Assembly (NCBI GenBank): GCA_001799715.1
Contig: MGTZ01000030.1
Coordinates: 1 to 64,000 of the forward strand
DNA length: 64,000 nucleotides
Direction: 5' to 3'
Origin: Elusimicrobia bacterium GWB2_63_16
Lineage (GTDB): Bacteria > Elusimicrobiota > Elusimicrobia > Elusimicrobiales > UBA9959
Shown here: positions 1-64,000 of the stretch, piece after piece
Numbering within the stretch: the stretch's first letter is position 1
How the letters are laid out: each line of letters starts with the position of its first letter
Notes under the pieces: generated by a model
Seen by the model: the letters and a program-made list of their open reading frames with translations, nothing else
Database searches by the model: none
Told to the model about the DNA's origin: nothing
Program-made: the position numbers and the translations under genes

Positions 1-691
1 TGTTCGTCAGGCGCTTGATCTTTTCCTGGTTGAGGTTCAGGTTGATGATGTTCTTGACGATGTCCTTGCGCTTCTTGTCGATTACGGACTCGACCTTCTT
101 GCGCATCTCGTTGGACAGGGAGGGCTTGGCGGCGCGCTCGGTGAGCTTGATGATCTCCCGCTCGGTGCGCGTGATCAGCTTGGCGATGTTCTTCATCTTG
201 CGCTTCATCGCCGAGAGCTCCTGGTTGGACTTGCGGCCGCGGGGCATCAGCTCCTTGGTCGTCATCTCGTCCTGCTCTATGAGCGTCTCCCAATTGCGGA
301 TCTCGCGCATGGTGATGGGGGATTCCAGCACCATCATGCGCAGTTCGCGCTCGCGTTCGCGGATGTTGCGGGCCAGCGTCACTTCCTCGTCGCGGGTGAG
401 CAGCGGCACCTTGCCCATCTCGGAGAGGTACATGCGGATGGAGTTGGAGACGTCCGGAGTGGCGCTCCATTCCTCGGTGTAGGCCTCGCGCTCCGAGCCC
501 ACCACCATCTTGAATTTCTTGCGGTCGACGACCTCGATGCCGAGGTCCTCCAGCGTGCCCATCAGGGTGTCTATTTCCTCGCTCGACATGGACGCGTTGG
601 TGAGCGAGCGGTTCATCTCCTCGAGGGTGATGTAGCCGTGCTCTTTGCCGAGTTCCACCAGGTCGCGTAAGGCTTTCTTGGGTTGTGCCAT
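1..691 (-). CDS. rpoD: RNA polymerase sigma-70 factor RpoD, N-terminal part (truncated by window edge)
   Basis: Minus-strand reading: MAQPKKALRDLVELGKEHGYITLEEMN...SMSSEEIDTLMGTLEDLGIEVVD (region 1.1-like) and DVSNSIRMYLSEMGKVPLLTRDEEVTLARNIRERE (region 1.2). Directly upstream of dnaG. Confidence 0.9.
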   Translation of the reverse strand, partial: MAQPKKALRDLVELGKEHGYITLEEMNRSLTNASMSSEEIDTLMGTLEDLGIEVVDRKKFKMVVGSEREAYTEEWSATPDVSNSIRMYLSEMGKVPLLTRDEEVTLARNIRERERELRMMVLESPITMREIRNWETLIEQDEMTTKELMPRGRKSNQELSAMKRKMKNIAKLITRTEREIIKLTERAAKPSLSNEMRKKVESVIDKKRKDIVKNIINLNLNQEKIKRLTN

Positions 692-711
692 CGTAGTCTC
701 CTGTCTAACGC

Positions 712-2454
712 TTAAAGGTCTTGGGCCGAGGATTTAAGCTCGGACATCAATCTGCTGTATTCCTGCAGCTGCTGGGGGGTCATCGTCGGGAGGCCCTTGA
801 GCTCCTTGGCCCGCCGCTGCAGCGATTTGCGGCGCAGCTTCCTGATCTCGCTGGCCGCGCCCTGGGCCGAGGATACCTCGGCGTTGAAATCCGCCACCGC
901 CAGGCCCAGTATCAGGGCCGAATCCTCCGGGTACTGCTCCGCCAGCACCGTGGAGGCCTTGGCGCGCAGTTCGGCCGGTACGGCCTTGAGCGCCAGGAAG
1001 AGCTTGCGGGCCAGCTGATCGGAGAAATCTTCCGGCTCGAGGGCGCCGGCCTGGTCCAGCAGCGCCGGGTAATGCAGCAGGGTCTGCAGGAAATCCCGCT
1101 CCAGCTGCGGTATGCCCTTGGCCGGATCAACCTGCACGCGGGCCTTCTCGCGGGGCAGGGCCAGCGCGGCCTTGCGCAGCTCCTTGAGCACCGAGGCCTG
1201 GTCCACGCGGAAATGGGCGGCCAGGTTCTTGATCCACTCGCTCTTGAGCACCTCGTCGGTCTGCTTGGCCACCGTGTCGAGCAGGTCGGAGATGGCCTTG
1301 GCCTTGTCCTGCGAAGTGGGAGGATTCGCGGGGTCCCGGAATAAAAGCTTCAGCTGGAAGTCCAGCGGGTCGGCCGCCTCGGCGAGCTTCTTCTCGAACT
1401 CCTCGCGGCCGTACTCGTTGAGGAATTCGTCGGGGTCCAGCCCGCCGGTCAGGCTGGCCAGGCGCACGTAGAGCCCGGTCTCCATGAAGACGTTGGCGGC
1501 CTTGACGGAGGCCTGGATGCCGGCGCGGTCGTCGTCGAACATGACCACCGTGTCCTTGGCGTAGCGGCTGACCACGGCGGAATGCTCCGCGGTGACGTTG
1601 GTGCCCAGCGGGGCCACGGCCCAGTCCACGCCGTGCTGGTGTGCGCCGATGACGTCCATGTAGCCTTCCAGCAGCAGCAGGCGGCCGGTGCGGCGGATCT
1701 GCGGCAGCGCCTCGTGCAGGCCGTAGAGCGTGCGGCGCTTGGAGAACAGCGGCGTCTCCGGGGAATTGAGGTACTTCGGGACGCCCTCGGGGTCCAGCAC
1801 GCGGCCGCCGAAAGCTATGGTGTCGCCGCTCTGGTTGCGGATGGGGAACATGATGCGGCCGCGGAAGGTGTCGCCCACGCGGCCGCCCTCGCGCTCGGTA
1901 ACCAGGCCGGCCTTCACGGCCAGGTCGCGGCTCCAGCCGCGGGCCTTCAGTTCTTCCATCAGCGCGGTGCCGTTGGCCGGGGCCCAGCCCAGCTCGAAGC
2001 GCTCCACCGTGGCCTTGCTGAGGCGGCGCTCGCCCAGGTACAGGCGGGCCTTCTCGCCGTCGGGGGAGAACAGCGCCTTGTGGTAAAAGGCGGCGGCGGC
2101 GGTGAGCATCTTCTTGAGCTCCAGCCGCTCGCGGTCCTCGGGGGTGATGGCGTGGGAACGCTCGTCGCCGTACTCCACGCCGGCCTTGGCGGCCAGCTTG
2201 CGCGCGGCCTCGGGGAAAGTGAGGCCCTCGATGTCCATCACGAACTTGAAAATGTCGCCGCCGGTGCTGCAGCCGAAGCAGAAAAAGATCTTCTTGTCGG
2301 GGTTGACGGTGAAGGAGGGGGTCTTCTCGTTGTGGAACGGGCAGTTGGCCTTGTAGTTGCGCCCCGCCCGCCTGAGAGCCGGGACATACTCGCGCACGAC
2401 CTCGACTATGTCGAGTTTCTCGCGGATCAGTTCTATGATGGGGGACGAACTCAT
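712..2454 (-). CDS. dnaG: DNA primase DnaG
   Basis: 580 aa; zinc-binding CPFHNEKTPSFTVNPDKKIFFCFGCSTGGD, TOPRIM LLLEGYMDVIGAHQHG and VVMFDDDRAG. Confidence 0.97.
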   Translation of the reverse strand: MSSSPIIELIREKLDIVEVVREYVPALRRAGRNYKANCPFHNEKTPSFTVNPDKKIFFCFGCSTGGDIFKFVMDIEGLTFPEAARKLAAKAGVEYGDERSHAITPEDRERLELKKMLTAAAAFYHKALFSPDGEKARLYLGERRLSKATVERFELGWAPANGTALMEELKARGWSRDLAVKAGLVTEREGGRVGDTFRGRIMFPIRNQSGDTIAFGGRVLDPEGVPKYLNSPETPLFSKRRTLYGLHEALPQIRRTGRLLLLEGYMDVIGAHQHGVDWAVAPLGTNVTAEHSAVVSRYAKDTVVMFDDDRAGIQASVKAANVFMETGLYVRLASLTGGLDPDEFLNEYGREEFEKKLAEAADPLDFQLKLLFRDPANPPTSQDKAKAISDLLDTVAKQTDEVLKSEWIKNLAAHFRVDQASVLKELRKAALALPREKARVQVDPAKGIPQLERDFLQTLLHYPALLDQAGALEPEDFSDQLARKLFLALKAVPAELRAKASTVLAEQYPEDSALILGLAVADFNAEVSSAQGAASEIRKLRRKSLQRRAKELKGLPTMTPQQLQEYSRLMSELKSSAQDL

Positions 2455-2497
2455 TGTGCTATATATAAGACTTTACGCCGTGCCGGGGGAATACAGG

Positions 2498-2529
2498 CAA
2501 AAAGCCGCGCGGACCGGGATCCGCGCGGC
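2498..2529 (-). terminator. Rho-independent terminator downstream of rpsU
   Basis: Perfect 10-bp arms GCCGCGCGGA / TCCGCGCGGC (2504-2529); minus-strand side followed by TTTTTG. Confidence 0.7.
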
Positions 2530-2548
2530 CGTATGCGTTCTGTCGCGC

Positions 2549-2752
2549 TTAGTAGGACCGCCTGCCCTTGCGGACTTTGCGGCGGGCTTCCTGGGACTTT
2601 ATCTTGCGCTTCATCGCGGGCGTTACGTAATGCTCGCGGCGCTTTATTTCCTTCAGGATGCCGTTGCGCTCACAGTCGTGCTTGAAGCGGCGCAGGGCCT
2701 CTTCTATGGATTCTTCGTCTCTTACTTTTATGAATACCAAGCTAATCACCAC
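2549..2752 (-). CDS. rpsU: 30S ribosomal protein S21
   Basis: 67 aa; FIKVRDEESIEEALRRFKHDCERNGILKEIKRREHYVTPAMKRKIK. Confidence 0.95.
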   Translation of the reverse strand: MVISLVFIKVRDEESIEEALRRFKHDCERNGILKEIKRREHYVTPAMKRKIKSQEARRKVRKGRRSY

Positions 2753-2780
2753 CTTCTGGTATCGAACTTTAAATCTTGGT

Positions 2781-3122
2781 CTAGCCCGGGGGCCAGAGCA
2801 GCTTCCTGCCGCCGAGCAGGTGGTAGTGCAGATGGTCCACCGACTGGCCGGCGCCTTTGCCGTTGTTGGTCACGAGCCGGAAGGCGCCTTCTACTTTTAA
2901 AAGCTTGGCTATCTTCGCCGCCGCCAGCTGCACTTTACCCAGCAGCTCCGCGTCGCCGTCCGAGGCCGCGGTAAGGCGCTCTATGTGCCGGCGGGGCACT
3001 ATCAGCGCGTGGGCGGGGGCCTGCGGGTTCAGGTCCAGGAAGGCCACGATATCGGGATCTTCGTAAACGACCTTGGCGTTGATCTCGCCTGCCGCTATCT
3101 TGCAAAAAATACAGTCCGCCAT
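2781..3122 (-). CDS. HIT (histidine triad) family protein
   Basis: CIFCKIAAGEINAKVVYEDPDIVAFLDLNPQAPAHALIVPRRHIE...GQSVDHLHYHLLGGR. Confidence 0.95.
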   Translation of the reverse strand: MADCIFCKIAAGEINAKVVYEDPDIVAFLDLNPQAPAHALIVPRRHIERLTAASDGDAELLGKVQLAAAKIAKLLKVEGAFRLVTNNGKGAGQSVDHLHYHLLGGRKLLWPPG

Positions 3123-3165
3123 TGGCCTATATTATATATTTTAATAGGGCCCCCGGCAATGGGGG

Positions 3166-3753
3166 TCAGAAGCCGGAGAGGGGGAGGGCGCGCTCGCCGA
3201 ACTTGCCGGGGTTGCTCTCCAGCGGGTTCACGGAGCCGGGGCTTTTTTTGATGCGCAGCGGCGTCACGCCCGCTTTGCGGGCCTGGATAACCCCGGAATC
3301 GGAGGGGGCGGCGTACAGGATGAAACGGCGCTTCTCCAGCACCTTGTATTTCTCGTCCTCGCCGCGCGTGAAATAGAAACTGTCGGCCAGCCGCCGCCAC
3401 GAGGCCTCCAGGCTGTCGGCGCCCTCGGGGCCGCGGTCCAGCACGAAGGCTATCCTGACGCCGAGTATGCGCAGCGCCCAGGCCGCGGCCCAGGGCACGG
3501 GCTTGAGCCGCTCGTAAGCGTAGGAGCGGTTGACCGAGTTCCAGTAATCGGGGCTGCCGGGCTCGGCCTTGTCCTTTTCCGCGGCCTGGAAGGCGGGGGT
3601 AGAGTAGACGATGCCGTCGTCGTATTCGAAGCCGGCCTGGAAGCCTATCAGCGAGTTGACGCTGAACAGGAAGCCCCAGGCCCCGGCCAGCATCGCGAAG
3701 GCCCTGAACCTGGCGAACCACGTGGAGAAGAAAAGGGAGATGGCCTGCAGCAT
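3166..3753 (-). CDS. Class-B acid phosphatase (AphA)-like HAD protein with degraded catalytic motifs
   Basis: GFEYDDGIVYSTPAF aligns with the AphA motif GFDIDDTVLFSSPGF; C-terminus APSDSGVIQARKAGVTPLRI...GKFGERALPLSGF aligns with [20 protein letters not shown]...GAFGEEVIVNSEY. Alignment by eye. Confidence 0.65.
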   Translation of the reverse strand: MLQAISLFFSTWFARFRAFAMLAGAWGFLFSVNSLIGFQAGFEYDDGIVYSTPAFQAAEKDKAEPGSPDYWNSVNRSYAYERLKPVPWAAAWALRILGVRIAFVLDRGPEGADSLEASWRRLADSFYFTRGEDEKYKVLEKRRFILYAAPSDSGVIQARKAGVTPLRIKKSPGSVNPLESNPGKFGERALPLSGF

Positions 3754-5204
3754 TATTTTTCAGCCTTTATCACGCGGCCGCCGGCCGGCCTGGCGAAGGA
3801 GGATTGGCGCGAGAAGCACCAGCTGATGACTTCGCGCAGCGGGCGGCGGGAATTGGCGAATTCCATGGCGCTGGAGAGCACCGGGTTGTCGCGGCCGCTC
3901 ACGAGGGAATCGGGCACGGCCAGGTGGTAGACGCGGCCCGGGACCAGCGGCCCGGCCTCGCCCTCGGCGCGCTCCAGGACCGAGTCGCGCAGGAAAAGTT
4001 TGAGCCCGGAGACGCTTATCTCCGTCGGGTTCAGCCCGGCCAGGGCGCGCTCCAGGTCGTCGCCGCGGATCTTGACGAAGACCACGCTGGAGTCCAGCGG
4101 GAAAGCCTTGTGCAGGTCGCCCACGGTCACGGCGCCCGCCGCGAAACCGGCCGCCGGTTCGGAGAGCCCGATTATGGCTGCGTTGCTCCTGGCCCAGCGC
4201 CGCATGCAGTCCGCGGCGAAATCGGCCGCCGGGTACGCGCCGGCTTCCGCCAGCGGCAGCGCCTCCTTGAGGGTCCCGATCTTCCGCCCGAAGTGGGCGG
4301 CGGCCGCGGCCTTGTGGACGGCGATCAGTTTGCGCAGGGCAGGGTCCTCGCCGTATTTCCCGGCGTCGAGGGAAAGGCGCCGCCAGTTCAGCCCGGTGAT
4401 CCGGCCGGCGGCGTCGAGCGCCAGGCCCAGCCTGGCCGCATGCGTCATGCCCTGCCCCGCCGGGGCCACCCAGGCGCGCTTGGCGCGGAACGGCTTCTTC
4501 AGCGACGGCTCGTCGGTGATGAGCAGGTCTATGCGCGGCAGCCGCTCCAGGAAGTCCTTGTAAAATTCATGCGGGGCTTCTTTCCCGGCGTCAACGGCGA
4601 TCAGCCCCACCACCAGCTGCGCCCCGGCCGCGCGGAGCGCGCGTACGGCGCGTTCGGCCTCGTAGCTCTCCTTCTCGAGCCTGTAGTTGGGCAGGTGTTT
4701 GGGCGTGTTGGGCTTGGCGGGGTCGTGGATAACCAGCGAGAAAAAACCGATCTTGCGGCCGCCGGCTTCGGCCAGGCGCGTCGAGGCCAGGAAGTCCGGC
4801 TTCTTGTTGCTCTTGAGGTAAAGGTTGGAAGCCAGCAGCGGCAGGGCGGAGCCCTCGGCGAGCTTCTGCAGTTCCTTCGGCGCTATGGCCAGGTCCGCGG
4901 CAGAGGCCGCCGCGGCCGAGTAAGGGACGGCGTTCAGGCACTCCAGCGCGGCGCGGCCGCGGTCCTGGCGGCCTTCAGGAGAGGGGGGCACCCAGCCGCC
5001 CAGGTCTACCGCCAGCCTGGGGCCCTTCTCCGCCGCGTAGAGCGCTTTGAGGACGGCGTAGCCGCCCCGGCCCTCCACGGCGGCTACCGCGCCCTCCGCG
5101 CGCGCGGTGGCGAAAATAACGAGGCTTTCCTTCTTGGCGCAGCCGGCGGCGCCCAGCAGCAGGGCCGCCAGCAGCGCCGGGAGTTGGCGGGCTAGTCGGC
5201 GCGT
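3753..5204 (-). CDS. 5'-nucleotidase-like lipoprotein lacking metal-binding motifs; putative ACG start
   Basis: ORF track starts at an internal GTG (5078), but the in-frame upstream codons read (ACG)RRLARQLPALLAALLLGAAGCAKKES, a lipoprotein signal peptide. GGGAGG lies 5 nt before the ACG. The body resembles the UshA fold without DxH, GNHD or GHxH. Confidence 0.65.
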   Translation of the reverse strand, partial: TRRLARQLPALLAALLLGAAGCAKKESLVIFATARAEGAVAAVEGRGGYAVLKALYAAEKGPRLAVDLGGWVPPSPEGRQDRGRAALECLNAVPYSAAAASAADLAIAPKELQKLAEGSALPLLASNLYLKSNKKPDFLASTRLAEAGGRKIGFFSLVIHDPAKPNTPKHLPNYRLEKESYEAERAVRALRAAGAQLVVGLIAVDAGKEAPHEFYKDFLERLPRIDLLITDEPSLKKPFRAKRAWVAPAGQGMTHAARLGLALDAAGRITGLNWRRLSLDAGKYGEDPALRKLIAVHKAAAAAHFGRKIGTLKEALPLAEAGAYPAADFAADCMRRWARSNAAIIGLSEPAAGFAAGAVTVGDLHKAFPLDSSVVFVKIRGDDLERALAGLNPTEISVSGLKLFLRDSVLERAEGEAGPLVPGRVYHLAVPDSLVSGRDNPVLSSAMEFANSRRPLREVISWCFSRQSSFARPAGGRVIKAEK

Positions 5205-6742
5205 ATTATCCTCCCGCCCTCCGGGAGCACTTTCACAGGGTTGGCGGCGATGTCCTTCATCAGCAGGTCGCGGATCGGGAGCATGGTGTCCTCGGCGGCC
5301 GTATCTTCGTTGAAGACGCGGCCGCCCGTGCCGCCGGTGGTAAGATAGTTGTTGGTAGCGACGGAGAACTTGTCGGTGTCGGCGACGGGCTTGCCGTCCC
5401 GCTCCAGCGTGACGCCGGCCGGGTCGTCGTAAGGCTTTTTAAAAGTGACCTTGAGGCCGGAGAACTGCAGTTTGGAGAAACCCTTCTCTCCCTGTATGTT
5501 GTCCGCCGCCAGGCGGCGGAGCTGCCCGCCGGTCAGCGTGAGCTTCACCAGCGTGTTCTCGAAAGGCATCACCTGGAAAACGTCGCGCACCGTGATCTTG
5601 CCGGCTTTCATGTCCGAGCGGATGCCGGAAGTGTTCTGTATGGCCACGTCGGCGCCGGACTGGCGGCGCATCGCGTCGGTGAACCAGTTGCCGATGTCGG
5701 AATCCAGCCCGGCCTTGGACGGGCCCAGGTCCGCCGCGCTTTCGCTGATCTGCCTGCCCATCTCCTTCTGCACCTGCTCGCTGAATTTCTTTATCGTGGC
5801 GGCCACGGCCGGGTCCTCGCCGGTCACGTCGGTCCAGAGCGGCACCAGTTCCGCCGAGGTGGCCCTGAGCTTGCCGCTTTTGTCGTCGAAATCCAGGGTA
5901 ATGCGGCTCACGCTGGTAAGCGTGGAGCCGCTCTCGGCCAGCAGCGCGCCGCTGACGGGGTCGCGCCAGCCGCGGGGCAGCGCGGCGTGGATGTGGCCGC
6001 CTATGACCACGTCCGCGCGCGAGGCGCGGGCCACGGCCAGCGTGCCGGAAGAGGCCTGGGCCTCCGTCGGCACCCAGGCGGTCATGTCGGTAATGCCGAA
6101 GGGCTGGCCGAGGCCGTCGTGGACCAGCACTATCACCGCGTCGGCCTTGCCGGCGTCGCGCAGTTCCTTCGTCACGCGCGCGGCTTCCGCCGGGGCGTCC
6201 CTGAACTCCAGGTGCTTGACGTTGAGCGGCAGCGTGGAGGTGACAGTATGCTCCCCGGCCACGCCGACCACGGCGATGCGCTTGCCGCCGGCTTTGACTA
6301 TCGTATAGGGCTGGAGGTAATCGGCGGGAGCGCCGGTTTCCTTAACGTACACGTTGGCGCCCAGCCAGGGGAAGGCTGATTCTTTTATCATCGCGCGCAG
6401 GCTGGCCTCGGTGTAATCGTAGTCGTGGTTGCCGACGACGCAGGCTGAGTAGCCCAGCTGGTTCATAAGCTCCGCCGTGGCCAGGCCCTTGGTCAGCGTG
6501 CCTTCGGGCGTGCCCTGGAAGGTGTCGCCGGAGTCCAGCAGAATGTAAGGGTTCTTTTCGGCCTTCACCAGCGCGGAGAGGGAGGGGAAGCCGCCTATAG
6601 TCCGGGTGGAGTTTTCCTTGTCCCATTTGGCGGGCCGGGCGGAATACCAGCCGTGCACGTCGCTGGTGTGGTAGACCGAGACGGTAAGCGACCAGGCGGA
6701 GAGGGGGAGGCAGAGCAGGAGGGCGGTTATCAGCTTTTTCAT
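5192..6742 (-). CDS. 5'-nucleotidase / UshA-type metallophosphoesterase, secreted
   Basis: Signal peptide MKKLITALLLCLPLSAWS; VYHTSDVHGW, LLDSGDTFQGTPEG, VVGNHDYDY, LVHDG, GGHIHAALP, NTSGIRSDMKAG, LTTGGTGG. Confidence 0.93.
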   Translation of the reverse strand: MKKLITALLLCLPLSAWSLTVSVYHTSDVHGWYSARPAKWDKENSTRTIGGFPSLSALVKAEKNPYILLDSGDTFQGTPEGTLTKGLATAELMNQLGYSACVVGNHDYDYTEASLRAMIKESAFPWLGANVYVKETGAPADYLQPYTIVKAGGKRIAVVGVAGEHTVTSTLPLNVKHLEFRDAPAEAARVTKELRDAGKADAVIVLVHDGLGQPFGITDMTAWVPTEAQASSGTLAVARASRADVVIGGHIHAALPRGWRDPVSGALLAESGSTLTSVSRITLDFDDKSGKLRATSAELVPLWTDVTGEDPAVAATIKKFSEQVQKEMGRQISESAADLGPSKAGLDSDIGNWFTDAMRRQSGADVAIQNTSGIRSDMKAGKITVRDVFQVMPFENTLVKLTLTGGQLRRLAADNIQGEKGFSKLQFSGLKVTFKKPYDDPAGVTLERDGKPVADTDKFSVATNNYLTTGGTGGRVFNEDTAAEDTMLPIRDLLMKDIAANPVKVLPEGGRIIRAD

Positions 6743-6758
6743 ATGGCTCCAATGCGGA

Positions 6759-7292
6759 CTAGACGCGGAAAAGGGCTTCGGCGCAGCGCTCCAGCGAGTC
6801 GAAGGCGCCGTCGAGCCCGGAGTATATGGTACTAAATTTGAGATTTTGCGTGAAACCGTCGGGGGACCGGTCGGCGGCGGCCTTGGCCGACGAGAGGCTG
6901 CGCCTGCCGGCGGCGGTTGAGGCCCGCAGATCCGCGTCGGCGCGGGCCCGGCGGGAGGGGGAGAGCAGCCCCTCCGCGGCTCCGCAGGCCCGCTGCAGGC
7001 AGGCCAGCGCCTCCAGCGCCGCGCGGTCGGGCGGCGCCTGCAGCAGCGACATGTCCGAGAAGGTCTTTTCCAGCCTGGCCGCGAAGTCCGCGGCCGCGCC
7101 CAGGGCCGGCAGGGAGCGCGGCGGGCCGTCCTGCGCCGCCCGGTCCAGTTCGGTCTTTAGCGGGCGGAAGAAGTCCGCGGCCCGCCCGGGCGCGGCGGCC
7201 AGGTCGCCCAGGCCCCGGCCGGAGACCCGCAGCGCGGTCATGGCCGCCCGGAGGCGCCGGTCCGTCAGCAGCAGGTAGAAGCGTCGCAGCAT
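6759..7292 (-). CDS. Hypothetical protein
   Basis: 177-aa minus-strand ORF filling the gap between the 5'-nucleotidase and rpsI. No recognised domain. Confidence 0.6.
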   Translation of the reverse strand: MLRRFYLLLTDRRLRAAMTALRVSGRGLGDLAAAPGRAADFFRPLKTELDRAAQDGPPRSLPALGAAADFAARLEKTFSDMSLLQAPPDRAALEALACLQRACGAAEGLLSPSRRARADADLRASTAAGRRSLSSAKAAADRSPDGFTQNLKFSTIYSGLDGAFDSLERCAEALFRV

Positions 7293-7318
7293 AGGGGTAA
7301 TTTTACTATATAAATAAA

Positions 7319-7345
7319 CCGGGGGAGGCTTTGGGCCTCCCCCGG
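7319..7345 (-). terminator. Rho-independent terminator downstream of rpsI
   Basis: CCGGGGGAGGC...GCCTCCCCCGG hairpin; minus-strand side continues TTTATTTATA. Confidence 0.65.
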
Positions 7346-7367
7346 TGGGCAGTAAGCCAGGCGCGGT

Positions 7368-7766
7368 TTAGCGCTTGGAGAACTGGAAGCGTTTGCGGGC
7401 TTTCGGCATGCCGGGCTTCTTGCGCTCGACCATGCGGGAGTCGCGGGTCAGGAACCCGGCCTTCTTCATGGAAGCGCGGAAGCTGTCGCCCAGGCTGGCG
7501 ATAGCGCGGGAGATGCCGTGGCGTATCGCGCCGGCCTGGCTGCTCACGCCGCCGCCGTTCACCTTGATCACGCAGTCGAACTTCTGGTCCTTCGTAAGTT
7601 CGAAGGGCCTGCAGATCTCGTTGCGGAGGCGCGGGTTGTTGCCGAAGTAGTCCTCGGGGGTCTTGGCGTTGATGGTGATCTTGCCTTCGCCGCCCTGGGA
7701 CATGCGTATCTGCGCCACGGAGGTCTTGCGGCGGCCGGTGGCCAGTATGAGATTCTTGTTTTCCAT
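7368..7766 (-). CDS. rpsI: 30S ribosomal protein S9
   Basis: ATGRRKTSVAQIRM...VNGGGVSSQAGAIRHGISRAI...FLTRDSRMVERKKPGMPKARKRFQFSKR. Confidence 0.97.
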   Translation of the reverse strand: MENKNLILATGRRKTSVAQIRMSQGGEGKITINAKTPEDYFGNNPRLRNEICRPFELTKDQKFDCVIKVNGGGVSSQAGAIRHGISRAIASLGDSFRASMKKAGFLTRDSRMVERKKPGMPKARKRFQFSKR

Positions 7767-7787
7767 GTTTTCTATTTCCTCTTGATA

Positions 7788-8219
7788 TTACTTCGCGGCC
7801 TTAGCGGCTTTGAACTGGGTCTGCGCGCCGGCGAATATGCGCAGGCGCTTCATGCGCCTGCCGCGCATGGTGTTGTCGTCGAGCATGCGCTTCACGGCCA
7901 GCTCGAGCACCTTGGTGGAGTCGTTTTCCATCTGCCTCTTGTAGGGGATGGTCTTCGCGCCGTTGGCGTAGCCGGAGTGGCGGAAATAGAACTTGTCCTC
8001 GAGTTTGTTGCCGGTGATGCGCACCTTGTCGGTGTTAGTCACGACGACGAAATCGCCGCAGTCCACGTTGGGGGCGAAGTCGCGTTTGTGCTTGCCCATC
8101 AGGAGCACGGCGATCTTGGTCGAAAGGCGGCCGAGCACCTGGTCAGAAGCGTCAAGGAAATGCCATTTCCTGGTTTTTTCGGCCGTGTCGGTTTTGGGCA
8201 AAGTGGTTTTCTGTATCAT
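7788..8219 (-). CDS. rplM: 50S ribosomal protein L13
   Basis: WHFLDASDQVLGRLSTKIAVLLMGKHKRDFAPNVDCGDFVVVTN. Likely starts at MIQKTT rather than the ORF-track start at 8237. Confidence 0.95.
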   Translation of the reverse strand: MIQKTTLPKTDTAEKTRKWHFLDASDQVLGRLSTKIAVLLMGKHKRDFAPNVDCGDFVVVTNTDKVRITGNKLEDKFYFRHSGYANGAKTIPYKRQMENDSTKVLELAVKRMLDDNTMRGRRMKRLRIFAGAQTQFKAAKAAK

Positions 8220-8273
8220 AGTTAGATTATGATACAAAATTCCTGAGCTTTTTGCAAAACACGCCTGGCGGGG

Positions 8274-10289
8274 TCATTTCGGGGCGGGGGGATCCGGCAC
8301 CTGCGCGGGGGCCGGGGGGGTGCCGGTGCCGCCGTCCCAGATCTGCCCGTTCTCGCAGAAGCGCATCTTTTTTGCGGCTTTGGCGCCGAAGAAACCGGAG
8401 TGTGCCTGGGCGCCGGGGGTGTCGCCGTTGCCGGCGCGGTACGATTCTATATAGGGAGGGAGTTTGTCGTTGACCGGGTTAGTGCACAGCGAACCGGGGC
8501 TGTAGCAGAGCAGGTAGCGCACCCTGGCGCCGTCGCTGATGACGCGCAGGCCTATCGGCGCCTTCGCCATCACGTCCTCGGGGCAGTCGGTGGCGCGCAG
8601 CAGCCACAGGTATTCGGGCTCCGAGATCTCGCGGTAGCCATCTTTTTCGGCCGCCGAAATATCCTTGTTGGCCTGCAGGGCCCGCGGGCTTTCCGGCACC
8701 GGCTCGTAGGAGAGCAGCCAGCTCTTAACTCCGGGCACCAGCCCGCGCCAGAACGCCTCTCCCTCGTAGGTCAGCTTTCCCGACTTGTCGAAGACCGGGT
8801 CGCCGGAGCGGTTGCGCAGCTTGAAGATGTCGCGCATGTCCACGCGCTCGCCCTCGAAGAATTTTACCGCGTCGCGCGTGGCGTGGAAGTTGTAGACCTT
8901 GTAGCCGTGGCCGGTGATCAGCATCCGCGGGCCCTCGGGAGTCTCGTGCCTGAACAGCAGGCCCGCGGCGCTCGGCGCCTTCAGCTTCAGATAATCCACG
9001 CCGCCGTCCATCTCGGCGGCCTTGAGCGCCTTGAAAAGCTTTATGTCTCCCGGCAGCAGCATCGTCTTGTCCGCGGTTACGGCGCTGCGCAGTTTCAGCT
9101 CGGCCAGGATCTGCTCGTTGCTCAGCGCGGAGGACTTGAGCTCCTCGCGCCTGGTCCTGACCCGGGCGTCGGCCGGCTGCAGCGCCAGTATGGCGTCGTA
9201 GGTTTCGGCGGCGCCGCTGAAATCGGACCGGGCTTCCAGCGCGGCGGCCAGGCCCTTGAGGGCGTCGAGGTGCTGCGGGCTGGCCTGCACCGCCAGCCTG
9301 TACTGCGCCAGCGCGGCGTCGGGTTTGCCCAGTTTCTGCCAGGTCTCGGCCGCCTTGAGGCGGCACTGCGCCGCCGGCTGGCCGGCCGCGCCGTACAGGC
9401 CCGCGGCGCGTTCGTATTCCCTGCCGCCCTCCTCGTACCTGCCCAGCCGCACCAGGATCGGGGCGCGCTCGGCGGCGAGGCCGGGGTCGGAGGGGGAAAG
9501 TTTCAGGCAGGCCTCGCTCTGGTCCAGGGCCGTGCCCAGGTTGTCCTTTAAAAAGTCGTCGCGGAATTTCTGCATGCAGGCGGCTGCCAGCCGCTTGCGT
9601 TCCGGCCCAGAGGCCCTGGCGGCCGCGGCCCGGGCTTTGCGCTTGCCCGTTTCGGCGCGCCGCAGCCCGGCCCGCATCAGCGCCCCGTAGTAGGCGGCGT
9701 CGCTCCCGGCCCCGCCTCCCGGCAGGTCTATTCCTTTCTTATAAGAGGCGGCGGCCCTCACATGGTCGCCGCGCTTTTCCAGCACCCGGCCCAGGTGGTA
9801 GTAGGCCTGGGCGGTAGAGGAGGAGATCTCCACGCCCTGCGACAGCGTTTCGGCGGCCTTGCGGGGATTGCCGGCGGCGGCGTAGGTGAGGCCGAGCTCG
9901 CGGTAGGCCGCGTAGGCGGTAGGGTCCAGCTCCAGCGCCCGCCTGCAGTTGGCCACGGCCTCCTGCACTTTGCCCAGGGTGCGCTGGGCCCTGCAGACGC
10001 CCAGGTGCGCGGCGTAATCCGCGGGGTCCTTCTCCAGCCTGCCCGCGGCCGCCAGGGACAGCTGTCTGGCCCGCGGCGCGGAGCCTTCCGGCAGCTGCTC
10101 CACGGCGTAAAGGAAAAGCTGCCGGTCGCCCGGGGCGGCCTTCAGGCCTTCCATGGCGATGTCGAAAGCGCGCGCCTCGGAACCGAGCGCGGCCGCGGCG
10201 CGCGCCCGCTCCAGCTCGCCGGCCGCGAGGGCCGGGGCGGCCGGCAGCAGGCAGGCGGAGAGCAGCAGGGCGGCGCCTTGTATGTTCAT
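8274..10289 (-). CDS. Secreted TPR-repeat protein with uncharacterised C-terminal domain
   Basis: Signal peptide; repeated TPR helices (AYYHLGRVLEKRGDHVRAAASYKKGI, AAETWQKLGKPDAALAQYRLAVQ). Confidence 0.8.
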   Translation of the reverse strand: MNIQGAALLLSACLLPAAPALAAGELERARAAAALGSEARAFDIAMEGLKAAPGDRQLFLYAVEQLPEGSAPRARQLSLAAAGRLEKDPADYAAHLGVCRAQRTLGKVQEAVANCRRALELDPTAYAAYRELGLTYAAAGNPRKAAETLSQGVEISSSTAQAYYHLGRVLEKRGDHVRAAASYKKGIDLPGGGAGSDAAYYGALMRAGLRRAETGKRKARAAAARASGPERKRLAAACMQKFRDDFLKDNLGTALDQSEACLKLSPSDPGLAAERAPILVRLGRYEEGGREYERAAGLYGAAGQPAAQCRLKAAETWQKLGKPDAALAQYRLAVQASPQHLDALKGLAAALEARSDFSGAAETYDAILALQPADARVRTRREELKSSALSNEQILAELKLRSAVTADKTMLLPGDIKLFKALKAAEMDGGVDYLKLKAPSAAGLLFRHETPEGPRMLITGHGYKVYNFHATRDAVKFFEGERVDMRDIFKLRNRSGDPVFDKSGKLTYEGEAFWRGLVPGVKSWLLSYEPVPESPRALQANKDISAAEKDGYREISEPEYLWLLRATDCPEDVMAKAPIGLRVISDGARVRYLLCYSPGSLCTNPVNDKLPPYIESYRAGNGDTPGAQAHSGFFGAKAAKKMRFCENGQIWDGGTGTPPAPAQVPDPPAPK

Positions 10290-10293
10290 GGGG

Positions 10294-10857
10294 TCAGCGG
10301 GGCTTGAGTATGCGCGGCAGCGTGACGCCGCGCTGGGCCTGGTACTTACCCTTCCTATCCTTATAGGAGGTCTCGCATTCGCGTTCGGCGCCGAGGAAGA
10401 CCAGCTGGGCTATGCCTTCGTTGGAGTAGATCTTGGCCGGCAGCGGCGTGGTGTTGGAGATCTCCAGCGTCAAATGCCCTTCCCATTCGGGTTCGAGCGG
10501 GGTGATGTTTACGACGATGCCGCAGCGGGCGTAGGTGCTCTTGCCGATGCACAGCCCTATCACGCCGCGCGGTATCCTGAAATATTCCACCGAGCGGGCC
10601 AGCGCGAAGGAATGCGCCGGCACTATGCAGTACGGGGCCTTGATGTCGACGAAGGACTTGTCGTTGAAATCCTTGGGGTCCACCACGCAGTTGTGCACGT
10701 CGGTAAAGACCTTGTACTCGTTGGAGACGCGGATGTCGTAGCCGTAGGAGGAGAGGCCGTAGGAGACCTTGCCTTTGGCCACCAGGCCCTCCACGTAGGG
10801 GGTTATCATTTTGCGGGTGCGGCACATCTCCCGTATCCAGGCGTCAGGTTTCAGCAT
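10294..10857 (-). CDS. dcd: dCTP deaminase
   Basis: [63 protein letters not shown]. Confidence 0.96.
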
Positions 10858-10859
10858 AG

Positions 10860-11705
10860 TCAGATCCTCCCGTAGTCCAGCAGGGCTTTAAAAAGCGCTT
10901 TGATCTTTTGCGCGCGGTTCAGGCGCACCCGTTCCTCTTTGATCCTGAAGCCGCCGGCCTCTATCTTGCCCAGCAGCTCCCGGTACAGCGCGCCCATGGC
11001 CAGGGCCGGCGCCAGCCGGCGCTTCTGCCCCCGGGCCGCCAGGGCCAGCGCCCCGGCGTAATACTCCCGGGCGCGCGCGGCCTCGAATTTCATCAATTCT
11101 ATAAAATTGGGGCTGTATTGGGAACCGCCGAGGTCCTCCGGCCGGCAGCCGAAGCGCTCGAGGTCCTCCAGGGGCAGGTAGACCCGGCCCGCCGCTAGGT
11201 CCTCCGCAGCGTCGCGGATGATGTTGGTAAGCTGCACGGCGTAGCCCATCCGCTCGGCCAGTTCATGCGCCCGCTCGTCCTCGTAGCGGCAGACGGCCAG
11301 GCAGGCGAGCCCCACCGCCGAGGCCACGCGGTACATGTACCGCTCCAGGTCGGCCGCCGTCCTGAACGGGGCGGGGGCTACGTCCATCTCCACCCCGTCG
11401 AGCAGCAGCAGGAAATGCTCCCGCTTTAGGGGGAAGGCGGCGATGGCGCCGGCCAGGTCGCGGGCCAGCGGCGTGTCCGGCACGTCGCCGGAGAAAAGCC
11501 CTTCCACGCCGGCGCGCCAGGCGGCGAGCCGCGCGCGCTTCTCGGCCGCCGGGGCGGCGGGGTCGTCGGCGATGTCGTCGGCGGCGCGGGCGAAGCCGTA
11601 GTAGGCCGAGAGCGCCGCGCGCTGTTCCTTGTCGAGGAAGAAAAAAGCGGGCCCAAATGAGGATTGGCTGGGGACGTTGATGACTATATGACTATTGTGT
11701 GGCAC
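10860..11705 (-). CDS. Squalene/phytoene synthase family protein
   Basis: [12 protein letters not shown] and [29 protein letters not shown] motifs. GTG start lies inside an inverted-repeat element. Confidence 0.88.
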
Positions 11706-11772
11706 CTTGGCGTTGTGATGGCTCTCTGAGATATTATGGTCGTGGAATGGTCAAATAGTCATCAGCGTCCCC
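11670..11772. repeat. Imperfect inverted-repeat element with GGGGACG termini (REP/MITE-like)
   Basis: Left GGGGACGTTGATGACTATATGACTATT versus reverse complement of right end GGGGACGCTGATGACTATTTGACCATT. Confidence 0.8.
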
Positions 11773-11785
11773 GGCGCCGGCTGGC

Positions 11786-13147
11786 TTACCGGTTCGCTAT
11801 GCCGTCGAGGTATTTCATGAAGCTTTCCCAGCCGCTGTCCCTGGCGAAAGCGAGCTTGGAGTAGGTGGGGTAATATTCTATCAGCGTGCCGGGGCGGCCG
11901 GGGATGTTTACGGCCAGGCCCTTTACGGCCGAGAAATCCTTGCCGGTGCGGTCCTTGCCCACGGCCGCGTTGGCTATCACCAGGTCTTCAACTATGAACC
12001 TGTTGAGCTTCTCTCCTGCGGCCAGCGCGGCGGCCGCGCCGGGCAGGGACCTGTCGGCGTGGCGGGCTGCCAGCTCGACGAAATCATGCAGGTCGCCGTA
12101 GAAGGCGATCTTCTTCTCCGGGTCGGTGGAGGCGTCGCCGATCTCGAAGCGCACCACGTCGGCCTTGGCCCGGGCCAGCGCGGCCCTGTCGCCGGCCGCC
12201 GTCGCCAGGCCGGCCCACGCCTTTATTTTGGCCGCCAGGGGGCGCAGCTTGGCCCCGCGGATGGCGGAGAGCTGCGTGCCGTAGCCGCCCTGCTGCAGCA
12301 GCTCCTGCATTTCGGGGCGGGAATACATTTCCTTGAAAGTGTCCACCATGTAGGTGCCCGCGGCCTCGGCCCCGGCGTCGGGGTTGGCGGCGAGCGCGGC
12401 GAAGAAGCCCTCCCAGTTGAGGCTGGGCAGCTGTATCACTTCCTCGGCTCCCACTATCACGGCGGCGCCGTCCTTGATCTCGTAGGCCACCTCGGCCATC
12501 TGCATGAAGCAGGCCATCGAGACGTACATGTCCACCCGGCCGGCCTCGCGGAAGATGTCGCCCATCTCGCGGGTGCCGATATAGTTGCCGGTCACGAAAT
12601 CGTGCGAGATGGATTTGTCGCCGCGCGCGGCGGGCTTGCCCGGCTTCACCGGGTCCAGCCAGCCCCAGCCGTGGTCCCAGATGACGAAGAGGTATTTCTT
12701 GGCGGGGTATTCGGCGCGGGCCCATTTCAGGAAGGCCGCGGCCTGTTTCCAATCGCCCATGTCGGGGCTGCCGAGGTCGGCCAGCAGCGGGGAGGCTATA
12801 TGCTCCGCGTCGGCGTCCTTCGTTACGTAATAGCGGCGCACGCCGGCCCAGTCGCCGTCGGCGGTGGTGTCGTTGTCCAGGCCCTTGGAGCGGCCTATCT
12901 CGGCGACGATGGCCACCTTGTCGGTGGAGCCAATGCTCTCGAAGCGGTTCAGGTCCGCCAATGCGAAGGGTTCGATATTGCTCTTGCCGTTCATGTAGAC
13001 CATGACGGTCCACTCGCGCAGCGCGGGGCGGGCGGGTTCGGGGGCTGCGGCCGCTTCGGCGCCGCCGGCCTGGGCGGAAAGGGAATTGATGGCGGGGGAG
13101 GCGCCGGCGGAGGCCAGCAGCAGCGATGAAAGCAGTGAGAATAACAT
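11786..13147 (-). CDS. Clostripain-family (C11) cysteine peptidase, secreted (paralogue 1)
   Basis: WTVMVYMNGKSNIEPFALADLNRFE, FVIWDHGWGW (His), VSMACFMQMAEVAYEIKD (Cys). Confidence 0.88.
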   Translation of the reverse strand: MLFSLLSSLLLASAGASPAINSLSAQAGGAEAAAAPEPARPALREWTVMVYMNGKSNIEPFALADLNRFESIGSTDKVAIVAEIGRSKGLDNDTTADGDWAGVRRYYVTKDADAEHIASPLLADLGSPDMGDWKQAAAFLKWARAEYPAKKYLFVIWDHGWGWLDPVKPGKPAARGDKSISHDFVTGNYIGTREMGDIFREAGRVDMYVSMACFMQMAEVAYEIKDGAAVIVGAEEVIQLPSLNWEGFFAALAANPDAGAEAAGTYMVDTFKEMYSRPEMQELLQQGGYGTQLSAIRGAKLRPLAAKIKAWAGLATAAGDRAALARAKADVVRFEIGDASTDPEKKIAFYGDLHDFVELAARHADRSLPGAAAALAAGEKLNRFIVEDLVIANAAVGKDRTGKDFSAVKGLAVNIPGRPGTLIEYYPTYSKLAFARDSGWESFMKYLDGIANR

Positions 13148-13227
13148 TTGCGCTCCGTTCCTGTCTAAGACTGGATAACTATATTAATTATTACCGAAAA
13201 GGTGCGGCTGAATCAAGGTCAAAAGGC

Positions 13228-15627
13228 CTAAGAGCCGGTGGGCCCCTGCAGGCGCAGCTTGTCGCTCACGAGCGCCTCGTAGTAGGCGCCCAGGTCGTCT
13301 CGCATGGAGGCGGTTTTGTAAATTTTGCCCAGCGGGAAGACGAAGGTCTTCCAGGGCAGCTGCATGGACCAGCCGCCGTCCTCGCCGTCAACGTTGTACC
13401 AGGCGGCCTTGAAATCCTTGGCCAGGATGCCCGCCAGCAGGTGGCCGTAGCAGCGCAGCAGCTTCCAGCCGTCGGCGGTGGGGGGGATGTTGGGTCTGAA
13501 ATTGTTCTTTATCGCCGCCTCCAGCCTGGCCAGGCCGGTGCGCGAGAATTCTATGTGCGAGGTCTCGTTGAGGGAGGAGAGCAGCACCAGCATGCGCCGG
13601 TGTTCCGTCATGGCGTCGGCGAGCTTCTCCGGGTGGCTGCGCACCCTGGCCTTCACCGCGGCCGCGCCGCAGGGCGGTACGGCCGTCTCCTTGAGCGCGT
13701 CCGCCAGCCACAGGGCGTATTTGGTCAGCCAGCCGGGCTCGGGCACCGTCTCCTCCCAGAGCAGGCGCCAGACGCGCTGTACCGGGTAGGTGGAGACCTT
13801 GCGGCCCGGCTGCTCGAAGACCATCGGCCAGCCCCACGGGTCGAAATCCTGAAATTTGATCAGGCGGCCTTTGAAGCGCTCCTGCAGGAAATAGCAGAGG
13901 AAGGCGGCGCCGTTGCGCACGGTCTCTATGTTGCCCTGCTGGTTGTTCCTGGATTTGATGAACTGCAGCCTCAGGCGCTTCTCCACTTCGTTGAGGCCGT
14001 CCAGGTTGAAATAGATCTTGCGGCCCAGGTCGTCCTCGAGGTCGGAGGCCAGGCGGAAGGCCCGTGAGATGAAATCGTCCTTGCGGCTCTCCTCCTCGGT
14101 GGGGGCGGAGCCGGCCATGACATCGCGGAAGGTCTCGATCTGGGGCGCTGCCGGCTGCGGCGCGGGCTGGACCGGGCGGGGGCGGCCGGAGACCGAAGCG
14201 TCGCGGGGCTGGGCGGGGGCCAGGGTGAGCTGTTCTCCATGGGCGGCGGCCGCCTGCATGGGTTCTGCCGGGTTTATGAACTGGAAGCCGGCGCCGGCTG
14301 CTTCCAGGCCGGGGGTGGGGCGGGGTTCCGGAGCCGGCACCGGGGCCGGCTGGAAAACTTGGGGCGGCTCCGGCTGCGGCGCCGGCGCGGGCCTGGGAGC
14401 AGGCTGCCGGGGCGGCGGGGGGGCGGCCTGCGGGCGCGGCGCGGCGGGTTCGGCCGCGGGCTGCTCCCGGAACAGCGCGGCCAGACGGTCGCCGGGGAAC
14501 TGGCCGGCCAGGCGCCGGGCGGAAGGCAGGTCCGTCAGGGCCACCTGCGAGGTTATGGCGGCGGCTTCCTCGTGTTTGCCGGTCCTGATGAGGGCGAGCG
14601 CCAGGTTGGCCAGGGCCTGCACCGAAGGGGTCAGCGCCGCCGCGCGGCGGTAGGCGGCCTCGGCCTGGGGCATTTCACCGGAGCGGAAGTGCAGGTTGCC
14701 CAGCTGGAAAAAGATGCGGGCCGAGGCGGGGGAAGGGGTGACCAGCGCCGAGCGCAGGGCGGCCGCGGCCGCGCCCAGCCGGCCCTTCTCCTTGGTCTTG
14801 AAAGCGGTCTTGGAGATGGCGGCGCCGAGTCCCGACAGGGCCTCCGTTTTTTCGAAGGCGGCGGAGGAAAGTTTCTGGAAAGCCTTTTCGGCTTCGGCGT
14901 CCTTGCCCTCTTCCAGGTCCAGCCACGCGGCTTCCACCGCGCGGCGCTCCTGCAGGGCCGCCACCTGGTCCAGGGCGGCCAGCAGCGCGCGCGCCTCGGC
15001 CGGGTTGCCGGTCCTGCGGTGTATCACCGCGAGCAGCAGTTTCGCCTCGGGGTCCCAGTCGCTCTTGAGCAGGTCGTAGGCCTCCTGCAGCAGCCCCAGC
15101 TCTATGAGCGCCGCGCACATGGAAAAGCGCGCCCTGGAGGCCGGGTTGCGGGCCGCGGCCGCGGCGTAGAGATAATGCGCCCCGTGCAGGTCTCCCAGCG
15201 CCAGTTCGCCGTCGGCGGCGCGCGCCAGGTCGCCCTGCGCAGCCTTGCCGGCCGAACGGGCATAGCCCGCCAGCAGCGACATGTCCAGGCGCGAGGTCCT
15301 GAGGCCCGCGCAGGTGTAGCGCGCCTGCGGGTGCTCCGGGTTGAAGAGAAAAAGGTCGTGGTGCGGGGCGTGGAAGAAGAGCAGCGCGGTTTCCGCGAGA
15401 CCGCGGTTTATCAGCGGCGGGTTCAGGAGTTCGGCGCTGGTAAAGGCGGCCAGCGCCTGCCGCCCGTCGGCGGCGGTTTCGGCGAGCGTGTAGAGCTGCG
15501 CCGCGCCCGCGGCCTCCCGGCGCACCGGCAGCGCGGTCCCGGCGACTCCGGCGAAAAGCGGCAGCGCGTCCGCGAACCGGCCGGGCGCGCCTTCAAAAAT
15601 GTTAAGATTTTGCGTGTTCTCCGCCAC
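13228..15627 (-). CDS. Large TPR protein with Pro/Ala-rich linker and uncharacterised C-terminal domain
   Basis: 799 aa; TPR units (FFQLGNLHFRSGEMPQAEAAYRRAAAL), linker RPQAAPPPPRQPAPRPAPAPQPEPP, C-terminal AFLCYFLQERFKGRLIKFQDFDPWGWPMVFEQPG. Confidence 0.75.
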   Translation of the reverse strand: MAENTQNLNIFEGAPGRFADALPLFAGVAGTALPVRREAAGAAQLYTLAETAADGRQALAAFTSAELLNPPLINRGLAETALLFFHAPHHDLFLFNPEHPQARYTCAGLRTSRLDMSLLAGYARSAGKAAQGDLARAADGELALGDLHGAHYLYAAAAARNPASRARFSMCAALIELGLLQEAYDLLKSDWDPEAKLLLAVIHRRTGNPAEARALLAALDQVAALQERRAVEAAWLDLEEGKDAEAEKAFQKLSSAAFEKTEALSGLGAAISKTAFKTKEKGRLGAAAAALRSALVTPSPASARIFFQLGNLHFRSGEMPQAEAAYRRAAALTPSVQALANLALALIRTGKHEEAAAITSQVALTDLPSARRLAGQFPGDRLAALFREQPAAEPAAPRPQAAPPPPRQPAPRPAPAPQPEPPQVFQPAPVPAPEPRPTPGLEAAGAGFQFINPAEPMQAAAAHGEQLTLAPAQPRDASVSGRPRPVQPAPQPAAPQIETFRDVMAGSAPTEEESRKDDFISRAFRLASDLEDDLGRKIYFNLDGLNEVEKRLRLQFIKSRNNQQGNIETVRNGAAFLCYFLQERFKGRLIKFQDFDPWGWPMVFEQPGRKVSTYPVQRVWRLLWEETVPEPGWLTKYALWLADALKETAVPPCGAAAVKARVRSHPEKLADAMTEHRRMLVLLSSLNETSHIEFSRTGLARLEAAIKNNFRPNIPPTADGWKLLRCYGHLLAGILAKDFKAAWYNVDGEDGGWSMQLPWKTFVFPLGKIYKTASMRDDLGAYYEALVSDKLRLQGPTGS

Positions 15628-15663
15628 GGATACATTCTAATATATTTGGCCAAGCTTTTTAAC

Positions 15664-16269
15664 ATGGACAAGATACTGGTCATCGCGACTTTTAACCCGC
15701 ATAAACTTACCGAAATAAGCGCCATCCTGCCCGGCCTGGGAGCCGGGCTGCGGGCGCTGTCGTCCTTTCCGGGCGCCGTCCCGGCCGAAGAGGACGGGGA
15801 GACGCTGGAGGCTAACGCCGTCAAGAAGGCGGCGGCCGCGGCCCGCGCTACAGGCCTCCCGGCCCTGGCCGACGACACGGGGCTGGAGGTGGACGCGCTC
15901 GGCGGGGCGCCCGGGGTGCGCTCCGCCCGCTACGCCGGCGAGGGTTGCTCCTACGCCGACAACAACGCGCGGCTGCTCGCCGCGCTGGCCGGGCTGCCTC
16001 CGGAGCGGCGCCTGGCGCGCTTCGCCTGCGTGACCGCGCTGGCGCTGCCCTCCGGAGAGGTCAGAACGTCCCGCGGCACGCTGGAGGGGCGCATTACCGC
16101 GGCCCCGCGCGGCGCCAACGGTTTCGGTTACGACCCGCTGTTCGAGGTGGGGGCCGGCCCGCGCACCCTGGCCGAATTTTCAGAGGCCGAAAAGAACGCC
16201 GTCAGCCACCGCGCCGCGGCCCTGCGCGGCCTGCTGCCGGCCCTCCTGGAACTTTTTCCCGCAGCCTGA
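15664..16269 (+). CDS. rdgB: XTP/dITP diphosphatase (RdgB/HAM1 family)
   Basis: Tail of ORF 14239..16269 from MDKILVIATFNPHKLTEI; ADDTGLEVDALGGAPGVRSARYAG; GANGFGYDPLFE. Confidence 0.95.
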   Translation: MDKILVIATFNPHKLTEISAILPGLGAGLRALSSFPGAVPAEEDGETLEANAVKKAAAAARATGLPALADDTGLEVDALGGAPGVRSARYAGEGCSYADNNARLLAALAGLPPERRLARFACVTALALPSGEVRTSRGTLEGRITAAPRGANGFGYDPLFEVGAGPRTLAEFSEAEKNAVSHRAAALRGLLPALLELFPAA

Positions 16270-16312
16270 GCCTTCCCCCGCGGCCTTATCTGCTATAATT
16301 AAAGATACAACT

Positions 16313-18451
16313 ATGCGCATACGCCTATTGCACAAATTTATAGCGGTGATGGCCCTCGTTTCGGTGCTGCCGATGGCCCTGCTCGGCCTGCGGCTGATAA
16401 GCCTTGGCCAGCTGGGGGTGCGCACCGCCATCATGGAGCTGAACCTCTCCAAGGCCGACAGGATAGCCGCGGACGTGAACGGCTACATCAGGAGCGCGGA
16501 CGGCGCGCTGCGCGCCGCTATCGCCGCGATGGGCCAGATGGACTGGGAGAACAAGCAGACCATGCTGACCGCGCTGCTGGAGACCCGGCCGGAGATCAGG
16601 CAGCTCTCGGCCCTCTCCAAGGACGGGGCCGAAGTGGTGAAGATCATCTCACCTTACGCCGGAGCCGGCGGCGAACTGCAGAAGTACGGGGCTACCCCGG
16701 GCTTCAAGGCCGCCAAGGGCGGCGCCAGACATCTTTCCATAGACGACGCCACGCGCGTAGCCGTATTTTATTATCCTTTCGGCAAGGACATGGTGCTGCG
16801 CGCCGAGGCCGACCTGCCCGCCTTCATCAATTCCATGGCGCTGCAGCGCGTAGGCGCCGAGGGCTTCCCCGTCATCCTGGACGCAGCCGGCAAACCGATA
16901 GGCTGGCCCGGCGACCTGACGCAGGAGAAGGCCTCCGCGGCCGCCGCGTGGGAGATCTCGGCCAACGCGGTCAAATCCCTTTCCTCCGGCTCCTCCGAGT
17001 TCACCGACGCCGAAGGCCGCGAGATGCTGGGCGCCTACTCGCCCATCACGGAACTGGGCGGCGCCGTCGTGGTCAGCCAGCCGAGCGAAGAGGCTTACTC
17101 CTACGCGATGTTCATGCGCCGGCAGGCCGTCTACGCCGTGCTCGTCTTCCTGCTGCTGGCCGCCGCGGCCGGCTGGTTCATGAGCAGCAGCCTTTCCCGG
17201 CCCATCACCGAGCTCACCCGCGCGGCCGAATTCGTGGCCAACGGGGATTTTTCGCGCAAGGCCGAGGTGCACACCTCCGACGAGCTGCGCGACCTGGCCG
17301 AGACCTTCAACACGATGACCGCGAAACTGAAGGACTACTCGGACATCCAGGTGGACCGCATCATCCGCGAGCAGAAGAACACCGAGGCCATCCTGTTCTC
17401 CACCGAGGACGGCATCATGATGACGGACATGGCCGGCCGCGTGCAGGTGGCCAACCGCAAGGCCCGCTCCGTGCTGGGCATAGCCCAGGACGCCCCGGTG
17501 GAGGGCAAACTGCTGGAGGAACTGATAGCGTCCGGGGGCCTCCGCGAGGCCGTGCTGGACGTGTTCGGCAGCGAGCAGGAGAAATATTTCAGGGAGATAG
17601 AACTCTCGCAGGAGACCTCCACCCGCTTCTTCAAGTGTTTCGCGGCGCCCATCGTGGCGCCCGGCAAGGCGGAGGCGCTCGGCCGCCTGATAGGCTTCTA
17701 CGACATCACCCTCGACAAGGAACTGGCCCGCATCAAGGACGAGTTCCTTCATTCCATCACGCACGACCTGCGCAACCCGATGGGCGCCATCAAGGGCTTC
17801 GTCGAGTTCATGCTCAAGGAGATCCCCGGCCCCGTCAACGAGGCCCAGAAGAAGATGCTGGTTTCCATAGACCGCGCCGCCTTCCGGCTGCTCGGCATGA
17901 TCAACAATATCCTGGATTCCGCCAAGATGGAGGCCGGCAAGATGGAGATCAGCCTGGCGCCCGTCAACCTGCGCGACGTGGCCTCCAGGGTGAACTCGCT
18001 GCTGGAGCCGCTGGGCCAGCGCAAGCACATCAAGTTCGAACTGGAAGGCGCGGAGACCGTGGTGGTCAACGGCGACGCCGGCCTGATCGAGCGCATGTTC
18101 ACCAACCTCATCGGCAACTCCATCAAGTTCACGCCCGAGAACGGCACCATCACCACCGGCCTGTCCGACGACGGCGACCACATCACCGCCTGGGTGCGCG
18201 ACACCGGCGACGGCATTCCGCCGGAGTACCTCGACAAGGTCTTCGAGAAGTTCGAGCAGGTGAAAGGCCAGAAGGCCGGCGGTACCGGCCTGGGCCTGAC
18301 CATCTGCAAGTTCGTGGCCTCCGCCCACCTCGGCAGGATCTGGGCCGAATCCGAGCCCGGCCAGGGTGCCAAGTTCCTTTTCTCCTTCCCGAAGGGTCTG
18401 GCCAAGGACGAGGGCGGGAAGGTGATAGTCAACCCGGGGGGGACGGTATGA
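16313..18451 (+). CDS. Membrane sensor histidine kinase (extracytoplasmic sensor, HAMP, PAS-like, HisKA, HATPase)
   Basis: Two TM segments, HAMP-like LTRAAEFVANGDFSRKAE, H-box EFLHSITHDLRNPMGAIKGF, ATPase GDGIPPEYLDKVFEKFEQ...GGTGLGLTICK. Confidence 0.93.
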   Translation: MRIRLLHKFIAVMALVSVLPMALLGLRLISLGQLGVRTAIMELNLSKADRIAADVNGYIRSADGALRAAIAAMGQMDWENKQTMLTALLETRPEIRQLSALSKDGAEVVKIISPYAGAGGELQKYGATPGFKAAKGGARHLSIDDATRVAVFYYPFGKDMVLRAEADLPAFINSMALQRVGAEGFPVILDAAGKPIGWPGDLTQEKASAAAAWEISANAVKSLSSGSSEFTDAEGREMLGAYSPITELGGAVVVSQPSEEAYSYAMFMRRQAVYAVLVFLLLAAAAGWFMSSSLSRPITELTRAAEFVANGDFSRKAEVHTSDELRDLAETFNTMTAKLKDYSDIQVDRIIREQKNTEAILFSTEDGIMMTDMAGRVQVANRKARSVLGIAQDAPVEGKLLEELIASGGLREAVLDVFGSEQEKYFREIELSQETSTRFFKCFAAPIVAPGKAEALGRLIGFYDITLDKELARIKDEFLHSITHDLRNPMGAIKGFVEFMLKEIPGPVNEAQKKMLVSIDRAAFRLLGMINNILDSAKMEAGKMEISLAPVNLRDVASRVNSLLEPLGQRKHIKFELEGAETVVVNGDAGLIERMFTNLIGNSIKFTPENGTITTGLSDDGDHITAWVRDTGDGIPPEYLDKVFEKFEQVKGQKAGGTGLGLTICKFVASAHLGRIWAESEPGQGAKFLFSFPKGLAKDEGGKVIVNPGGTV

Positions 18452-19596
18452 AAAGACTGATATTGGGCCTGCTGGCCCTGCTGGGCCCGGCTTACGCCGG
18501 CGCCGCCGAAGAGCTGCAGACGATAATCGTGAAGCCCGGAGACACGCTCTGGAGCATCTCCAATACCTACCTCAAGGACCCGAAGCGCTGGAACGAGCTG
18601 CTCAAGCACAACCGCCTGCCCTCCTCGGACCCGTCCATCGCGCTGCCCGGCATGGCGCTCAAAGTGCCCGTCAGCCTGCTCAAGGAGCAGTACCGCGCGG
18701 CCAAGCTGGTCTATTTTCTCAACGAGGTGCTGCTGCGCCCCAGCGGCGTCTCCGACTGGAAGGGCGTCAGCGCCAGCATGGACCTGTTCAAAGCCGACAC
18801 GCTGCGCACCCGGGCCGGCGCCAGGGCCGACGTGAAGTTCTACACCGGCGAGATCCTCAACCTCTACCCCAACTCCATCGCGGTGCTGCGCCCGCCCGGC
18901 GACAAGGATACCGACGTGAGGCTGATGGCCGGAGAAATGCGCGGCCTGCGCTCGCGCGTCGTTACGGCCTCGGCCCGCATCACGCCCAAGACCAAGGACA
19001 CCGAGTTCGGCGCCAAGATCAAGGACGACCTGACCACGCTCGTGCAGGTGTACAAGGGTAAGGCCGACGTAGAGGCCGGCGGCAAGACCGTAGAGGTCCC
19101 GGAGGGCTTCGCCTCCGAGGTCCGGATGGACATGCCGCCCTCCAACCCGGTCAAGCTGCCCAAGCTGCCCGATTTCGACGCCACCCGCACCCAGCTGGCC
19201 TCCGGCGGCAAGACCCCGCAGCTCACTACCAGCGGCGGCGTGGTCTCGCTGAACATGGGCAAGCCGGTCAGGCAGCCCGCCGGCGCCGACCTGCCCAAGG
19301 CCGATCCCGGCGGGGCCAAGGTGCCCGATCTCAACGACAAAGCGCTCGACGCGGCCGAGATCGTCAAACTGATCTCGGTGGGCAACCCGGTGCAGAGCTA
19401 TCACCTGCAGGTCTCGCGCGACCAGACCTTCGCCACTACCGTGCACGACAAGAACTACGACTCCTTCGAGGACATCAACCTCAACGACCTCCTCCCGCCT
19501 GGCAACTACTACATGCGCGTGGCTCTCATCGACCTGCTGGGCTTCGAGGGCAAGTTCAGCGCGCCCCGCCCCGTCAAGGTTGGCGGCCCGAGGTAA
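18448..19596 (+). CDS. LysM-domain protein with FecR-like domain
   Basis: Signal peptide then IIVKPGDTLWSISNTYLKDPKRWNELLKHNRL (LysM); LRTRAGARADVKFYTGEILNLYPNS (FecR-like). ATGA overlap with the kinase gene. Confidence 0.85.
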   Translation: MKRLILGLLALLGPAYAGAAEELQTIIVKPGDTLWSISNTYLKDPKRWNELLKHNRLPSSDPSIALPGMALKVPVSLLKEQYRAAKLVYFLNEVLLRPSGVSDWKGVSASMDLFKADTLRTRAGARADVKFYTGEILNLYPNSIAVLRPPGDKDTDVRLMAGEMRGLRSRVVTASARITPKTKDTEFGAKIKDDLTTLVQVYKGKADVEAGGKTVEVPEGFASEVRMDMPPSNPVKLPKLPDFDATRTQLASGGKTPQLTTSGGVVSLNMGKPVRQPAGADLPKADPGGAKVPDLNDKALDAAEIVKLISVGNPVQSYHLQVSRDQTFATTVHDKNYDSFEDINLNDLLPPGNYYMRVALIDLLGFEGKFSAPRPVKVGGPR

Positions 19597-19611
19597 GCCT
19601 CCCGTCCGCCG

Positions 19612-21216
19612 ATGAGACTCAGACCGAGCACCGCCGCCGTCCTGGCCGCCTGCCTGCTGCAGGCCGCCCCGGCGGCCTGCGTCCCCGCGCCGGCGGGATC
19701 GCGCACCGTCTGGGACCGCATCATGGAGGACCAGAGCGCGATCAACCTGAAGCGCGGCTACGCGCTGATGGAGGAGCAGAAATATCCCGCCGCCGCCGAC
19801 GAGTTCTTCCGGGCGGCGCAGAAGAGCCCCGGCAGCGCCTGGCCGCGCCTGCTCTACGGCTCGGCGCTGTACTGGCTGGGCGAGCCGGCCAAGGCCCTCG
19901 ACGAGTTCGAGGAGGCGCTGCGCCTGGACCCGAAGAACCCGATGGGTCACCAGCTGCGCGGCATCGTGCGGGCCCGCGCCGGCGATTACGCCGCGGCGCT
20001 GGAGGATTTCCTCGCGGCCGAGCGCCTCGACCCGTCCCGCCCCGACGTCAAGATGAACGCGGGCTCCGTCTACCAGGCCCTCGGCAACCGCGGCAAGGCC
20101 CTGGACTATTTCAGGGGCGCCGTGCAGGCCGATCCCTCCAACCCGCTCTACCGCTACCAGCTGGGCCTCTTCTACTCGCGCTCCGGCCGCTACCCCGAGG
20201 CCGCCGCGCAGCTGGAGAAGGCGGTCTCGCTGTTCCCCGGCTATGAGGACGCCGTGCTGGAACTGGCCGTGCTGCGGGAGCGCGACGGGCAGCTCCCGGC
20301 CGCCATAAAGCTTTACCGCCGCGCGCTGGCGATCAAGCCGCGCGACTCCGTGGCCAGGTTCCGCCTGGCCTGGGCGCTGCGCAAGGCGGGCCGCCCCGGA
20401 GAGGCGCTGGCGGCGCTCGACGGCGCCTTCCTGCTGGCCCCGGTCAACGAGGAGGGCGGCATCTCCATGGCGCTCGCCTACGCCGGGCAGCCCGCCGGCG
20501 CCGGCGAGGACCCGGCTAAGGGGCCGGTCTACGGCGCGCTGTCCAAGTTGCCGCCGGACCAGGAGGCGCGCGTGGTCATAGAACTGCTCGAGACCCCCAA
20601 GGCGGTGCTGGCCGAGGCGCCGCGCGGGGAGAAGATGGCCGGCCGCCTGCAGTCCGCCTTCAGGAAGCCCAGGGTGGGTTATACCAAACGCGAATATTTC
20701 CTGGCGGCCGGCTCAGCCGAAGAGCGGCTCAAGCGGGCGGCCGCCATCGCCGCCGAGGCAGACGCCCTGCTCAAGGGGGTTTCCCCGGACAGCGATGCCC
20801 GCGTTAATTTCAACATAGAGACCTCCGCCCCGGCAGCCGGCGGCAAGGAAGGCGCGGGGGGTAAGAATAAGGCCCTCTACAAGCCGCGCGACGTGGGCAA
20901 CGATATGGGGTTGTGGGTGATGGGCGATAACTGGCTCGACAACGCGGCCGAGGCGCTCGAAGAGATGGAAGCCTCTCCCGCCGCCGACGCCGGCGCCCGG
21001 CTCCTCAGGGGCCTCGGCCACCTGCTCCTAGGCGAGCCCGACGCCGCCCTGGAGCAGTTCTCGGGCGGGGGTGCGCAGGCGGCGCTAGGGCGCGCCGCCG
21101 CCTGGGTGGAAGCCGGCTCCGAGGCCAAGGCGCTGGCCGAATGCCGCGAGGCGCTGCGCCTGGACCCGGACAATTCCGACGCGCTGGCCAATAAGGCCTG
21201 GCTGGAGGCCAAATGA
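19612..21216 (+). CDS. TPR-repeat protein, probable exported
   Basis: Many TPR units, e.g. NPLYRYQLGLFYSRSGRYPEAAAQLEKAVSLFP. Confidence 0.82.
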   Translation: MRLRPSTAAVLAACLLQAAPAACVPAPAGSRTVWDRIMEDQSAINLKRGYALMEEQKYPAAADEFFRAAQKSPGSAWPRLLYGSALYWLGEPAKALDEFEEALRLDPKNPMGHQLRGIVRARAGDYAAALEDFLAAERLDPSRPDVKMNAGSVYQALGNRGKALDYFRGAVQADPSNPLYRYQLGLFYSRSGRYPEAAAQLEKAVSLFPGYEDAVLELAVLRERDGQLPAAIKLYRRALAIKPRDSVARFRLAWALRKAGRPGEALAALDGAFLLAPVNEEGGISMALAYAGQPAGAGEDPAKGPVYGALSKLPPDQEARVVIELLETPKAVLAEAPRGEKMAGRLQSAFRKPRVGYTKREYFLAAGSAEERLKRAAAIAAEADALLKGVSPDSDARVNFNIETSAPAAGGKEGAGGKNKALYKPRDVGNDMGLWVMGDNWLDNAAEALEEMEASPAADAGARLLRGLGHLLLGEPDAALEQFSGGGAQAALGRAAAWVEAGSEAKALAECREALRLDPDNSDALANKAWLEAK

Positions 21217-21776
21217 GGCCCGGCCCCGCGCTGCTGGCCGCGCCGCGGCTGTCCTTCGCTTTTTCCGACTACGCCCTCAAGGAACGCCTGTGCGCGCGCC
21301 TCTGCGCCTCGCACGGCCGCTGGCTGGGCGGCTATCGCACGCTGGAACTGCGCCCCGGCGGCAAGCGGGCCGGTTTCGAGGTGGAGGCGCTCGGCGGCGG
21401 CCGCGCCGTGCTGGCCTCGCGCGAGATCGTCTCGCCCGTCTCTTTCAATAAGTACGCGCTGGACCTTGCCGCGCTGGAGGGCACGGCCCTGCCCGCGCTG
21501 GAGGCGGCGGCCGCGGCCGGCAAGGTGCTGCTCTTCGACGAGCTGGGCCCGATGGCCATGCGTTCGGCGCCCTTCAGCTCGCGCGCGGTGGAGCTGCTGT
21601 TCTCGGGCTCGCCGTGCCTGGTCTTCTTCCGGCGGGGGGCGGAGGTCTTCGAGGAAGCCTTTGAGCGCGGCGGCGATACTGTTATAATTGAGCTCAACGA
21701 GGCCGGCTGGGCGGAGGCCGTGGCGGCCGCGGAGGCCTGGCTGGACGCGAAAGTGCGGCTGATGGGGAACATATGA
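21213..21776 (+). CDS. THEP1-like (nucleoside-triphosphatase) protein without recognisable Walker A
   Basis: GGYRTLELRPGGKRAGFEVEAL, KYALDLAALEGTALPAL, Walker B-like VLLFDELGPMAMRS, DTVIIELNEAGW; the N-terminal P-loop position reads APRLSFAFSDYALKERL. Confidence 0.6.
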   Translation: MRPGPALLAAPRLSFAFSDYALKERLCARLCASHGRWLGGYRTLELRPGGKRAGFEVEALGGGRAVLASREIVSPVSFNKYALDLAALEGTALPALEAAAAAGKVLLFDELGPMAMRSAPFSSRAVELLFSGSPCLVFFRRGAEVFEEAFERGGDTVIIELNEAGWAEAVAAAEAWLDAKVRLMGNI

Positions 21777-23179
21777 AAATGAATTACACCGAAGAACTGG
21801 ACCTTTCGCGCGTCGGGACGGCGCATTTCATAGGCATCGGCGGCATAGGCATGAGCGGCATCGCCCGCCTGATGCTGGGCCTCGGCTACAAGGTCACCGG
21901 CTCCGACGCCAGGGCCTCCGAGATCACCAAGGCGCTGCAGCGCGAGGGCGCCAGGTTCACCGAGGGCCACTCCGCCGCCGCGCTGGGCAGCCCCGACGTG
22001 GTGGTGGTCAGCTCGGCGGTAAAACCCGACAACCCGGAGCTGGCCGCCGCCTTCCGGCGCGGCCTGCCGGTGGCGCGCCGCGCGCTCATGCTCTCGAGCC
22101 TGGCCCGCCTCAAGAAGACCGTCACCATCGCCGGCACGCACGGCAAGACCACCACCACCACGATGACCGCCGCGGCCCTCGAGGCCGCCGGCGCCGACGC
22201 CACCGCCGTGGTGGGCGGCATCATCAAGGGCGCCGGCTCCAACATCAAGCTGGGCGGGGGACAGTACCTGGTGGCCGAGGCCGACGAGTCGGACGGCTCC
22301 TTCCTCTACTTCTCGCCGCTGGTCACCTGCGTCACCAATATCGATTCCGACCACCTCGACCATTACGGCAGCATGGCCGCGCTGAAAGAGGCCTTTGTGC
22401 GGCATATCAACAAGGTACCTTTCTACGGCCTCGCCGCGCTCTGCTCCGACGACCCCGTTATCCGCGAGATCCTGCCGCTCGTCAAGACGCCGACGGTGAC
22501 CTGCGGCACCGGCCGGGACGCCGACTGGCAGGCCCGCGACGTGAAATTCTCAGCCGAAGGGACGACCTATAAAGCATATTTTCGCGGCCGCCCCAAAGGG
22601 CCGATCAGGCTGCGCTGCGGCGGCGCGCATAATGTGCGCAACTCGCTGCTGGCGCTGGCCGCGGGCTCGTACCTCGGCTTCGGGTTCGACCGCCTCGCGG
22701 CCGGCCTCTGGAACTTCGCCGGCGTCAAGCGCCGCATGGACCGGCTGGGCTCGGCCGGCGGCGTGGACTTCTTCGACGACTACGGGCACCACCCGACCGA
22801 GATCCGCGCCACGCTGGAAGCCGCGCGCGGGCTGTTCCCCGGCCGCCGCCTCGTAACGCTGTTCCAGCCGCACCGCTACAGCCGCACCTCGCTGCTCTAC
22901 AGGGAGTTCGGCCGCGCCTTCGGCCGGGCCGACCGCGTGTACGTGGCCCCTGTCTACGCCGCCGGCGAAAAGCCGCTGCCCGGCGTGGATTCCGGCCTGA
23001 TCCTGCGCGCGCTGCTGCGCAACGGCGCGCCGGCCTCCGCTTTCGGCGGCGTGCTGGAGACCCTCAAGGAACTGCGCCCCGGGGACGTCTTCCTGACGCT
23101 CGGCGCCGGCGACGTGTGGAAGCTCGGCGAGGAGATCAAGCTTAAGACCGGGATGCTGGCGCAGTCGTTCCAGCGCTAA
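21773..23179 (+). CDS. murC: UDP-N-acetylmuramate--L-alanine ligase
   Basis: AHFIGIGGIGMSGIARLML, TVTIAGTHGKTTTTTM, FDDYGHHPTEIRATLEAAR. Confidence 0.96.
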   Translation: MKMNYTEELDLSRVGTAHFIGIGGIGMSGIARLMLGLGYKVTGSDARASEITKALQREGARFTEGHSAAALGSPDVVVVSSAVKPDNPELAAAFRRGLPVARRALMLSSLARLKKTVTIAGTHGKTTTTTMTAAALEAAGADATAVVGGIIKGAGSNIKLGGGQYLVAEADESDGSFLYFSPLVTCVTNIDSDHLDHYGSMAALKEAFVRHINKVPFYGLAALCSDDPVIREILPLVKTPTVTCGTGRDADWQARDVKFSAEGTTYKAYFRGRPKGPIRLRCGGAHNVRNSLLALAAGSYLGFGFDRLAAGLWNFAGVKRRMDRLGSAGGVDFFDDYGHHPTEIRATLEAARGLFPGRRLVTLFQPHRYSRTSLLYREFGRAFGRADRVYVAPVYAAGEKPLPGVDSGLILRALLRNGAPASAFGGVLETLKELRPGDVFLTLGAGDVWKLGEEIKLKTGMLAQSFQR

Positions 23180-23188
23180 ACGGACCAA

Positions 23189-23953
23189 ATGCCAAAATAC
23201 AGCCAGGTTTTTCTGAAGGACGCGGCCATCTGCGCCGCCATAGCCGGCGCGCTCGACGAGGAATCTTTCGATTCCGTCACCGAGATCGGCCCCGGCGGCG
23301 GCGCGCTCACCGAGTTCCTGTATCCAAAATATCCGCGCATGCGGGCCGTGGAGATAGACAAGACCCTGCTGCCGGCGCTGCGCGCGCGGTTCCCGGGGCT
23401 GGAGATCGTAAACACGGATTTCCTGCAGGCCGACCTGGCCCAGGTGGCCGGTCCCGGCCGCGCCGCCTTCATCGGCAACCTGCCCTACGAGTGCTCCACC
23501 GCCATCCTCGAGCGGACCCTGCTCTACCCCGGCACCGCCGCCGCGGTCTTCATGTTCCAGAAGGAGGTGGCGCGCCGCATTACCGCCGCGCCCGGAGACA
23601 GCGATTACGGTTACCTGTCGCTGCTGTCCGCCTCTCGCGCCTCGGCCGAACTGCTGATGGACATCGGCGCGGCCAGCTTCAGCCCGGTCCCCGCCGTGGA
23701 TTCCTCCGTGCTGCGTTTCCGGCCCCGGACATATTTCGCCGACCCGGAGCGGGAGGCCGCTTTCCGCGCGCTGATCCGCAAGGCCTTCAGCCACCGGCGC
23801 AAGACGCTCATCAACTCGCTGTCGCTGTGCGGCGTCGAGAAGGCCGTCTCCGCCGGAGCCGTGGCCGCGCTGGGCCTCAAGCCTACCGCGCGGCCGCAGG
23901 AACTCTCGCTGGACCAATACGCCTCCCTGGCCGCCGCCCTCGCCGCGAAATGA
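23189..23953 (+). CDS. rsmA: 16S rRNA (adenine1518-N6/1519-N6)-dimethyltransferase
   Basis: QVFLKD...VTEIGPGGGALTEFL, FIGNLPYECSTAILERTL, KAFSHRRKTLINSL. Confidence 0.93.
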   Translation: MPKYSQVFLKDAAICAAIAGALDEESFDSVTEIGPGGGALTEFLYPKYPRMRAVEIDKTLLPALRARFPGLEIVNTDFLQADLAQVAGPGRAAFIGNLPYECSTAILERTLLYPGTAAAVFMFQKEVARRITAAPGDSDYGYLSLLSASRASAELLMDIGAASFSPVPAVDSSVLRFRPRTYFADPEREAAFRALIRKAFSHRRKTLINSLSLCGVEKAVSAGAVAALGLKPTARPQELSLDQYASLAAALAAK

Positions 23954-24678
23954 AGAAGATCATCGTCCTGCCGGCCTATAACGCCGTTAAAACCCTGGAG
24001 GCCACCGTGGCCGCCCTGCCGGCCGGGACCTTCGACGAGATCATCCTGGTGGACGACTGCTCCTCGGACGGCACCTACGAGCTGGCCCTGCGCCTGGGCC
24101 TGACGGCCCGCCGGCACCCACGCAACCTGGGTTACGGGGCCAACCAGAAGACCTGCTACGCGCTGGCGCTGGAGCGCGGCGCGGACATCGTGGCGATGCT
24201 GCATCCCGACTACCAGTACGATCCCCGCGTGATCCCGTTCATGACGGGCATCATAGAGGACGGCATCTGCGACATCGTGCTGGGCAACCGCATCCGCACC
24301 CGGGCCGAGGCCCTGGCGGGGGGGATGCCGGTCTATAAATACGCCGGCAACCGGCTGCTGACCATGGCGGAGAACCTGGCCGCCGGGCAGAACCTGGGCG
24401 AGTGGCACAGCGGCCTGCGCGCCTACTCCCGGGCCGCGCTGGAGCGCATCGCCTGGGCCGGCAACGACGACGGCTTTTCCTTCGACTCCCAACTGCTCTT
24501 CCAGGCCGCCTTCAAGGGTCTGCGCATAGGGGATATCCCAGTGCCGGCCAAATATTTCGGCGACGCCTCGTCCATCTCTTTCGCGGCCAGCGTGCGCTAC
24601 GGCCTGGGCACGCTGCTCGCCGCCGCGGAATTCCTGCTAAACCGCTCCGGCCTGCTGCGCACCGCCCGGTACCGATAA
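23950..24678 (+). CDS. Family 2 glycosyltransferase
   Basis: MKKIIVLPAYNAVKTLEATVAALP...IILVDDCSSDGTYELA; HPDYQYDPRVI; ATG overlaps the rsmA stop. Confidence 0.92.
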   Translation: MKKIIVLPAYNAVKTLEATVAALPAGTFDEIILVDDCSSDGTYELALRLGLTARRHPRNLGYGANQKTCYALALERGADIVAMLHPDYQYDPRVIPFMTGIIEDGICDIVLGNRIRTRAEALAGGMPVYKYAGNRLLTMAENLAAGQNLGEWHSGLRAYSRAALERIAWAGNDDGFSFDSQLLFQAAFKGLRIGDIPVPAKYFGDASSISFAASVRYGLGTLLAAAEFLLNRSGLLRTARYR

Positions 24679-24744
24679 TTATAAAAATTGTATAATAGGG
24701 ACCCCGGCCTGGACCGGGACTAACCTGTTTACCGGGGTGGACAT

Positions 24745-25797
24745 ATGAACATACACGCCAAGCGCATCAAAGACCTGCAGGGGCTGCTCAAGCGCGAGCG
24801 CCTCGACGCCATCGTGGTGACCCGCAACCTGGACATCGGCTTCCTGACCGGCTACCACATGGACGACTACCTGCTGCTGGTGTCGCGCGACGCGGCCTGG
24901 GGCATAGTGCCCAGCATGCTGCTGGAGGATTTCAAGGCCAAGGCGCCCCACGTAGAGCCGGTGGTCCCCGGGGGCGGCTTCGAGCAGGCCGTGCTGGACC
25001 TGCGCCGCAAGTACAAGCTGGCCAAGACCGCTTTCGACCCCGAGCACGAAACCTACAACCGCGGCAACCTCTGGCGCAAGAGCGGACTGGCCGAGAAGGG
25101 CGGCCTGGTGGGCTCGCTGCGCGCGATCAAAGAAGGCCAGGAGGCGCAGGACCTGCGCAAAGCCTGCCTGATAGCCGGCAAGGCCTTCGGCCTGATCAAG
25201 CCGCGCATAAAGACCGGCCGCACCGAGCTCTCCGTTTACCGCGAGCTCGAGGACATCATGCAGGCGATGGGCGCCAAGGGCCCGTCCTTCAACCTCATCG
25301 TCGGCTTCGGCCCCAACTCGGCCCTGCCGCACCACGTGAGCTCCGAGCGGAAGCTGAAGAACAACGAGGCCGTGCTGCTGGATTACGGCTGCGTCTACAA
25401 CCACTACTGCTCCGACATCACCCGCACCTATTTCCACGGCCGGCCCACCGAGGAATTCAAAAAAGTCTACTCGATAGTGCTGGCCTCGCAGAAGGCCGGG
25501 CTCGCCAAGGTGAAGGCCGGCGTGAACGCCATCGCCGTGGACAAGGCCTGCCGCGACGTCATCTCCGACGCCGGCTTTGGCCAGTACTTCATCCACGGCA
25601 CCGGCCACGGCATAGGCCTGGAGATACACGAATTCCCCAGGGTCAACACCCGGGTGGACGTGGCGCTGCGCGCCGGCATGGCCGTCACGGTGGAGCCGGG
25701 CATCTACCTCAACGGCAAGTTCGGCGTGCGCATAGAGGATTCGGTGCTCGTCACCAGGACGGGCTGCGAGATACTTACGAAGTCCGCGGCGAAATAA
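24745..25797 (+). CDS. M24 family Xaa-Pro aminopeptidase
   Basis: LDYGCVYNHYCSDITRTYFHG, GTGHGIGLEIHEFPRV, VTVEPGIYL, RIEDSVLVT. Confidence 0.95.
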   Translation: MNIHAKRIKDLQGLLKRERLDAIVVTRNLDIGFLTGYHMDDYLLLVSRDAAWGIVPSMLLEDFKAKAPHVEPVVPGGGFEQAVLDLRRKYKLAKTAFDPEHETYNRGNLWRKSGLAEKGGLVGSLRAIKEGQEAQDLRKACLIAGKAFGLIKPRIKTGRTELSVYRELEDIMQAMGAKGPSFNLIVGFGPNSALPHHVSSERKLKNNEAVLLDYGCVYNHYCSDITRTYFHGRPTEEFKKVYSIVLASQKAGLAKVKAGVNAIAVDKACRDVISDAGFGQYFIHGTGHGIGLEIHEFPRVNTRVDVALRAGMAVTVEPGIYLNGKFGVRIEDSVLVTRTGCEILTKSAAK

Positions 25798-25812
25798 TAG
25801 GGAGGACATAGC

Positions 25813-26376
25813 ATGATCATATTAGCCATAGTACTGCTGGCCCTGGCGGCCTACCTGGTGTTCACGTTCAACGGCCTGGTGCGCCTGCGCAACCAGGTGG
25901 CCAACGCGTTCCGCCAGATCGACGTGCAGCTCAAGCGGCGCCACGACCTGATCCCCAACCTCATCGAGTCCGTCAAGGGCGAGATGAAGTTCGAACGGGA
26001 GACCCTCGAGCGGGTCATCCAGGCCCGCGCGGCCGCCGTCACGGCGGGGCAGGGCGGCAGCACCCACGACATCCTCGCCAAGGAAGGCATGCTGACCCAG
26101 GCCCTGGGCCGGCTGTTCGCCCTGTCCGAGAACTATCCCAACCTCAAGGCCAACGAGTCCGTCAAGAAGCTGATGGAAGAGCTGACCCACACCGAGAACC
26201 AGATAGCCTTCGCCCGCCAGTTCTACAACGACGTGGTGACCAAGTTCAACACCGCGCAGCAGGTGTTCCCGACCAACCTGTTCGCGGCGCTGCTGGGCTT
26301 CTCCGCCTCCGAACTGTGGGAGCTGCCGGCCGATTCCCCCGAGCGGCAGAACCCCAAGGTGAACCTCGCGATCTAA
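25813..26376 (+). CDS. LemA family protein
   Basis: VRLRNQVANAFRQIDVQLKRRHDLIPNLIESVKG...FYNDVVTKFNTAQQVFPTNLFAALLGF. Confidence 0.95.
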   Translation: MIILAIVLLALAAYLVFTFNGLVRLRNQVANAFRQIDVQLKRRHDLIPNLIESVKGEMKFERETLERVIQARAAAVTAGQGGSTHDILAKEGMLTQALGRLFALSENYPNLKANESVKKLMEELTHTENQIAFARQFYNDVVTKFNTAQQVFPTNLFAALLGFSASELWELPADSPERQNPKVNLAI

Positions 26377-26420
26377 AAACTTCTCCGGCCGCCGGGCCAG
26401 TCCCGGCGGCCGGGTTTTTA

Positions 26421-27491
26421 ATGAACATCTACGAACAGCAGGCTTCCAACAGGCGCACGACGGTCCTCATCATGGCCGCGTTCGCCGCTTTCTTCCTGGT
26501 CATCGGCCTGGGGTTCGACTATTTCTATTTTAATTTCGGCCGGGACCTGCCTTCCATCGGCGGTCTGGCCGGCACCGCCTACCAGGAGACCGTCGCCCCC
26601 GGGCAGTACCGCGGCGGCGGGGGCAACAATGTCCCTTTCGGCACCATCCTGGCGCTTATCGTAAGCGCGGGCCTGATGCTCAACAGCTATTTCAACGGCG
26701 CGCGCATGGTGCTGCGCTCCACGATGGCCCGCCGCGCCGACCCGCTGAACGAGCGGGAAAAGCAGTTCATCAACGTCGTGACCGAGATGGCCACCGCCTC
26801 CGGCCTGCCGGCCCCCGCCGCCTATATCGTCCCGGACCAGGACCTCAACGCCTTCGCCACCGGCACCAGCCCGGCCAACTCCGTCGTCGCCGTCACGGAA
26901 GGCCTGCTGGCCTCGCTCAACCGCGAGGAGCTGCAGGCCGTGGTCGCCCACGAGATGGGCCACGTGCGCAATTACGATATCCGCCTGATGACGGTGGTGG
27001 CCGCCCTCATGGGCGCCATCGCCCTGCTGTCCGATTTCGCCGGGCGCAGCTCGCGCTACCGGACCAGGAGCGCGTACCGCGGCTCCTCCGGCGGCTCCGA
27101 CCGCAGGAGCGGGGGGGGCGGCGCCGCGCTGCTGTTCCTGCTCTGGATCGTCCTCGTCCTGCTGGCCCCGCTGATCTCGCGCATCCTGGCCATGGCCATC
27201 TCGCGCCAGCGGGAATTCCTGGCCGACGCCACCGGCGCCGAACTCACCCGCAACCCCGAGGGCCTCATCTCCGCGCTGGAGAAGATCCGCGCGGCCGTGA
27301 TGCCCACCAACGCCGTCAACAACGGCGTGGCGCACATGTGCATAGCCGACCCGCGCGGCAGCCTCATCGAGGAGAAATCCGGTTTCGCTGCGGACCTGCT
27401 GGCCACGCACCCGCCGATGGAGAAGCGCATACTCGCGCTGAAGGCCATGGCGTACCGCGCCGGCAACCCCGCCCCGGTCAGGGGCATGTAG
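26421..27491 (+). CDS. M48 family zinc metalloprotease (HtpX-like)
   Basis: VVAHEMGHVRNYDIRLM (HExxH) and SRQREFLADATGAELTRNPEGL; start set at MNIYEQQASNRRT; follows lemA as is usual. Confidence 0.93.
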   Translation: MNIYEQQASNRRTTVLIMAAFAAFFLVIGLGFDYFYFNFGRDLPSIGGLAGTAYQETVAPGQYRGGGGNNVPFGTILALIVSAGLMLNSYFNGARMVLRSTMARRADPLNEREKQFINVVTEMATASGLPAPAAYIVPDQDLNAFATGTSPANSVVAVTEGLLASLNREELQAVVAHEMGHVRNYDIRLMTVVAALMGAIALLSDFAGRSSRYRTRSAYRGSSGGSDRRSGGGGAALLFLLWIVLVLLAPLISRILAMAISRQREFLADATGAELTRNPEGLISALEKIRAAVMPTNAVNNGVAHMCIADPRGSLIEEKSGFAADLLATHPPMEKRILALKAMAYRAGNPAPVRGM

Positions 27492-27522
27492 AAGTTTCGA
27501 CTAAAACAAACAGGAGACACAC

Positions 27523-28089
27523 ATGATACTCGCAAGTCAATTCAAAGAAGGCAGCATGTTCATCAACGAGAACGGCCAGATGGTCGAGGTGATGACCGTG
27601 CAGCATCACCGCAAGTCCCAGGCCCGCGCCGTCGTGCGCGTGAAGCTGACCAACATCGAGACCGGCTCGATCATAGAGACCGCCTACCGCCCCGAGGACA
27701 AGTTCAAGGACGTCATGGTGGAGAAGCGCCCCAAGACCTACGTCTACGCCGAGGCCGACATGGCCTACTTCATGGACGACACCACCTTCGAGCAGGTGGG
27801 CATGCCCAAGGAGAAGATCAAGGCGATGCTGCCCTACATGACCGAGAACATGGCCGTGGAAGGCATCTATCTCAACGACGCCTTCTTTACGATCCAGCTG
27901 CCCGCCAACCTGGTGATGACCGTCACCCACACCGTCGACGGCGTGCGCGGCGACACCGTCTCCAACACCATGAAGGACGCCACCGTGAACACCGGCCTGG
28001 TGGTTAAGGTGCCGATGTTCATCAACGAAGGCGACCAGATACGGGTGGACACCCGCACCGGCACCTACGTCGAGCGCGTTTCCAAGTAG
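27523..28089 (+). CDS. efp: Elongation factor P
   Basis: FKEGSMFINENGQMVEVMTVQHHRKSQARAVVRVKLTNIETG...YVERVSK; AGGAG upstream. Confidence 0.94.
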   Translation: MILASQFKEGSMFINENGQMVEVMTVQHHRKSQARAVVRVKLTNIETGSIIETAYRPEDKFKDVMVEKRPKTYVYAEADMAYFMDDTTFEQVGMPKEKIKAMLPYMTENMAVEGIYLNDAFFTIQLPANLVMTVTHTVDGVRGDTVSNTMKDATVNTGLVVKVPMFINEGDQIRVDTRTGTYVERVSK

Positions 28090-28113
28090 TCGGCCCCCGG
28101 GCCCGGAGCTGAC

Positions 28114-28803
28114 ATGATAAAAGCCGTGATCCTCGACATCGACAATACGCTGATGGACTTCATGCGCATGAAGCGCGCCGCGGTGGACGCGGCCGTGGAC
28201 GCCATGATAGACGCCGGCCTGCCCATGCACAAGGAGCAGCTCCGGGAGAAGATCTTCGAGATCTACTGGAAGGAAGGCATCGAGGACCAGAACATCTTCG
28301 ACAAGGTGCTGATGAAGGAGTTCGGCAAGGTGGACCCCAAGATCCTCGCCGCCGGCATCATCGGCTATAAGCGCGCCAAGGAGGGCCACATGACCCTCTA
28401 CCCGCACGTGAAGATGGCGCTGACCGACCTGCTCAAGATGGGCGTGCGCATGGGCGTGGTCTCCGACGCGCCGCGCCTGTCCGTCTGGATGCGCATCGTC
28501 GGCCTGGGCCTGCACCATTACTTCGAGCACGTCGTCACTTTCGAGGATACCGGTGAAAAGAAGCCCTCGCCCAAGCCGTTCAAAAAGGTGCTGTCGCTGA
28601 TGGAAGTGGAGCCCGCCGCCGCGATCATGGTGGGGGACTGGGCCGAGCGCGACATCAAGGGCGCCAAGGCGCTGGGCATGAAGACGGCCTGGGCCAAGTA
28701 CGGCAACGAGTTCGACACCCCGGTCTCCGGAGCGGACTACGAGCTGGACGACATCTACGACCTGGTCGCCATCGTGCGGAGGGAAAATGAGAAAGCTCGT
28801 TAG
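28114..28803 (+). CDS. HAD family hydrolase
   Basis: AVILDIDNTLMDF, VVSDAPR, KKPSPKPFKKVL, MVGDWAERDIKGAKALGM. Confidence 0.93.
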   Translation: MIKAVILDIDNTLMDFMRMKRAAVDAAVDAMIDAGLPMHKEQLREKIFEIYWKEGIEDQNIFDKVLMKEFGKVDPKILAAGIIGYKRAKEGHMTLYPHVKMALTDLLKMGVRMGVVSDAPRLSVWMRIVGLGLHHYFEHVVTFEDTGEKKPSPKPFKKVLSLMEVEPAAAIMVGDWAERDIKGAKALGMKTAWAKYGNEFDTPVSGADYELDDIYDLVAIVRRENEKAR

Positions 28804-29311
28804 CGCCGTCCTGCTCTGCCTGGCCGCGCAGGCCGCCGGCGCGCTGCAGATCGCCGCGGTCAATCCTCCGCAAGTGAAAGGCGCCGCCGCCGCCGAGTTC
28901 TCGTTCGGCCCGTTCGCCGTAACCGGAATCGGCTGGGAGGGGGGCGCCGTGGTGCTGCCCGCCACCGAGAACAAAGGCCGCAAATACACCGACATCAAGC
29001 TGCTCTCCAAAGGCCTCTACGGCCGCCTGGAGACCTGTTTTAGGAACGGCTGCTCCCCGGTTAAGACCGCCGTCAGGCCCAAGGCCAGGATCGAGGCGGT
29101 CAAACCCCTCAAATCGCCCGTGCGCGTGGCCAACGCCGAGATCTCCATCGACGGGGAACTGCTGGTGACCGCCGGTGTGATGGTCTCCAAAAAAGAGGAA
29201 GGGGCCTTCTGGGTGGCCTTCCCGCCCGCCCTCGTTTTCACCGACGGGGCCTTCAAAAGCGCGGTAGAGTCCGCCGTCATCGCGGCCTGGACCAGGAAAG
29301 GCAAAAATTAA
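28787..29311 (+). CDS. Hypothetical secreted protein
   Basis: 174 aa, signal peptide MRKLVSAVLLCLAAQAAGA; overlaps the HAD gene end. Confidence 0.65.
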   Translation: MRKLVSAVLLCLAAQAAGALQIAAVNPPQVKGAAAAEFSFGPFAVTGIGWEGGAVVLPATENKGRKYTDIKLLSKGLYGRLETCFRNGCSPVKTAVRPKARIEAVKPLKSPVRVANAEISIDGELLVTAGVMVSKKEEGAFWVAFPPALVFTDGAFKSAVESAVIAAWTRKGKN

Positions 29312-30906
29312 TGTTCAAGTACGGGAAGCCGGCGCTCTTTGCCCTGGCGGCCCTGCTGCTGCTGCCGCCCGCCGGCGCCTACGCCCGCCGGGTGGAACGC
29401 CTGCGGCGCGTTTCGCCGGCGTCCGGCAGCGCCATCTACCTCGAAGCCGCGTCCGGCTCGGCGCTGGTGCGCTTTCGCGCCGGCGTCTCCACGGCCGCCG
29501 CCGCGGCGCAGCTGGCCCCGGCCGGTTTTTCAGTGGGCCGCACTTTCGAGCGCTTCGGCTGGTCCTCCGTGGCCTTCCCCGAAAGTTACGGCGTGGAGGC
29601 GGCGCTGGCCTTTCTCAAGGGCCTGCCTTCGGTGGAATGGGCCGAGCCCAACCGCGTCTACCGCGCGCGCCGCGTCCCGGCCGACCCTTACGCCGGCGCG
29701 CAGTACGCGCTGGCCCGCGTGCAGGCCTATGGCGCGTGGGAGTACGAGACCGGCGTCAGCAGCCGTGTCACCGTGGCCGTCATCGACACCGGCATAGACG
29801 GCTCCCACCCCGAACTCGACGGCAAACTGTCCGGCACCAGCCGGGCGTTTACGCCGGCGCCCGCCCCGGTGGTCACCGACGACCAGCCGCCCACGGCCGC
29901 CTGCAACCACGCCACGCGCGTGGCCGGCGTGGCCGCCGCCGCCTCCGATAATTCCGCCGGCGTGGCCGGCATCTCCTGGGGCGCGCGGCTGATCTCCATG
30001 AAAGTCTTCCTCGATTCGGACTGCACCCCCGATTGCTACGACGAGCCGGGCCAGTCCTGCAGCACCGACGAGGGCGCCATTGCCGCGGCCGTGAGCGAAC
30101 TGATCCCGCAGCACAACAGCCCCGAACTCGGCAAGGTGGTCATCAACATCAGCCTGGGCAGCGTGGGCGGTTGTTCCCCTGGGCTTCAGACCGCCGTGAA
30201 CGCCGCCGCCGGCGCCGGCCTGATGATCTTCGCCGCCGCGGGCAACGACGGGGCGCCGGTGATAGACTCGCCGGCCAACTGCAATAACGTTTACGCCGTG
30301 GCCGCCACCGACATGCAGGACCAGCTGGCCTCCTTCTCCAATTACGGCACCGAAATGCTCTCCCGCGGCCTGGCGGCGCCAGGCGTGGAGCTCTATACCA
30401 CCGACCTCAATAATGCCTACGCCTCGGCCAGCGGCACCTCCTTCTCCTCGCCGCTGGCGGCCGGCCTGGCCGCGCTGGTCTGGTCCGCCAAGCCGTCCAA
30501 TACCGCGGCGCAGGTGTTCGACGCGCTGAAAACTTCAGCCGACGACCTCGGTCCCGCCGGGCCTGACTCCGGCTACGGCTGGGGCCGCGTCAACGCCTAC
30601 AAGGCCGTCTGCAAAGTGGTGCCCTGCCGCGCCTACGCCGCCGGCGAAAAGAAAGCTTCAGCCTATCCCAACCCCTTTAGGCCCGCCGCGCACCGGCTGG
30701 TAGCCTTCAAGACCGCCGCCGGCTTCGACAATGCCGGCCTGGAAATCAAGATCTACACCGCCGAGGGGGAGCTGGTCAAGAAGCTGCCCGGCCTAACCTG
30801 GGACGGCCGCAACGAGTACGGCGCGGAGGTGGCCAGCGGAGTCTATATTTTCCGCGTCAAGACGGATTCCGACGCGGCCACCGGCAAGTTCGCGCTGCTG
30901 CGCTAA
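29311..30906 (+). CDS. Subtilisin-like S8 serine peptidase with FlgD/T9SS-like C-terminal beta domain
   Basis: VAVIDTGIDGSHPELDG, ACNHATRVAGVAAA, FAAAGNDG, SGTSFSSPLAAGLAAL; C-terminal AYPNPFRPAAH...GLTWDGRNEYGAEVASGVYIFRV. Confidence 0.92.
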   Translation: MFKYGKPALFALAALLLLPPAGAYARRVERLRRVSPASGSAIYLEAASGSALVRFRAGVSTAAAAAQLAPAGFSVGRTFERFGWSSVAFPESYGVEAALAFLKGLPSVEWAEPNRVYRARRVPADPYAGAQYALARVQAYGAWEYETGVSSRVTVAVIDTGIDGSHPELDGKLSGTSRAFTPAPAPVVTDDQPPTAACNHATRVAGVAAAASDNSAGVAGISWGARLISMKVFLDSDCTPDCYDEPGQSCSTDEGAIAAAVSELIPQHNSPELGKVVINISLGSVGGCSPGLQTAVNAAAGAGLMIFAAAGNDGAPVIDSPANCNNVYAVAATDMQDQLASFSNYGTEMLSRGLAAPGVELYTTDLNNAYASASGTSFSSPLAAGLAALVWSAKPSNTAAQVFDALKTSADDLGPAGPDSGYGWGRVNAYKAVCKVVPCRAYAAGEKKASAYPNPFRPAAHRLVAFKTAAGFDNAGLEIKIYTAEGELVKKLPGLTWDGRNEYGAEVASGVYIFRVKTDSDAATGKFALLR

Positions 30907-30916
30907 AGGGGGAACG

Positions 30917-31258
30917 GTGAAAGTTTTCAACAGGACCAAAGGCCTGCAGGTCAGCGGCTCCGCCGCCCGGGCCGAGACTTTCGAGACCAGGCTGCTCGGC
31001 CTCATCCCGCGCCCCGGCCTGGGGCCTGAAGAGGGGCTTTGGCTGGAGCCCTGCGCCATGATCCACATGTGCTTTATGAGATTTGCGATAGATGCGGTTT
31101 TTGTGGACCGGCAGAACCGCGTTCTGCGGGTCATAGAAAACCTGCGGCCCTGGCGCTTCTCGCCCTGGGTGCCCGGGGCCCGCGGCGTGCTGGAGTTGCC
31201 GTCGGGCCGCTGTACCGGCAGGGTAGAGGAGGGGGACGAGCTGGAGTTCGCCCCCTGA
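30917..31258 (+). CDS. DUF192 family protein
   Basis: ARAETFETRLLGLIPRPGLGPEEGLWLEPCAMIHMCFMRFAIDAVFVDRQNRVLRV. Confidence 0.88.
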   Translation: MKVFNRTKGLQVSGSAARAETFETRLLGLIPRPGLGPEEGLWLEPCAMIHMCFMRFAIDAVFVDRQNRVLRVIENLRPWRFSPWVPGARGVLELPSGRCTGRVEEGDELEFAP

Positions 31259-31315
31259 GGGGCCTCTAAATTCCGCCTTGTAAGTTTCAGTCAAATAGAT
31301 TTATAATAATAACGC

Positions 31316-33112
<1,797 letters not shown>

Positions 33113-33133
33113 AGCAACAGAGGTTTCAAGCCA

Positions 33134-33850
33134 ATGTCACACAAGATATTCCTCCCGGTACTCTCTCTCCTGCTCTGCGCTTCCGGCGCCTCCGCGGCCG
33201 GCTACGACAACTTTTATAACGCTACCGCCTCGGCGCTCAAGCCTTTCGCCGCCGACCTGGGCAGCCTGCTCGGCTCCGGTTCCAACCAGACCGCCCGGCC
33301 GCTGGGCTTCGGCGGGTTCGACCTCGGCGCGCGCGGCATGATGCAGCTCAAGCCCTCCCACAACAACACCGTGCTCAAGCGCGACAACGTTTTCGGCCTG
33401 GGCGTGATACAGGCGGAGATAGGCATGCCGTACCGCGTGGACGGCTTCGTGCGGGGCGGCTCCTTCGAGGGGATTTCCGTGGCCGGCGGCGGCCTGCGCT
33501 ACGGCCTCTGGAACGTCTCCGACGAGAAATACAAGGTCAACGCCACGCTGGTGGGCATGGCCAACATGGCCACGCACCGCTATTTCTACGCCGTCCATTT
33601 CAACACCAGCCTGGTCTGCTCCATCAATGTCCCGGTGGTGGCCCCGTTCATCGGCGCGGGCTACGACTTTACCCGGCTCGAGGCCCAGACGGTCGGGGAC
33701 GCGGCGCTGACGGGCAAGCAGGTACGCGTCGCGGAGCCGCGCTTCACGGCGGGCCTCCGGGCCAAGATGAACCTGGGCTACCTGGCCGCCGGGCTCACCT
33801 ATGCCCACGACAGGGCCCTGATCAACGCCAGCGCCGGTTTCAGGTTCTGA
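33134..33850 (+). CDS. Hypothetical outer-membrane beta-barrel-like protein
   Basis: Signal peptide plus alternating strand-rich sequence ending NASAGFRF with terminal Phe. Confidence 0.6.
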   Translation: MSHKIFLPVLSLLLCASGASAAGYDNFYNATASALKPFAADLGSLLGSGSNQTARPLGFGGFDLGARGMMQLKPSHNNTVLKRDNVFGLGVIQAEIGMPYRVDGFVRGGSFEGISVAGGGLRYGLWNVSDEKYKVNATLVGMANMATHRYFYAVHFNTSLVCSINVPVVAPFIGAGYDFTRLEAQTVGDAALTGKQVRVAEPRFTAGLRAKMNLGYLAAGLTYAHDRALINASAGFRF

Positions 33851-33864
33851 GCCCTCCCAAGGCA

Positions 33865-33893
33865 TAAAAAAGCCCCGTTGCCGGGGCTTTTTT
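33865..33893. terminator. Bidirectional Rho-independent terminator (convergent genes)
   Basis: AAAAAAGCCCCGTTGCCGGGGCTTTTTT. Confidence 0.85.
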
Positions 33894-33908
33894 GTTTACC
33901 GGGCTGCG

Positions 33909-34388
33909 CTAGCCCTTGAATTTGTCCTTGTATTCCCTGCGTATCTCCCGGTCCGCGTCGCGCTTCTTTATGGATTCGTGCTTGTCGGCGGCCTTCTTGC
34001 CTTTGGCCAGCCCCAGCAGCACTTTGGCCCAGCCGTTCTTGAAGTACACTTCCAGCGCCACCAGGGACATGCCCTTGGTGGCCAGCGCGCCGGTGAGCTT
34101 GCGTATCTCGGGGGCGCGCAGCAGCAGCTTGCGGGTGCGCACCGGGTCTATTTCTTTAAGGGTATTATAGGCGTAGGGCGCGATATGGAGGCCGTAGAGG
34201 TATAACCCGTCCTTTTCGGCGCGGGCGAAGGCGGAGGTCAGCGTGGCCTGCTTGAGCCGCAGCGACTTGACCTCGGGGCCCTCCAGGGAGAGGCCGGCCT
34301 CGTAGGTATCGGTGATAAAATAGTCGAACCGGGCCTTGCGGTTGGTCGCTACCTGTTCTATTTTATCCTTCTTTTCCTCTTTCGCCAT
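33909..34388 (-). CDS. smpB: SsrA-binding protein SmpB
   Basis: NRKARFDYFITDTYEAGLSLEGPEVKSLR...YLYGLHIAPYAYNT...RKLLLRAPEIRKL...KGKKAADKHESIKKRDADREIRREYK. Confidence 0.96.
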   Translation of the reverse strand: MAKEEKKDKIEQVATNRKARFDYFITDTYEAGLSLEGPEVKSLRLKQATLTSAFARAEKDGLYLYGLHIAPYAYNTLKEIDPVRTRKLLLRAPEIRKLTGALATKGMSLVALEVYFKNGWAKVLLGLAKGKKAADKHESIKKRDADREIRREYKDKFKG

Positions 34389-34446
34389 TGTTTCATGTTA
34401 CCAAATATCCTAAAATTGTAAAACGGTTATGCGGCAGTGTTGTCAG

Positions 34447-34589
34447 GAACTCCTCTCAGGAGGGGTTCAGCGAGCGGGCCGCCAAAGCGGCGGAGCGAGC
34501 GACGACGAAACGGGGAACCTGGGTTCCCCTTGTAGAGCACCCGGCCGACGAAGGCCGGGCCGTTAATCGGCCCCGCGCCAGGCGCGGGG
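34447..34589. other. Noncoding array of back-to-back hairpins between smpB and tRNA-Ser
   Basis: Perfect stems: GCCGC/GCGGC (34478-34491), GGGGAACC/GGTTCCCC (34512-34529), CCCGGCC/GGCCGGG (34540-34559), GGGCCG/CGGCCC (34557-34573), CCCCGCGCC/GGCGCGGGG (34571-34589). Confidence 0.75.
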
Positions 34590-34599
34590 TGCGACAGAG

Positions 34600-34686
34600 G
34601 GAGAGGTGGCCGAGTGGTTGAAGGCGCAGACCTGGAAAGTCTGTATACTCGAAAGGGTATCAAGGGTTCGAATCCCTTCCTCTCCG
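34600..34686 (+). tRNA. tRNA-Ser (anticodon GGA)
   Basis: GGAGAGGTGGCCGAGTGGTTGAAGG...CTGGAAA anticodon loop, long variable arm, GGTTCGAATCC T-loop, acceptor GGAGAGG/CCTCTCC. Confidence 0.95.
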
Positions 34687-34696
34687 TAGCTTTGTA

Positions 34697-34721
34697 AAAA
34701 ACCCGCGAAAGCGGGTTTTTT
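34697..34721 (+). terminator. Rho-independent terminator downstream of tRNA-Ser
   Basis: AAAACCCGCGAAAGCGGGTTTTTT. Confidence 0.85.
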
Positions 34722-34735
34722 GCTGTCAAAGCGAA

Positions 34736-34779
34736 GGAGAGGAAGCGAGCCATAATTATGGCTCGCGCAGGGATTCGAA
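34736..34779. repeat. Inverted copy of the tRNA-Ser 3' end split by a palindrome
   Basis: GGAGAGGAAG (34736-34745) + 24 nt + GGGATTCGAA (34770-34779) = reverse complement of the tRNA tail TTCGAATCCCTTCCTCTCC, interrupted by a palindromic segment. Confidence 0.75.
34745..34766. repeat. Perfect 22-bp palindrome
   Basis: GCGAGCCATAATTATGGCTCGC is identical to its reverse complement. Confidence 0.95.
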
Positions 34780-34887
34780 AGGCGGAGCCGCGCGTGGAGC
34801 AAAGCGACACTTTCTTGCCCAGCAGGCCGCAGCGGCGAACCGGGGTCGCGGGCGCCGAGGAGCGACGGCGATGAGGCGACCTGTGAC

Positions 34888-34905
34888 CGAATCCCTTCCT
34901 CTCCG
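34888..34905. repeat. Direct copy of the tRNA-Ser 3' end (att-like)
   Basis: CGAATCCCTTCCTCTCCG is identical to 34669-34686. Confidence 0.9.
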
Positions 34906-34987
34906 AATTCTTTTACCAAAAAATCCGGGTGTCCGGGCGGAAACGCGGGATGCGAAGTCCACCCCGTAAGATTGTCGGACTTAAAAA

Positions 34988-35016
34988 AAGAATCCCCCGA
35001 TAAGGGGGATTTTTTA
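34988..35016 (+). terminator. Rho-independent terminator with no coding gene directly upstream
   Basis: AGAATCCCCCGATAAGGGGGATTTTTT. Confidence 0.8.
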
Positions 35017-35017
35017 T

Positions 35018-35046
35018 TTGACAAGCCCCGGCGGATTATGTAGATT
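35018..35046 (+). promoter_or_regulatory. Sigma-70 promoter for the pilin gene
   Basis: TTGACA - 17 nt - TAGATT; followed by a leader with AAGGAGG ahead of the pilin ATG. Confidence 0.7.
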
Positions 35047-35114
35047 TGAAGAAACCCCTAAGGCATTATCTATATATCATCCATGGGGGGCAAGTTAAGG
35101 AGGACGTAAAACTA

Positions 35115-35576
35115 ATGAAGAACAATAAAAAGGGCTTCACCCTGATAGAGCTCATGATCGTCGTCGCCATCATCGGTATCCTGGCTGCCATCGCCATACC
35201 GAAGTTCGCCGACCTCATCAATAAGTCCAAGGAAGGCGCCACCAAGGGCGCGCTCTCCTCTGTGCGCAGCGCCATACAGGTGTATTACGGCGACAACGAA
35301 GGCTGGTTCCCGGCTGACGAGCTGGAGAGCCTGACCCTGAACGCCAAGTACATCGGCGAGATCCCGGTGGCCAAACTGCCCGGCACCACGCATACCGACA
35401 TCAACACCGTTACTGGCATCGCTGACAGCGGCGCTACCGGCGACGGCGGCGGCTGGGCGTATTACAACGACACCGAAGAGAGCGTCACCTGGGGCAACCT
35501 GCAGGTCAGGTGCACGCACGAAGACATAAAGGGTCGCGGTAGCGACACCATCTTCACCCCCTGGTCCACCTTCTAA
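35115..35576 (+). CDS. Type IV pilin (prepilin)
   Basis: MKNNKKGFTLIELMIVVAIIGILAAIAIPKFADLINKSKEGATKGALSSVRSAIQVYYGD; class III leader GFTLIE. Start set at the ATG after AAGGAGG, not the ORF-track start. Confidence 0.96.
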   Translation: MKNNKKGFTLIELMIVVAIIGILAAIAIPKFADLINKSKEGATKGALSSVRSAIQVYYGDNEGWFPADELESLTLNAKYIGEIPVAKLPGTTHTDINTVTGIADSGATGDGGGWAYYNDTEESVTWGNLQVRCTHEDIKGRGSDTIFTPWSTF

Positions 35577-35596
35577 TACAAGGTATACCCGAAAAA

Positions 35597-35628
35597 GAAC
35601 CCCGCGTCTTACGGCGCGGGGTTTTTTT
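35597..35628 (+). terminator. Rho-independent terminator after pilin
   Basis: AACCCCGCGTCTTACGGCGCGGGGTTTTTTT. Confidence 0.85.
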
Positions 35629-35656
35629 ATCTCCGGCCAATTGTTAGAATATACCC

Positions 35657-36442
35657 ATGTCCATAGTATTGCTAGCTTTCGTCCTGGGCCTGCTGTTCGG
35701 CAGCTTCCTAAATGTCTGCATATCCCGTCTGCCCAAGGACCAGTCCATAGTCTTCCCGCCGTCCCGCTGTCCGAAATGCCTGGAGCCTATCAAGCCGTAC
35801 GACAATATCCCAGTGCTTAGCTATATGCTGCTGCGCGGGCGCTGCCGCTCCTGCGCCGAGCCCATCTCCGCGCAGTATCCTTTCGTGGAACTGCTCACGG
35901 GCGTGCTGACCGCGGTGTTCGCCGCCAGGTGGTGGGGCAACCCGGGCTGGCTGGCCGTCAGCCTGCTGGCCGTCTACGTACTCATCGTGGTCAGCGTCAT
36001 AGATTTCGAGACGATGATGATCAACGACGCGTTCTCGCTGGCGCTGTTCGCTCTGGGCATCGGCGGCAGTTATTTCAACCCGCACCTGGACGGCGGCTGG
36101 GGCGCGCGGCTGGCCGCCTCGGCCGGCGGAGCGGCGGCCGGCGCGGGCTTCATCTGGGGGCTGGCGCTGCTGGGCAAGAAGATCTACAAGAAGGACGCGG
36201 TGGGCGAGGGGGACATCTTCCTGATGGGCGGCATCGGCGCGCTATGCGGCTGGCAGGGCGTCTTCACCGCGGTCATCATGGCCTCCTTCTTCGGCTCGGT
36301 ATACGGCGTCAGCCTGCTGCTGCTGAAGCGCGCCGACCGCATGTCTCATATGCCTTTCGGCCCCTTCCTGGCGCTGGGCGCAGTGATAAACCTCTACCGT
36401 CTGGTGCGGCCCGAGGCCTTCTTCCTGGCGCTGCCTTTCTGA
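35657..36442 (+). CDS. pilD: Prepilin peptidase / N-methyltransferase
   Basis: [69 protein letters not shown]. Confidence 0.95.
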
Positions 36443-36472
36443 CGGGCGGCCGCTCTTTTTGCCTCGGGCCTT

Positions 36473-36500
36473 TTGAGGATGGCGGATTTTTTTGTATACT
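36473..36500 (+). promoter_or_regulatory. Promoter of the tRNA-Tyr/tRNA-Leu unit
   Basis: TTGAGG - 16 nt - TATACT upstream of tRNA-Tyr. Confidence 0.55.
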
Positions 36501-36531
36501 ATAGGTCCTGTAGTTTTGATCTTTATTTCTT

Positions 36532-36615
36532 GGTTGGGTGGCTGAGCGGTCAAAAGCAACGGTCTGTAAAACCGTCGGGCTACGCCCTACATAGGTTCGA
36601 ATCCTATCCCAACCA
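36532..36615 (+). tRNA. tRNA-Tyr (anticodon GTA)
   Basis: GGTTGGGTGGCTGAGCGG...CTGTAAA...AGGTTCGAATCCT...CCCAACC A. Confidence 0.94.
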
Positions 36616-36631
36616 TACCTTATCGTTTTAA

Positions 36632-36715
36632 GCGCGGGTGGCGGAACTGGCAGACGCGCACGGCTCAGGACCGTGTGACCGAAAGGTCTTATGGGTTCAA
36701 CTCCCTTCCCGCGCA
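36632..36715 (+). tRNA. tRNA-Leu (anticodon CAG)
   Basis: GCGCGGGTGGCGGAACTGGCAGACGC...CTCAGGA...GGGTTCAACTCCC...CCCGCGC A. Confidence 0.94.
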
Positions 36716-36721
36716 TATTTA

Positions 36722-36750
36722 AGCCCCAACGGCAACGTTGGGGCTTTTAT
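36722..36750 (+). terminator. Rho-independent terminator after tRNA-Leu
   Basis: AGCCCCAACGGCAACGTTGGGGCTTTTATATTT. Confidence 0.85.
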
Positions 36751-36798
36751 ATTTGTCTCGCAGGCCCTGCCGGCTGACCGGAACGCAAAATAGGCATT

Positions 36799-36990
36799 GC
36801 GCGGTCCGGCTCGTCGCTCGCTCATAGAGCGTGCGCGGCGGAAGAGGGCCTGCGGTCCTCCGCCGGCGAAGAACTCGCTCGGCACGCAGTGCCTCGCTCA
36901 GACATTCTTCGCCGCCGCCTTAATGATAGGCGGTCCGCTTCGGACCTTGGCCCTGCGCACTAAAATCGCTCCCGACGAGCCGGACCGCGC
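36799..36990. other. 192-bp noncoding multibranch structured element
   Basis: Perfect 18-bp inverted repeat GCGCGGTCCGGCTCGTCG (36799-36816) / CGACGAGCCGGACCGCGC (36973-36990), enclosing further stems: CGCTC/GAGCG, GAGGGCC/GGTCCTC (one GU), GGCGAAGAA/TTCTTCGCC, GGCAC/GTGCC, GGTCCG/CGGACC. Confidence 0.75.
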
Positions 36991-37098
36991 TGTTGTCCTG
37001 CCAGCCAGCCATACTTGCGCTCCTATTCCATCGTTGTGAAATAGTATAATTATTCAAGCGGCTATTAATAAAACTTATACTTCCTTACTGGAGAATCT

Positions 37099-37356
37099 AT
37101 GTGCCTCGCCGTCCCCGGGAAGATACTTTCCCTCAAGAACAATAACGCGGAAGTGGATTTCAGCGGCGTCCGGCGCCAGGTCTCGCTGGACCTGGTCCCC
37201 GACGCTAAGAAGAACGATTACGTGCTCGTCCACGCTGGCTTCGCCATACAGGTGCTCGAGCCCAAAGAAGCGGAGGAAACGCTGAAGATCTTCGCCGAGA
37301 TCTACGGCAAGGACCACGCCGACGCCTCCGGGCCGCTGGGGCATACCAACCCATGA
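37099..37356 (+). CDS. hypC: Hydrogenase maturation chaperone HypC
   Basis: MCLAVPGKILSLKNNNAEVDFSGVRRQVSLDLVPDAKKNDYVLVHAGFAIQ. Confidence 0.95.
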   Translation: MCLAVPGKILSLKNNNAEVDFSGVRRQVSLDLVPDAKKNDYVLVHAGFAIQVLEPKEAEETLKIFAEIYGKDHADASGPLGHTNP

Positions 37357-38474
37357 AAAACTCCGACCGCTTCTCTTCGCCCCTCTGGCGCGACCGCGCC
37401 CTCGGCGCCGCCGCCGTAGCCGAGATGGAAAAACTGGCCCCGCGGGCGGCCGCCCTCACCGGCGGGCGCGTCAATTTCATGGAGGTCTGCGGCACTCATA
37501 CCATGGCCATAGCGGCCAGCGGCATGCGCAAGCTTTTTCCGCCGCAGCTCAAGATGCTTTCCGGCCCCGGCTGCCCCGTCTGCGTCACTTCGCAGGGGGA
37601 CATAGACCGCGTGCTGGCCCTCGCAGAGCTGCCGGGCGTCATCATAACCACCTTCGGCGATATGCTCAAGGTGAAAGGCTCCAGGGGCCTGGACCTGCAC
37701 GCCATGCGAGAGCGCGGCGCCGACATCCGCGTGGTGTACTCGCCGCTGGACGCGGTGGAACTGGCCGCGGCCGAGCCCGCGCGCCAGGTGGTCTTCATCG
37801 GCGTGGGCTTCGAGACCACCGCCCCCGTCATCGCCGGCGCCGTGGCGCGCGCCAAGGCGGCCGGGCTGAAGAATTTCTCGTCCACCGCCTTCTTCAAGCT
37901 GGTCCCGCCCGCGCTGGAACTGCTGCTTTCCGATCCGGAGAACCGCATACACGGCTTCATGCTGCCGGGCCACGTGAGCGCCATCATCGGCCTCGAGCCC
38001 TACCGGTTCGTCGCCGAGAAATACAAAGTGCCCTGCGTGGTGACCGGCTTCGAGCCGCTGGATATCCTCACCGGCGTCAACATGCTGCTGCGGCAGGTAG
38101 TCTCCGGCAAGGCCCTGGTGGAGGACGAATATTTCCGCGTGGTGCGCAAGGCGGGCAACCCCGCGGCCCAGCGGCTTATGGCCGAGGTCTTCACCGTGTC
38201 CGCCGCCTCGTGGCGCGCCATCGGCACGGTGCCGGCCACCGGCCTGGAGTTCTCCGCGGCCTACGCCGGTTTCGACGCGGTCAAGCGCTTCAAGATCCCC
38301 TACCGCGACGCGCCGGAGCCCAAGGGCTGCCTGTGCGGCGGGATCCTGCTGGGCAAGGCGCTGCCGCCCGACTGCAAGCTGTTCGGCAAGGTCTGCACGC
38401 CGTCCAACGCGGTCGGCCCCTGCATGGTGTCGTCGGAAGGGGCCTGCGCCGCCTGGTTCAAGTACGGAGCCTGA
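37353..38474 (+). CDS. hypD: Hydrogenase maturation factor HypD
   Basis: NFMEVCGTHTMAIAASGMRKLFPPQLKMLSGPGCPVCVTSQGDID; VFIGVGFETTAP; MLPGHVSAIIG. Confidence 0.96.
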   Translation: MKNSDRFSSPLWRDRALGAAAVAEMEKLAPRAAALTGGRVNFMEVCGTHTMAIAASGMRKLFPPQLKMLSGPGCPVCVTSQGDIDRVLALAELPGVIITTFGDMLKVKGSRGLDLHAMRERGADIRVVYSPLDAVELAAAEPARQVVFIGVGFETTAPVIAGAVARAKAAGLKNFSSTAFFKLVPPALELLLSDPENRIHGFMLPGHVSAIIGLEPYRFVAEKYKVPCVVTGFEPLDILTGVNMLLRQVVSGKALVEDEYFRVVRKAGNPAAQRLMAEVFTVSAASWRAIGTVPATGLEFSAAYAGFDAVKRFKIPYRDAPEPKGCLCGGILLGKALPPDCKLFGKVCTPSNAVGPCMVSSEGACAAWFKYGA

Positions 38475-38475
38475 C

Positions 38476-39381
38476 ATGAACATCGAGACCTTGAAGGTTT
38501 TCAGGGACCTGGCCGACACCGGCAGCTTCTCCAAGACCGCGGAACTCAACTACGTGTCGCAGTCCGCCGTCAGCCAGCAGGTCAAGAAGCTGGAGCTGGT
38601 GCTCAAGTGCAAGCTCTACCACCGGCAGTCGGGCCGCATCACGCTGACGCCCTGCGGCGAGAAGTTCTACGACGCCGCCCGCAAGGTGGCCAGCGTTTAC
38701 GACGGCGCGCTCAAGACCATCTGCGCGCTGGCCCGCGACAAGCGCGGCGACGAGATCCGGATCTCCACCATCTACAGCGCCGGCACCTACATCATCCAGA
38801 ACTACATCCGGCGGTTCCTCGCCCAGACCCCGGGCGCGCGCATCAGCGTGGAATACCGCCAGTTCTCCCAGATCTACTCCGACGTTTCGTCGGGGAAGGC
38901 CGACTTCGGCTTCCTGGCCTGCCCGTACCGCAAGTGCGCGGGGCTGGCCATGCTGCCGGTGGCCAAGGACGAGATGGCGCTGATCGCCGGCTCCGGCTCG
39001 CCGCTGGCCGGGCGCAAGTCCGTCACCGTGAGCGAACTCGCGGAGCTGGACTTTATTTTCTTCGACCGCGCTTTCCCGTCCCGGCGCTACATAGACGCCT
39101 TCCTCAAGAGCCGCGGCGTCAAGCCGCGCGTGAAGCTGGAGCTCGACAACATCGAGACCATAAAGACCGCCGTGGCTTCCGGGGCCGGCGTCTCGCTGCT
39201 GCCGCGCACGGCCATCCGCGAGGACGAAAACGGCATTACGCTGCACGCGCTCAGGATCTCGGACGCGGAGTTCCTGCGGCCGATCTACCTGGTCCACAGC
39301 CGCAGCCGGAAGCTTTCCGACGCGGCCCGCAAATTCCTGTCGGTGTTCGACGCCCCTAAAAAGGCGCAGGGGAGGTCCTGA
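38476..39381 (+). CDS. LysR family transcriptional regulator
   Basis: MNIETLKVFRDLADTGSFSKTAELNYVSQSAVSQQVKKLEL HTH plus substrate-binding domain. Confidence 0.95.
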   Translation: MNIETLKVFRDLADTGSFSKTAELNYVSQSAVSQQVKKLELVLKCKLYHRQSGRITLTPCGEKFYDAARKVASVYDGALKTICALARDKRGDEIRISTIYSAGTYIIQNYIRRFLAQTPGARISVEYRQFSQIYSDVSSGKADFGFLACPYRKCAGLAMLPVAKDEMALIAGSGSPLAGRKSVTVSELAELDFIFFDRAFPSRRYIDAFLKSRGVKPRVKLELDNIETIKTAVASGAGVSLLPRTAIREDENGITLHALRISDAEFLRPIYLVHSRSRKLSDAARKFLSVFDAPKKAQGRS

Positions 39382-40391
39382 TGGCTGTACTCGACAAAGT
39401 GGTGCTGGCGCACGGCAGCGGCGGCAGGTTGAGCCGCGAACTGGTGGAGCAGGTGTTCCTTAAGAGCTTTTCCAACCCGGCGCTGGCGCCGCTGGAGGAC
39501 GCGGCCGAGGTGAAGATCCCCGGCGCCACACTGGCTTTCACCACCGATTCCTACGTGGTCACCCCGGTGGAATTCCCCGGCGCCGACATAGGCCGGGTGG
39601 CCGTCTGCGGCACCGTCAACGACCTCGCGGTCAAAGGCGCGCGCCCGCTGGCGCTCTCGGCCGGCTTCATACTGGAGGAAGGTTTCTCCGGGGCGCTGCT
39701 GACCCGCATAGCGGCCTCCATGCGGCGCGCGGCCGAGGAGGCCGGCGTGAAGATAGTGACCGGCGACACCAAGGTGGTGGAGCGGGGCAAGGCCGACGGC
39801 GTGTTCATCAACACCTCCGGCGTGGGCCTTATTCCCAAGGGGCGCTCGCTTTCTTCGGCCTTTGTTAAGCACGGCGACGTTATTATAGTCAGCGGAGGCC
39901 TGGCGGACCACGGCGTGGCCGTGATGAACGCCCGCGACCGCCTGGGCCTGCAGGGCGGCATAAAGAGCGACGCGGCCCCGCTCAACGGCCTGACGGAGGC
40001 CGTTCTCAAGGTTCCCGGCGTGCGCGCTATGCGCGACATTACGCGCGGCGGCCTGGCCACGGTCCTGAACGAGGTCTCGGGGGCCTGCCGGCTGACGGCC
40101 GAGGTCGAAGAGAACTCCGTTCCGGTTTCCGCGGCTACCCGCAACGCCTGCGCGCTGCTGGGGCTGGACCCGATGTACGTGGCCAACGAGGGGAAGATAG
40201 CGGTCTTCACGGCGGCGGCGGCGGCGCCGGCGGCGCTGAAGGCCATGCGCGCCCACCGCTACGGCAGGGGCGCGGCTATCGTCGGGCGCATGGTGAAGGA
40301 GAAGAAGCCGCAGGTGCGGCTGCTGACCTCTATCGGCGGCTCGCGGATCATGCTGATGCTCGAGGGAGAACAGCTGCCCCGCATTTGTTAA
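39381..40391 (+). CDS. hypE: Carbamoyl dehydratase HypE
   Basis: LAHGSGGRLSRELVEQVFL...FTTDSYVVTPVEFPGADIGRVAVCGTVNDLAVKGARP; C-terminal PRIC. Confidence 0.96.
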   Translation: MAVLDKVVLAHGSGGRLSRELVEQVFLKSFSNPALAPLEDAAEVKIPGATLAFTTDSYVVTPVEFPGADIGRVAVCGTVNDLAVKGARPLALSAGFILEEGFSGALLTRIAASMRRAAEEAGVKIVTGDTKVVERGKADGVFINTSGVGLIPKGRSLSSAFVKHGDVIIVSGGLADHGVAVMNARDRLGLQGGIKSDAAPLNGLTEAVLKVPGVRAMRDITRGGLATVLNEVSGACRLTAEVEENSVPVSAATRNACALLGLDPMYVANEGKIAVFTAAAAAPAALKAMRAHRYGRGAAIVGRMVKEKKPQVRLLTSIGGSRIMLMLEGEQLPRIC

Positions 40392-41207
40392 ATGAAAAAG
40401 ACTTTGTTTTGGATCTTGAGTTTTTTGATAACGCTGGGGTTCGCCGTGTTCCAGCGGGCCACCGGGCCCACCTACCCGGTTAAGGGCTCGCGGGTACAGG
40501 CGGCCGGCGCCGAGCTGTCCTCCTACCGGCTGCCGCGAAGCTGCACCGTGGCCGGCGGCGACTGCGTGATAAAGATAAAAAGCGCGCAGCCTCTGCAAGG
40601 CTATTTGCTCTGGAAGCGTTATAAGACTCCCGACGAGCCGCAGCGCCTGGACCTGGGCTACAACAACGGCTGGCTTTTCGGCTCGCTGCCCGACCAGCCG
40701 CCGGCGGGCAAGCTCGAGTACCGGACTTTCGTGCGCACGGCGCAGGGGGAGACGGAACTTACCGCCAAGCCGCTGGTGACGCGCTTCAAGGGGGCGGTGC
40801 CGGGCTGGGTGCTGATCCCTCACATCGTGCTGATGTTCCTGTTCATGCTGTTCTCGGTGCGCATTTCCCTTACTTCCGCTTTCGGGGCGGCCCCGGTCCG
40901 GCATTCGGTGCCGGCTACGGTGGGCTTCCTGCTGCTGGGCGGTTTCGTCTTCGGGCCTATAACCCAGCATTATGCCTTCGGCCAGGCCTGGACCGGCTTC
41001 CCTTTCGGTTACGACCTGACCGACAATAAGACGCTGCTGATGCTGTTCGCCTGGCTGCCGGCGCTGTGGGCCGTGCTGAAGGAGAGGCCCGCGCGGCTCT
41101 GGCTAAATATCGCTTTCGCGGTGACGGCCGCGGTGTATTTGGTGCCCCACAGCATGTACGGCAGCGAGCTGGATTATAAGAAAGGCGAAGTGGTGACCGG
41201 GAAATAA
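40392..41207 (+). CDS. Uncharacterised membrane protein within the hyp cluster
   Basis: N-terminal anchor, extracytoplasmic domain (CTVAGGDC...), then several TM helices; immediately follows hypE. Confidence 0.75.
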   Translation: MKKTLFWILSFLITLGFAVFQRATGPTYPVKGSRVQAAGAELSSYRLPRSCTVAGGDCVIKIKSAQPLQGYLLWKRYKTPDEPQRLDLGYNNGWLFGSLPDQPPAGKLEYRTFVRTAQGETELTAKPLVTRFKGAVPGWVLIPHIVLMFLFMLFSVRISLTSAFGAAPVRHSVPATVGFLLLGGFVFGPITQHYAFGQAWTGFPFGYDLTDNKTLLMLFAWLPALWAVLKERPARLWLNIAFAVTAAVYLVPHSMYGSELDYKKGEVVTGK

Positions 41208-41208
41208 A

Positions 41209-43488
41209 GTGGCCCCCATCGTAAGGAAGAAAATTCTGGTAAAGGGCGTCGTGCAGGGCGTCGGTTTCCGCCCGCACGTCTATAAGCTGGCGGCCGAGTA
41301 CGCGCTGGGCGGCTGGGTGCGCAACGACGCCTCCGGCGTCACGATTGAGGCCGAGGGCCCCGGCCCCGACGTGGAAGCGTTTATCAGGGACCTCGACGGG
41401 CGCCGCCCCGCCGCCGCCAGGGTGGATTCAGTGGTCAGCCGCGCCGTAGCCCCGGTCGGGGGCAAAACCTTTGCCATTACTAAAAGCGGGGGAAAAGCGC
41501 CGGCGGCGGCCATCATCCCCGCCGATCTCGCGCTCTGCTCCGACTGCCGCCGGGAACTGCTGGACCCCGCCGACCGCCGCTACCTGTACCCGTTCACCAA
41601 TTGCACCAACTGCGGCCCCCGCTTCACCATAGTCAAAAGCGTGCCTTACGACAGGCCGGCCACCACGATGGCCGCCTTCAAGATGTGTCCCGACTGCCTG
41701 CGCGAGTACGGCGACCCGCTGGACCGGCGCTTTCACGCCCAGCCCAACGCCTGCCCGGTCTGCGGCCCTTCGGTGACCCTGGACCTCGGCGGGAAAACCA
41801 TTAAAGGACCGGCCGCGCTGGAGCGGACGGCCGCCCTGCTGGCCGCGGGGCGCATAGGCGCCCTGCAGAGCCTCGGCGGCTTCCACCTGGCCTGCCGCGC
41901 CGACTCGCCGGCCGCGCTGAAGAAATTACGGTCCGCCAAGAGCCGCCCGCACAAACCTTTCGCCGTCATGGTCCCGTCGCTGGCGGCGGCGCGCAAGCTG
42001 TGCCGCATCTCGGCGGCGGAGGCCGCCGCGCTCACTTCCACCGAGGCCCCGGTGGTCATGCTGCGCCGCAGAGGCGGGGAGTTTTCCGAGCCGGCGCCGG
42101 GGCTCTCGCGGCTCGGAGTAATGCTGCCCTATACCCCGCTGCACGCGGCGCTGTTCGCGCTGCTGGATCGGAATGGTTTCGCGGGGCCGCTGGTCATGAC
42201 CTCCGGCAATTTCCGCGACGAGCCCATCTGCAAGGATAAGCCCGAGGTGGCGGCGCGGCTCCGGGGCGTGGCCTCCTTCACCCTGTACCACGACCGGCCC
42301 ATACATAACCGCGCCGACGACAGCGTGGCTTTCGAGGCGGCGGGGGAGATCCGCCTCGCCCGCAGGGCGCGCGGCTATGTGCCGGCGGCCGTAAAGTTGG
42401 CCGCGGCCGGCCCGTCCGTAGCGGCCTGCGGCGCCGACCTGAAGAACACTTTCTGCCTCACCCGCGGTTCCGAGGCTTTCCTGTCCCAGCATATCGGCGA
42501 CTTGGCCGAGCCGCAGAACCAGGCTTTCTTCGGCGAGACGCTGGCCAATATGCGGCGGCTGCTCAAGGTCTCCCCGGCGCTGGTCGCGCATGACCTGCAC
42601 CCCGACTACGCCTCCTCGGCCCTGGCGCGCGCCCTGCCCGGGCGCAAGGTGGCCGTGCAGCACCATGCCGCCCATGCCCTCAGCGTGGCGGCCGAGCACG
42701 GCCTCCGCGAGCCGTTCATCGCCCTGGTCTGGGACGGCACCGGTTACGGCACCGACGGCAAGATCTGGGGCTCGGAGCTCCTGATCGTAGACCGCAAGAC
42801 CTGGTCCAGGGCCGGCCATCTTAAATATTTCCGGCTGCCCGGCGGCGACGCCGGCGCCCTCAAGGCCTGGCGCCCGGCGCTGGCGCTGTTCAAGGACGCC
42901 TACGGCGCCGGGTGGAAAAAGAGCACGGGGCGGCTATTCGCGGGGTTGCCCGCGGCCGAACTGCGTACCGTGGACCGCATGACGGACGCCGGGGTTAACT
43001 CCCCGCTCACCTCCAGCATGGGCCGGCTCTTCGACGCCTTCGGCTTTATCGCCGGCGTCAGGGCGGAGGCCACGTACGAGGCGCAGGGCCCCATGGAACT
43101 GGAAAGCCTGCTGCCGGCCAGGGCCGCCGGCGCCTATAAGTTCGAACTGCGCCGCGAGGCGGGCCTCCTGGAACTGGATCCCGCGCCGGCCATAAGAGCG
43201 GCGGTGGGCGACCGTCTGGCCGGCAGGCCGCCGGCCCTGATCTCGGCGCGCCTGCACTCCGGGCTGGCGCTGGCGGCCGCCGGCTCCGTAGAGGCGGCGG
43301 CGCGGGCGCGCGGCCTGAAGACGGTGTGTCTCTCCGGAGGCGTGTTCCAGAACCGCGCGCTGCTCGAGGGCGTCACGGCGGCCCTGCGAAAAAAAGGCTT
43401 CACGGTATATTCCAACCGCCGGGTGCCCGCCAACGACGGAGGCATCGCCCTGGGCCAGGCCTGGTACGCCCTGCGCGGCTATAGCTGA
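41209..43488 (+). CDS. hypF: Carbamoyltransferase HypF
   Basis: Acylphosphatase GVVQGVGFRPHVYKLA, Zn fingers CSDCRRELLDP.../CPDCLREYGDP...CPVCGP, YrdC-like and Kae1-like VAVQHHAAHALSVAAEH. GTG start. Confidence 0.96.
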   Translation: MAPIVRKKILVKGVVQGVGFRPHVYKLAAEYALGGWVRNDASGVTIEAEGPGPDVEAFIRDLDGRRPAAARVDSVVSRAVAPVGGKTFAITKSGGKAPAAAIIPADLALCSDCRRELLDPADRRYLYPFTNCTNCGPRFTIVKSVPYDRPATTMAAFKMCPDCLREYGDPLDRRFHAQPNACPVCGPSVTLDLGGKTIKGPAALERTAALLAAGRIGALQSLGGFHLACRADSPAALKKLRSAKSRPHKPFAVMVPSLAAARKLCRISAAEAAALTSTEAPVVMLRRRGGEFSEPAPGLSRLGVMLPYTPLHAALFALLDRNGFAGPLVMTSGNFRDEPICKDKPEVAARLRGVASFTLYHDRPIHNRADDSVAFEAAGEIRLARRARGYVPAAVKLAAAGPSVAACGADLKNTFCLTRGSEAFLSQHIGDLAEPQNQAFFGETLANMRRLLKVSPALVAHDLHPDYASSALARALPGRKVAVQHHAAHALSVAAEHGLREPFIALVWDGTGYGTDGKIWGSELLIVDRKTWSRAGHLKYFRLPGGDAGALKAWRPALALFKDAYGAGWKKSTGRLFAGLPAAELRTVDRMTDAGVNSPLTSSMGRLFDAFGFIAGVRAEATYEAQGPMELESLLPARAAGAYKFELRREAGLLELDPAPAIRAAVGDRLAGRPPALISARLHSGLALAAAGSVEAAARARGLKTVCLSGGVFQNRALLEGVTAALRKKGFTVYSNRRVPANDGGIALGQAWYALRGYS

Positions 43489-43591
43489 AGGGGACGCTGC
43501 TTCCTATCTTCCTAATTGTCTGCTGGCTTGAAAATTCTACAGATAGCGCAACCGCGCCGAAAGGTTAGGAAGATAGGAAGCAGCGTCCCCT
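43489..43591. repeat. Perfect inverted-repeat element (27-bp arms) with GGGGACGCTG termini
   Basis: AGGGGACGCTGCTTCCTATCTTCCTAA (43489-43515) and TTAGGAAGATAGGAAGCAGCGTCCCCT (43565-43591), 49-nt centre. Confidence 0.92.
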
Positions 43592-43618
43592 GCCTGGCCA
43601 GTCGCCGGGGGACAAAAA

Positions 43619-43648
43619 AACAGCCCTTCTTTCGAAGGGCTGTTTTTT
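43619..43648. terminator. Rho-independent terminator for the clostripain gene (bidirectional)
   Basis: AACAGCCCTTCTTTCGAAGGGCTGTTTTTT with A/T tracts on both sides. Confidence 0.85.
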
Positions 43649-43665
43649 ATTTCAGCGGCTCTGTC

Positions 43666-45060
43666 TTACTTCGCGGTCAGCCACTGCATGAACTCGTCCC
43701 ACTTGCCTTCGCGCGACCAGGCCAGTTCGCTGTAGTCCGCGTCGAAGCTGTAGCCGGGCAGGTAGACGCCCAGGCCGTAGGCCTTCTCGAACTTGGCGCC
43801 GGTGGTGCCGTTGTCGATGAGCACCTTGTCGTAGAAGTGCTTCATCGTCTCCGCGGTCTTGGCCTTCAGGGCGGCGTTCTGCGTCCTGGCGTGCACCAGC
43901 TCCATGAAGTTGGTCAGGTCTTTGGACCCGGCCCCGCCGAAACCGACGGCCGCGTCGCGGGCCGCGGTCAGCACGGCCTTGTCTTCCTTCATCGCGAGTT
44001 CGGCCCACTGGTCCAGCAGCTGGCGGTACTTGGCCAGGCCGGAGGTGCGGATGGCGCTCTGCGTGGTGGCGGTGCCCTTGGGCGCGTAGAAGGCCTTGTA
44101 GCCCTGCACGGCCGCGGCGGCCATCACGTCGGGGGTCAGCCCGGCCTGGTTGGAGTGCACGCGCGAGAGGAACTCGTTATAACCCCAGCCGTCGCCGGGC
44201 TCGTTCTCCTCGGACCCCACGGTGATCCTGGCGGTGTCCTTGAGCTCGTAGGCCACTTCGGCCATCTGCATCAGGCAGGCGTCGGAGGCGTAGATGTCCA
44301 CGCCGCCCATCTCGCGGATGGCCTGCGCCAGCTGCGGGGTGGAGATGTGGTTGTTGGTCTCGTCGTCGTAGGAGATGCCCTTCACGGCGGGGAACAGGTC
44401 CAGGCCTTTCTCCCAGCCGGAGCCGTGGTTCCAGCCGATGAGCATGTATTTCTTGGCGGGATAATTAGCTTTCACCCATTTGCCGAACTCGGCGAGCTGC
44501 TTCCAGTCGCCCATGTCCACGGAGCCCAGGTCCTGCAGGAGCGTGGAGGAGAGCGACGCGTTGTCGCCGTCCTTGACGATGAGGTAGCGGCGCGTACCGG
44601 TCCAGTCGGTGGAGGCGTCCTTGGCGTTGCGCATCATCATCGGGGGCATGTTCCAGCCGGGGTTGGGCCAGCCGGGATGCGGCACGGGGGAACCGTAGCC
44701 CCAGTCGTCGTAGTAGCCGCCGCCGGGATAGTCGGGGTAGGAGGGCTCGCTGTACTTCATGCGCGCCGACTGGGTGATGATGTTGATATTGTCGGTGGGC
44801 CCGAAGACTTCCATCTCGTTCATGTCCTGGATGACATAGCTGGAGAGGTTGTTCTTGCCGTTGATGAAGACCATGATGGTCCATTCTTTCACGGTCCGGG
44901 CGTCCCGCGGGGCGGACGGGGCGGGGACGGAGACTTCGGACGACTTGGCCTGCGCGACGATGTCCTTAACGGAAGGCAGGCTGTCGAAGTCGAGTGCGGC
45001 GGCGGGGGCGGCCAGGAAGGCCGAGGCCAGCAGCAGCTTGCTGATGTCGAGTTTCTTCAT
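43666..45060 (-). CDS. Clostripain-family (C11) cysteine peptidase, secreted (paralogue 2)
   Basis: KEWTIMVFINGKNNLSSYVIQDMNEMEVFG, LIGWNHGSGW (His), IYASDACLMQMAEVAYELKD (Cys); start set at MKKLDISKLLLASAFLAAPAAA. Confidence 0.9.
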   Translation of the reverse strand: MKKLDISKLLLASAFLAAPAAALDFDSLPSVKDIVAQAKSSEVSVPAPSAPRDARTVKEWTIMVFINGKNNLSSYVIQDMNEMEVFGPTDNINIITQSARMKYSEPSYPDYPGGGYYDDWGYGSPVPHPGWPNPGWNMPPMMMRNAKDASTDWTGTRRYLIVKDGDNASLSSTLLQDLGSVDMGDWKQLAEFGKWVKANYPAKKYMLIGWNHGSGWEKGLDLFPAVKGISYDDETNNHISTPQLAQAIREMGGVDIYASDACLMQMAEVAYELKDTARITVGSEENEPGDGWGYNEFLSRVHSNQAGLTPDVMAAAAVQGYKAFYAPKGTATTQSAIRTSGLAKYRQLLDQWAELAMKEDKAVLTAARDAAVGFGGAGSKDLTNFMELVHARTQNAALKAKTAETMKHFYDKVLIDNGTTGAKFEKAYGLGVYLPGYSFDADYSELAWSREGKWDEFMQWLTAK

Positions 45061-45227
45061 GCGGTAACTCTCCTTATGTTCATTGAACGGCACTATAATG
45101 ATATTCTTTTGAGCTAAGCCTGATATGGGCTCATGGACCCAGCCCCGCCGCGTTATTAGGCCCAGGCCGGCGGGGGACTTTGGTCCTATGACGGGCGTCA
45201 AAGCGGCGCTTGACCGCGGCAACGCAA

Positions 45228-45258
45228 TGTGTTACCATTCCTGTAAAGGTGGCACACA
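45228..45258. promoter_or_regulatory. Candidate NikR operator immediately upstream of nikR
   Basis: Imperfect inverted repeat TGTGTTACC...GGTGGCACACA; GTGTTAC - N15 - GGCACAC. Confidence 0.4.
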
Positions 45259-45669
45259 ATGAAAGATAAACTCGTGCGGTTCGGCGTTTCACTGGAGGGG
45301 GAGCTGCTGCGGCGTTTCGACGCCTACATAGGCGCCGAGGGCCATGACAACCGCTCGCAGGCCATAGCCGGCCTGATACGAAAGGAGTTCGTCATCGACG
45401 CTTTCGACCGCGGCGCGGCCGTGGCAGGCGCCGTTACGGTAGTCTACGACCATCACCGGCGCGAGACCGTAAACCGCCTGCTGGACATACAGCACGACCA
45501 CGGTCCCATCATCATCTCGGCCCAGCACGTACACCTCGACCACGACAACTGCCTGGAGATCATCGCGGTGAAGGGCGCTGGCGCCAGGGTCAGGGAACTG
45601 GCCGCCGCGCTCAAAGCGGTGAAGGGCGTGAAGCATTCCACGCTCAGCGTCACGCTCGCGGGCAAATAA
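45259..45669 (+). CDS. nikR: Nickel-responsive regulator NikR
   Basis: Ribbon-helix-helix VRFGVSLEGELLRRFDAYIGAEGHDNRSQAIAGLIRKEF; YDHHRRETVNRLLDIQHDHGPIIISAQHVHLDHDNCLEIIAVKG. Confidence 0.96.
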   Translation: MKDKLVRFGVSLEGELLRRFDAYIGAEGHDNRSQAIAGLIRKEFVIDAFDRGAAVAGAVTVVYDHHRRETVNRLLDIQHDHGPIIISAQHVHLDHDNCLEIIAVKGAGARVRELAAALKAVKGVKHSTLSVTLAGK

Positions 45670-45679
45670 AGGGGGAATC

Positions 45680-46417
45680 ATGAAACTTCTCATAACCGCC
45701 TTGCTGTTGTCGGTTTTAGTCGCCCCGGCGGCGGCTTTCCATCCGCTCATCGGCGAGGATACCGGTTTCCTGGGCAAGGACGTGCGCCAGGTAGAACTGG
45801 GGCTGGACCACTCCGTGGAGCGGCAGGGGGCGGATACCTATTCCACCACCGGTTCCGCCGAGATCTCTTACGGCCTGTTCGACAAGGTCGACCTGCTGCT
45901 CAGCGCGCCGTGGCAGGGCTGGACCTCGCACGGCCTGTCGCGCAGCGGTGTGGGCGACGTTTCGCTGGAGGCAAAGTTCGGGGCCGGCAGGGCCGCCGGC
46001 TGGGACCTGGCGCTCAAGCCCGGCTTCTCGCTGCCCGCGGGCGACGAGGGCAGCAGCCTCGGGGCCGGCAAAGGCGGCGTCTGGCTGTACGGCGTGGCCG
46101 GCAGGTCCTACGGGCCGCTGCAGTACTACCTCAACGCCGGTTTCCTGCTTAACCGCAACTCCGTGGGCGAGGAGGAGCACATCCTCAAAGCCTCAGCCGC
46201 GGCCGCGCTGGAGCTGTTCCCGAAAGTGCTGGCCTCGGCCGAACTGGCGGCGCAGACCAACAGGGACGCGGCCTCGGTCTCCCACCCCGTATCCTCGGTG
46301 TTCGGGCTGATCTGGTCACCCTATCCCGCGCTGGATTTAGACGCCGGCGTGAGTCTGGGCCTCACCCGCCCGGCAGCGGACCTCGGTCTGCTGCTGGGCC
46401 TGACGCTGCGCTTGTAA
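45680..46417 (+). CDS. Outer-membrane beta-barrel-like protein between nikR and a Ni/Co-type transporter
   Basis: Signal peptide; strand-rich glycine-rich repeats; ends GLTLRL. Confidence 0.65.
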   Translation: MKLLITALLLSVLVAPAAAFHPLIGEDTGFLGKDVRQVELGLDHSVERQGADTYSTTGSAEISYGLFDKVDLLLSAPWQGWTSHGLSRSGVGDVSLEAKFGAGRAAGWDLALKPGFSLPAGDEGSSLGAGKGGVWLYGVAGRSYGPLQYYLNAGFLLNRNSVGEEEHILKASAAAALELFPKVLASAELAAQTNRDAASVSHPVSSVFGLIWSPYPALDLDAGVSLGLTRPAADLGLLLGLTLRL

Positions 46418-46430
46418 TTACGGGAGATAT

Positions 46431-47126
46431 ATGCAGAACGCGACTATATTGCTGACCGCCGCTTCGCTGGGCTTCATTCATACCGTGCTGGGCCCCGACC
46501 ATTACGTGCCTTTCGTGGCCCTGGCCAAGGCCCGCAGCTGGTCCAGGGCCAAGACGGCCCTGATCACCTTCCTGTGCGGCCTGGGCCACGTGCTCAGCTC
46601 CGTGCTGATAGGTTTCGCGGGCATAGCCCTGGGCTCCGCGGTCTCTAAACTGGAGTGGATAGAGGGCCTGCGCGGCGACGCCGCCGGCTGGCTGCTGCTC
46701 TCGTTCGGCCTGGCCTACATGGTCTGGGGCATCAAGAAGGCGTGGAAGGGGGAGGCGCACTCCCATCTCCATTCGCACGGCGAGGAGCCGCACGCCCACT
46801 CCCATTCGCACGAGGCCGCCCATACCCACCCGCACGCGGAAAAACCTTCCGTCACGCCGTGGGCCCTGTTCATCATCTTCGTCTTCGGGCCCTGCGAGCC
46901 GCTGATCCCGGTGCTGATGTACCCGGCGCTGAACACCGGCCTGGGCCTGGCCGCGGCCGCCGCGGCGGTATTCTCCCTGGTGACCATAGCCACCATGATG
47001 TCCGCAGTGTTCCTGCTGCTCTGGGGCTTCAAGCTGTTCCCGGCCGAAAGGCTGGAGCGCTACGCCCACGCCCTGGCCGGCTTCGCCGTGTTCGCCTGCG
47101 GCGCGGCCGTGAAGGCCGGGCTGTAG
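46431..47126 (+). CDS. Nickel/cobalt transporter-like membrane protein (UreH/NicO type) with His-rich loop
   Basis: HTVLGPDHYVPF (HX5DH), HSHLHSHGEEPHAHSHSHEAAHTHPHAEK, FGPCEPLIPVLMYPA; adjacent to nikR. Confidence 0.8.
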   Translation: MQNATILLTAASLGFIHTVLGPDHYVPFVALAKARSWSRAKTALITFLCGLGHVLSSVLIGFAGIALGSAVSKLEWIEGLRGDAAGWLLLSFGLAYMVWGIKKAWKGEAHSHLHSHGEEPHAHSHSHEAAHTHPHAEKPSVTPWALFIIFVFGPCEPLIPVLMYPALNTGLGLAAAAAAVFSLVTIATMMSAVFLLLWGFKLFPAERLERYAHALAGFAVFACGAAVKAGL

Positions 47127-47165
47127 GTCCCCGGCGGGGCTGTATTTGGTAAAATATAGCGCCGC

Positions 47166-47981
47166 ATGAGACTACTCCTGCTTTTCTCCATCGTCCTCAA
47201 CATGCTGCCCGCGCCGCTCCTGGCGCAGGGGCTGGGCCCGGTCACCGAAGAACCTCTGGAGCTGGATTCGCCCGCCCTGCTGGAAAGATTGGGCGCCCTC
47301 CCCGAATATCCCGCCACCGAGGCCCCGCTGACCGAAGCCGAGGTCAGCGACCTCGAAGAGGACGAGGAATACATCTATATCAGCAGCGGTCTGGCCCACG
47401 CGCCCGCCCCGGTAAACCTGGGCGGCAACGGCAGCCTGACCCTGACCCGCCACGACAATGGCGAGAAAACTACCGCCCGCTACCGCCGCAAGGACGGCTC
47501 CTACGACGAAGGGGAACTCAGGCGCCTGGACCGCGCCATGCGCTGCAGCCTCACCGGCCGCGAGATCAGAATGTCGGTGAAACTCATAGAACTGCTGGAC
47601 GCCATAGAGGACAAGTTCGGCAAGCGCGGCCTGGTGCTGCTGAGCGGCTACCGCACTTCCAAGAACAACCACCGCACCCCGGGCGCCGCCAGGGAGAGCC
47701 TGCACATGCTGGGCTGGGCCGCCGATATCCGCATTCCCGGCTACAGCTCCACCAAGGTAAAGAATTTCGCCCGCCGCAAGGCCGCGGGCGGCATCGGCTA
47801 TTATCCTTATAAAGGCTTCACCCACCTGGACGTGGGCAAACGCCGCTACTGGGTTATGGGCCGCCCGCCGCGGCGCCGCCGTGCCCGGAGGCCGCGCGCC
47901 GCCAGGCCGGCGCAGCGCAAGCAGGGCAAAACCAGCGCCCGCAAGCCCGCACCCCGCAAAGCTGCCCCCCGAAAATCCTGA
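47166..47981 (+). CDS. DUF882 / M15-like peptidoglycan peptidase with basic tail
   Basis: LVLLSGYRTSKNNHRTPGAARESLHMLGWAADIRIPG...GGIGYYPYKGFTHLDVGKRRYW; R/K/P/A-rich C-terminus. Confidence 0.88.
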   Translation: MRLLLLFSIVLNMLPAPLLAQGLGPVTEEPLELDSPALLERLGALPEYPATEAPLTEAEVSDLEEDEEYIYISSGLAHAPAPVNLGGNGSLTLTRHDNGEKTTARYRRKDGSYDEGELRRLDRAMRCSLTGREIRMSVKLIELLDAIEDKFGKRGLVLLSGYRTSKNNHRTPGAARESLHMLGWAADIRIPGYSSTKVKNFARRKAAGGIGYYPYKGFTHLDVGKRRYWVMGRPPRRRRARRPRAARPAQRKQGKTSARKPAPRKAAPRKS

Positions 47982-48128
47982 CGGCCGCGCCAACCGGCCT
48001 CCCGCGCTCCCTTTCCGTTGACAGCGGCGGGGGGAAATTATATCCTTGCCGCAGGGGCACTTACTGCATATTGTTCATTGTTTCCGGCGACTGCCGGCCC
48101 TTCTGCTTTGCGCCGTGCCGGAAAGGAC

Positions 48129-48157
48129 TTGACAATGTCTAAAAATAGATGTAGTAT
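48129..48157 (+). promoter_or_regulatory. Sigma-70 promoter for the Fur-family gene
   Basis: TTGACA - 17 nt - TAGTAT, ending 6 nt before the ATG. Confidence 0.75.
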
Positions 48158-48163
48158 AGAAAT

Positions 48164-48571
48164 ATGGAAAAGATAAACGCCGCCCTCAAGGCCCTCGGCA
48201 TAAGGCCCACTCTGCACCGCCTCGCCGTGGCCAAGGTGCTGCTGCCCAACCGGGACCACCTGTCGGCCGACCAGGTCTGGGAGCTGGTGCGCCGGGAATT
48301 CCCGGCCATCTCGCGGGCCACCGTCTATAACACGCTGGACCTGTTCGCGGAGAAGGGCCTGGTCTGCAGGCGGGTGATAAAGCAGGGAACGGCCGTCTAC
48401 GACCCCGTCACCGAGCAGCACCATCACCTGGTGGAGGAGGAGACCGGCCGCGTCTACGACATCCCGTGGTCGCAGGTCAAGCTGCCGCTCAGGGTGTCGG
48501 TGCCCGGCTTCGACGTGGCGGAGTTCTATCTGGTAATGAAGGGGAAGAAGAAGTCATGCGGCGGGAAGTAA
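48164..48571 (+). CDS. Fur/PerR family metalloregulator
   Basis: LKALGIRPTLHRLAVAKVLLPNRDHLSADQVWELVRREFPAISRATVYNTLDLFAEKGLV; TEQHHHLVEEETG. Confidence 0.93.
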   Translation: MEKINAALKALGIRPTLHRLAVAKVLLPNRDHLSADQVWELVRREFPAISRATVYNTLDLFAEKGLVCRRVIKQGTAVYDPVTEQHHHLVEEETGRVYDIPWSQVKLPLRVSVPGFDVAEFYLVMKGKKKSCGGK

Positions 48572-48633
48572 CTGAAGGGGCAAGTCAGTATTTATAGCGG
48601 ATTCTTTATCAAAACGACCTTAAGGAGAATATT

Positions 48634-49131
48634 ATGGTTCCCAACAAAAAGATGGAAGCGTTGCTCAACAAGCAGATGAATGCGGAGTTCTACAACTCCC
48701 ACCTCTACCAGGCCATGGCCGGCTGGTTCGAGTCGCAGAACCTGCCCGGTTTCGCAGGCTGGCTGGAAGTGCAGGCCGAGGAAGAGCGCAAGCACGCGCT
48801 GAAGTTCTACAGCCACCTCAAGGAGCGCCGCGGCGCTATCCTGGTGGGGCCCGTGCCCGCCGTGCCCACCAAGTACAAGAGCGCGCTGGACGCCTTCCAG
48901 GCCGCCTACGACCACGAGGTGCACGTCAGCCAGGAGATCAACAAACTGATGGACGCGGCCCTGGCCGACAAGGATTACGCCATGGCCAAGATGCTGGACT
49001 GGTTCATCACCGAGCAGGTGGAGGAGGAGGCCAGCACCGACGCCATCCTGCAGCAGCTCAAGATGATAGGCAACTCACTCGGCAGCCTGATGTACATAGA
49101 CCGCCACGTGGGCAAGCGCAAGGCCGCCTGA
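48634..49131 (+). CDS. Ferritin (FtnA-like)
   Basis: LLNKQMNAEFYNSHLYQAMAGWFESQNLPGFAGWLEVQAEEERKHALKFYSHLKERRG; EQVEEEASTDAILQQL. Confidence 0.94.
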   Translation: MVPNKKMEALLNKQMNAEFYNSHLYQAMAGWFESQNLPGFAGWLEVQAEEERKHALKFYSHLKERRGAILVGPVPAVPTKYKSALDAFQAAYDHEVHVSQEINKLMDAALADKDYAMAKMLDWFITEQVEEEASTDAILQQLKMIGNSLGSLMYIDRHVGKRKAA

Positions 49132-49227
49132 GCCGCTCGGTCCCGCAGCGCCGGGCCGGAGGGAGGGGCCCTCCGGCCTCCGCTTTTCCCGCCGCACCGG
49201 CGAAATGTTATCATAGCGTCAGAGACT

Positions 49228-50268
49228 ATGGCTGCTACCAACGCAATTTCCGGCGCGCGCGTGCTGCTCCTGGGCGGCTCGGGGCTGCTCAGCGGGGCGG
49301 CCCGCGAGACCTTCCTGGCCGCCGGCTGCGAGGTTACCGTGCTGTCGCGCGGCGCGCGTCCCCTGCCGCCGCACCCGCTCCTGCGCGCCCTGCGCGCCGA
49401 CCGCCGCGACGCGGCCTCGCTGGCCGCCGCCCTCTCCGGAGAGCGCTTCGATCTCACCGCCGATTTCCTGGCTTACGACGCGGCCGACGTAGAGAGGCTG
49501 CTCGCCGTGCCCGGCTTCGCCCCGGGCCGCCTGGTGATGATCTCCACCGGCCAGGTCTATCTGGTCACGCGGGACCAGCGGCCGCCTTTCGCCGAGGCCG
49601 CCGCCGACGCGCCGCTTATCCCCGAGCCGGAAAAGAACACCCGGGACTGGCATAACTGGATCTACGGCATGGGCAAGCGGGCCGCCGAAGGCGCCCTGGC
49701 CGCCGGGGCCGGCGCGCGCGGCATACCGGCGCTGGCCTTGCGCCTGCCGGTGGTGCAGGGCGAGGCGGACGCAGAAAATTCTAAAAGATTGTGGGCCTGG
49801 CTGCAGCGCATGGGCGACGGCGGTCCGGTGCTGCTGCCCGACGGCGGCGCGCAGCCGGTGCGCTTCGTCTACGCCGGCGACGCGGCCCTGGCCCTGCTGC
49901 GGCTGGCCGGCCCCGGCGCCTGGCCAAAATCGCCGGCCCTGAACCTGGCCCAGCCCGGCGAGACCTCCCTGCTGGAATTCCTGGAACTGGCCGCTGGGTA
50001 CGGCGGGCTAAAACCCCGCTTCGTCCCGGTAGGCGGCGCCGACCTGCTGGCTGCCGGCCTGGACGGCGCCTGCGCCCCCTACTGGGGCCGCTGGTGCTCG
50101 CGGCCCGACCCCGCCGCCGCGCTGGCCCTGGGCTTTGCCGCGCGCGGTCCGCGCGAGTACCTGCCCTCCGTAGTGCGGGCCCACCTGGAGCGCCCGCCCG
50201 CCGTGCCGCATGAAGGCTACGCCCGCCGCGCTGACGAGCTGGCGCTGGCGGCGCGCCTTGGTTTTTAA
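49228..50268 (+). CDS. NAD-dependent epimerase/dehydratase family protein
   Basis: GARVLLLGGSGLLSGAARETFLAAGCEVTVLSRG. Confidence 0.85.
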   Translation: MAATNAISGARVLLLGGSGLLSGAARETFLAAGCEVTVLSRGARPLPPHPLLRALRADRRDAASLAAALSGERFDLTADFLAYDAADVERLLAVPGFAPGRLVMISTGQVYLVTRDQRPPFAEAAADAPLIPEPEKNTRDWHNWIYGMGKRAAEGALAAGAGARGIPALALRLPVVQGEADAENSKRLWAWLQRMGDGGPVLLPDGGAQPVRFVYAGDAALALLRLAGPGAWPKSPALNLAQPGETSLLEFLELAAGYGGLKPRFVPVGGADLLAAGLDGACAPYWGRWCSRPDPAAALALGFAARGPREYLPSVVRAHLERPPAVPHEGYARRADELALAARLGF

Positions 50269-50344
50269 AGTAGTCCGTACTCTTCCGTATTTACCTCCCT
50301 ATCAATGATAGAATAGAGTTGGCGTAGCGGTCCCGGGCCGAGGT

Positions 50345-53300
50345 ATGCCGATGTTCCTGCGGTTAATGAAGCGCACCCTCCCGGCCATTAAGAAAAATCT
50401 TGGCCGCCTATTGCCGAACCCTAAAATAGCCGAGGAGCAGCCCCTCCGGGCCGAGCTTTTCAACGTCGACCAATTCAAACTGCACGCCGCCGCCCTGGCT
50501 TTCAGGCACAGCGTCAGCTTCAAGCGCGGCCGGGACAGGCTGCTCGCCCGCCTCAAGGAGAACGAGGCCATCCTGCTGCGCGCCTACGAGCTGCTTAACC
50601 GCGCGGGCGGCGCCAAGCGGCGCATCTCGCCCGCCGGCGACTGGCTGCTGGACAATTATTACCTTATCGAAGAGCAGATCCGCCTCGCGCAGAAGTTCCT
50701 GCCCAAGGGCTACAGCGAGGAACTGCCCAGCCTGAACCGGGGCCCGCTGGCCGGTTACCCCAGGGTTTACGACATCGCCATGGAAATGGTCGCCCACGGC
50801 GACGGGCGCCTCGACGTGAAAGGCCTGGCCGCCTTCGTGGGCGCGTACCAGGTAGGCCGGCGCCTGAAGCTGGGCGAATTGTGGGCCGTGCCGATCATGA
50901 TACGGCTGGCGCTGATAGAGAACCTGCGCCGCATCGCCTCGCGCATGATCGTGTCGCAGAACGACCGAGACGCCGCCGAGTACCGGGCCGGCAGGATCCT
51001 GGCCGTGCTGGCCAAGGATACCAGCGGCGTCATCCTGGAGATCGCGGCGATGGCCAAGGCCGGCCTGCCCCTGTCCGACGCCTTCGTGGCCGAGTTCGTG
51101 CGCCGCCTGCACGGCCAGAGCCCGGCCTTCAACCTCCCCATAGTCTGGCTCGAGAAGAAGCTCGCCGAGCAGGGCAAGACGACCGAGCGCCTGATCCAGT
51201 CGGCCAACCAGAAGCAGGCGGCCGACCAGGTCTCCATCGCCAACACCATCGAGAGCCTGCGTTTCCTGGAGACTACCGACTGGCACGATTTCGTGGAGGG
51301 CCTCAGCGCGGTGGAGCGGGAGCTGCGCCGGGACCCGTCGGGCCATTATCCCGGCATGGCTTTCGCCACGCGCGACGCCTACCGGCACGCCGTCGAGGAC
51401 CTGGCCCTGCGCGGCCGCCTGCCAGAGGAGGAAGTGGCGGCGCGGGCCGTGGCCATGGCCGCCGGCGCTGCGCCCGGCGGCGCGTCCGCCCACGTTGGCT
51501 ATTACCTCGCCGACCGCGGCTTCGCCGTCTTCTGCCGCTCGCTGGGCCTGCGCCTGCGCTTCAGGGACCACCTGCGCGCCCGCCGTACCGGGCTGGCGCT
51601 GGCCGCCTACGGCGGCGCCGCGCTTTCTCTTACGCTTCTGGCCGAGGCGGGCGTAATGGCGCTGGCCTGGGGCCAGGGCCTGGTTGAGCCGCTCTGGCTC
51701 GCGGCCTTCGGGCTGCCGCTGCTCTTCCCTGCCAGCCAGGCCGCCCTGGCGCTGGCCAACTGGTTCTTCACCAGGAGCGTCACGCCGGAGAAACTCCCCA
51801 GGATGGATTTTTCGGAAGGCATCCCCGCCGGCGCGCGGTCGCTGACGGTGATCCCCACAATGCTCACCGGGGCGGAGGCCATAGATTCCCTGCTGGAGGG
51901 CCTGGAGGTCTGTTACCTCGGCAACATAGACCCCAACGTGGATTTCGCGCTGCTGACCGACTTCCGGGACGCCGCCGCCGAGACGCTGCCCGGAGACGGC
52001 GCGCTGGTGCAGCGGGCCGCGGCCGGCATCGAGCGGCTCAACCGCAAATACGCCGGCCACCGGGAAGGCATCTTCTACCTGCTGCACCGGCCGCGCCGGT
52101 GGAACCCGCGCGAGCGGGTCTGGATGGGCTATGAGCGCAAGCGCGGCAAGCTCGCCGACCTCAACGCCGCCCTGCGGGGGCGGGGGGAGGACCGCTTCAG
52201 CGCCGTGGTCGGGGACCTGGCCCGCCTGCGGGACGTGAAATTCGTCATCACCCTCGACACCGATACCCGCATGCCCCGCGACGCGGCGCGTGACCTGGCC
52301 GGCATCATGGCCCACCCGCTCAACCGGCCGGTCTACGACGCCGCCAAGGGGCGCGTGGTGTCCGGCTACGGCATCCTGCAGCCCCGCGTGGACCTCGGCT
52401 ACCCCGGCGACACCCCGTCGCTCTTCGTACGCATCTTCGGGGGCGAGCCCGGCATCGACCCTTACACCAAGACCGTCTCCGACGTGTACCAGGACCTGTT
52501 CTTCGAGGGCTCCTTCATCGGCAAGGGCCTCTACGACGTGGACGCCTTCGAGGCCGCGCTGGCCGGGCGCCTGCCCGAGAACCTCATCCTCAGCCACGAC
52601 CTGCTGGAAGGCTGCTACGCCCGCTCCGCGCTGGTCACCGACGTGCAGCTGTACGAAAAGTATCCCTCCGGCTACCTCGCCGACATGAACCGCCGGCACC
52701 GCTGGACCCGCGGCGACTGGCAGATCTCCGGCTGGGTGCTGCCCTTCGTGCCGGGGCCGGGCGCCGCCGGCAACCCGCTGTCGGCGCTGTCGCGCTGGAA
52801 GATCCTCGACAACCTGCGGCGCAGCCTGACTCCCGCCGCTTCGGCCTGGCTGCTGCTGGCCGGCTGGTTCGCCTCGCCCGGCCCCGGTTTCTGGCCCGCC
52901 GCGCTGCTGTTCCTGGCCGGCTTCCCGCTGCTGCTGATCTCCTGCGTCGAGGCGGTCGGCAAGAGCCGCGACATCTCGCTCGAGGGCCACCTGAACGCGC
53001 TGCTGGACTCGCTCGCCGTGCGGGCCGCCCAGTTCGGCCTGTCGCTGGCCTTTCTCGCGCACGAGGCCCTGTACGGCCTGCACGCCGTGGCCATCACTTA
53101 CTGGCGGCTGTTCGCCTCGCGCCGGCGCCTGCTGGAATGGCGCACCTCCGGCGAAGCGGAACTGCAGGCGGCTACCACCGTGCCGCAGTACGCCAGGGCT
53201 ATGGCCGCCGGGCCGCTCGCCGCCCTGGCCGTTGCCGCGTGGCTGGCGCCGGCCGGCCGCGCCGACGCGCTGACGGGCGGCTTCCTGCTGCTCTGGCTGC

Positions 53301-56300
53301 TCTCGCCCGCCCTGGCCTGGCTGGTCAGCCGCGCTCCCGCCCCGCGCCGCTCCGAACTGTCCGCTGCCCGCGCCGCCTGGCTGGGGGCCCTCGCCCGACG
53401 GACCTGGGCTTTCTTCGAGACTTTCGTCACCGGGCGCGACAACTGGCTGCCGCCGGACAATTACCAGGAGGAATTCATAGGCGCCGCCGCGCACCGCACC
53501 TCGCCTACCAACATAGGCCTGTCCCTGCTGGCCAACCTGTCGGCTTACGACTTCGGCTACCTCTCGATGGGCCTGATGTGCAACAGGACGGAGAAAACGC
53601 TGCGGACGATGGGCGGCATGGAGAAGTACCGCGGCCATTTTTACAACTGGTACGACACCGAGACGCTCAAGCCGCTCAAGCCGCTCTACGTCTCGTCCGT
53701 GGACAGCGGCAACATGGCCGGCCACCTGCTGGTGCTGCGCGCTGGGCTGCTGGAACTGAAATCCGCACGCGTGGTCTCGCCCAGGATAACGGAAGGCCTG
53801 GCCGACACGCTGGCCGTGCTGGCCGAGAGCGCTGGGGAACTGGAACGCTCCGGGGCGCCCGGCGCGGCGGCCGCGGGGCGGACGGCGGCGGAGCAGGCCG
53901 CCCGGCTGCTGGCCCGCCTCAGGCCCGTTCCGGCCTCGCTGCAGGAGACCCGCGCGCTGCTGCTCTGGCTGTCGGCGGAGAGCGCGAAGATCCTGCCCGG
54001 CCTGGAGGGGGGGCACCTCGACCCCGCCCGGCGCTGGGCGCGCGCCTTCGAGCGGCAGTGCTACGACTACCTCGAAGATATGGCTTTCATCGCGCCCTGG
54101 ACGCTGCTGCCGCCCGAGGCGCCCGGCATGTGGGACAAGGGCGGGGAGGCAAGGCGCGCCGTCCTGGCCGCGCTGCGCGGCGAGCTGCGCCGCCTCGACG
54201 CCGTCCCGACGCTGGCCGAGGCCGCCAGGCTGGAACTGAAGTTAGGCCCGCTGATAGACGCCGCGCTGGCCGCAGCCGGCCGCGCCGAAGAGACGGACTA
54301 CGACGCCGGCCGCGAGCGCGACTGGCTGGCCCGCCTGCGGGCCGCGCTGAAGGAGGCCGGCGACAGGGCCAGCGGGCGCATGCTGGCCATAGAGGCCATG
54401 GCGCTGGCCTGCACCGAGCTCTCCGCCGTGGAATTCGAGTTCCTCTACAACAGGGGCGCGCATCTGCTTTCTATAGGCTACAACGTTTCCGAGCACCGGC
54501 TCGATACCGGCTGCTACGACCTGCTGGCTTCCGAATCCAGGCTGTGCAGCTACGTGGCCATAGCCCAGGGCAAGCTGCCGCAGAAGCACTGGTTCATGCT
54601 GGGCCGGCTGCTGTCGCGCTACGGCGGCGACCCGGTGCTGGTCTCCTGGGGCGGGTCGGTGTTCGAATACCTGATGCCGCTGCTGGTTATGCCTGCCTAC
54701 GAGGGCACCCTGCTGGAGCGCACCTACAGGGCCATGGTGGCCTGCCAGGCCGAGTACGGCGAGGACAACGGCATTCCCTGGGGCATGTCGGAGTCGGGCT
54801 ACAACAAGCTCGACGCCGCGCTGGCCTACCAGTACCGCTCTTTCGGCGTACCGGACCTCGGCTTCAAACGCGGTCTCGCTGAAGACCTGGTGGTGGCTCC
54901 TTACGCCTCGGTGCTGGCGCTGATGGTGGAGCCCGCTCTGGCCTGCGCCAACCTCGAGCGGCTGCAGGCCGACGGCTACAGGGGCGAGTACGGCTTTTAC
55001 GAGGCGGTGGACTACACCCCCTCGCGCGCCGCCCACGACGGGTCGCCCGCCGCGGTGCGCTCCTACATGGCCCATCACCAGGGCATGTCGCTGCTGGCGC
55101 TGGCCTACGGGCTGCTGGACCGCCCCATGCAGCGGCGCTTCCTGGCCGACCCGATGTTCAAGGCCACCGAGCTGCTGCTGCAGGAGCGGGTGCCCAAGGC
55201 GCCGGCCTTCCTCTACGATACCGAAGTCTCCGGCCTGCTGCGCAAGACCGAGGAGAGCGACGCCCTGTCGCGCGTGTTCACCACGCCGCATACGCCCGCC
55301 CCGGAGGTGCACCTGCTGTCCAACGGCGCCTACAGCCTGATGGTGACCAACGCCGGGGACGGCTATACGCGCTGGAAGGACCTCGCGGTCACCCGCTGGC
55401 GCGGGGACGCGGTGGTGCAGGACGGCGGCACCTACATCTACCTGCGCGACGCCGACACCGGGGAGTTCTGGTCCGCCGCCTACCAGCCCACGCTCAAGCC
55501 GCCCTCGCGCTACGAGGCCATCTTCTCCCGCTCGCGGGCGGAGTTCAGGCGCCGCGACCACGAGATAGAGGCCCACACCGAGATCGCGGTCTCGCCGGAG
55601 GATAATATCGACCTGCGCCGCGTGCGCCTGCGCAACCTCTCGCGCCGCGCCCGCACCATCGAGCTGACCAGCTACGCCGAGGTGGTGCTCAACCAGGGGG
55701 CCGCGGACCAGGCCCACAGGGCTTTCAGCAACCTCTTCGTGGAGACCGAGATAATCCGTTCGCACCAGGCCATACTCTGCAGCCGCCGGCCGCGCTCGGC
55801 CAAAGAGACTTTTCCCGTGCTGGCGCATTTCATGGCGGTGCACGGCCGGGCCGCGGACGGGGCCTCCTACGAGACCGACCGCGACAGGTTCATAGGCCGC
55901 GGCAACACCCTGGCCGGCCCCGCGGCCATGCGCGGGGGCAGGCTGGGCGACAGCGAGGGGGCGGTGCTGGACCCGGTGGCCGCCATCCGCTGCGCCGTCA
56001 GGCTGGAGCCCGGCGAGAGCGCCGTGGTGGACTATGTCACCGGCGTCTGCCCCGACCGGGCGGCCGCCCGCGCGGTGATAGAGAAATACCGCGACCGCAA
56101 CCTGGCCGACCGCGTCTTCGACCTGGCCTGGACGCACGCGCAGGTGACGCTGCAGCAGATCAACGCCACCGAGTCCGACGCGCAGGTCTACGGCCGCCTG
56201 GCCAGCGCCATCATTTACGCCAACCCCGACTGGCGCGCGCATTCCAGCGTGCTGCGCCAGAACCTCCGGGGCCAGACCGACCTGTGGGGCTACGGCATTT

Positions 56301-59125
56301 CCGGCGACCTGCCCATAGTGCTGGTGCGCGTGGAAGACCAGGAGAATATCGGCCTGGTGGCGCGTATGGTGCAGGCGCACGCCTACTGGCGCCTCAAGGG
56401 CCTGGCGGTGGACCTGGTGGTCTGGAACGAGAGCAGCTCCGTCTACCGCGACGCGCTGAGCGAGCGCATCGGCGACCTGATCTCGGCCGACGAAAAACTG
56501 CCCGCCGACCGGCGCGGCCGTATCTATTCCCGCCGGGCGGACCAGATGTCCGAGGAGGACAAGGTGCTGATGCAGGCCGTGGCGCGCATCGTGGTCAGCG
56601 ACAGGGGCGGTACCCTGGCCGAACATCTGGACCGCGTGGCCAAGACGGCCGCGCCCCGCCAGCTGGCGGCCGCGCACCCGCGCCCGGAGCGAGCGCAGGC
56701 GGCCCCGGGCCCGGCGCTGCGCCCGGACCTGGCCCGCTTCAACGGCCTCGGCGGCTTCACCCCCGACGGGCGCGAGTACGTCATCTCCACGGGGCCCGGC
56801 AAAGTTACGCCGGCGCCATGGGTGAACGTGCTGGCCAACGCCCGCTTCGGCACCGTGGTCTCCGAGAGCGGCGGCGCCTACACCTGGCTGGAGAACGCCC
56901 AGCTGTTCCGCCTGACCCCCTGGCACAACGACGCCGTCACCGACGCCAGCGGCGAGGCCCTGTACCTGCGCGACGAGGACAGCGGCCGGTTCTGGTCCCC
57001 GGCCCCGCTGCCCGCGCGCGGCGCCGGCGGCTACGTGTCCCGCCACGGCTTCGGCTACACGATCTTCGAGCACGAGGAGGACGGGCTGGTGTCGGAGCTC
57101 ACGGTGTTCGTGGCGCTGGAGCAGCCGGTGAAGTTCGCCTCGCTCAAGCTGCGCAACGCCTCCGGCCGCCGCCGCAGCCTGTCGGCCACTTCTTACAGCG
57201 AGCTGGTGCTGGGCCCGCAGCGCGACAAGTCGCACATGCACGTGCTTACCGAGGTGGACCCCAAGAGCGGCGCGCTGACCGCCTATAACCACTACAACAA
57301 GGAATTTCCCGGCCGGGTGGTCTTTCTCGACGTCAGCGAGACCGCGCGCTTCGTCACCGGCGACCGCCGGGAGTTCATAGGCCGCAACGGCTCGCTGGCC
57401 GCGCCGGCCGCGATGCGCGACGAGGCGCTGTCGGGCAGGGTGGGCGCCGGGCTGGATCCCTGCGCGGCCATGCAGGTGAAATTCGACCTGGAGGACGGCG
57501 ACGAGAAAGAGATCGTCTTCTCGTTCGGCGCCGCCGGCGGGGCCGACGAGGCCCGCGCCGTGCTGCAGCGCTTCTCCGGCGTGGAGGCCGTGCGCGCCGA
57601 GCTGGAGGCCGTCTGGGAGCACTGGAAGCGCGCGCTCGGCGTGGTCTACGTGGAAACCCCCGACGACTCCGTGAATTTCCTGGTCAACGGCTGGCTGCAG
57701 TACCAGGTGCTCGGCTGCCGCCTGCTGGGCCGCAGCGGTTTCTACCAGTCCGGGGGCGCCTACGGCTTCCGCGACCAGCTGCAGGACGGCCTGGCCCTGA
57801 CCCACTCTCACCCGGGCCTGGTGCGCGCCCAGCTGCTGGCCTTCGCGGCCCGGCAGTTCCCCGAGGGCGACGCTCAGCACTGGTGGCATCCGCCGTCGGG
57901 CCGCGGCGTGCGCAGCCACTGCTCCGACGATTACCTCTGGCTGCCGCTGGCCGTCTGCCGGTACGTGGAGGAGATCGGCGATACCGGCGTGCTCGACGAG
58001 CCCGTCCCCTTCCTCGACGGCCCGCCGGTGAAGCCGGAGGAAGAATCCTATTACGACCTGCCCCGGGCCGCCGCCGCCGGCGCCACGCTCTACGAGCATT
58101 GCGTCCGGGCGGTAAAGCACGGCCTGCGCTACGGCGAGCGGGGCCTGCCGCTGATGGGCAGCGGCGACTGGAACGACGGCATGAACCTGGTCGGCCGGGA
58201 GGGCAGGGGGGAAAGCGTCTGGCTGGGCTTCTTCCTCTACCGGGTGCTGCAGGCCATGGCCGCGCTGGCCGCCGGCCGCGGCGACAAGGAATTCGCGGAC
58301 CTGTGCCTGGCCGAGGCCGCCCGGCTGGCCGGCAGCATAGAGGCCAACGCCTGGGACGGCGGCTGGTACCGGCGCGCCTATTACGACAGCGGCGAACCGC
58401 TGGGTTCGGCCTCCAGCCCGGAGTGCCGCATAGACTCCCTGCCGCAGTCCTGGGCCGTCATCTCCGGCGCCGCGCCGGCCGCCAGGGCCGCGGCGGCCAT
58501 GGAGCAGGTGGACCGCCGCCTGGTGGACCGGACGGCCGCGCTGGTGAAGCTCTTCGAGCCGCCCTTCGACAAGTGCGCCGCCGACCCCGGCTACATCAAG
58601 GGCTACCTGCCCGGCGTGCGCGAGAACGGCGGGCAGTACACGCACGCCGCCGTGTGGGCCGTCATCGCCTTCGCGCTGCTCGGGGACAGGGAGCGCGCCT
58701 GGGAACTGCTGGGCCTCATCAACCCGGTGCGCCATTCCGACAGCCCGGCCGGCTGCGCCGTCTACAAGGTGGAGCCTTACGTCATGGCCGGAGACGTGTA
58801 CTCGGTGGGCGCCAACGCCGGGCGCGGCGGCTGGACCTGGTACAGCGGCTCGGCGGCCTGGATGTACCAGCTGCTGGTCACCCACCTGCTGGGGCTGAGT
58901 CTGCGCGTGGACCGGCTCTGCTTCCGGCCCTGCGTGCCGCCAGACTGGAACTCCTACAAACTGCATTACCGCTACAGGGAAACTTTCTACCACATCACCG
59001 TAACGCGGACGGGCCCCGGCGGCGCCGTGCTCGCGGTGACGGCGGACGGCGAGGAACGCGCCGACAAATGCGTGCCCCTCGTCGACGACCGGGCGCAGCA
59101 CAGCGCCGAGGTCCGGATAGGCTGA
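50345..59125 (+). CDS. Cyclic beta-1,2-glucan synthase-like protein (NdvB/ChvB type, GT84-GH94 architecture)
   Basis: 2926 aa; GT motif FVITLDTDTRMPRDAARDL, AHRTSPTNIGLSLLANLSAYDFGYL, YMAHHQGMSLLALAYGL, C-terminal phosphorylase-like GFRDQLQDGLAL...MGSGDWNDGMNLVG. Confidence 0.93.
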   Translation: MPMFLRLMKRTLPAIKKNLGRLLPNPKIAEEQPLRAELFNVDQFKLHAAALAFRHSVSFKRGRDRLLARLKENEAILLRAYELLNRAGGAKRRISPAGDWLLDNYYLIEEQIRLAQKFLPKGYSEELPSLNRGPLAGYPRVYDIAMEMVAHGDGRLDVKGLAAFVGAYQVGRRLKLGELWAVPIMIRLALIENLRRIASRMIVSQNDRDAAEYRAGRILAVLAKDTSGVILEIAAMAKAGLPLSDAFVAEFVRRLHGQSPAFNLPIVWLEKKLAEQGKTTERLIQSANQKQAADQVSIANTIESLRFLETTDWHDFVEGLSAVERELRRDPSGHYPGMAFATRDAYRHAVEDLALRGRLPEEEVAARAVAMAAGAAPGGASAHVGYYLADRGFAVFCRSLGLRLRFRDHLRARRTGLALAAYGGAALSLTLLAEAGVMALAWGQGLVEPLWLAAFGLPLLFPASQAALALANWFFTRSVTPEKLPRMDFSEGIPAGARSLTVIPTMLTGAEAIDSLLEGLEVCYLGNIDPNVDFALLTDFRDAAAETLPGDGALVQRAAAGIERLNRKYAGHREGIFYLLHRPRRWNPRERVWMGYERKRGKLADLNAALRGRGEDRFSAVVGDLARLRDVKFVITLDTDTRMPRDAARDLAGIMAHPLNRPVYDAAKGRVVSGYGILQPRVDLGYPGDTPSLFVRIFGGEPGIDPYTKTVSDVYQDLFFEGSFIGKGLYDVDAFEAALAGRLPENLILSHDLLEGCYARSALVTDVQLYEKYPSGYLADMNRRHRWTRGDWQISGWVLPFVPGPGAAGNPLSALSRWKILDNLRRSLTPAASAWLLLAGWFASPGPGFWPAALLFLAGFPLLLISCVEAVGKSRDISLEGHLNALLDSLAVRAAQFGLSLAFLAHEALYGLHAVAITYWRLFASRRRLLEWRTSGEAELQAATTVPQYARAMAAGPLAALAVAAWLAPAGRADALTGGFLLLWLLSPALAWLVSRAPAPRRSELSAARAAWLGALARRTWAFFETFVTGRDNWLPPDNYQEEFIGAAAHRTSPTNIGLSLLANLSAYDFGYLSMGLMCNRTEKTLRTMGGMEKYRGHFYNWYDTETLKPLKPLYVSSVDSGNMAGHLLVLRAGLLELKSARVVSPRITEGLADTLAVLAESAGELERSGAPGAAAAGRTAAEQAARLLARLRPVPASLQETRALLLWLSAESAKILPGLEGGHLDPARRWARAFERQCYDYLEDMAFIAPWTLLPPEAPGMWDKGGEARRAVLAALRGELRRLDAVPTLAEAARLELKLGPLIDAALAAAGRAEETDYDAGRERDWLARLRAALKEAGDRASGRMLAIEAMALACTELSAVEFEFLYNRGAHLLSIGYNVSEHRLDTGCYDLLASESRLCSYVAIAQGKLPQKHWFMLGRLLSRYGGDPVLVSWGGSVFEYLMPLLVMPAYEGTLLERTYRAMVACQAEYGEDNGIPWGMSESGYNKLDAALAYQYRSFGVPDLGFKRGLAEDLVVAPYASVLALMVEPALACANLERLQADGYRGEYGFYEAVDYTPSRAAHDGSPAAVRSYMAHHQGMSLLALAYGLLDRPMQRRFLADPMFKATELLLQERVPKAPAFLYDTEVSGLLRKTEESDALSRVFTTPHTPAPEVHLLSNGAYSLMVTNAGDGYTRWKDLAVTRWRGDAVVQDGGTYIYLRDADTGEFWSAAYQPTLKPPSRYEAIFSRSRAEFRRRDHEIEAHTEIAVSPEDNIDLRRVRLRNLSRRARTIELTSYAEVVLNQGAADQAHRAFSNLFVETEIIRSHQAILCSRRPRSAKETFPVLAHFMAVHGRAADGASYETDRDRFIGRGNTLAGPAAMRGGRLGDSEGAVLDPVAAIRCAVRLEPGESAVVDYVTGVCPDRAAARAVIEKYRDRNLADRVFDLAWTHAQVTLQQINATESDAQVYGRLASAIIYANPDWRAHSSVLRQNLRGQTDLWGYGISGDLPIVLVRVEDQENIGLVARMVQAHAYWRLKGLAVDLVVWNESSSVYRDALSERIGDLISADEKLPADRRGRIYSRRADQMSEEDKVLMQAVARIVVSDRGGTLAEHLDRVAKTAAPRQLAAAHPRPERAQAAPGPALRPDLARFNGLGGFTPDGREYVISTGPGKVTPAPWVNVLANARFGTVVSESGGAYTWLENAQLFRLTPWHNDAVTDASGEALYLRDEDSGRFWSPAPLPARGAGGYVSRHGFGYTIFEHEEDGLVSELTVFVALEQPVKFASLKLRNASGRRRSLSATSYSELVLGPQRDKSHMHVLTEVDPKSGALTAYNHYNKEFPGRVVFLDVSETARFVTGDRREFIGRNGSLAAPAAMRDEALSGRVGAGLDPCAAMQVKFDLEDGDEKEIVFSFGAAGGADEARAVLQRFSGVEAVRAELEAVWEHWKRALGVVYVETPDDSVNFLVNGWLQYQVLGCRLLGRSGFYQSGGAYGFRDQLQDGLALTHSHPGLVRAQLLAFAARQFPEGDAQHWWHPPSGRGVRSHCSDDYLWLPLAVCRYVEEIGDTGVLDEPVPFLDGPPVKPEEESYYDLPRAAAAGATLYEHCVRAVKHGLRYGERGLPLMGSGDWNDGMNLVGREGRGESVWLGFFLYRVLQAMAALAAGRGDKEFADLCLAEAARLAGSIEANAWDGGWYRRAYYDSGEPLGSASSPECRIDSLPQSWAVISGAAPAARAAAAMEQVDRRLVDRTAALVKLFEPPFDKCAADPGYIKGYLPGVRENGGQYTHAAVWAVIAFALLGDRERAWELLGLINPVRHSDSPAGCAVYKVEPYVMAGDVYSVGANAGRGGWTWYSGSAAWMYQLLVTHLLGLSLRVDRLCFRPCVPPDWNSYKLHYRYRETFYHITVTRTGPGGAVLAVTADGEERADKCVPLVDDRAQHSAEVRIG

Positions 59126-59166
59126 CGCCCGCGGCCGCGGGGTTTGCTAAAATAGTGCTGCCCGCT

Positions 59167-60183
59167 ATGCTGACAAAAGATTTCGACCTGCTCCTGACGC
59201 CCGCGCTGGAACGCCGCAAGCCGCTCGAAGCGGCCCTCGCCGCCGAGGGCACCGACTGCCTCCGCCTTTTCAACGGCGTGGCCGAGGGCCTGCCGGGACT
59301 GACCGTAGACCGCTACGGCGGCCTGGTGCTGGCCCAGACCTTCCGCGACAGCCTCACGCCCGAAGAGGTGCCGGCGCTGGAAGAGAGCCTGCGCCGGGCG
59401 CTGCCCGGGCCTTTCGCTTTCGCCTACAACCACCGCGGCAAGCGAGCCACGGAATCTTTTTCCAAATGGCATAAGCCGGCGCCCGGGGCGCTGGAGGATT
59501 TCATCTGCCGCGAGGGCGGCCTGAAATATGTCATCAGCGCCAGGCACCGCGGCATAGACCCGTGGCTGTTCCTCGACCTGCGGGCGGCCAGGCGGCTGGT
59601 GCGCGGCAGCGCCAAGGGAGTGAGCGCGCTGAACCTGTTCTCCTATACCTGCGGGGTTGGCGTCTGCGCCGCCGCCGGGGGGGCGGCCGAGGTGTGGAAC
59701 GTGGACTTCGCGCAGTCCAGCCTCGACGTGGGCCGCCGCAACGCCGAACTCAACGGCATACCGGCAGAGCGCTTCCGGCTGGTCAACGAGGATTGCCTGA
59801 CGGTGGTGCGCCAGCTGGCCGGCCTGCCGGTGGCCGGGCGCTACGGGCAGAAGCGGCGCTATGAAAGATTTCAGCCCCGCTCCTTCGACCTGGTCTTCCT
59901 GGACCCGCCGGCCTGGGCCAAGGGCCCGCTGAGCGCGGTGGACGTGCAGGGCGACTACCAGAGTATGTTCAAGCCGGCCGTGCTGGCGGCCAAACCCGGC
60001 GGCCGGGTAGTAGCCACCAACCACGTGGCCGCCGTGGATTACGCCGCCTGGACCGAAACCCTGCGCCGCTGCGCCGCCAAGGCCGGCCGCCCCATAAAAA
60101 ACATAGAGCCCGTCCCGGTGGACGCGGATTTTCCTTCTTTCGACGGCCGCCCGCCGCTGAAAGTGGCCGTCTGCGAAGTCTGA
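59167..60183 (+). CDS. Class I SAM-dependent rRNA methyltransferase (RlmI-like)
   Basis: Tail of ORF 57883..60183 from MLTKDFDLLLTPALERRK; LFNGVAEGLPGLTVDRYGGL; FDLVFLDPPAWAKG; ALNLFSYTCGVGVCAA. Confidence 0.9.
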   Translation: MLTKDFDLLLTPALERRKPLEAALAAEGTDCLRLFNGVAEGLPGLTVDRYGGLVLAQTFRDSLTPEEVPALEESLRRALPGPFAFAYNHRGKRATESFSKWHKPAPGALEDFICREGGLKYVISARHRGIDPWLFLDLRAARRLVRGSAKGVSALNLFSYTCGVGVCAAAGGAAEVWNVDFAQSSLDVGRRNAELNGIPAERFRLVNEDCLTVVRQLAGLPVAGRYGQKRRYERFQPRSFDLVFLDPPAWAKGPLSAVDVQGDYQSMFKPAVLAAKPGGRVVATNHVAAVDYAAWTETLRRCAAKAGRPIKNIEPVPVDADFPSFDGRPPLKVAVCEV

Positions 60184-60221
60184 TCCGTAAATAGCCGGCC
60201 GCCGGCCCGGCGGCGTGAAAA

Positions 60222-60252
60222 AACAAAACCCCTCGCGGGGTTTTGTCTTTTT
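60222..60252. terminator. Bidirectional Rho-independent terminator
   Basis: AAAACAAAACCCCTCGCGGGGTTTTGTCTTTTT between convergent genes. Confidence 0.85.
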
Positions 60253-60273
60253 GCATCGGGAGAGGACTGCCGG

Positions 60274-60957
60274 TTAAGCGGAAAGGGGCAGCGAGAGGGT
60301 CACCCTGGCGCCGCCGCCGGGGACGTTGGCCGCCGCGGCGCCGCCGCCCAGCTGCTCCATGTACCTGCGCGCCAGCGTCAGGCCCAGGCCTATGCCGCGC
60401 GGCTTGGTGGTGTAGAAAGGGGCGAAGACCTTCTCGCCGTCGGCGTCCGGCAGGCCGGGGCCGCCGTCGGCAACTGAAAGATGCGCCAGCCTGCCCTCGT
60501 GCGAGGCCGCCAGCTTTACCGCGCCGCCCTCGGGCATGGCCTGCACGGCGTTGTCGAGCAGGCTCCGCAGCGCGTAGGCCAGCGCCTCCGGGTCGGCGCT
60601 CACGCAGGGGTCGGCGGGGTCCTCGGTCACCTCATGCGTCACCGAGGGGGGGAAGGGGTAGGCCGAGGCCGCGTCGCGCAGGGCGGCGTTGACCGCTACG
60701 CGCGAAGGTTTCATCTCGCGCGCGCGGGTGAAGGCCAGCATCTCCTCTATCACGTCGTTGCTGTGCTTGACCTCGCTCTCTATTATGCCTATGTGCTTGG
60801 CGATCTTGGGGTCCAGCGCGGCGCCGCCGGCGGCGAGCTTGGTCTTTACGAAGTAGAGGGAGTTGGATATGATGGCCAGCGGGTTGCGCAGCTCGTGGCT
60901 GACCACGCTGGCCATACGCTTGAGAATGTCTGTTTTGTCCTTTTCCGTATCGTTCAT
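60274..60957 (-). CDS. Short cytosolic histidine kinase (HisKA + HATPase, no sensor domain)
   Basis: MASVVSHELRNPLAIISNSLYFVKTKL; DNAVQAMPEGGAVKL; DGGPGLPDADGEKVFAPFYTTKPRGIGLGLTLARR. Confidence 0.92.
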   Translation of the reverse strand: MNDTEKDKTDILKRMASVVSHELRNPLAIISNSLYFVKTKLAAGGAALDPKIAKHIGIIESEVKHSNDVIEEMLAFTRAREMKPSRVAVNAALRDAASAYPFPPSVTHEVTEDPADPCVSADPEALAYALRSLLDNAVQAMPEGGAVKLAASHEGRLAHLSVADGGPGLPDADGEKVFAPFYTTKPRGIGLGLTLARRYMEQLGGGAAAANVPGGGARVTLSLPLSA

Positions 60958-61057
60958 ATGAGCCCCTCTTGCCGCTTTTCTGACTTAATGATACATTTTC
61001 TGCCGGGAAGGTGGAATACCGCGCCGGCGGCGCAAATGTTAAAATATTGACCGGACC

Positions 61058-62092
61058 ATGAAAAGTTTTGATTCTATCGCGGTGCTGCTCGGCCTGCTGG
61101 CGGCCTTTTTCTTCGGCGTCTCCACGCCCCTGAGCAAGGCGCTTCTCAGCGACCTCAACCCCTTCCTGCTGGCCGGCCTGCTCTACCTCGGGGCGGGCAT
61201 AGGTCTGTCCGCCTATACCCTGCTGCGCGGCGGCAGGCTGCTGCCGCCCCCGGCGACGCTGAAGTATAAATATATCGCCGGGATGATAGTGTTCGGCGGC
61301 CTGCTGGGCCCCGTGCTGCTGCTGGCCGCTATAAAGATAGCCCCCGCGGCTTCGGTCTCCATCTGGCTGAACCTGGAGCTGGTGGCCACGGCTATACTCG
61401 GCCATTTCCTGTTCAAGGACCACCTGGACAAACGCGGCTGGCTCAGCGTGGCCATGAGCCTTGCGGCGGGCATATTGCTCTCGTACAGCGGCGGCGCCGC
61501 GGGCTTTACCGCCGGCCTGCTGGTTGCGCTGGCCTGCTTCAGTTGGGGCTTCGATAACCATTTCACCGCCATCATCGACGACCTCTCCCCCGTGCAGAGC
61601 ACTATCATCAAGGGCCTGGCCGCCGGTACCACCAATACCCTCATCGGCCTGGCGCTGGCCGGCGGTATGCCGGAACTGCCTGCGCTGGGCAAGGCGCTGC
61701 TGGTAGGCTTCCACTGCTACGGCCTCAGCATCACCTTCTATATCTCGGCCGCGCAAAAACTCGGCGCGGTGCGCAGCCAGCTTATCTTCTCGCTGGCGCC
61801 GATCTTCGGCGTGATCCTCTCCGTGCTGGCGCTGCATGAAGGCCTTTCCGCCGTGCAGCTGGTATCGGGCGCCATGCTGCTGGCCTCGGTCTGGCTGATG
61901 CTGGCCGAGAAGCACGCGCACGCCCACGAGCACCACGAGATGGAGCATACGCACGAGCACGCCCACGGCGACCTGCACCACGACCATCACGACGGCGCGC
62001 AGAAAGAGCCTCACGCCCACCTGCACAGGCACAGCGCCGCCACCCACGTGCATCCTCACTGGCCGGACCTGCACCACCGGCATACCCATTAG
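61058..62092 (+). CDS. EamA/DMT family transporter with His-rich C-terminus
   Basis: 10-TM-like EamA sequence (FFFGVSTPLSKALLSDLNPFLLAGLLYLG); C-terminal HAHAHEHHEMEHTHEHAHGDLHHDHHDG...HRHTH. Confidence 0.88.
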   Translation: MKSFDSIAVLLGLLAAFFFGVSTPLSKALLSDLNPFLLAGLLYLGAGIGLSAYTLLRGGRLLPPPATLKYKYIAGMIVFGGLLGPVLLLAAIKIAPAASVSIWLNLELVATAILGHFLFKDHLDKRGWLSVAMSLAAGILLSYSGGAAGFTAGLLVALACFSWGFDNHFTAIIDDLSPVQSTIIKGLAAGTTNTLIGLALAGGMPELPALGKALLVGFHCYGLSITFYISAAQKLGAVRSQLIFSLAPIFGVILSVLALHEGLSAVQLVSGAMLLASVWLMLAEKHAHAHEHHEMEHTHEHAHGDLHHDHHDGAQKEPHAHLHRHSAATHVHPHWPDLHHRHTH

Positions 62093-62093
62093 C

Positions 62094-62492
62094 GTGACCG
62101 GCGCTGAGGTCGGCCTGCTCTCCCTGCTTGGCGCCAGTTTCCTCGCCTCCACGCTGGTGCCGGTAAGTTCCGAGGCGGCGCTGTTCGCCGTGCTCAAGTT
62201 CGACCCCGGCCTGCTCTGGGCCGCCCTCGGCGCGGCCACGCTGGGCAATACAGCCGGCGGCCTTACCACCTATCTCATCGGGCGCTACGCGGGCTCGAAG
62301 AAGCCGCTGGCCCAATTGGAGCGCGTCAGCCGCTACGGCGCCCCGCTGCTCTTCTTCGCCTGGCTGCCCGTAGTGGGGGACGCTTTCTGCCTGGCCGCCG
62401 GCTGGGCCCGCCTCAACTGGCTCGCCGTCGCCCTCTTCTCCGCCGCCGGCCGCTTCCTGCGCTACTACCTGATCGCCCAAACCGCCCTGTAA
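62094..62492 (+). CDS. YqaA-like DedA-related membrane protein
   Basis: FLASTLVPVSSEAALFAVLKFDP...ATLGNTAGGLTTYLIGRYAG...FFAWLPVVGDAFCLAAGWAR. Confidence 0.85.
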   Translation: MTGAEVGLLSLLGASFLASTLVPVSSEAALFAVLKFDPGLLWAALGAATLGNTAGGLTTYLIGRYAGSKKPLAQLERVSRYGAPLLFFAWLPVVGDAFCLAAGWARLNWLAVALFSAAGRFLRYYLIAQTAL

Positions 62493-62692
62493 GGTATAGT
62501 GGTCAGGTCTTGACTTGTGACTCCCTGCGGCGGCCGGGGTTTTTTCATTTAACCAGCACTACCAGCGCCCGCGGTGCGCCCGCGCCGTTGCGGATATTAC
62601 TTAGGTCCGTTCGTAATAATCCTAATACCCGGACTGCCTGTGTATCGTGTATGTTTTATACGCGGCCTGCGCGGAAAAGGGAAGGCGAATAT

Positions 62693-63733
62693 ATGCCCGG
62701 AGATATTAAGACTGGCAGACGATCTGCGGCGCGCCTTCTTCTGGTACTGGCGGCGCTGCTGGGCGCCGCGCTGCTGGTCAAGGGGGCCGTCTTTCCGGAG
62801 CTCGTGCGCCGGCGCCTGGGCTCCGCCGTGCGAGCGGGCTGCGCAACCTGCGAGCTCTCCCTCGGCGAGGTCAGGGTGCAACTCGTCCCGCCGGCCCTGA
62901 ACTGCGGCCGGATCCGGCTTACCGCCGGGGTCTACGGCGCCACCTCGGTCAATCTCGAAGCGGGGAACATCCACGCGCCGCTCTCGCTTTCTCAGCTCCT
63001 GCGCGGGCGTATCAGGACGGGCATCGTGCTGATAGACCGGTTCAGCGTGACCGTGAAAGAGGGGGATCTGCCGGAGGCCGTGCCCGCCGGCGGCCCCGCG
63101 CGGCCCCTGGACCTGGAGCTGGAAGGGGTGACGATAAGGGGCGGGTCTTTCGTTTATGTGCGGGAATCCCCCGGTCTGAGGGGGAGCCTGGGGGTCTCCG
63201 GCCTGAGCGCCGCCCTGGGGCCGATCGGCACCTCGGAGCGGCTCAGGGGGGCGGCCGTCGAGGCCAGCGCCGAGGGGTTGCTGGCAGATTCCGGGAAGTT
63301 CCTCCTCGAAGTCAGGGGCAAACTCTTCGCCGCGGAGCCGGAGCTGGACGTGAAGCTGCGTATCCTGGGGCAGGACCTGCAGGGGTTCAACCGCTTTTTC
63401 CGGCCGATGGAAGGCATGAGCCTTAAAGGGACTTTGCTGGAGGGCCGCAGCGAAACGGCAATACGCGGCAGCCGCCTGAACGCCTCGGTCTACCTGCGCT
63501 ACCGCGGGCTGGGACTGCATCTCAGGAAAACCAAGGAGCGCGGCGCCCTGTCCTCGTACTTCCAGAACCTCCTGGCCGGCGCGGCGCTGGGCAGGCAGAA
63601 CGCGGACGACGGCGGCTACGACCGCAGCGGCACGGCGAAACTGGAGCGGCAGCCGGGCGAGGCGCTGGCCGCCTTTACGCTGAGGGGCATGAAGGAGGCG
63701 GCGATGCAAGTGGCGAAACAGGGCGGCAGATAG
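62693..63733 (+). CDS. AsmA/DUF748-like membrane-anchored protein
   Basis: N-terminal TM (AARLLLVLAALLGAALLVKGAVFPELVRRRLG), LELEGVTIRGGSFVYV, AsmA-like C-terminal LKGTLLEGRSETAIRGSRLNASVYL. Start set at MPGDIKTGRR. Confidence 0.65.
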   Translation: MPGDIKTGRRSAARLLLVLAALLGAALLVKGAVFPELVRRRLGSAVRAGCATCELSLGEVRVQLVPPALNCGRIRLTAGVYGATSVNLEAGNIHAPLSLSQLLRGRIRTGIVLIDRFSVTVKEGDLPEAVPAGGPARPLDLELEGVTIRGGSFVYVRESPGLRGSLGVSGLSAALGPIGTSERLRGAAVEASAEGLLADSGKFLLEVRGKLFAAEPELDVKLRILGQDLQGFNRFFRPMEGMSLKGTLLEGRSETAIRGSRLNASVYLRYRGLGLHLRKTKERGALSSYFQNLLAGAALGRQNADDGGYDRSGTAKLERQPGEALAAFTLRGMKEAAMQVAKQGGR

Positions 63734-63788
63734 GCCGCCCGCCCGGCGGGACAACGGATCTGCGATGAAAGTACAGTGGAGGAATAAC

Positions 63789-64000
63789 ATGAAAACTAAA
63801 ACCATGATAGAGGCGGGGTTGGGAGCGGCGGCCGTGGCCGCGCTGGGCGCGTACTTGCTGTACGGGAAGAACGGCGGCAGCAACCGCGCTAAAGTGTCCG
63901 GCTGGATGCTTAAGCTTAAAGGCGAGGTGCTGGAAAAAGTGGAGGAGTTCAAGGATATAAACAAGGCGGAGTACAACAAGATAGTCGACGAGGTGGTTGC
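63789..64000 (+). CDS. Small membrane-anchored protein (YtxH-like), truncated by window edge
   Basis: MKTKTMIEAGLGAAAVAALGAYLLYGKNGGSNRAKVSGWMLKLKGEVLEKVEEFKDINKAEYNKIVDEVV. Confidence 0.6.
   Translation, partial: MKTKTMIEAGLGAAAVAALGAYLLYGKNGGSNRAKVSGWMLKLKGEVLEKVEEFKDINKAEYNKIVDEVV

Follow-up and report, generated by a model that had tools for sequence, protein, structure and literature searches.

A dispersed hairpin element with a conserved core and copy-specific paired arms in Elusimicrobia

A structured element between tRNA-Leu and hypC

The analysed stretch of DNA (the window, 64,000 nucleotides) carries a tRNA-Tyr/tRNA-Leu pair followed by hypC, at the positions given in the preliminary description. 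Between tRNA-Leu, which ends at 36715 and has a terminator hairpin ending at 36752, and hypC, which starts at 37099, lies a structured element at 36799-36990; the spacings previously reported between these features are correct. The 18-bp left outer arm (36799-36816), whose sequence is specific to this copy, pairs with the right outer arm (36973-36990), its perfect reverse complement, as had been described, and 156 nt lie between the arms. These nucleotides form the conserved core (36817-36972), which on the top strand starts with CTCGCTCATAGAGCG and ends with CTAAAATCGCTCC. Both the complete element and its core are assigned to the minus (bottom) strand, the one with conserved folding. The core contains two inner stems, TGCGC at 36832-36836 with GCGCA at 36955-36959 and AGGGCC at 36845-36850 with GGCCCT at 36949-36954, as well as a central hairpin at 36865-36913 and a hairpin CCGCC/GGCGG at 36915-36933 with the conserved loop TTAATGATA. 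In the central hairpin, the previously noted 9-bp stem GGCGAAGAA/TTCTTCGCC (36865-36873/36905-36913) and the GGCAC/GTGCC pairing enclosed by it (36881-36885/36889-36893) were both found in place. Across copies of the element, the TGCGC/GCGCA stem displays exchanges of G-C with T-A and of G-C with C-G.

The minimum free energy of the window element is -120.2 kcal/mol for the top strand and -124.8 kcal/mol for the bottom strand, corresponding to z scores of -5.5 and -5.1 relative to dinucleotide shuffles, with 0 of 200 shuffles folding equally well. No Rfam family reached its gathering threshold for this element and nothing credible appeared even at E<=10, so a known RNA family was rejected, in agreement with the earlier failure to recognise one. 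A coding gene was likewise rejected, since the short ORFs are unconserved and frame-shifting indels occur between the cores of different copies, in line with the initial impression that no convincing ORF is present. With respect to an intrinsic terminator, no T run follows either arm in the window, and none is evident in the composition of the flanks of other copies.

Several other features were observed in or near this spacer. Directly upstream of the element, at approximately 36774-36790, GACCGGAACGCAAAA resembles the left end of a second palindromic repeat class, GGGGACCGGAACGCAAAA...TTTTGCTAACCCGGTCCCC, whose paired arms are likewise copy-variable. In genome G009, the tRNA-Leu/hypC spacer (L133) holds a shortened copy of the element with a core of about 65 bp from which the inner hairpins are deleted, and with arms nearly identical to those of the window copy. 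In the corresponding spacers of G013, G030, G022 and G025 (L137, L138, L134 and L140), a duplicated tRNA-Leu 3' end lies downstream of tRNA-Leu and is split by the palindrome GCGGGCCATAATTATGGCCCGC.

Dispersal, organization and insertion of the element

A sequence search of the 2.87-Mb genome that contains the window (62 contigs) identified 8 places with matches to the element, and a covariance model built from 32 element copies recovered 4 full and 3 partial copies; the genome carries 4 full and 3-4 partial copies in all. Matches were also found in 15 of 31 genus relatives, including the assembly Elusimicrobia bacterium HGW-Elusimicrobia-3 among those searched, with up to 13 per genome, the weakest of these matches being short. 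BLAST returned no element matches in relatives outside the genus, while the covariance model recovered elements of this architecture from three further genera of the family and, among the 147 genomes sampled from the class, none from outside the family. Phage and plasmid records yielded no element match, and presence on phages or plasmids was rejected, the pattern matches on viral contigs showing no core beyond the pattern stretch. In the literature searched, no account of comparable repeats in Elusimicrobia was found. At G000:C28:13185-13398 (L015, L255) lies a variant that keeps the core ends but has 19-bp arms and a different structured interior.

The core, approximately 156 bp, could be readily aligned across 64 near-complete copies, is often 86-98% identical between them, and contains conserved unpaired motifs. 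For copy pairs with a core identity of at least 95%, arm identity is only about 50% (54%) and flank identity 25%. Within a copy, however, the arms pair at a mean of 16.85 of 18 positions, compared to 8.93 (sd 0.29) when arms were shuffled among the 53 copies of the main group. The fraction of copies paired remains at about 0.77-0.92 through position 18 (0.77 at position 18 itself) and is 0.38 at position 19.

Comparison of related genomes revealed what is inserted. At one locus, G009 has a clean empty site where G024, G028 and G005 are occupied, and no hairpin or lone arm is present in this empty site. A second empty site, from the comparison of G028 with G024, agrees, although its immediate flanks align less well. 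As these sites show, the insert includes both arms; should the empty genomes instead have undergone precise loss, this would still mean that arms and core are mobile as a single unit. In approximately 464 kb of the window's own genome, short-loop hairpins of arm length amount to only a handful, all terminator-like, with no unoccupied hairpins of the element's kind, and solo arms are scattered no more widely than expected by chance. Taken together, the empty sites, the hairpin survey and the lack of excess solo arms fit neither insertion into pre-existing palindromes nor inverted duplication of the target. No clear direct repeat indicative of a target-site duplication was present at the clean empty site, and no target motif was found in the flanks of the copies. 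The element is, then, a conserved core with copy-specific paired 18-bp arms, dispersed and inserted together with both arms, and the combination of variable arms with a constant core is the reverse of the usual look of such elements.

Folding strand and turnover at orthologous loci

Read on the top strand, arm mismatches within the genus comprise 25 A.C and 8 G.T, and those in the other genera 20 A.C and 2 G.T. An A.C mismatch on the top strand corresponds to G.U or G.T on the bottom strand. The A.C excess in the genus derives in part from the innermost pair, but once that pair is left out a count of 13 versus 4 (p = 0.049) still remains for the inner 13 pairs. In the bottom-strand core alignment, columns exchange G.U with A-U or C-G (156 GU compared to 11 AC). 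Folding energies pointed to the same strand. With RNA parameters, the bottom strand is better by 9-11 kcal/mol in 60 of 64 genus copies and 17 of 17 copies from other genera; with DNA parameters it is better by about 4 kcal/mol in 62 of 64 and 16 of 17; and the RNAalifold fold of the alignment scores -120.8 for the bottom strand versus -99.4 for the top. Related copies are not independent in these statistics, but the other genera provide an independent repetition. The mismatch asymmetry and the energies imply that it is the window's minus strand that folds, either as RNA or as single-stranded DNA, and on the same grounds the top strand was rejected as the functional one.

Gene context was assigned for 62 copies with a codon-composition gene caller. 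Most lie between co-directional genes (51 of 62), with 8 between convergent and 3 between divergent genes, commonly a few bases past a stop codon (median 9 nt on the left side). Of the 51 co-directional cases, 34 have the top strand as the sense strand and 17 the bottom strand, so that the folded strand is usually antisense to the message, which argues against a simple read-through RNA function.

At loci shared between species on the basis of both flanks, the core lies in opposite orientations in 5 of 16 cases. Core similarity is approximately the same between orthologous and non-orthologous copies (0.885 and 0.886, respectively, for G009/G024; 0.922 and 0.897 for G024/G028), indicating that cores are homogenized or replaced within genomes. 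The arms, for their part, stay with the locus in many orthologous pairs. In 14 such pairs with related arms, 19 paired changes were counted versus 23 one-sided changes, with about 1.2 paired changes expected by chance. The stem preservation proposed as a check on the preliminary description holds among homologues, with many paired changes keeping the stems. The 19 paired arm changes consist of 12 transversions and 7 transitions. This transversion-rich composition fits poorly with copied point mutations or with drift through wobble intermediates, and it may point to occasional wholesale replacement of arms. Homogenized arms and inverted spacers are known outcomes of template switching between inverted repeats (PMC8604942), as are multibase compensatory changes (PMC8794818), and we infer that template switching acts on the arms of this element, although template switching alone does not explain the fixed 18-bp arm length.

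These results refine what had been proposed for the locus. The idea of a new structured element stands insofar as the element belongs to no known RNA family, but it is a dispersed mobile repeat rather than a feature of a single locus. The suggestion of a structured RNA or cruciform-forming DNA at the tRNA/hypC locus was incomplete in that it is the minus strand that folds and the core is flipped at orthologous loci, which, together with the dispersal, makes an RNA gene bound to this location less likely.

Proposed mobilization, alternatives and relation to known repeats

Based on the data presented above, we lean toward viewing this sequence of approximately 192 bp as a non-coding, non-autonomous mobile element that is confined to one family and mobilized via its folded, single-stranded bottom strand (as single-stranded DNA or RNA), with arm pairing kept in part by template switching. 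Mobilization would take place when the bottom strand is single-stranded, be it an RNA copy or folded DNA comparable to that of REP sequences, IS200/IS605 ends and attC sites. A putative mobilizing enzyme would act in trans, reading conserved core motifs and needing the ends merely to pair, which would leave the arm sequence free to vary. Template switching between the inverted arms during replication would renew the pairing by copying one arm onto the other, and may invert the core, while conversion or turnover would homogenize cores among the copies within a genome. Conserved ends are what normally defines a mobile element. It is conceivable, and we propose this only tentatively, that the element represents a new class of mobile element with ends recognized by complementarity and not by sequence, in which private 18-bp terminal inverted repeats, renewed in register, enclose a conserved core that folds in a strand-specific manner.

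The replacement of A-U or G-C by G.U on the bottom strand, in the core as well as in the arms of both data sets, the conserved unpaired core motifs, and the more stable fold of the bottom strand in almost every copy would also be expected of a multicopy structured non-coding RNA that is made from the bottom strand, has a cellular or a selfish role as RNA, was spread by transposition and has an outer helix that needs only to pair. We judge this to be rather unlikely, given that the flanks (25% identity) share no promoter or terminator, the bottom strand is antisense to mRNA in 34 of 51 co-directional cases, orientation is unconserved at orthologous loci, and the arms are almost strictly Watson-Crick, with bottom-strand G.U at about 3%. 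It is improbable that the element is a functionless dead or selfish repeat with stems kept perfect by template-switch mutagenesis alone: template switching is known to cause both paired changes, here more than 10-fold over chance in the arms, and inversions such as those of the core (PMC8604942, PMC8794818), but strand-symmetric mutation leaves the G.U/A.C asymmetry, which recurs in other genera, unexplained, as it does the sharp 18-bp limit and the conserved unpaired core motifs. We consider it very unlikely that the element acts in cis on the upstream gene as a 3'-UTR or intercistronic RNA element (a terminator or mRNA stabilizer); its position just past stop codons and its marked rarity at divergent promoters (3 of 62) would suit such a role, but both orientations occur and flip between species at the same locus, the better-folding strand is mostly antisense, and no T-tract follows the outer stem. 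Finally, that only the core is mobile, inserting into the loops of pre-existing hairpins or duplicating its target in inverted orientation, would agree with arms that follow the locus, cores that follow the genome and core-identical copies with unrelated arms, but is largely refuted by the empty sites and by the lack of unoccupied hairpins and excess solo arms, and we give it hardly any credence.

Returning to the element as a mobile one, freely varying yet always-pairing ends around a constant center provide a natural test of structure-only recognition, as well as of the maintenance of bacterial palindromes by template switching. Additionally, "compensatory changes" in a hairpin need not imply a functional RNA, and a G.U versus A.C test is needed to identify the folding strand.

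Bacterial MITEs and small intergenic palindromic repeats such as ERIC/IRU, Correia and RUP are short, non-coding, intergenic, multicopy and taxon-restricted, with terminal inverted repeats, and the element resembles them in all of these respects. In contrast with MITEs, its terminal inverted repeats are not conserved in sequence but are copy-specific and its least conserved part, the interior being conserved, and no related transposase, whether as an autonomous form or a full-length relative, was found among own-genome end-motif matches or at RAYT loci. REP sequences are palindromes of 20-40 bp with an unpaired GTAG or CGTC tag (PMC3733652). Like REPs and REPINs, which are mobilized by RAYT (TnpA-REP), the element is a structured, non-autonomous palindrome between genes, but it is multi-branched, about 190 nt long, and without a GTAG/CGTC-tagged REP pair. 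Lacking both the sequence-conserved ends of a MITE and the RAYT and tagged REPs of a REPIN, it is filed under neither. In integron attC sites, the folded bottom strand is recognized and the stem sequence is variable. The element shares the variable stem sequence and, as we infer for its recognition, the folded bottom strand, but no cassette array was seen, and it is constant inside and variable outside. The mobile double-hairpin elements of mitochondrial DNA (DHE and RHE) have been treated as a class of hairpin-forming elements that move in mitochondrial genomes; unlike the present element they are organellar, and they are not known to be related to it.

RAYT (Y1) genes are present in 27 of 32 genus genomes. 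At 20 RAYT loci from element-carrying genomes, only chance-level matches to the core were found; other palindromes flank these genes, such as AGGGGACG..., TGGGGTCAGG... and AAAAAGGTGCCAGGCACC... at those examined, and a linked RAYT was therefore rejected as the mobilizer. The window itself holds two GGGGACG-ended inverted-repeat pairs with 27-nt arms and 49-nt spacers, at 11670-11772 and 43489-43591, and repeats similar to these flank RAYT genes in relatives. In five genomes (L211, L224, L225, L226 and L227), a RAYT gene flanked by AAATAGGGACAG-type repeats lies in the same intergenic spot, which is occupied in other genomes by the hairpin element.
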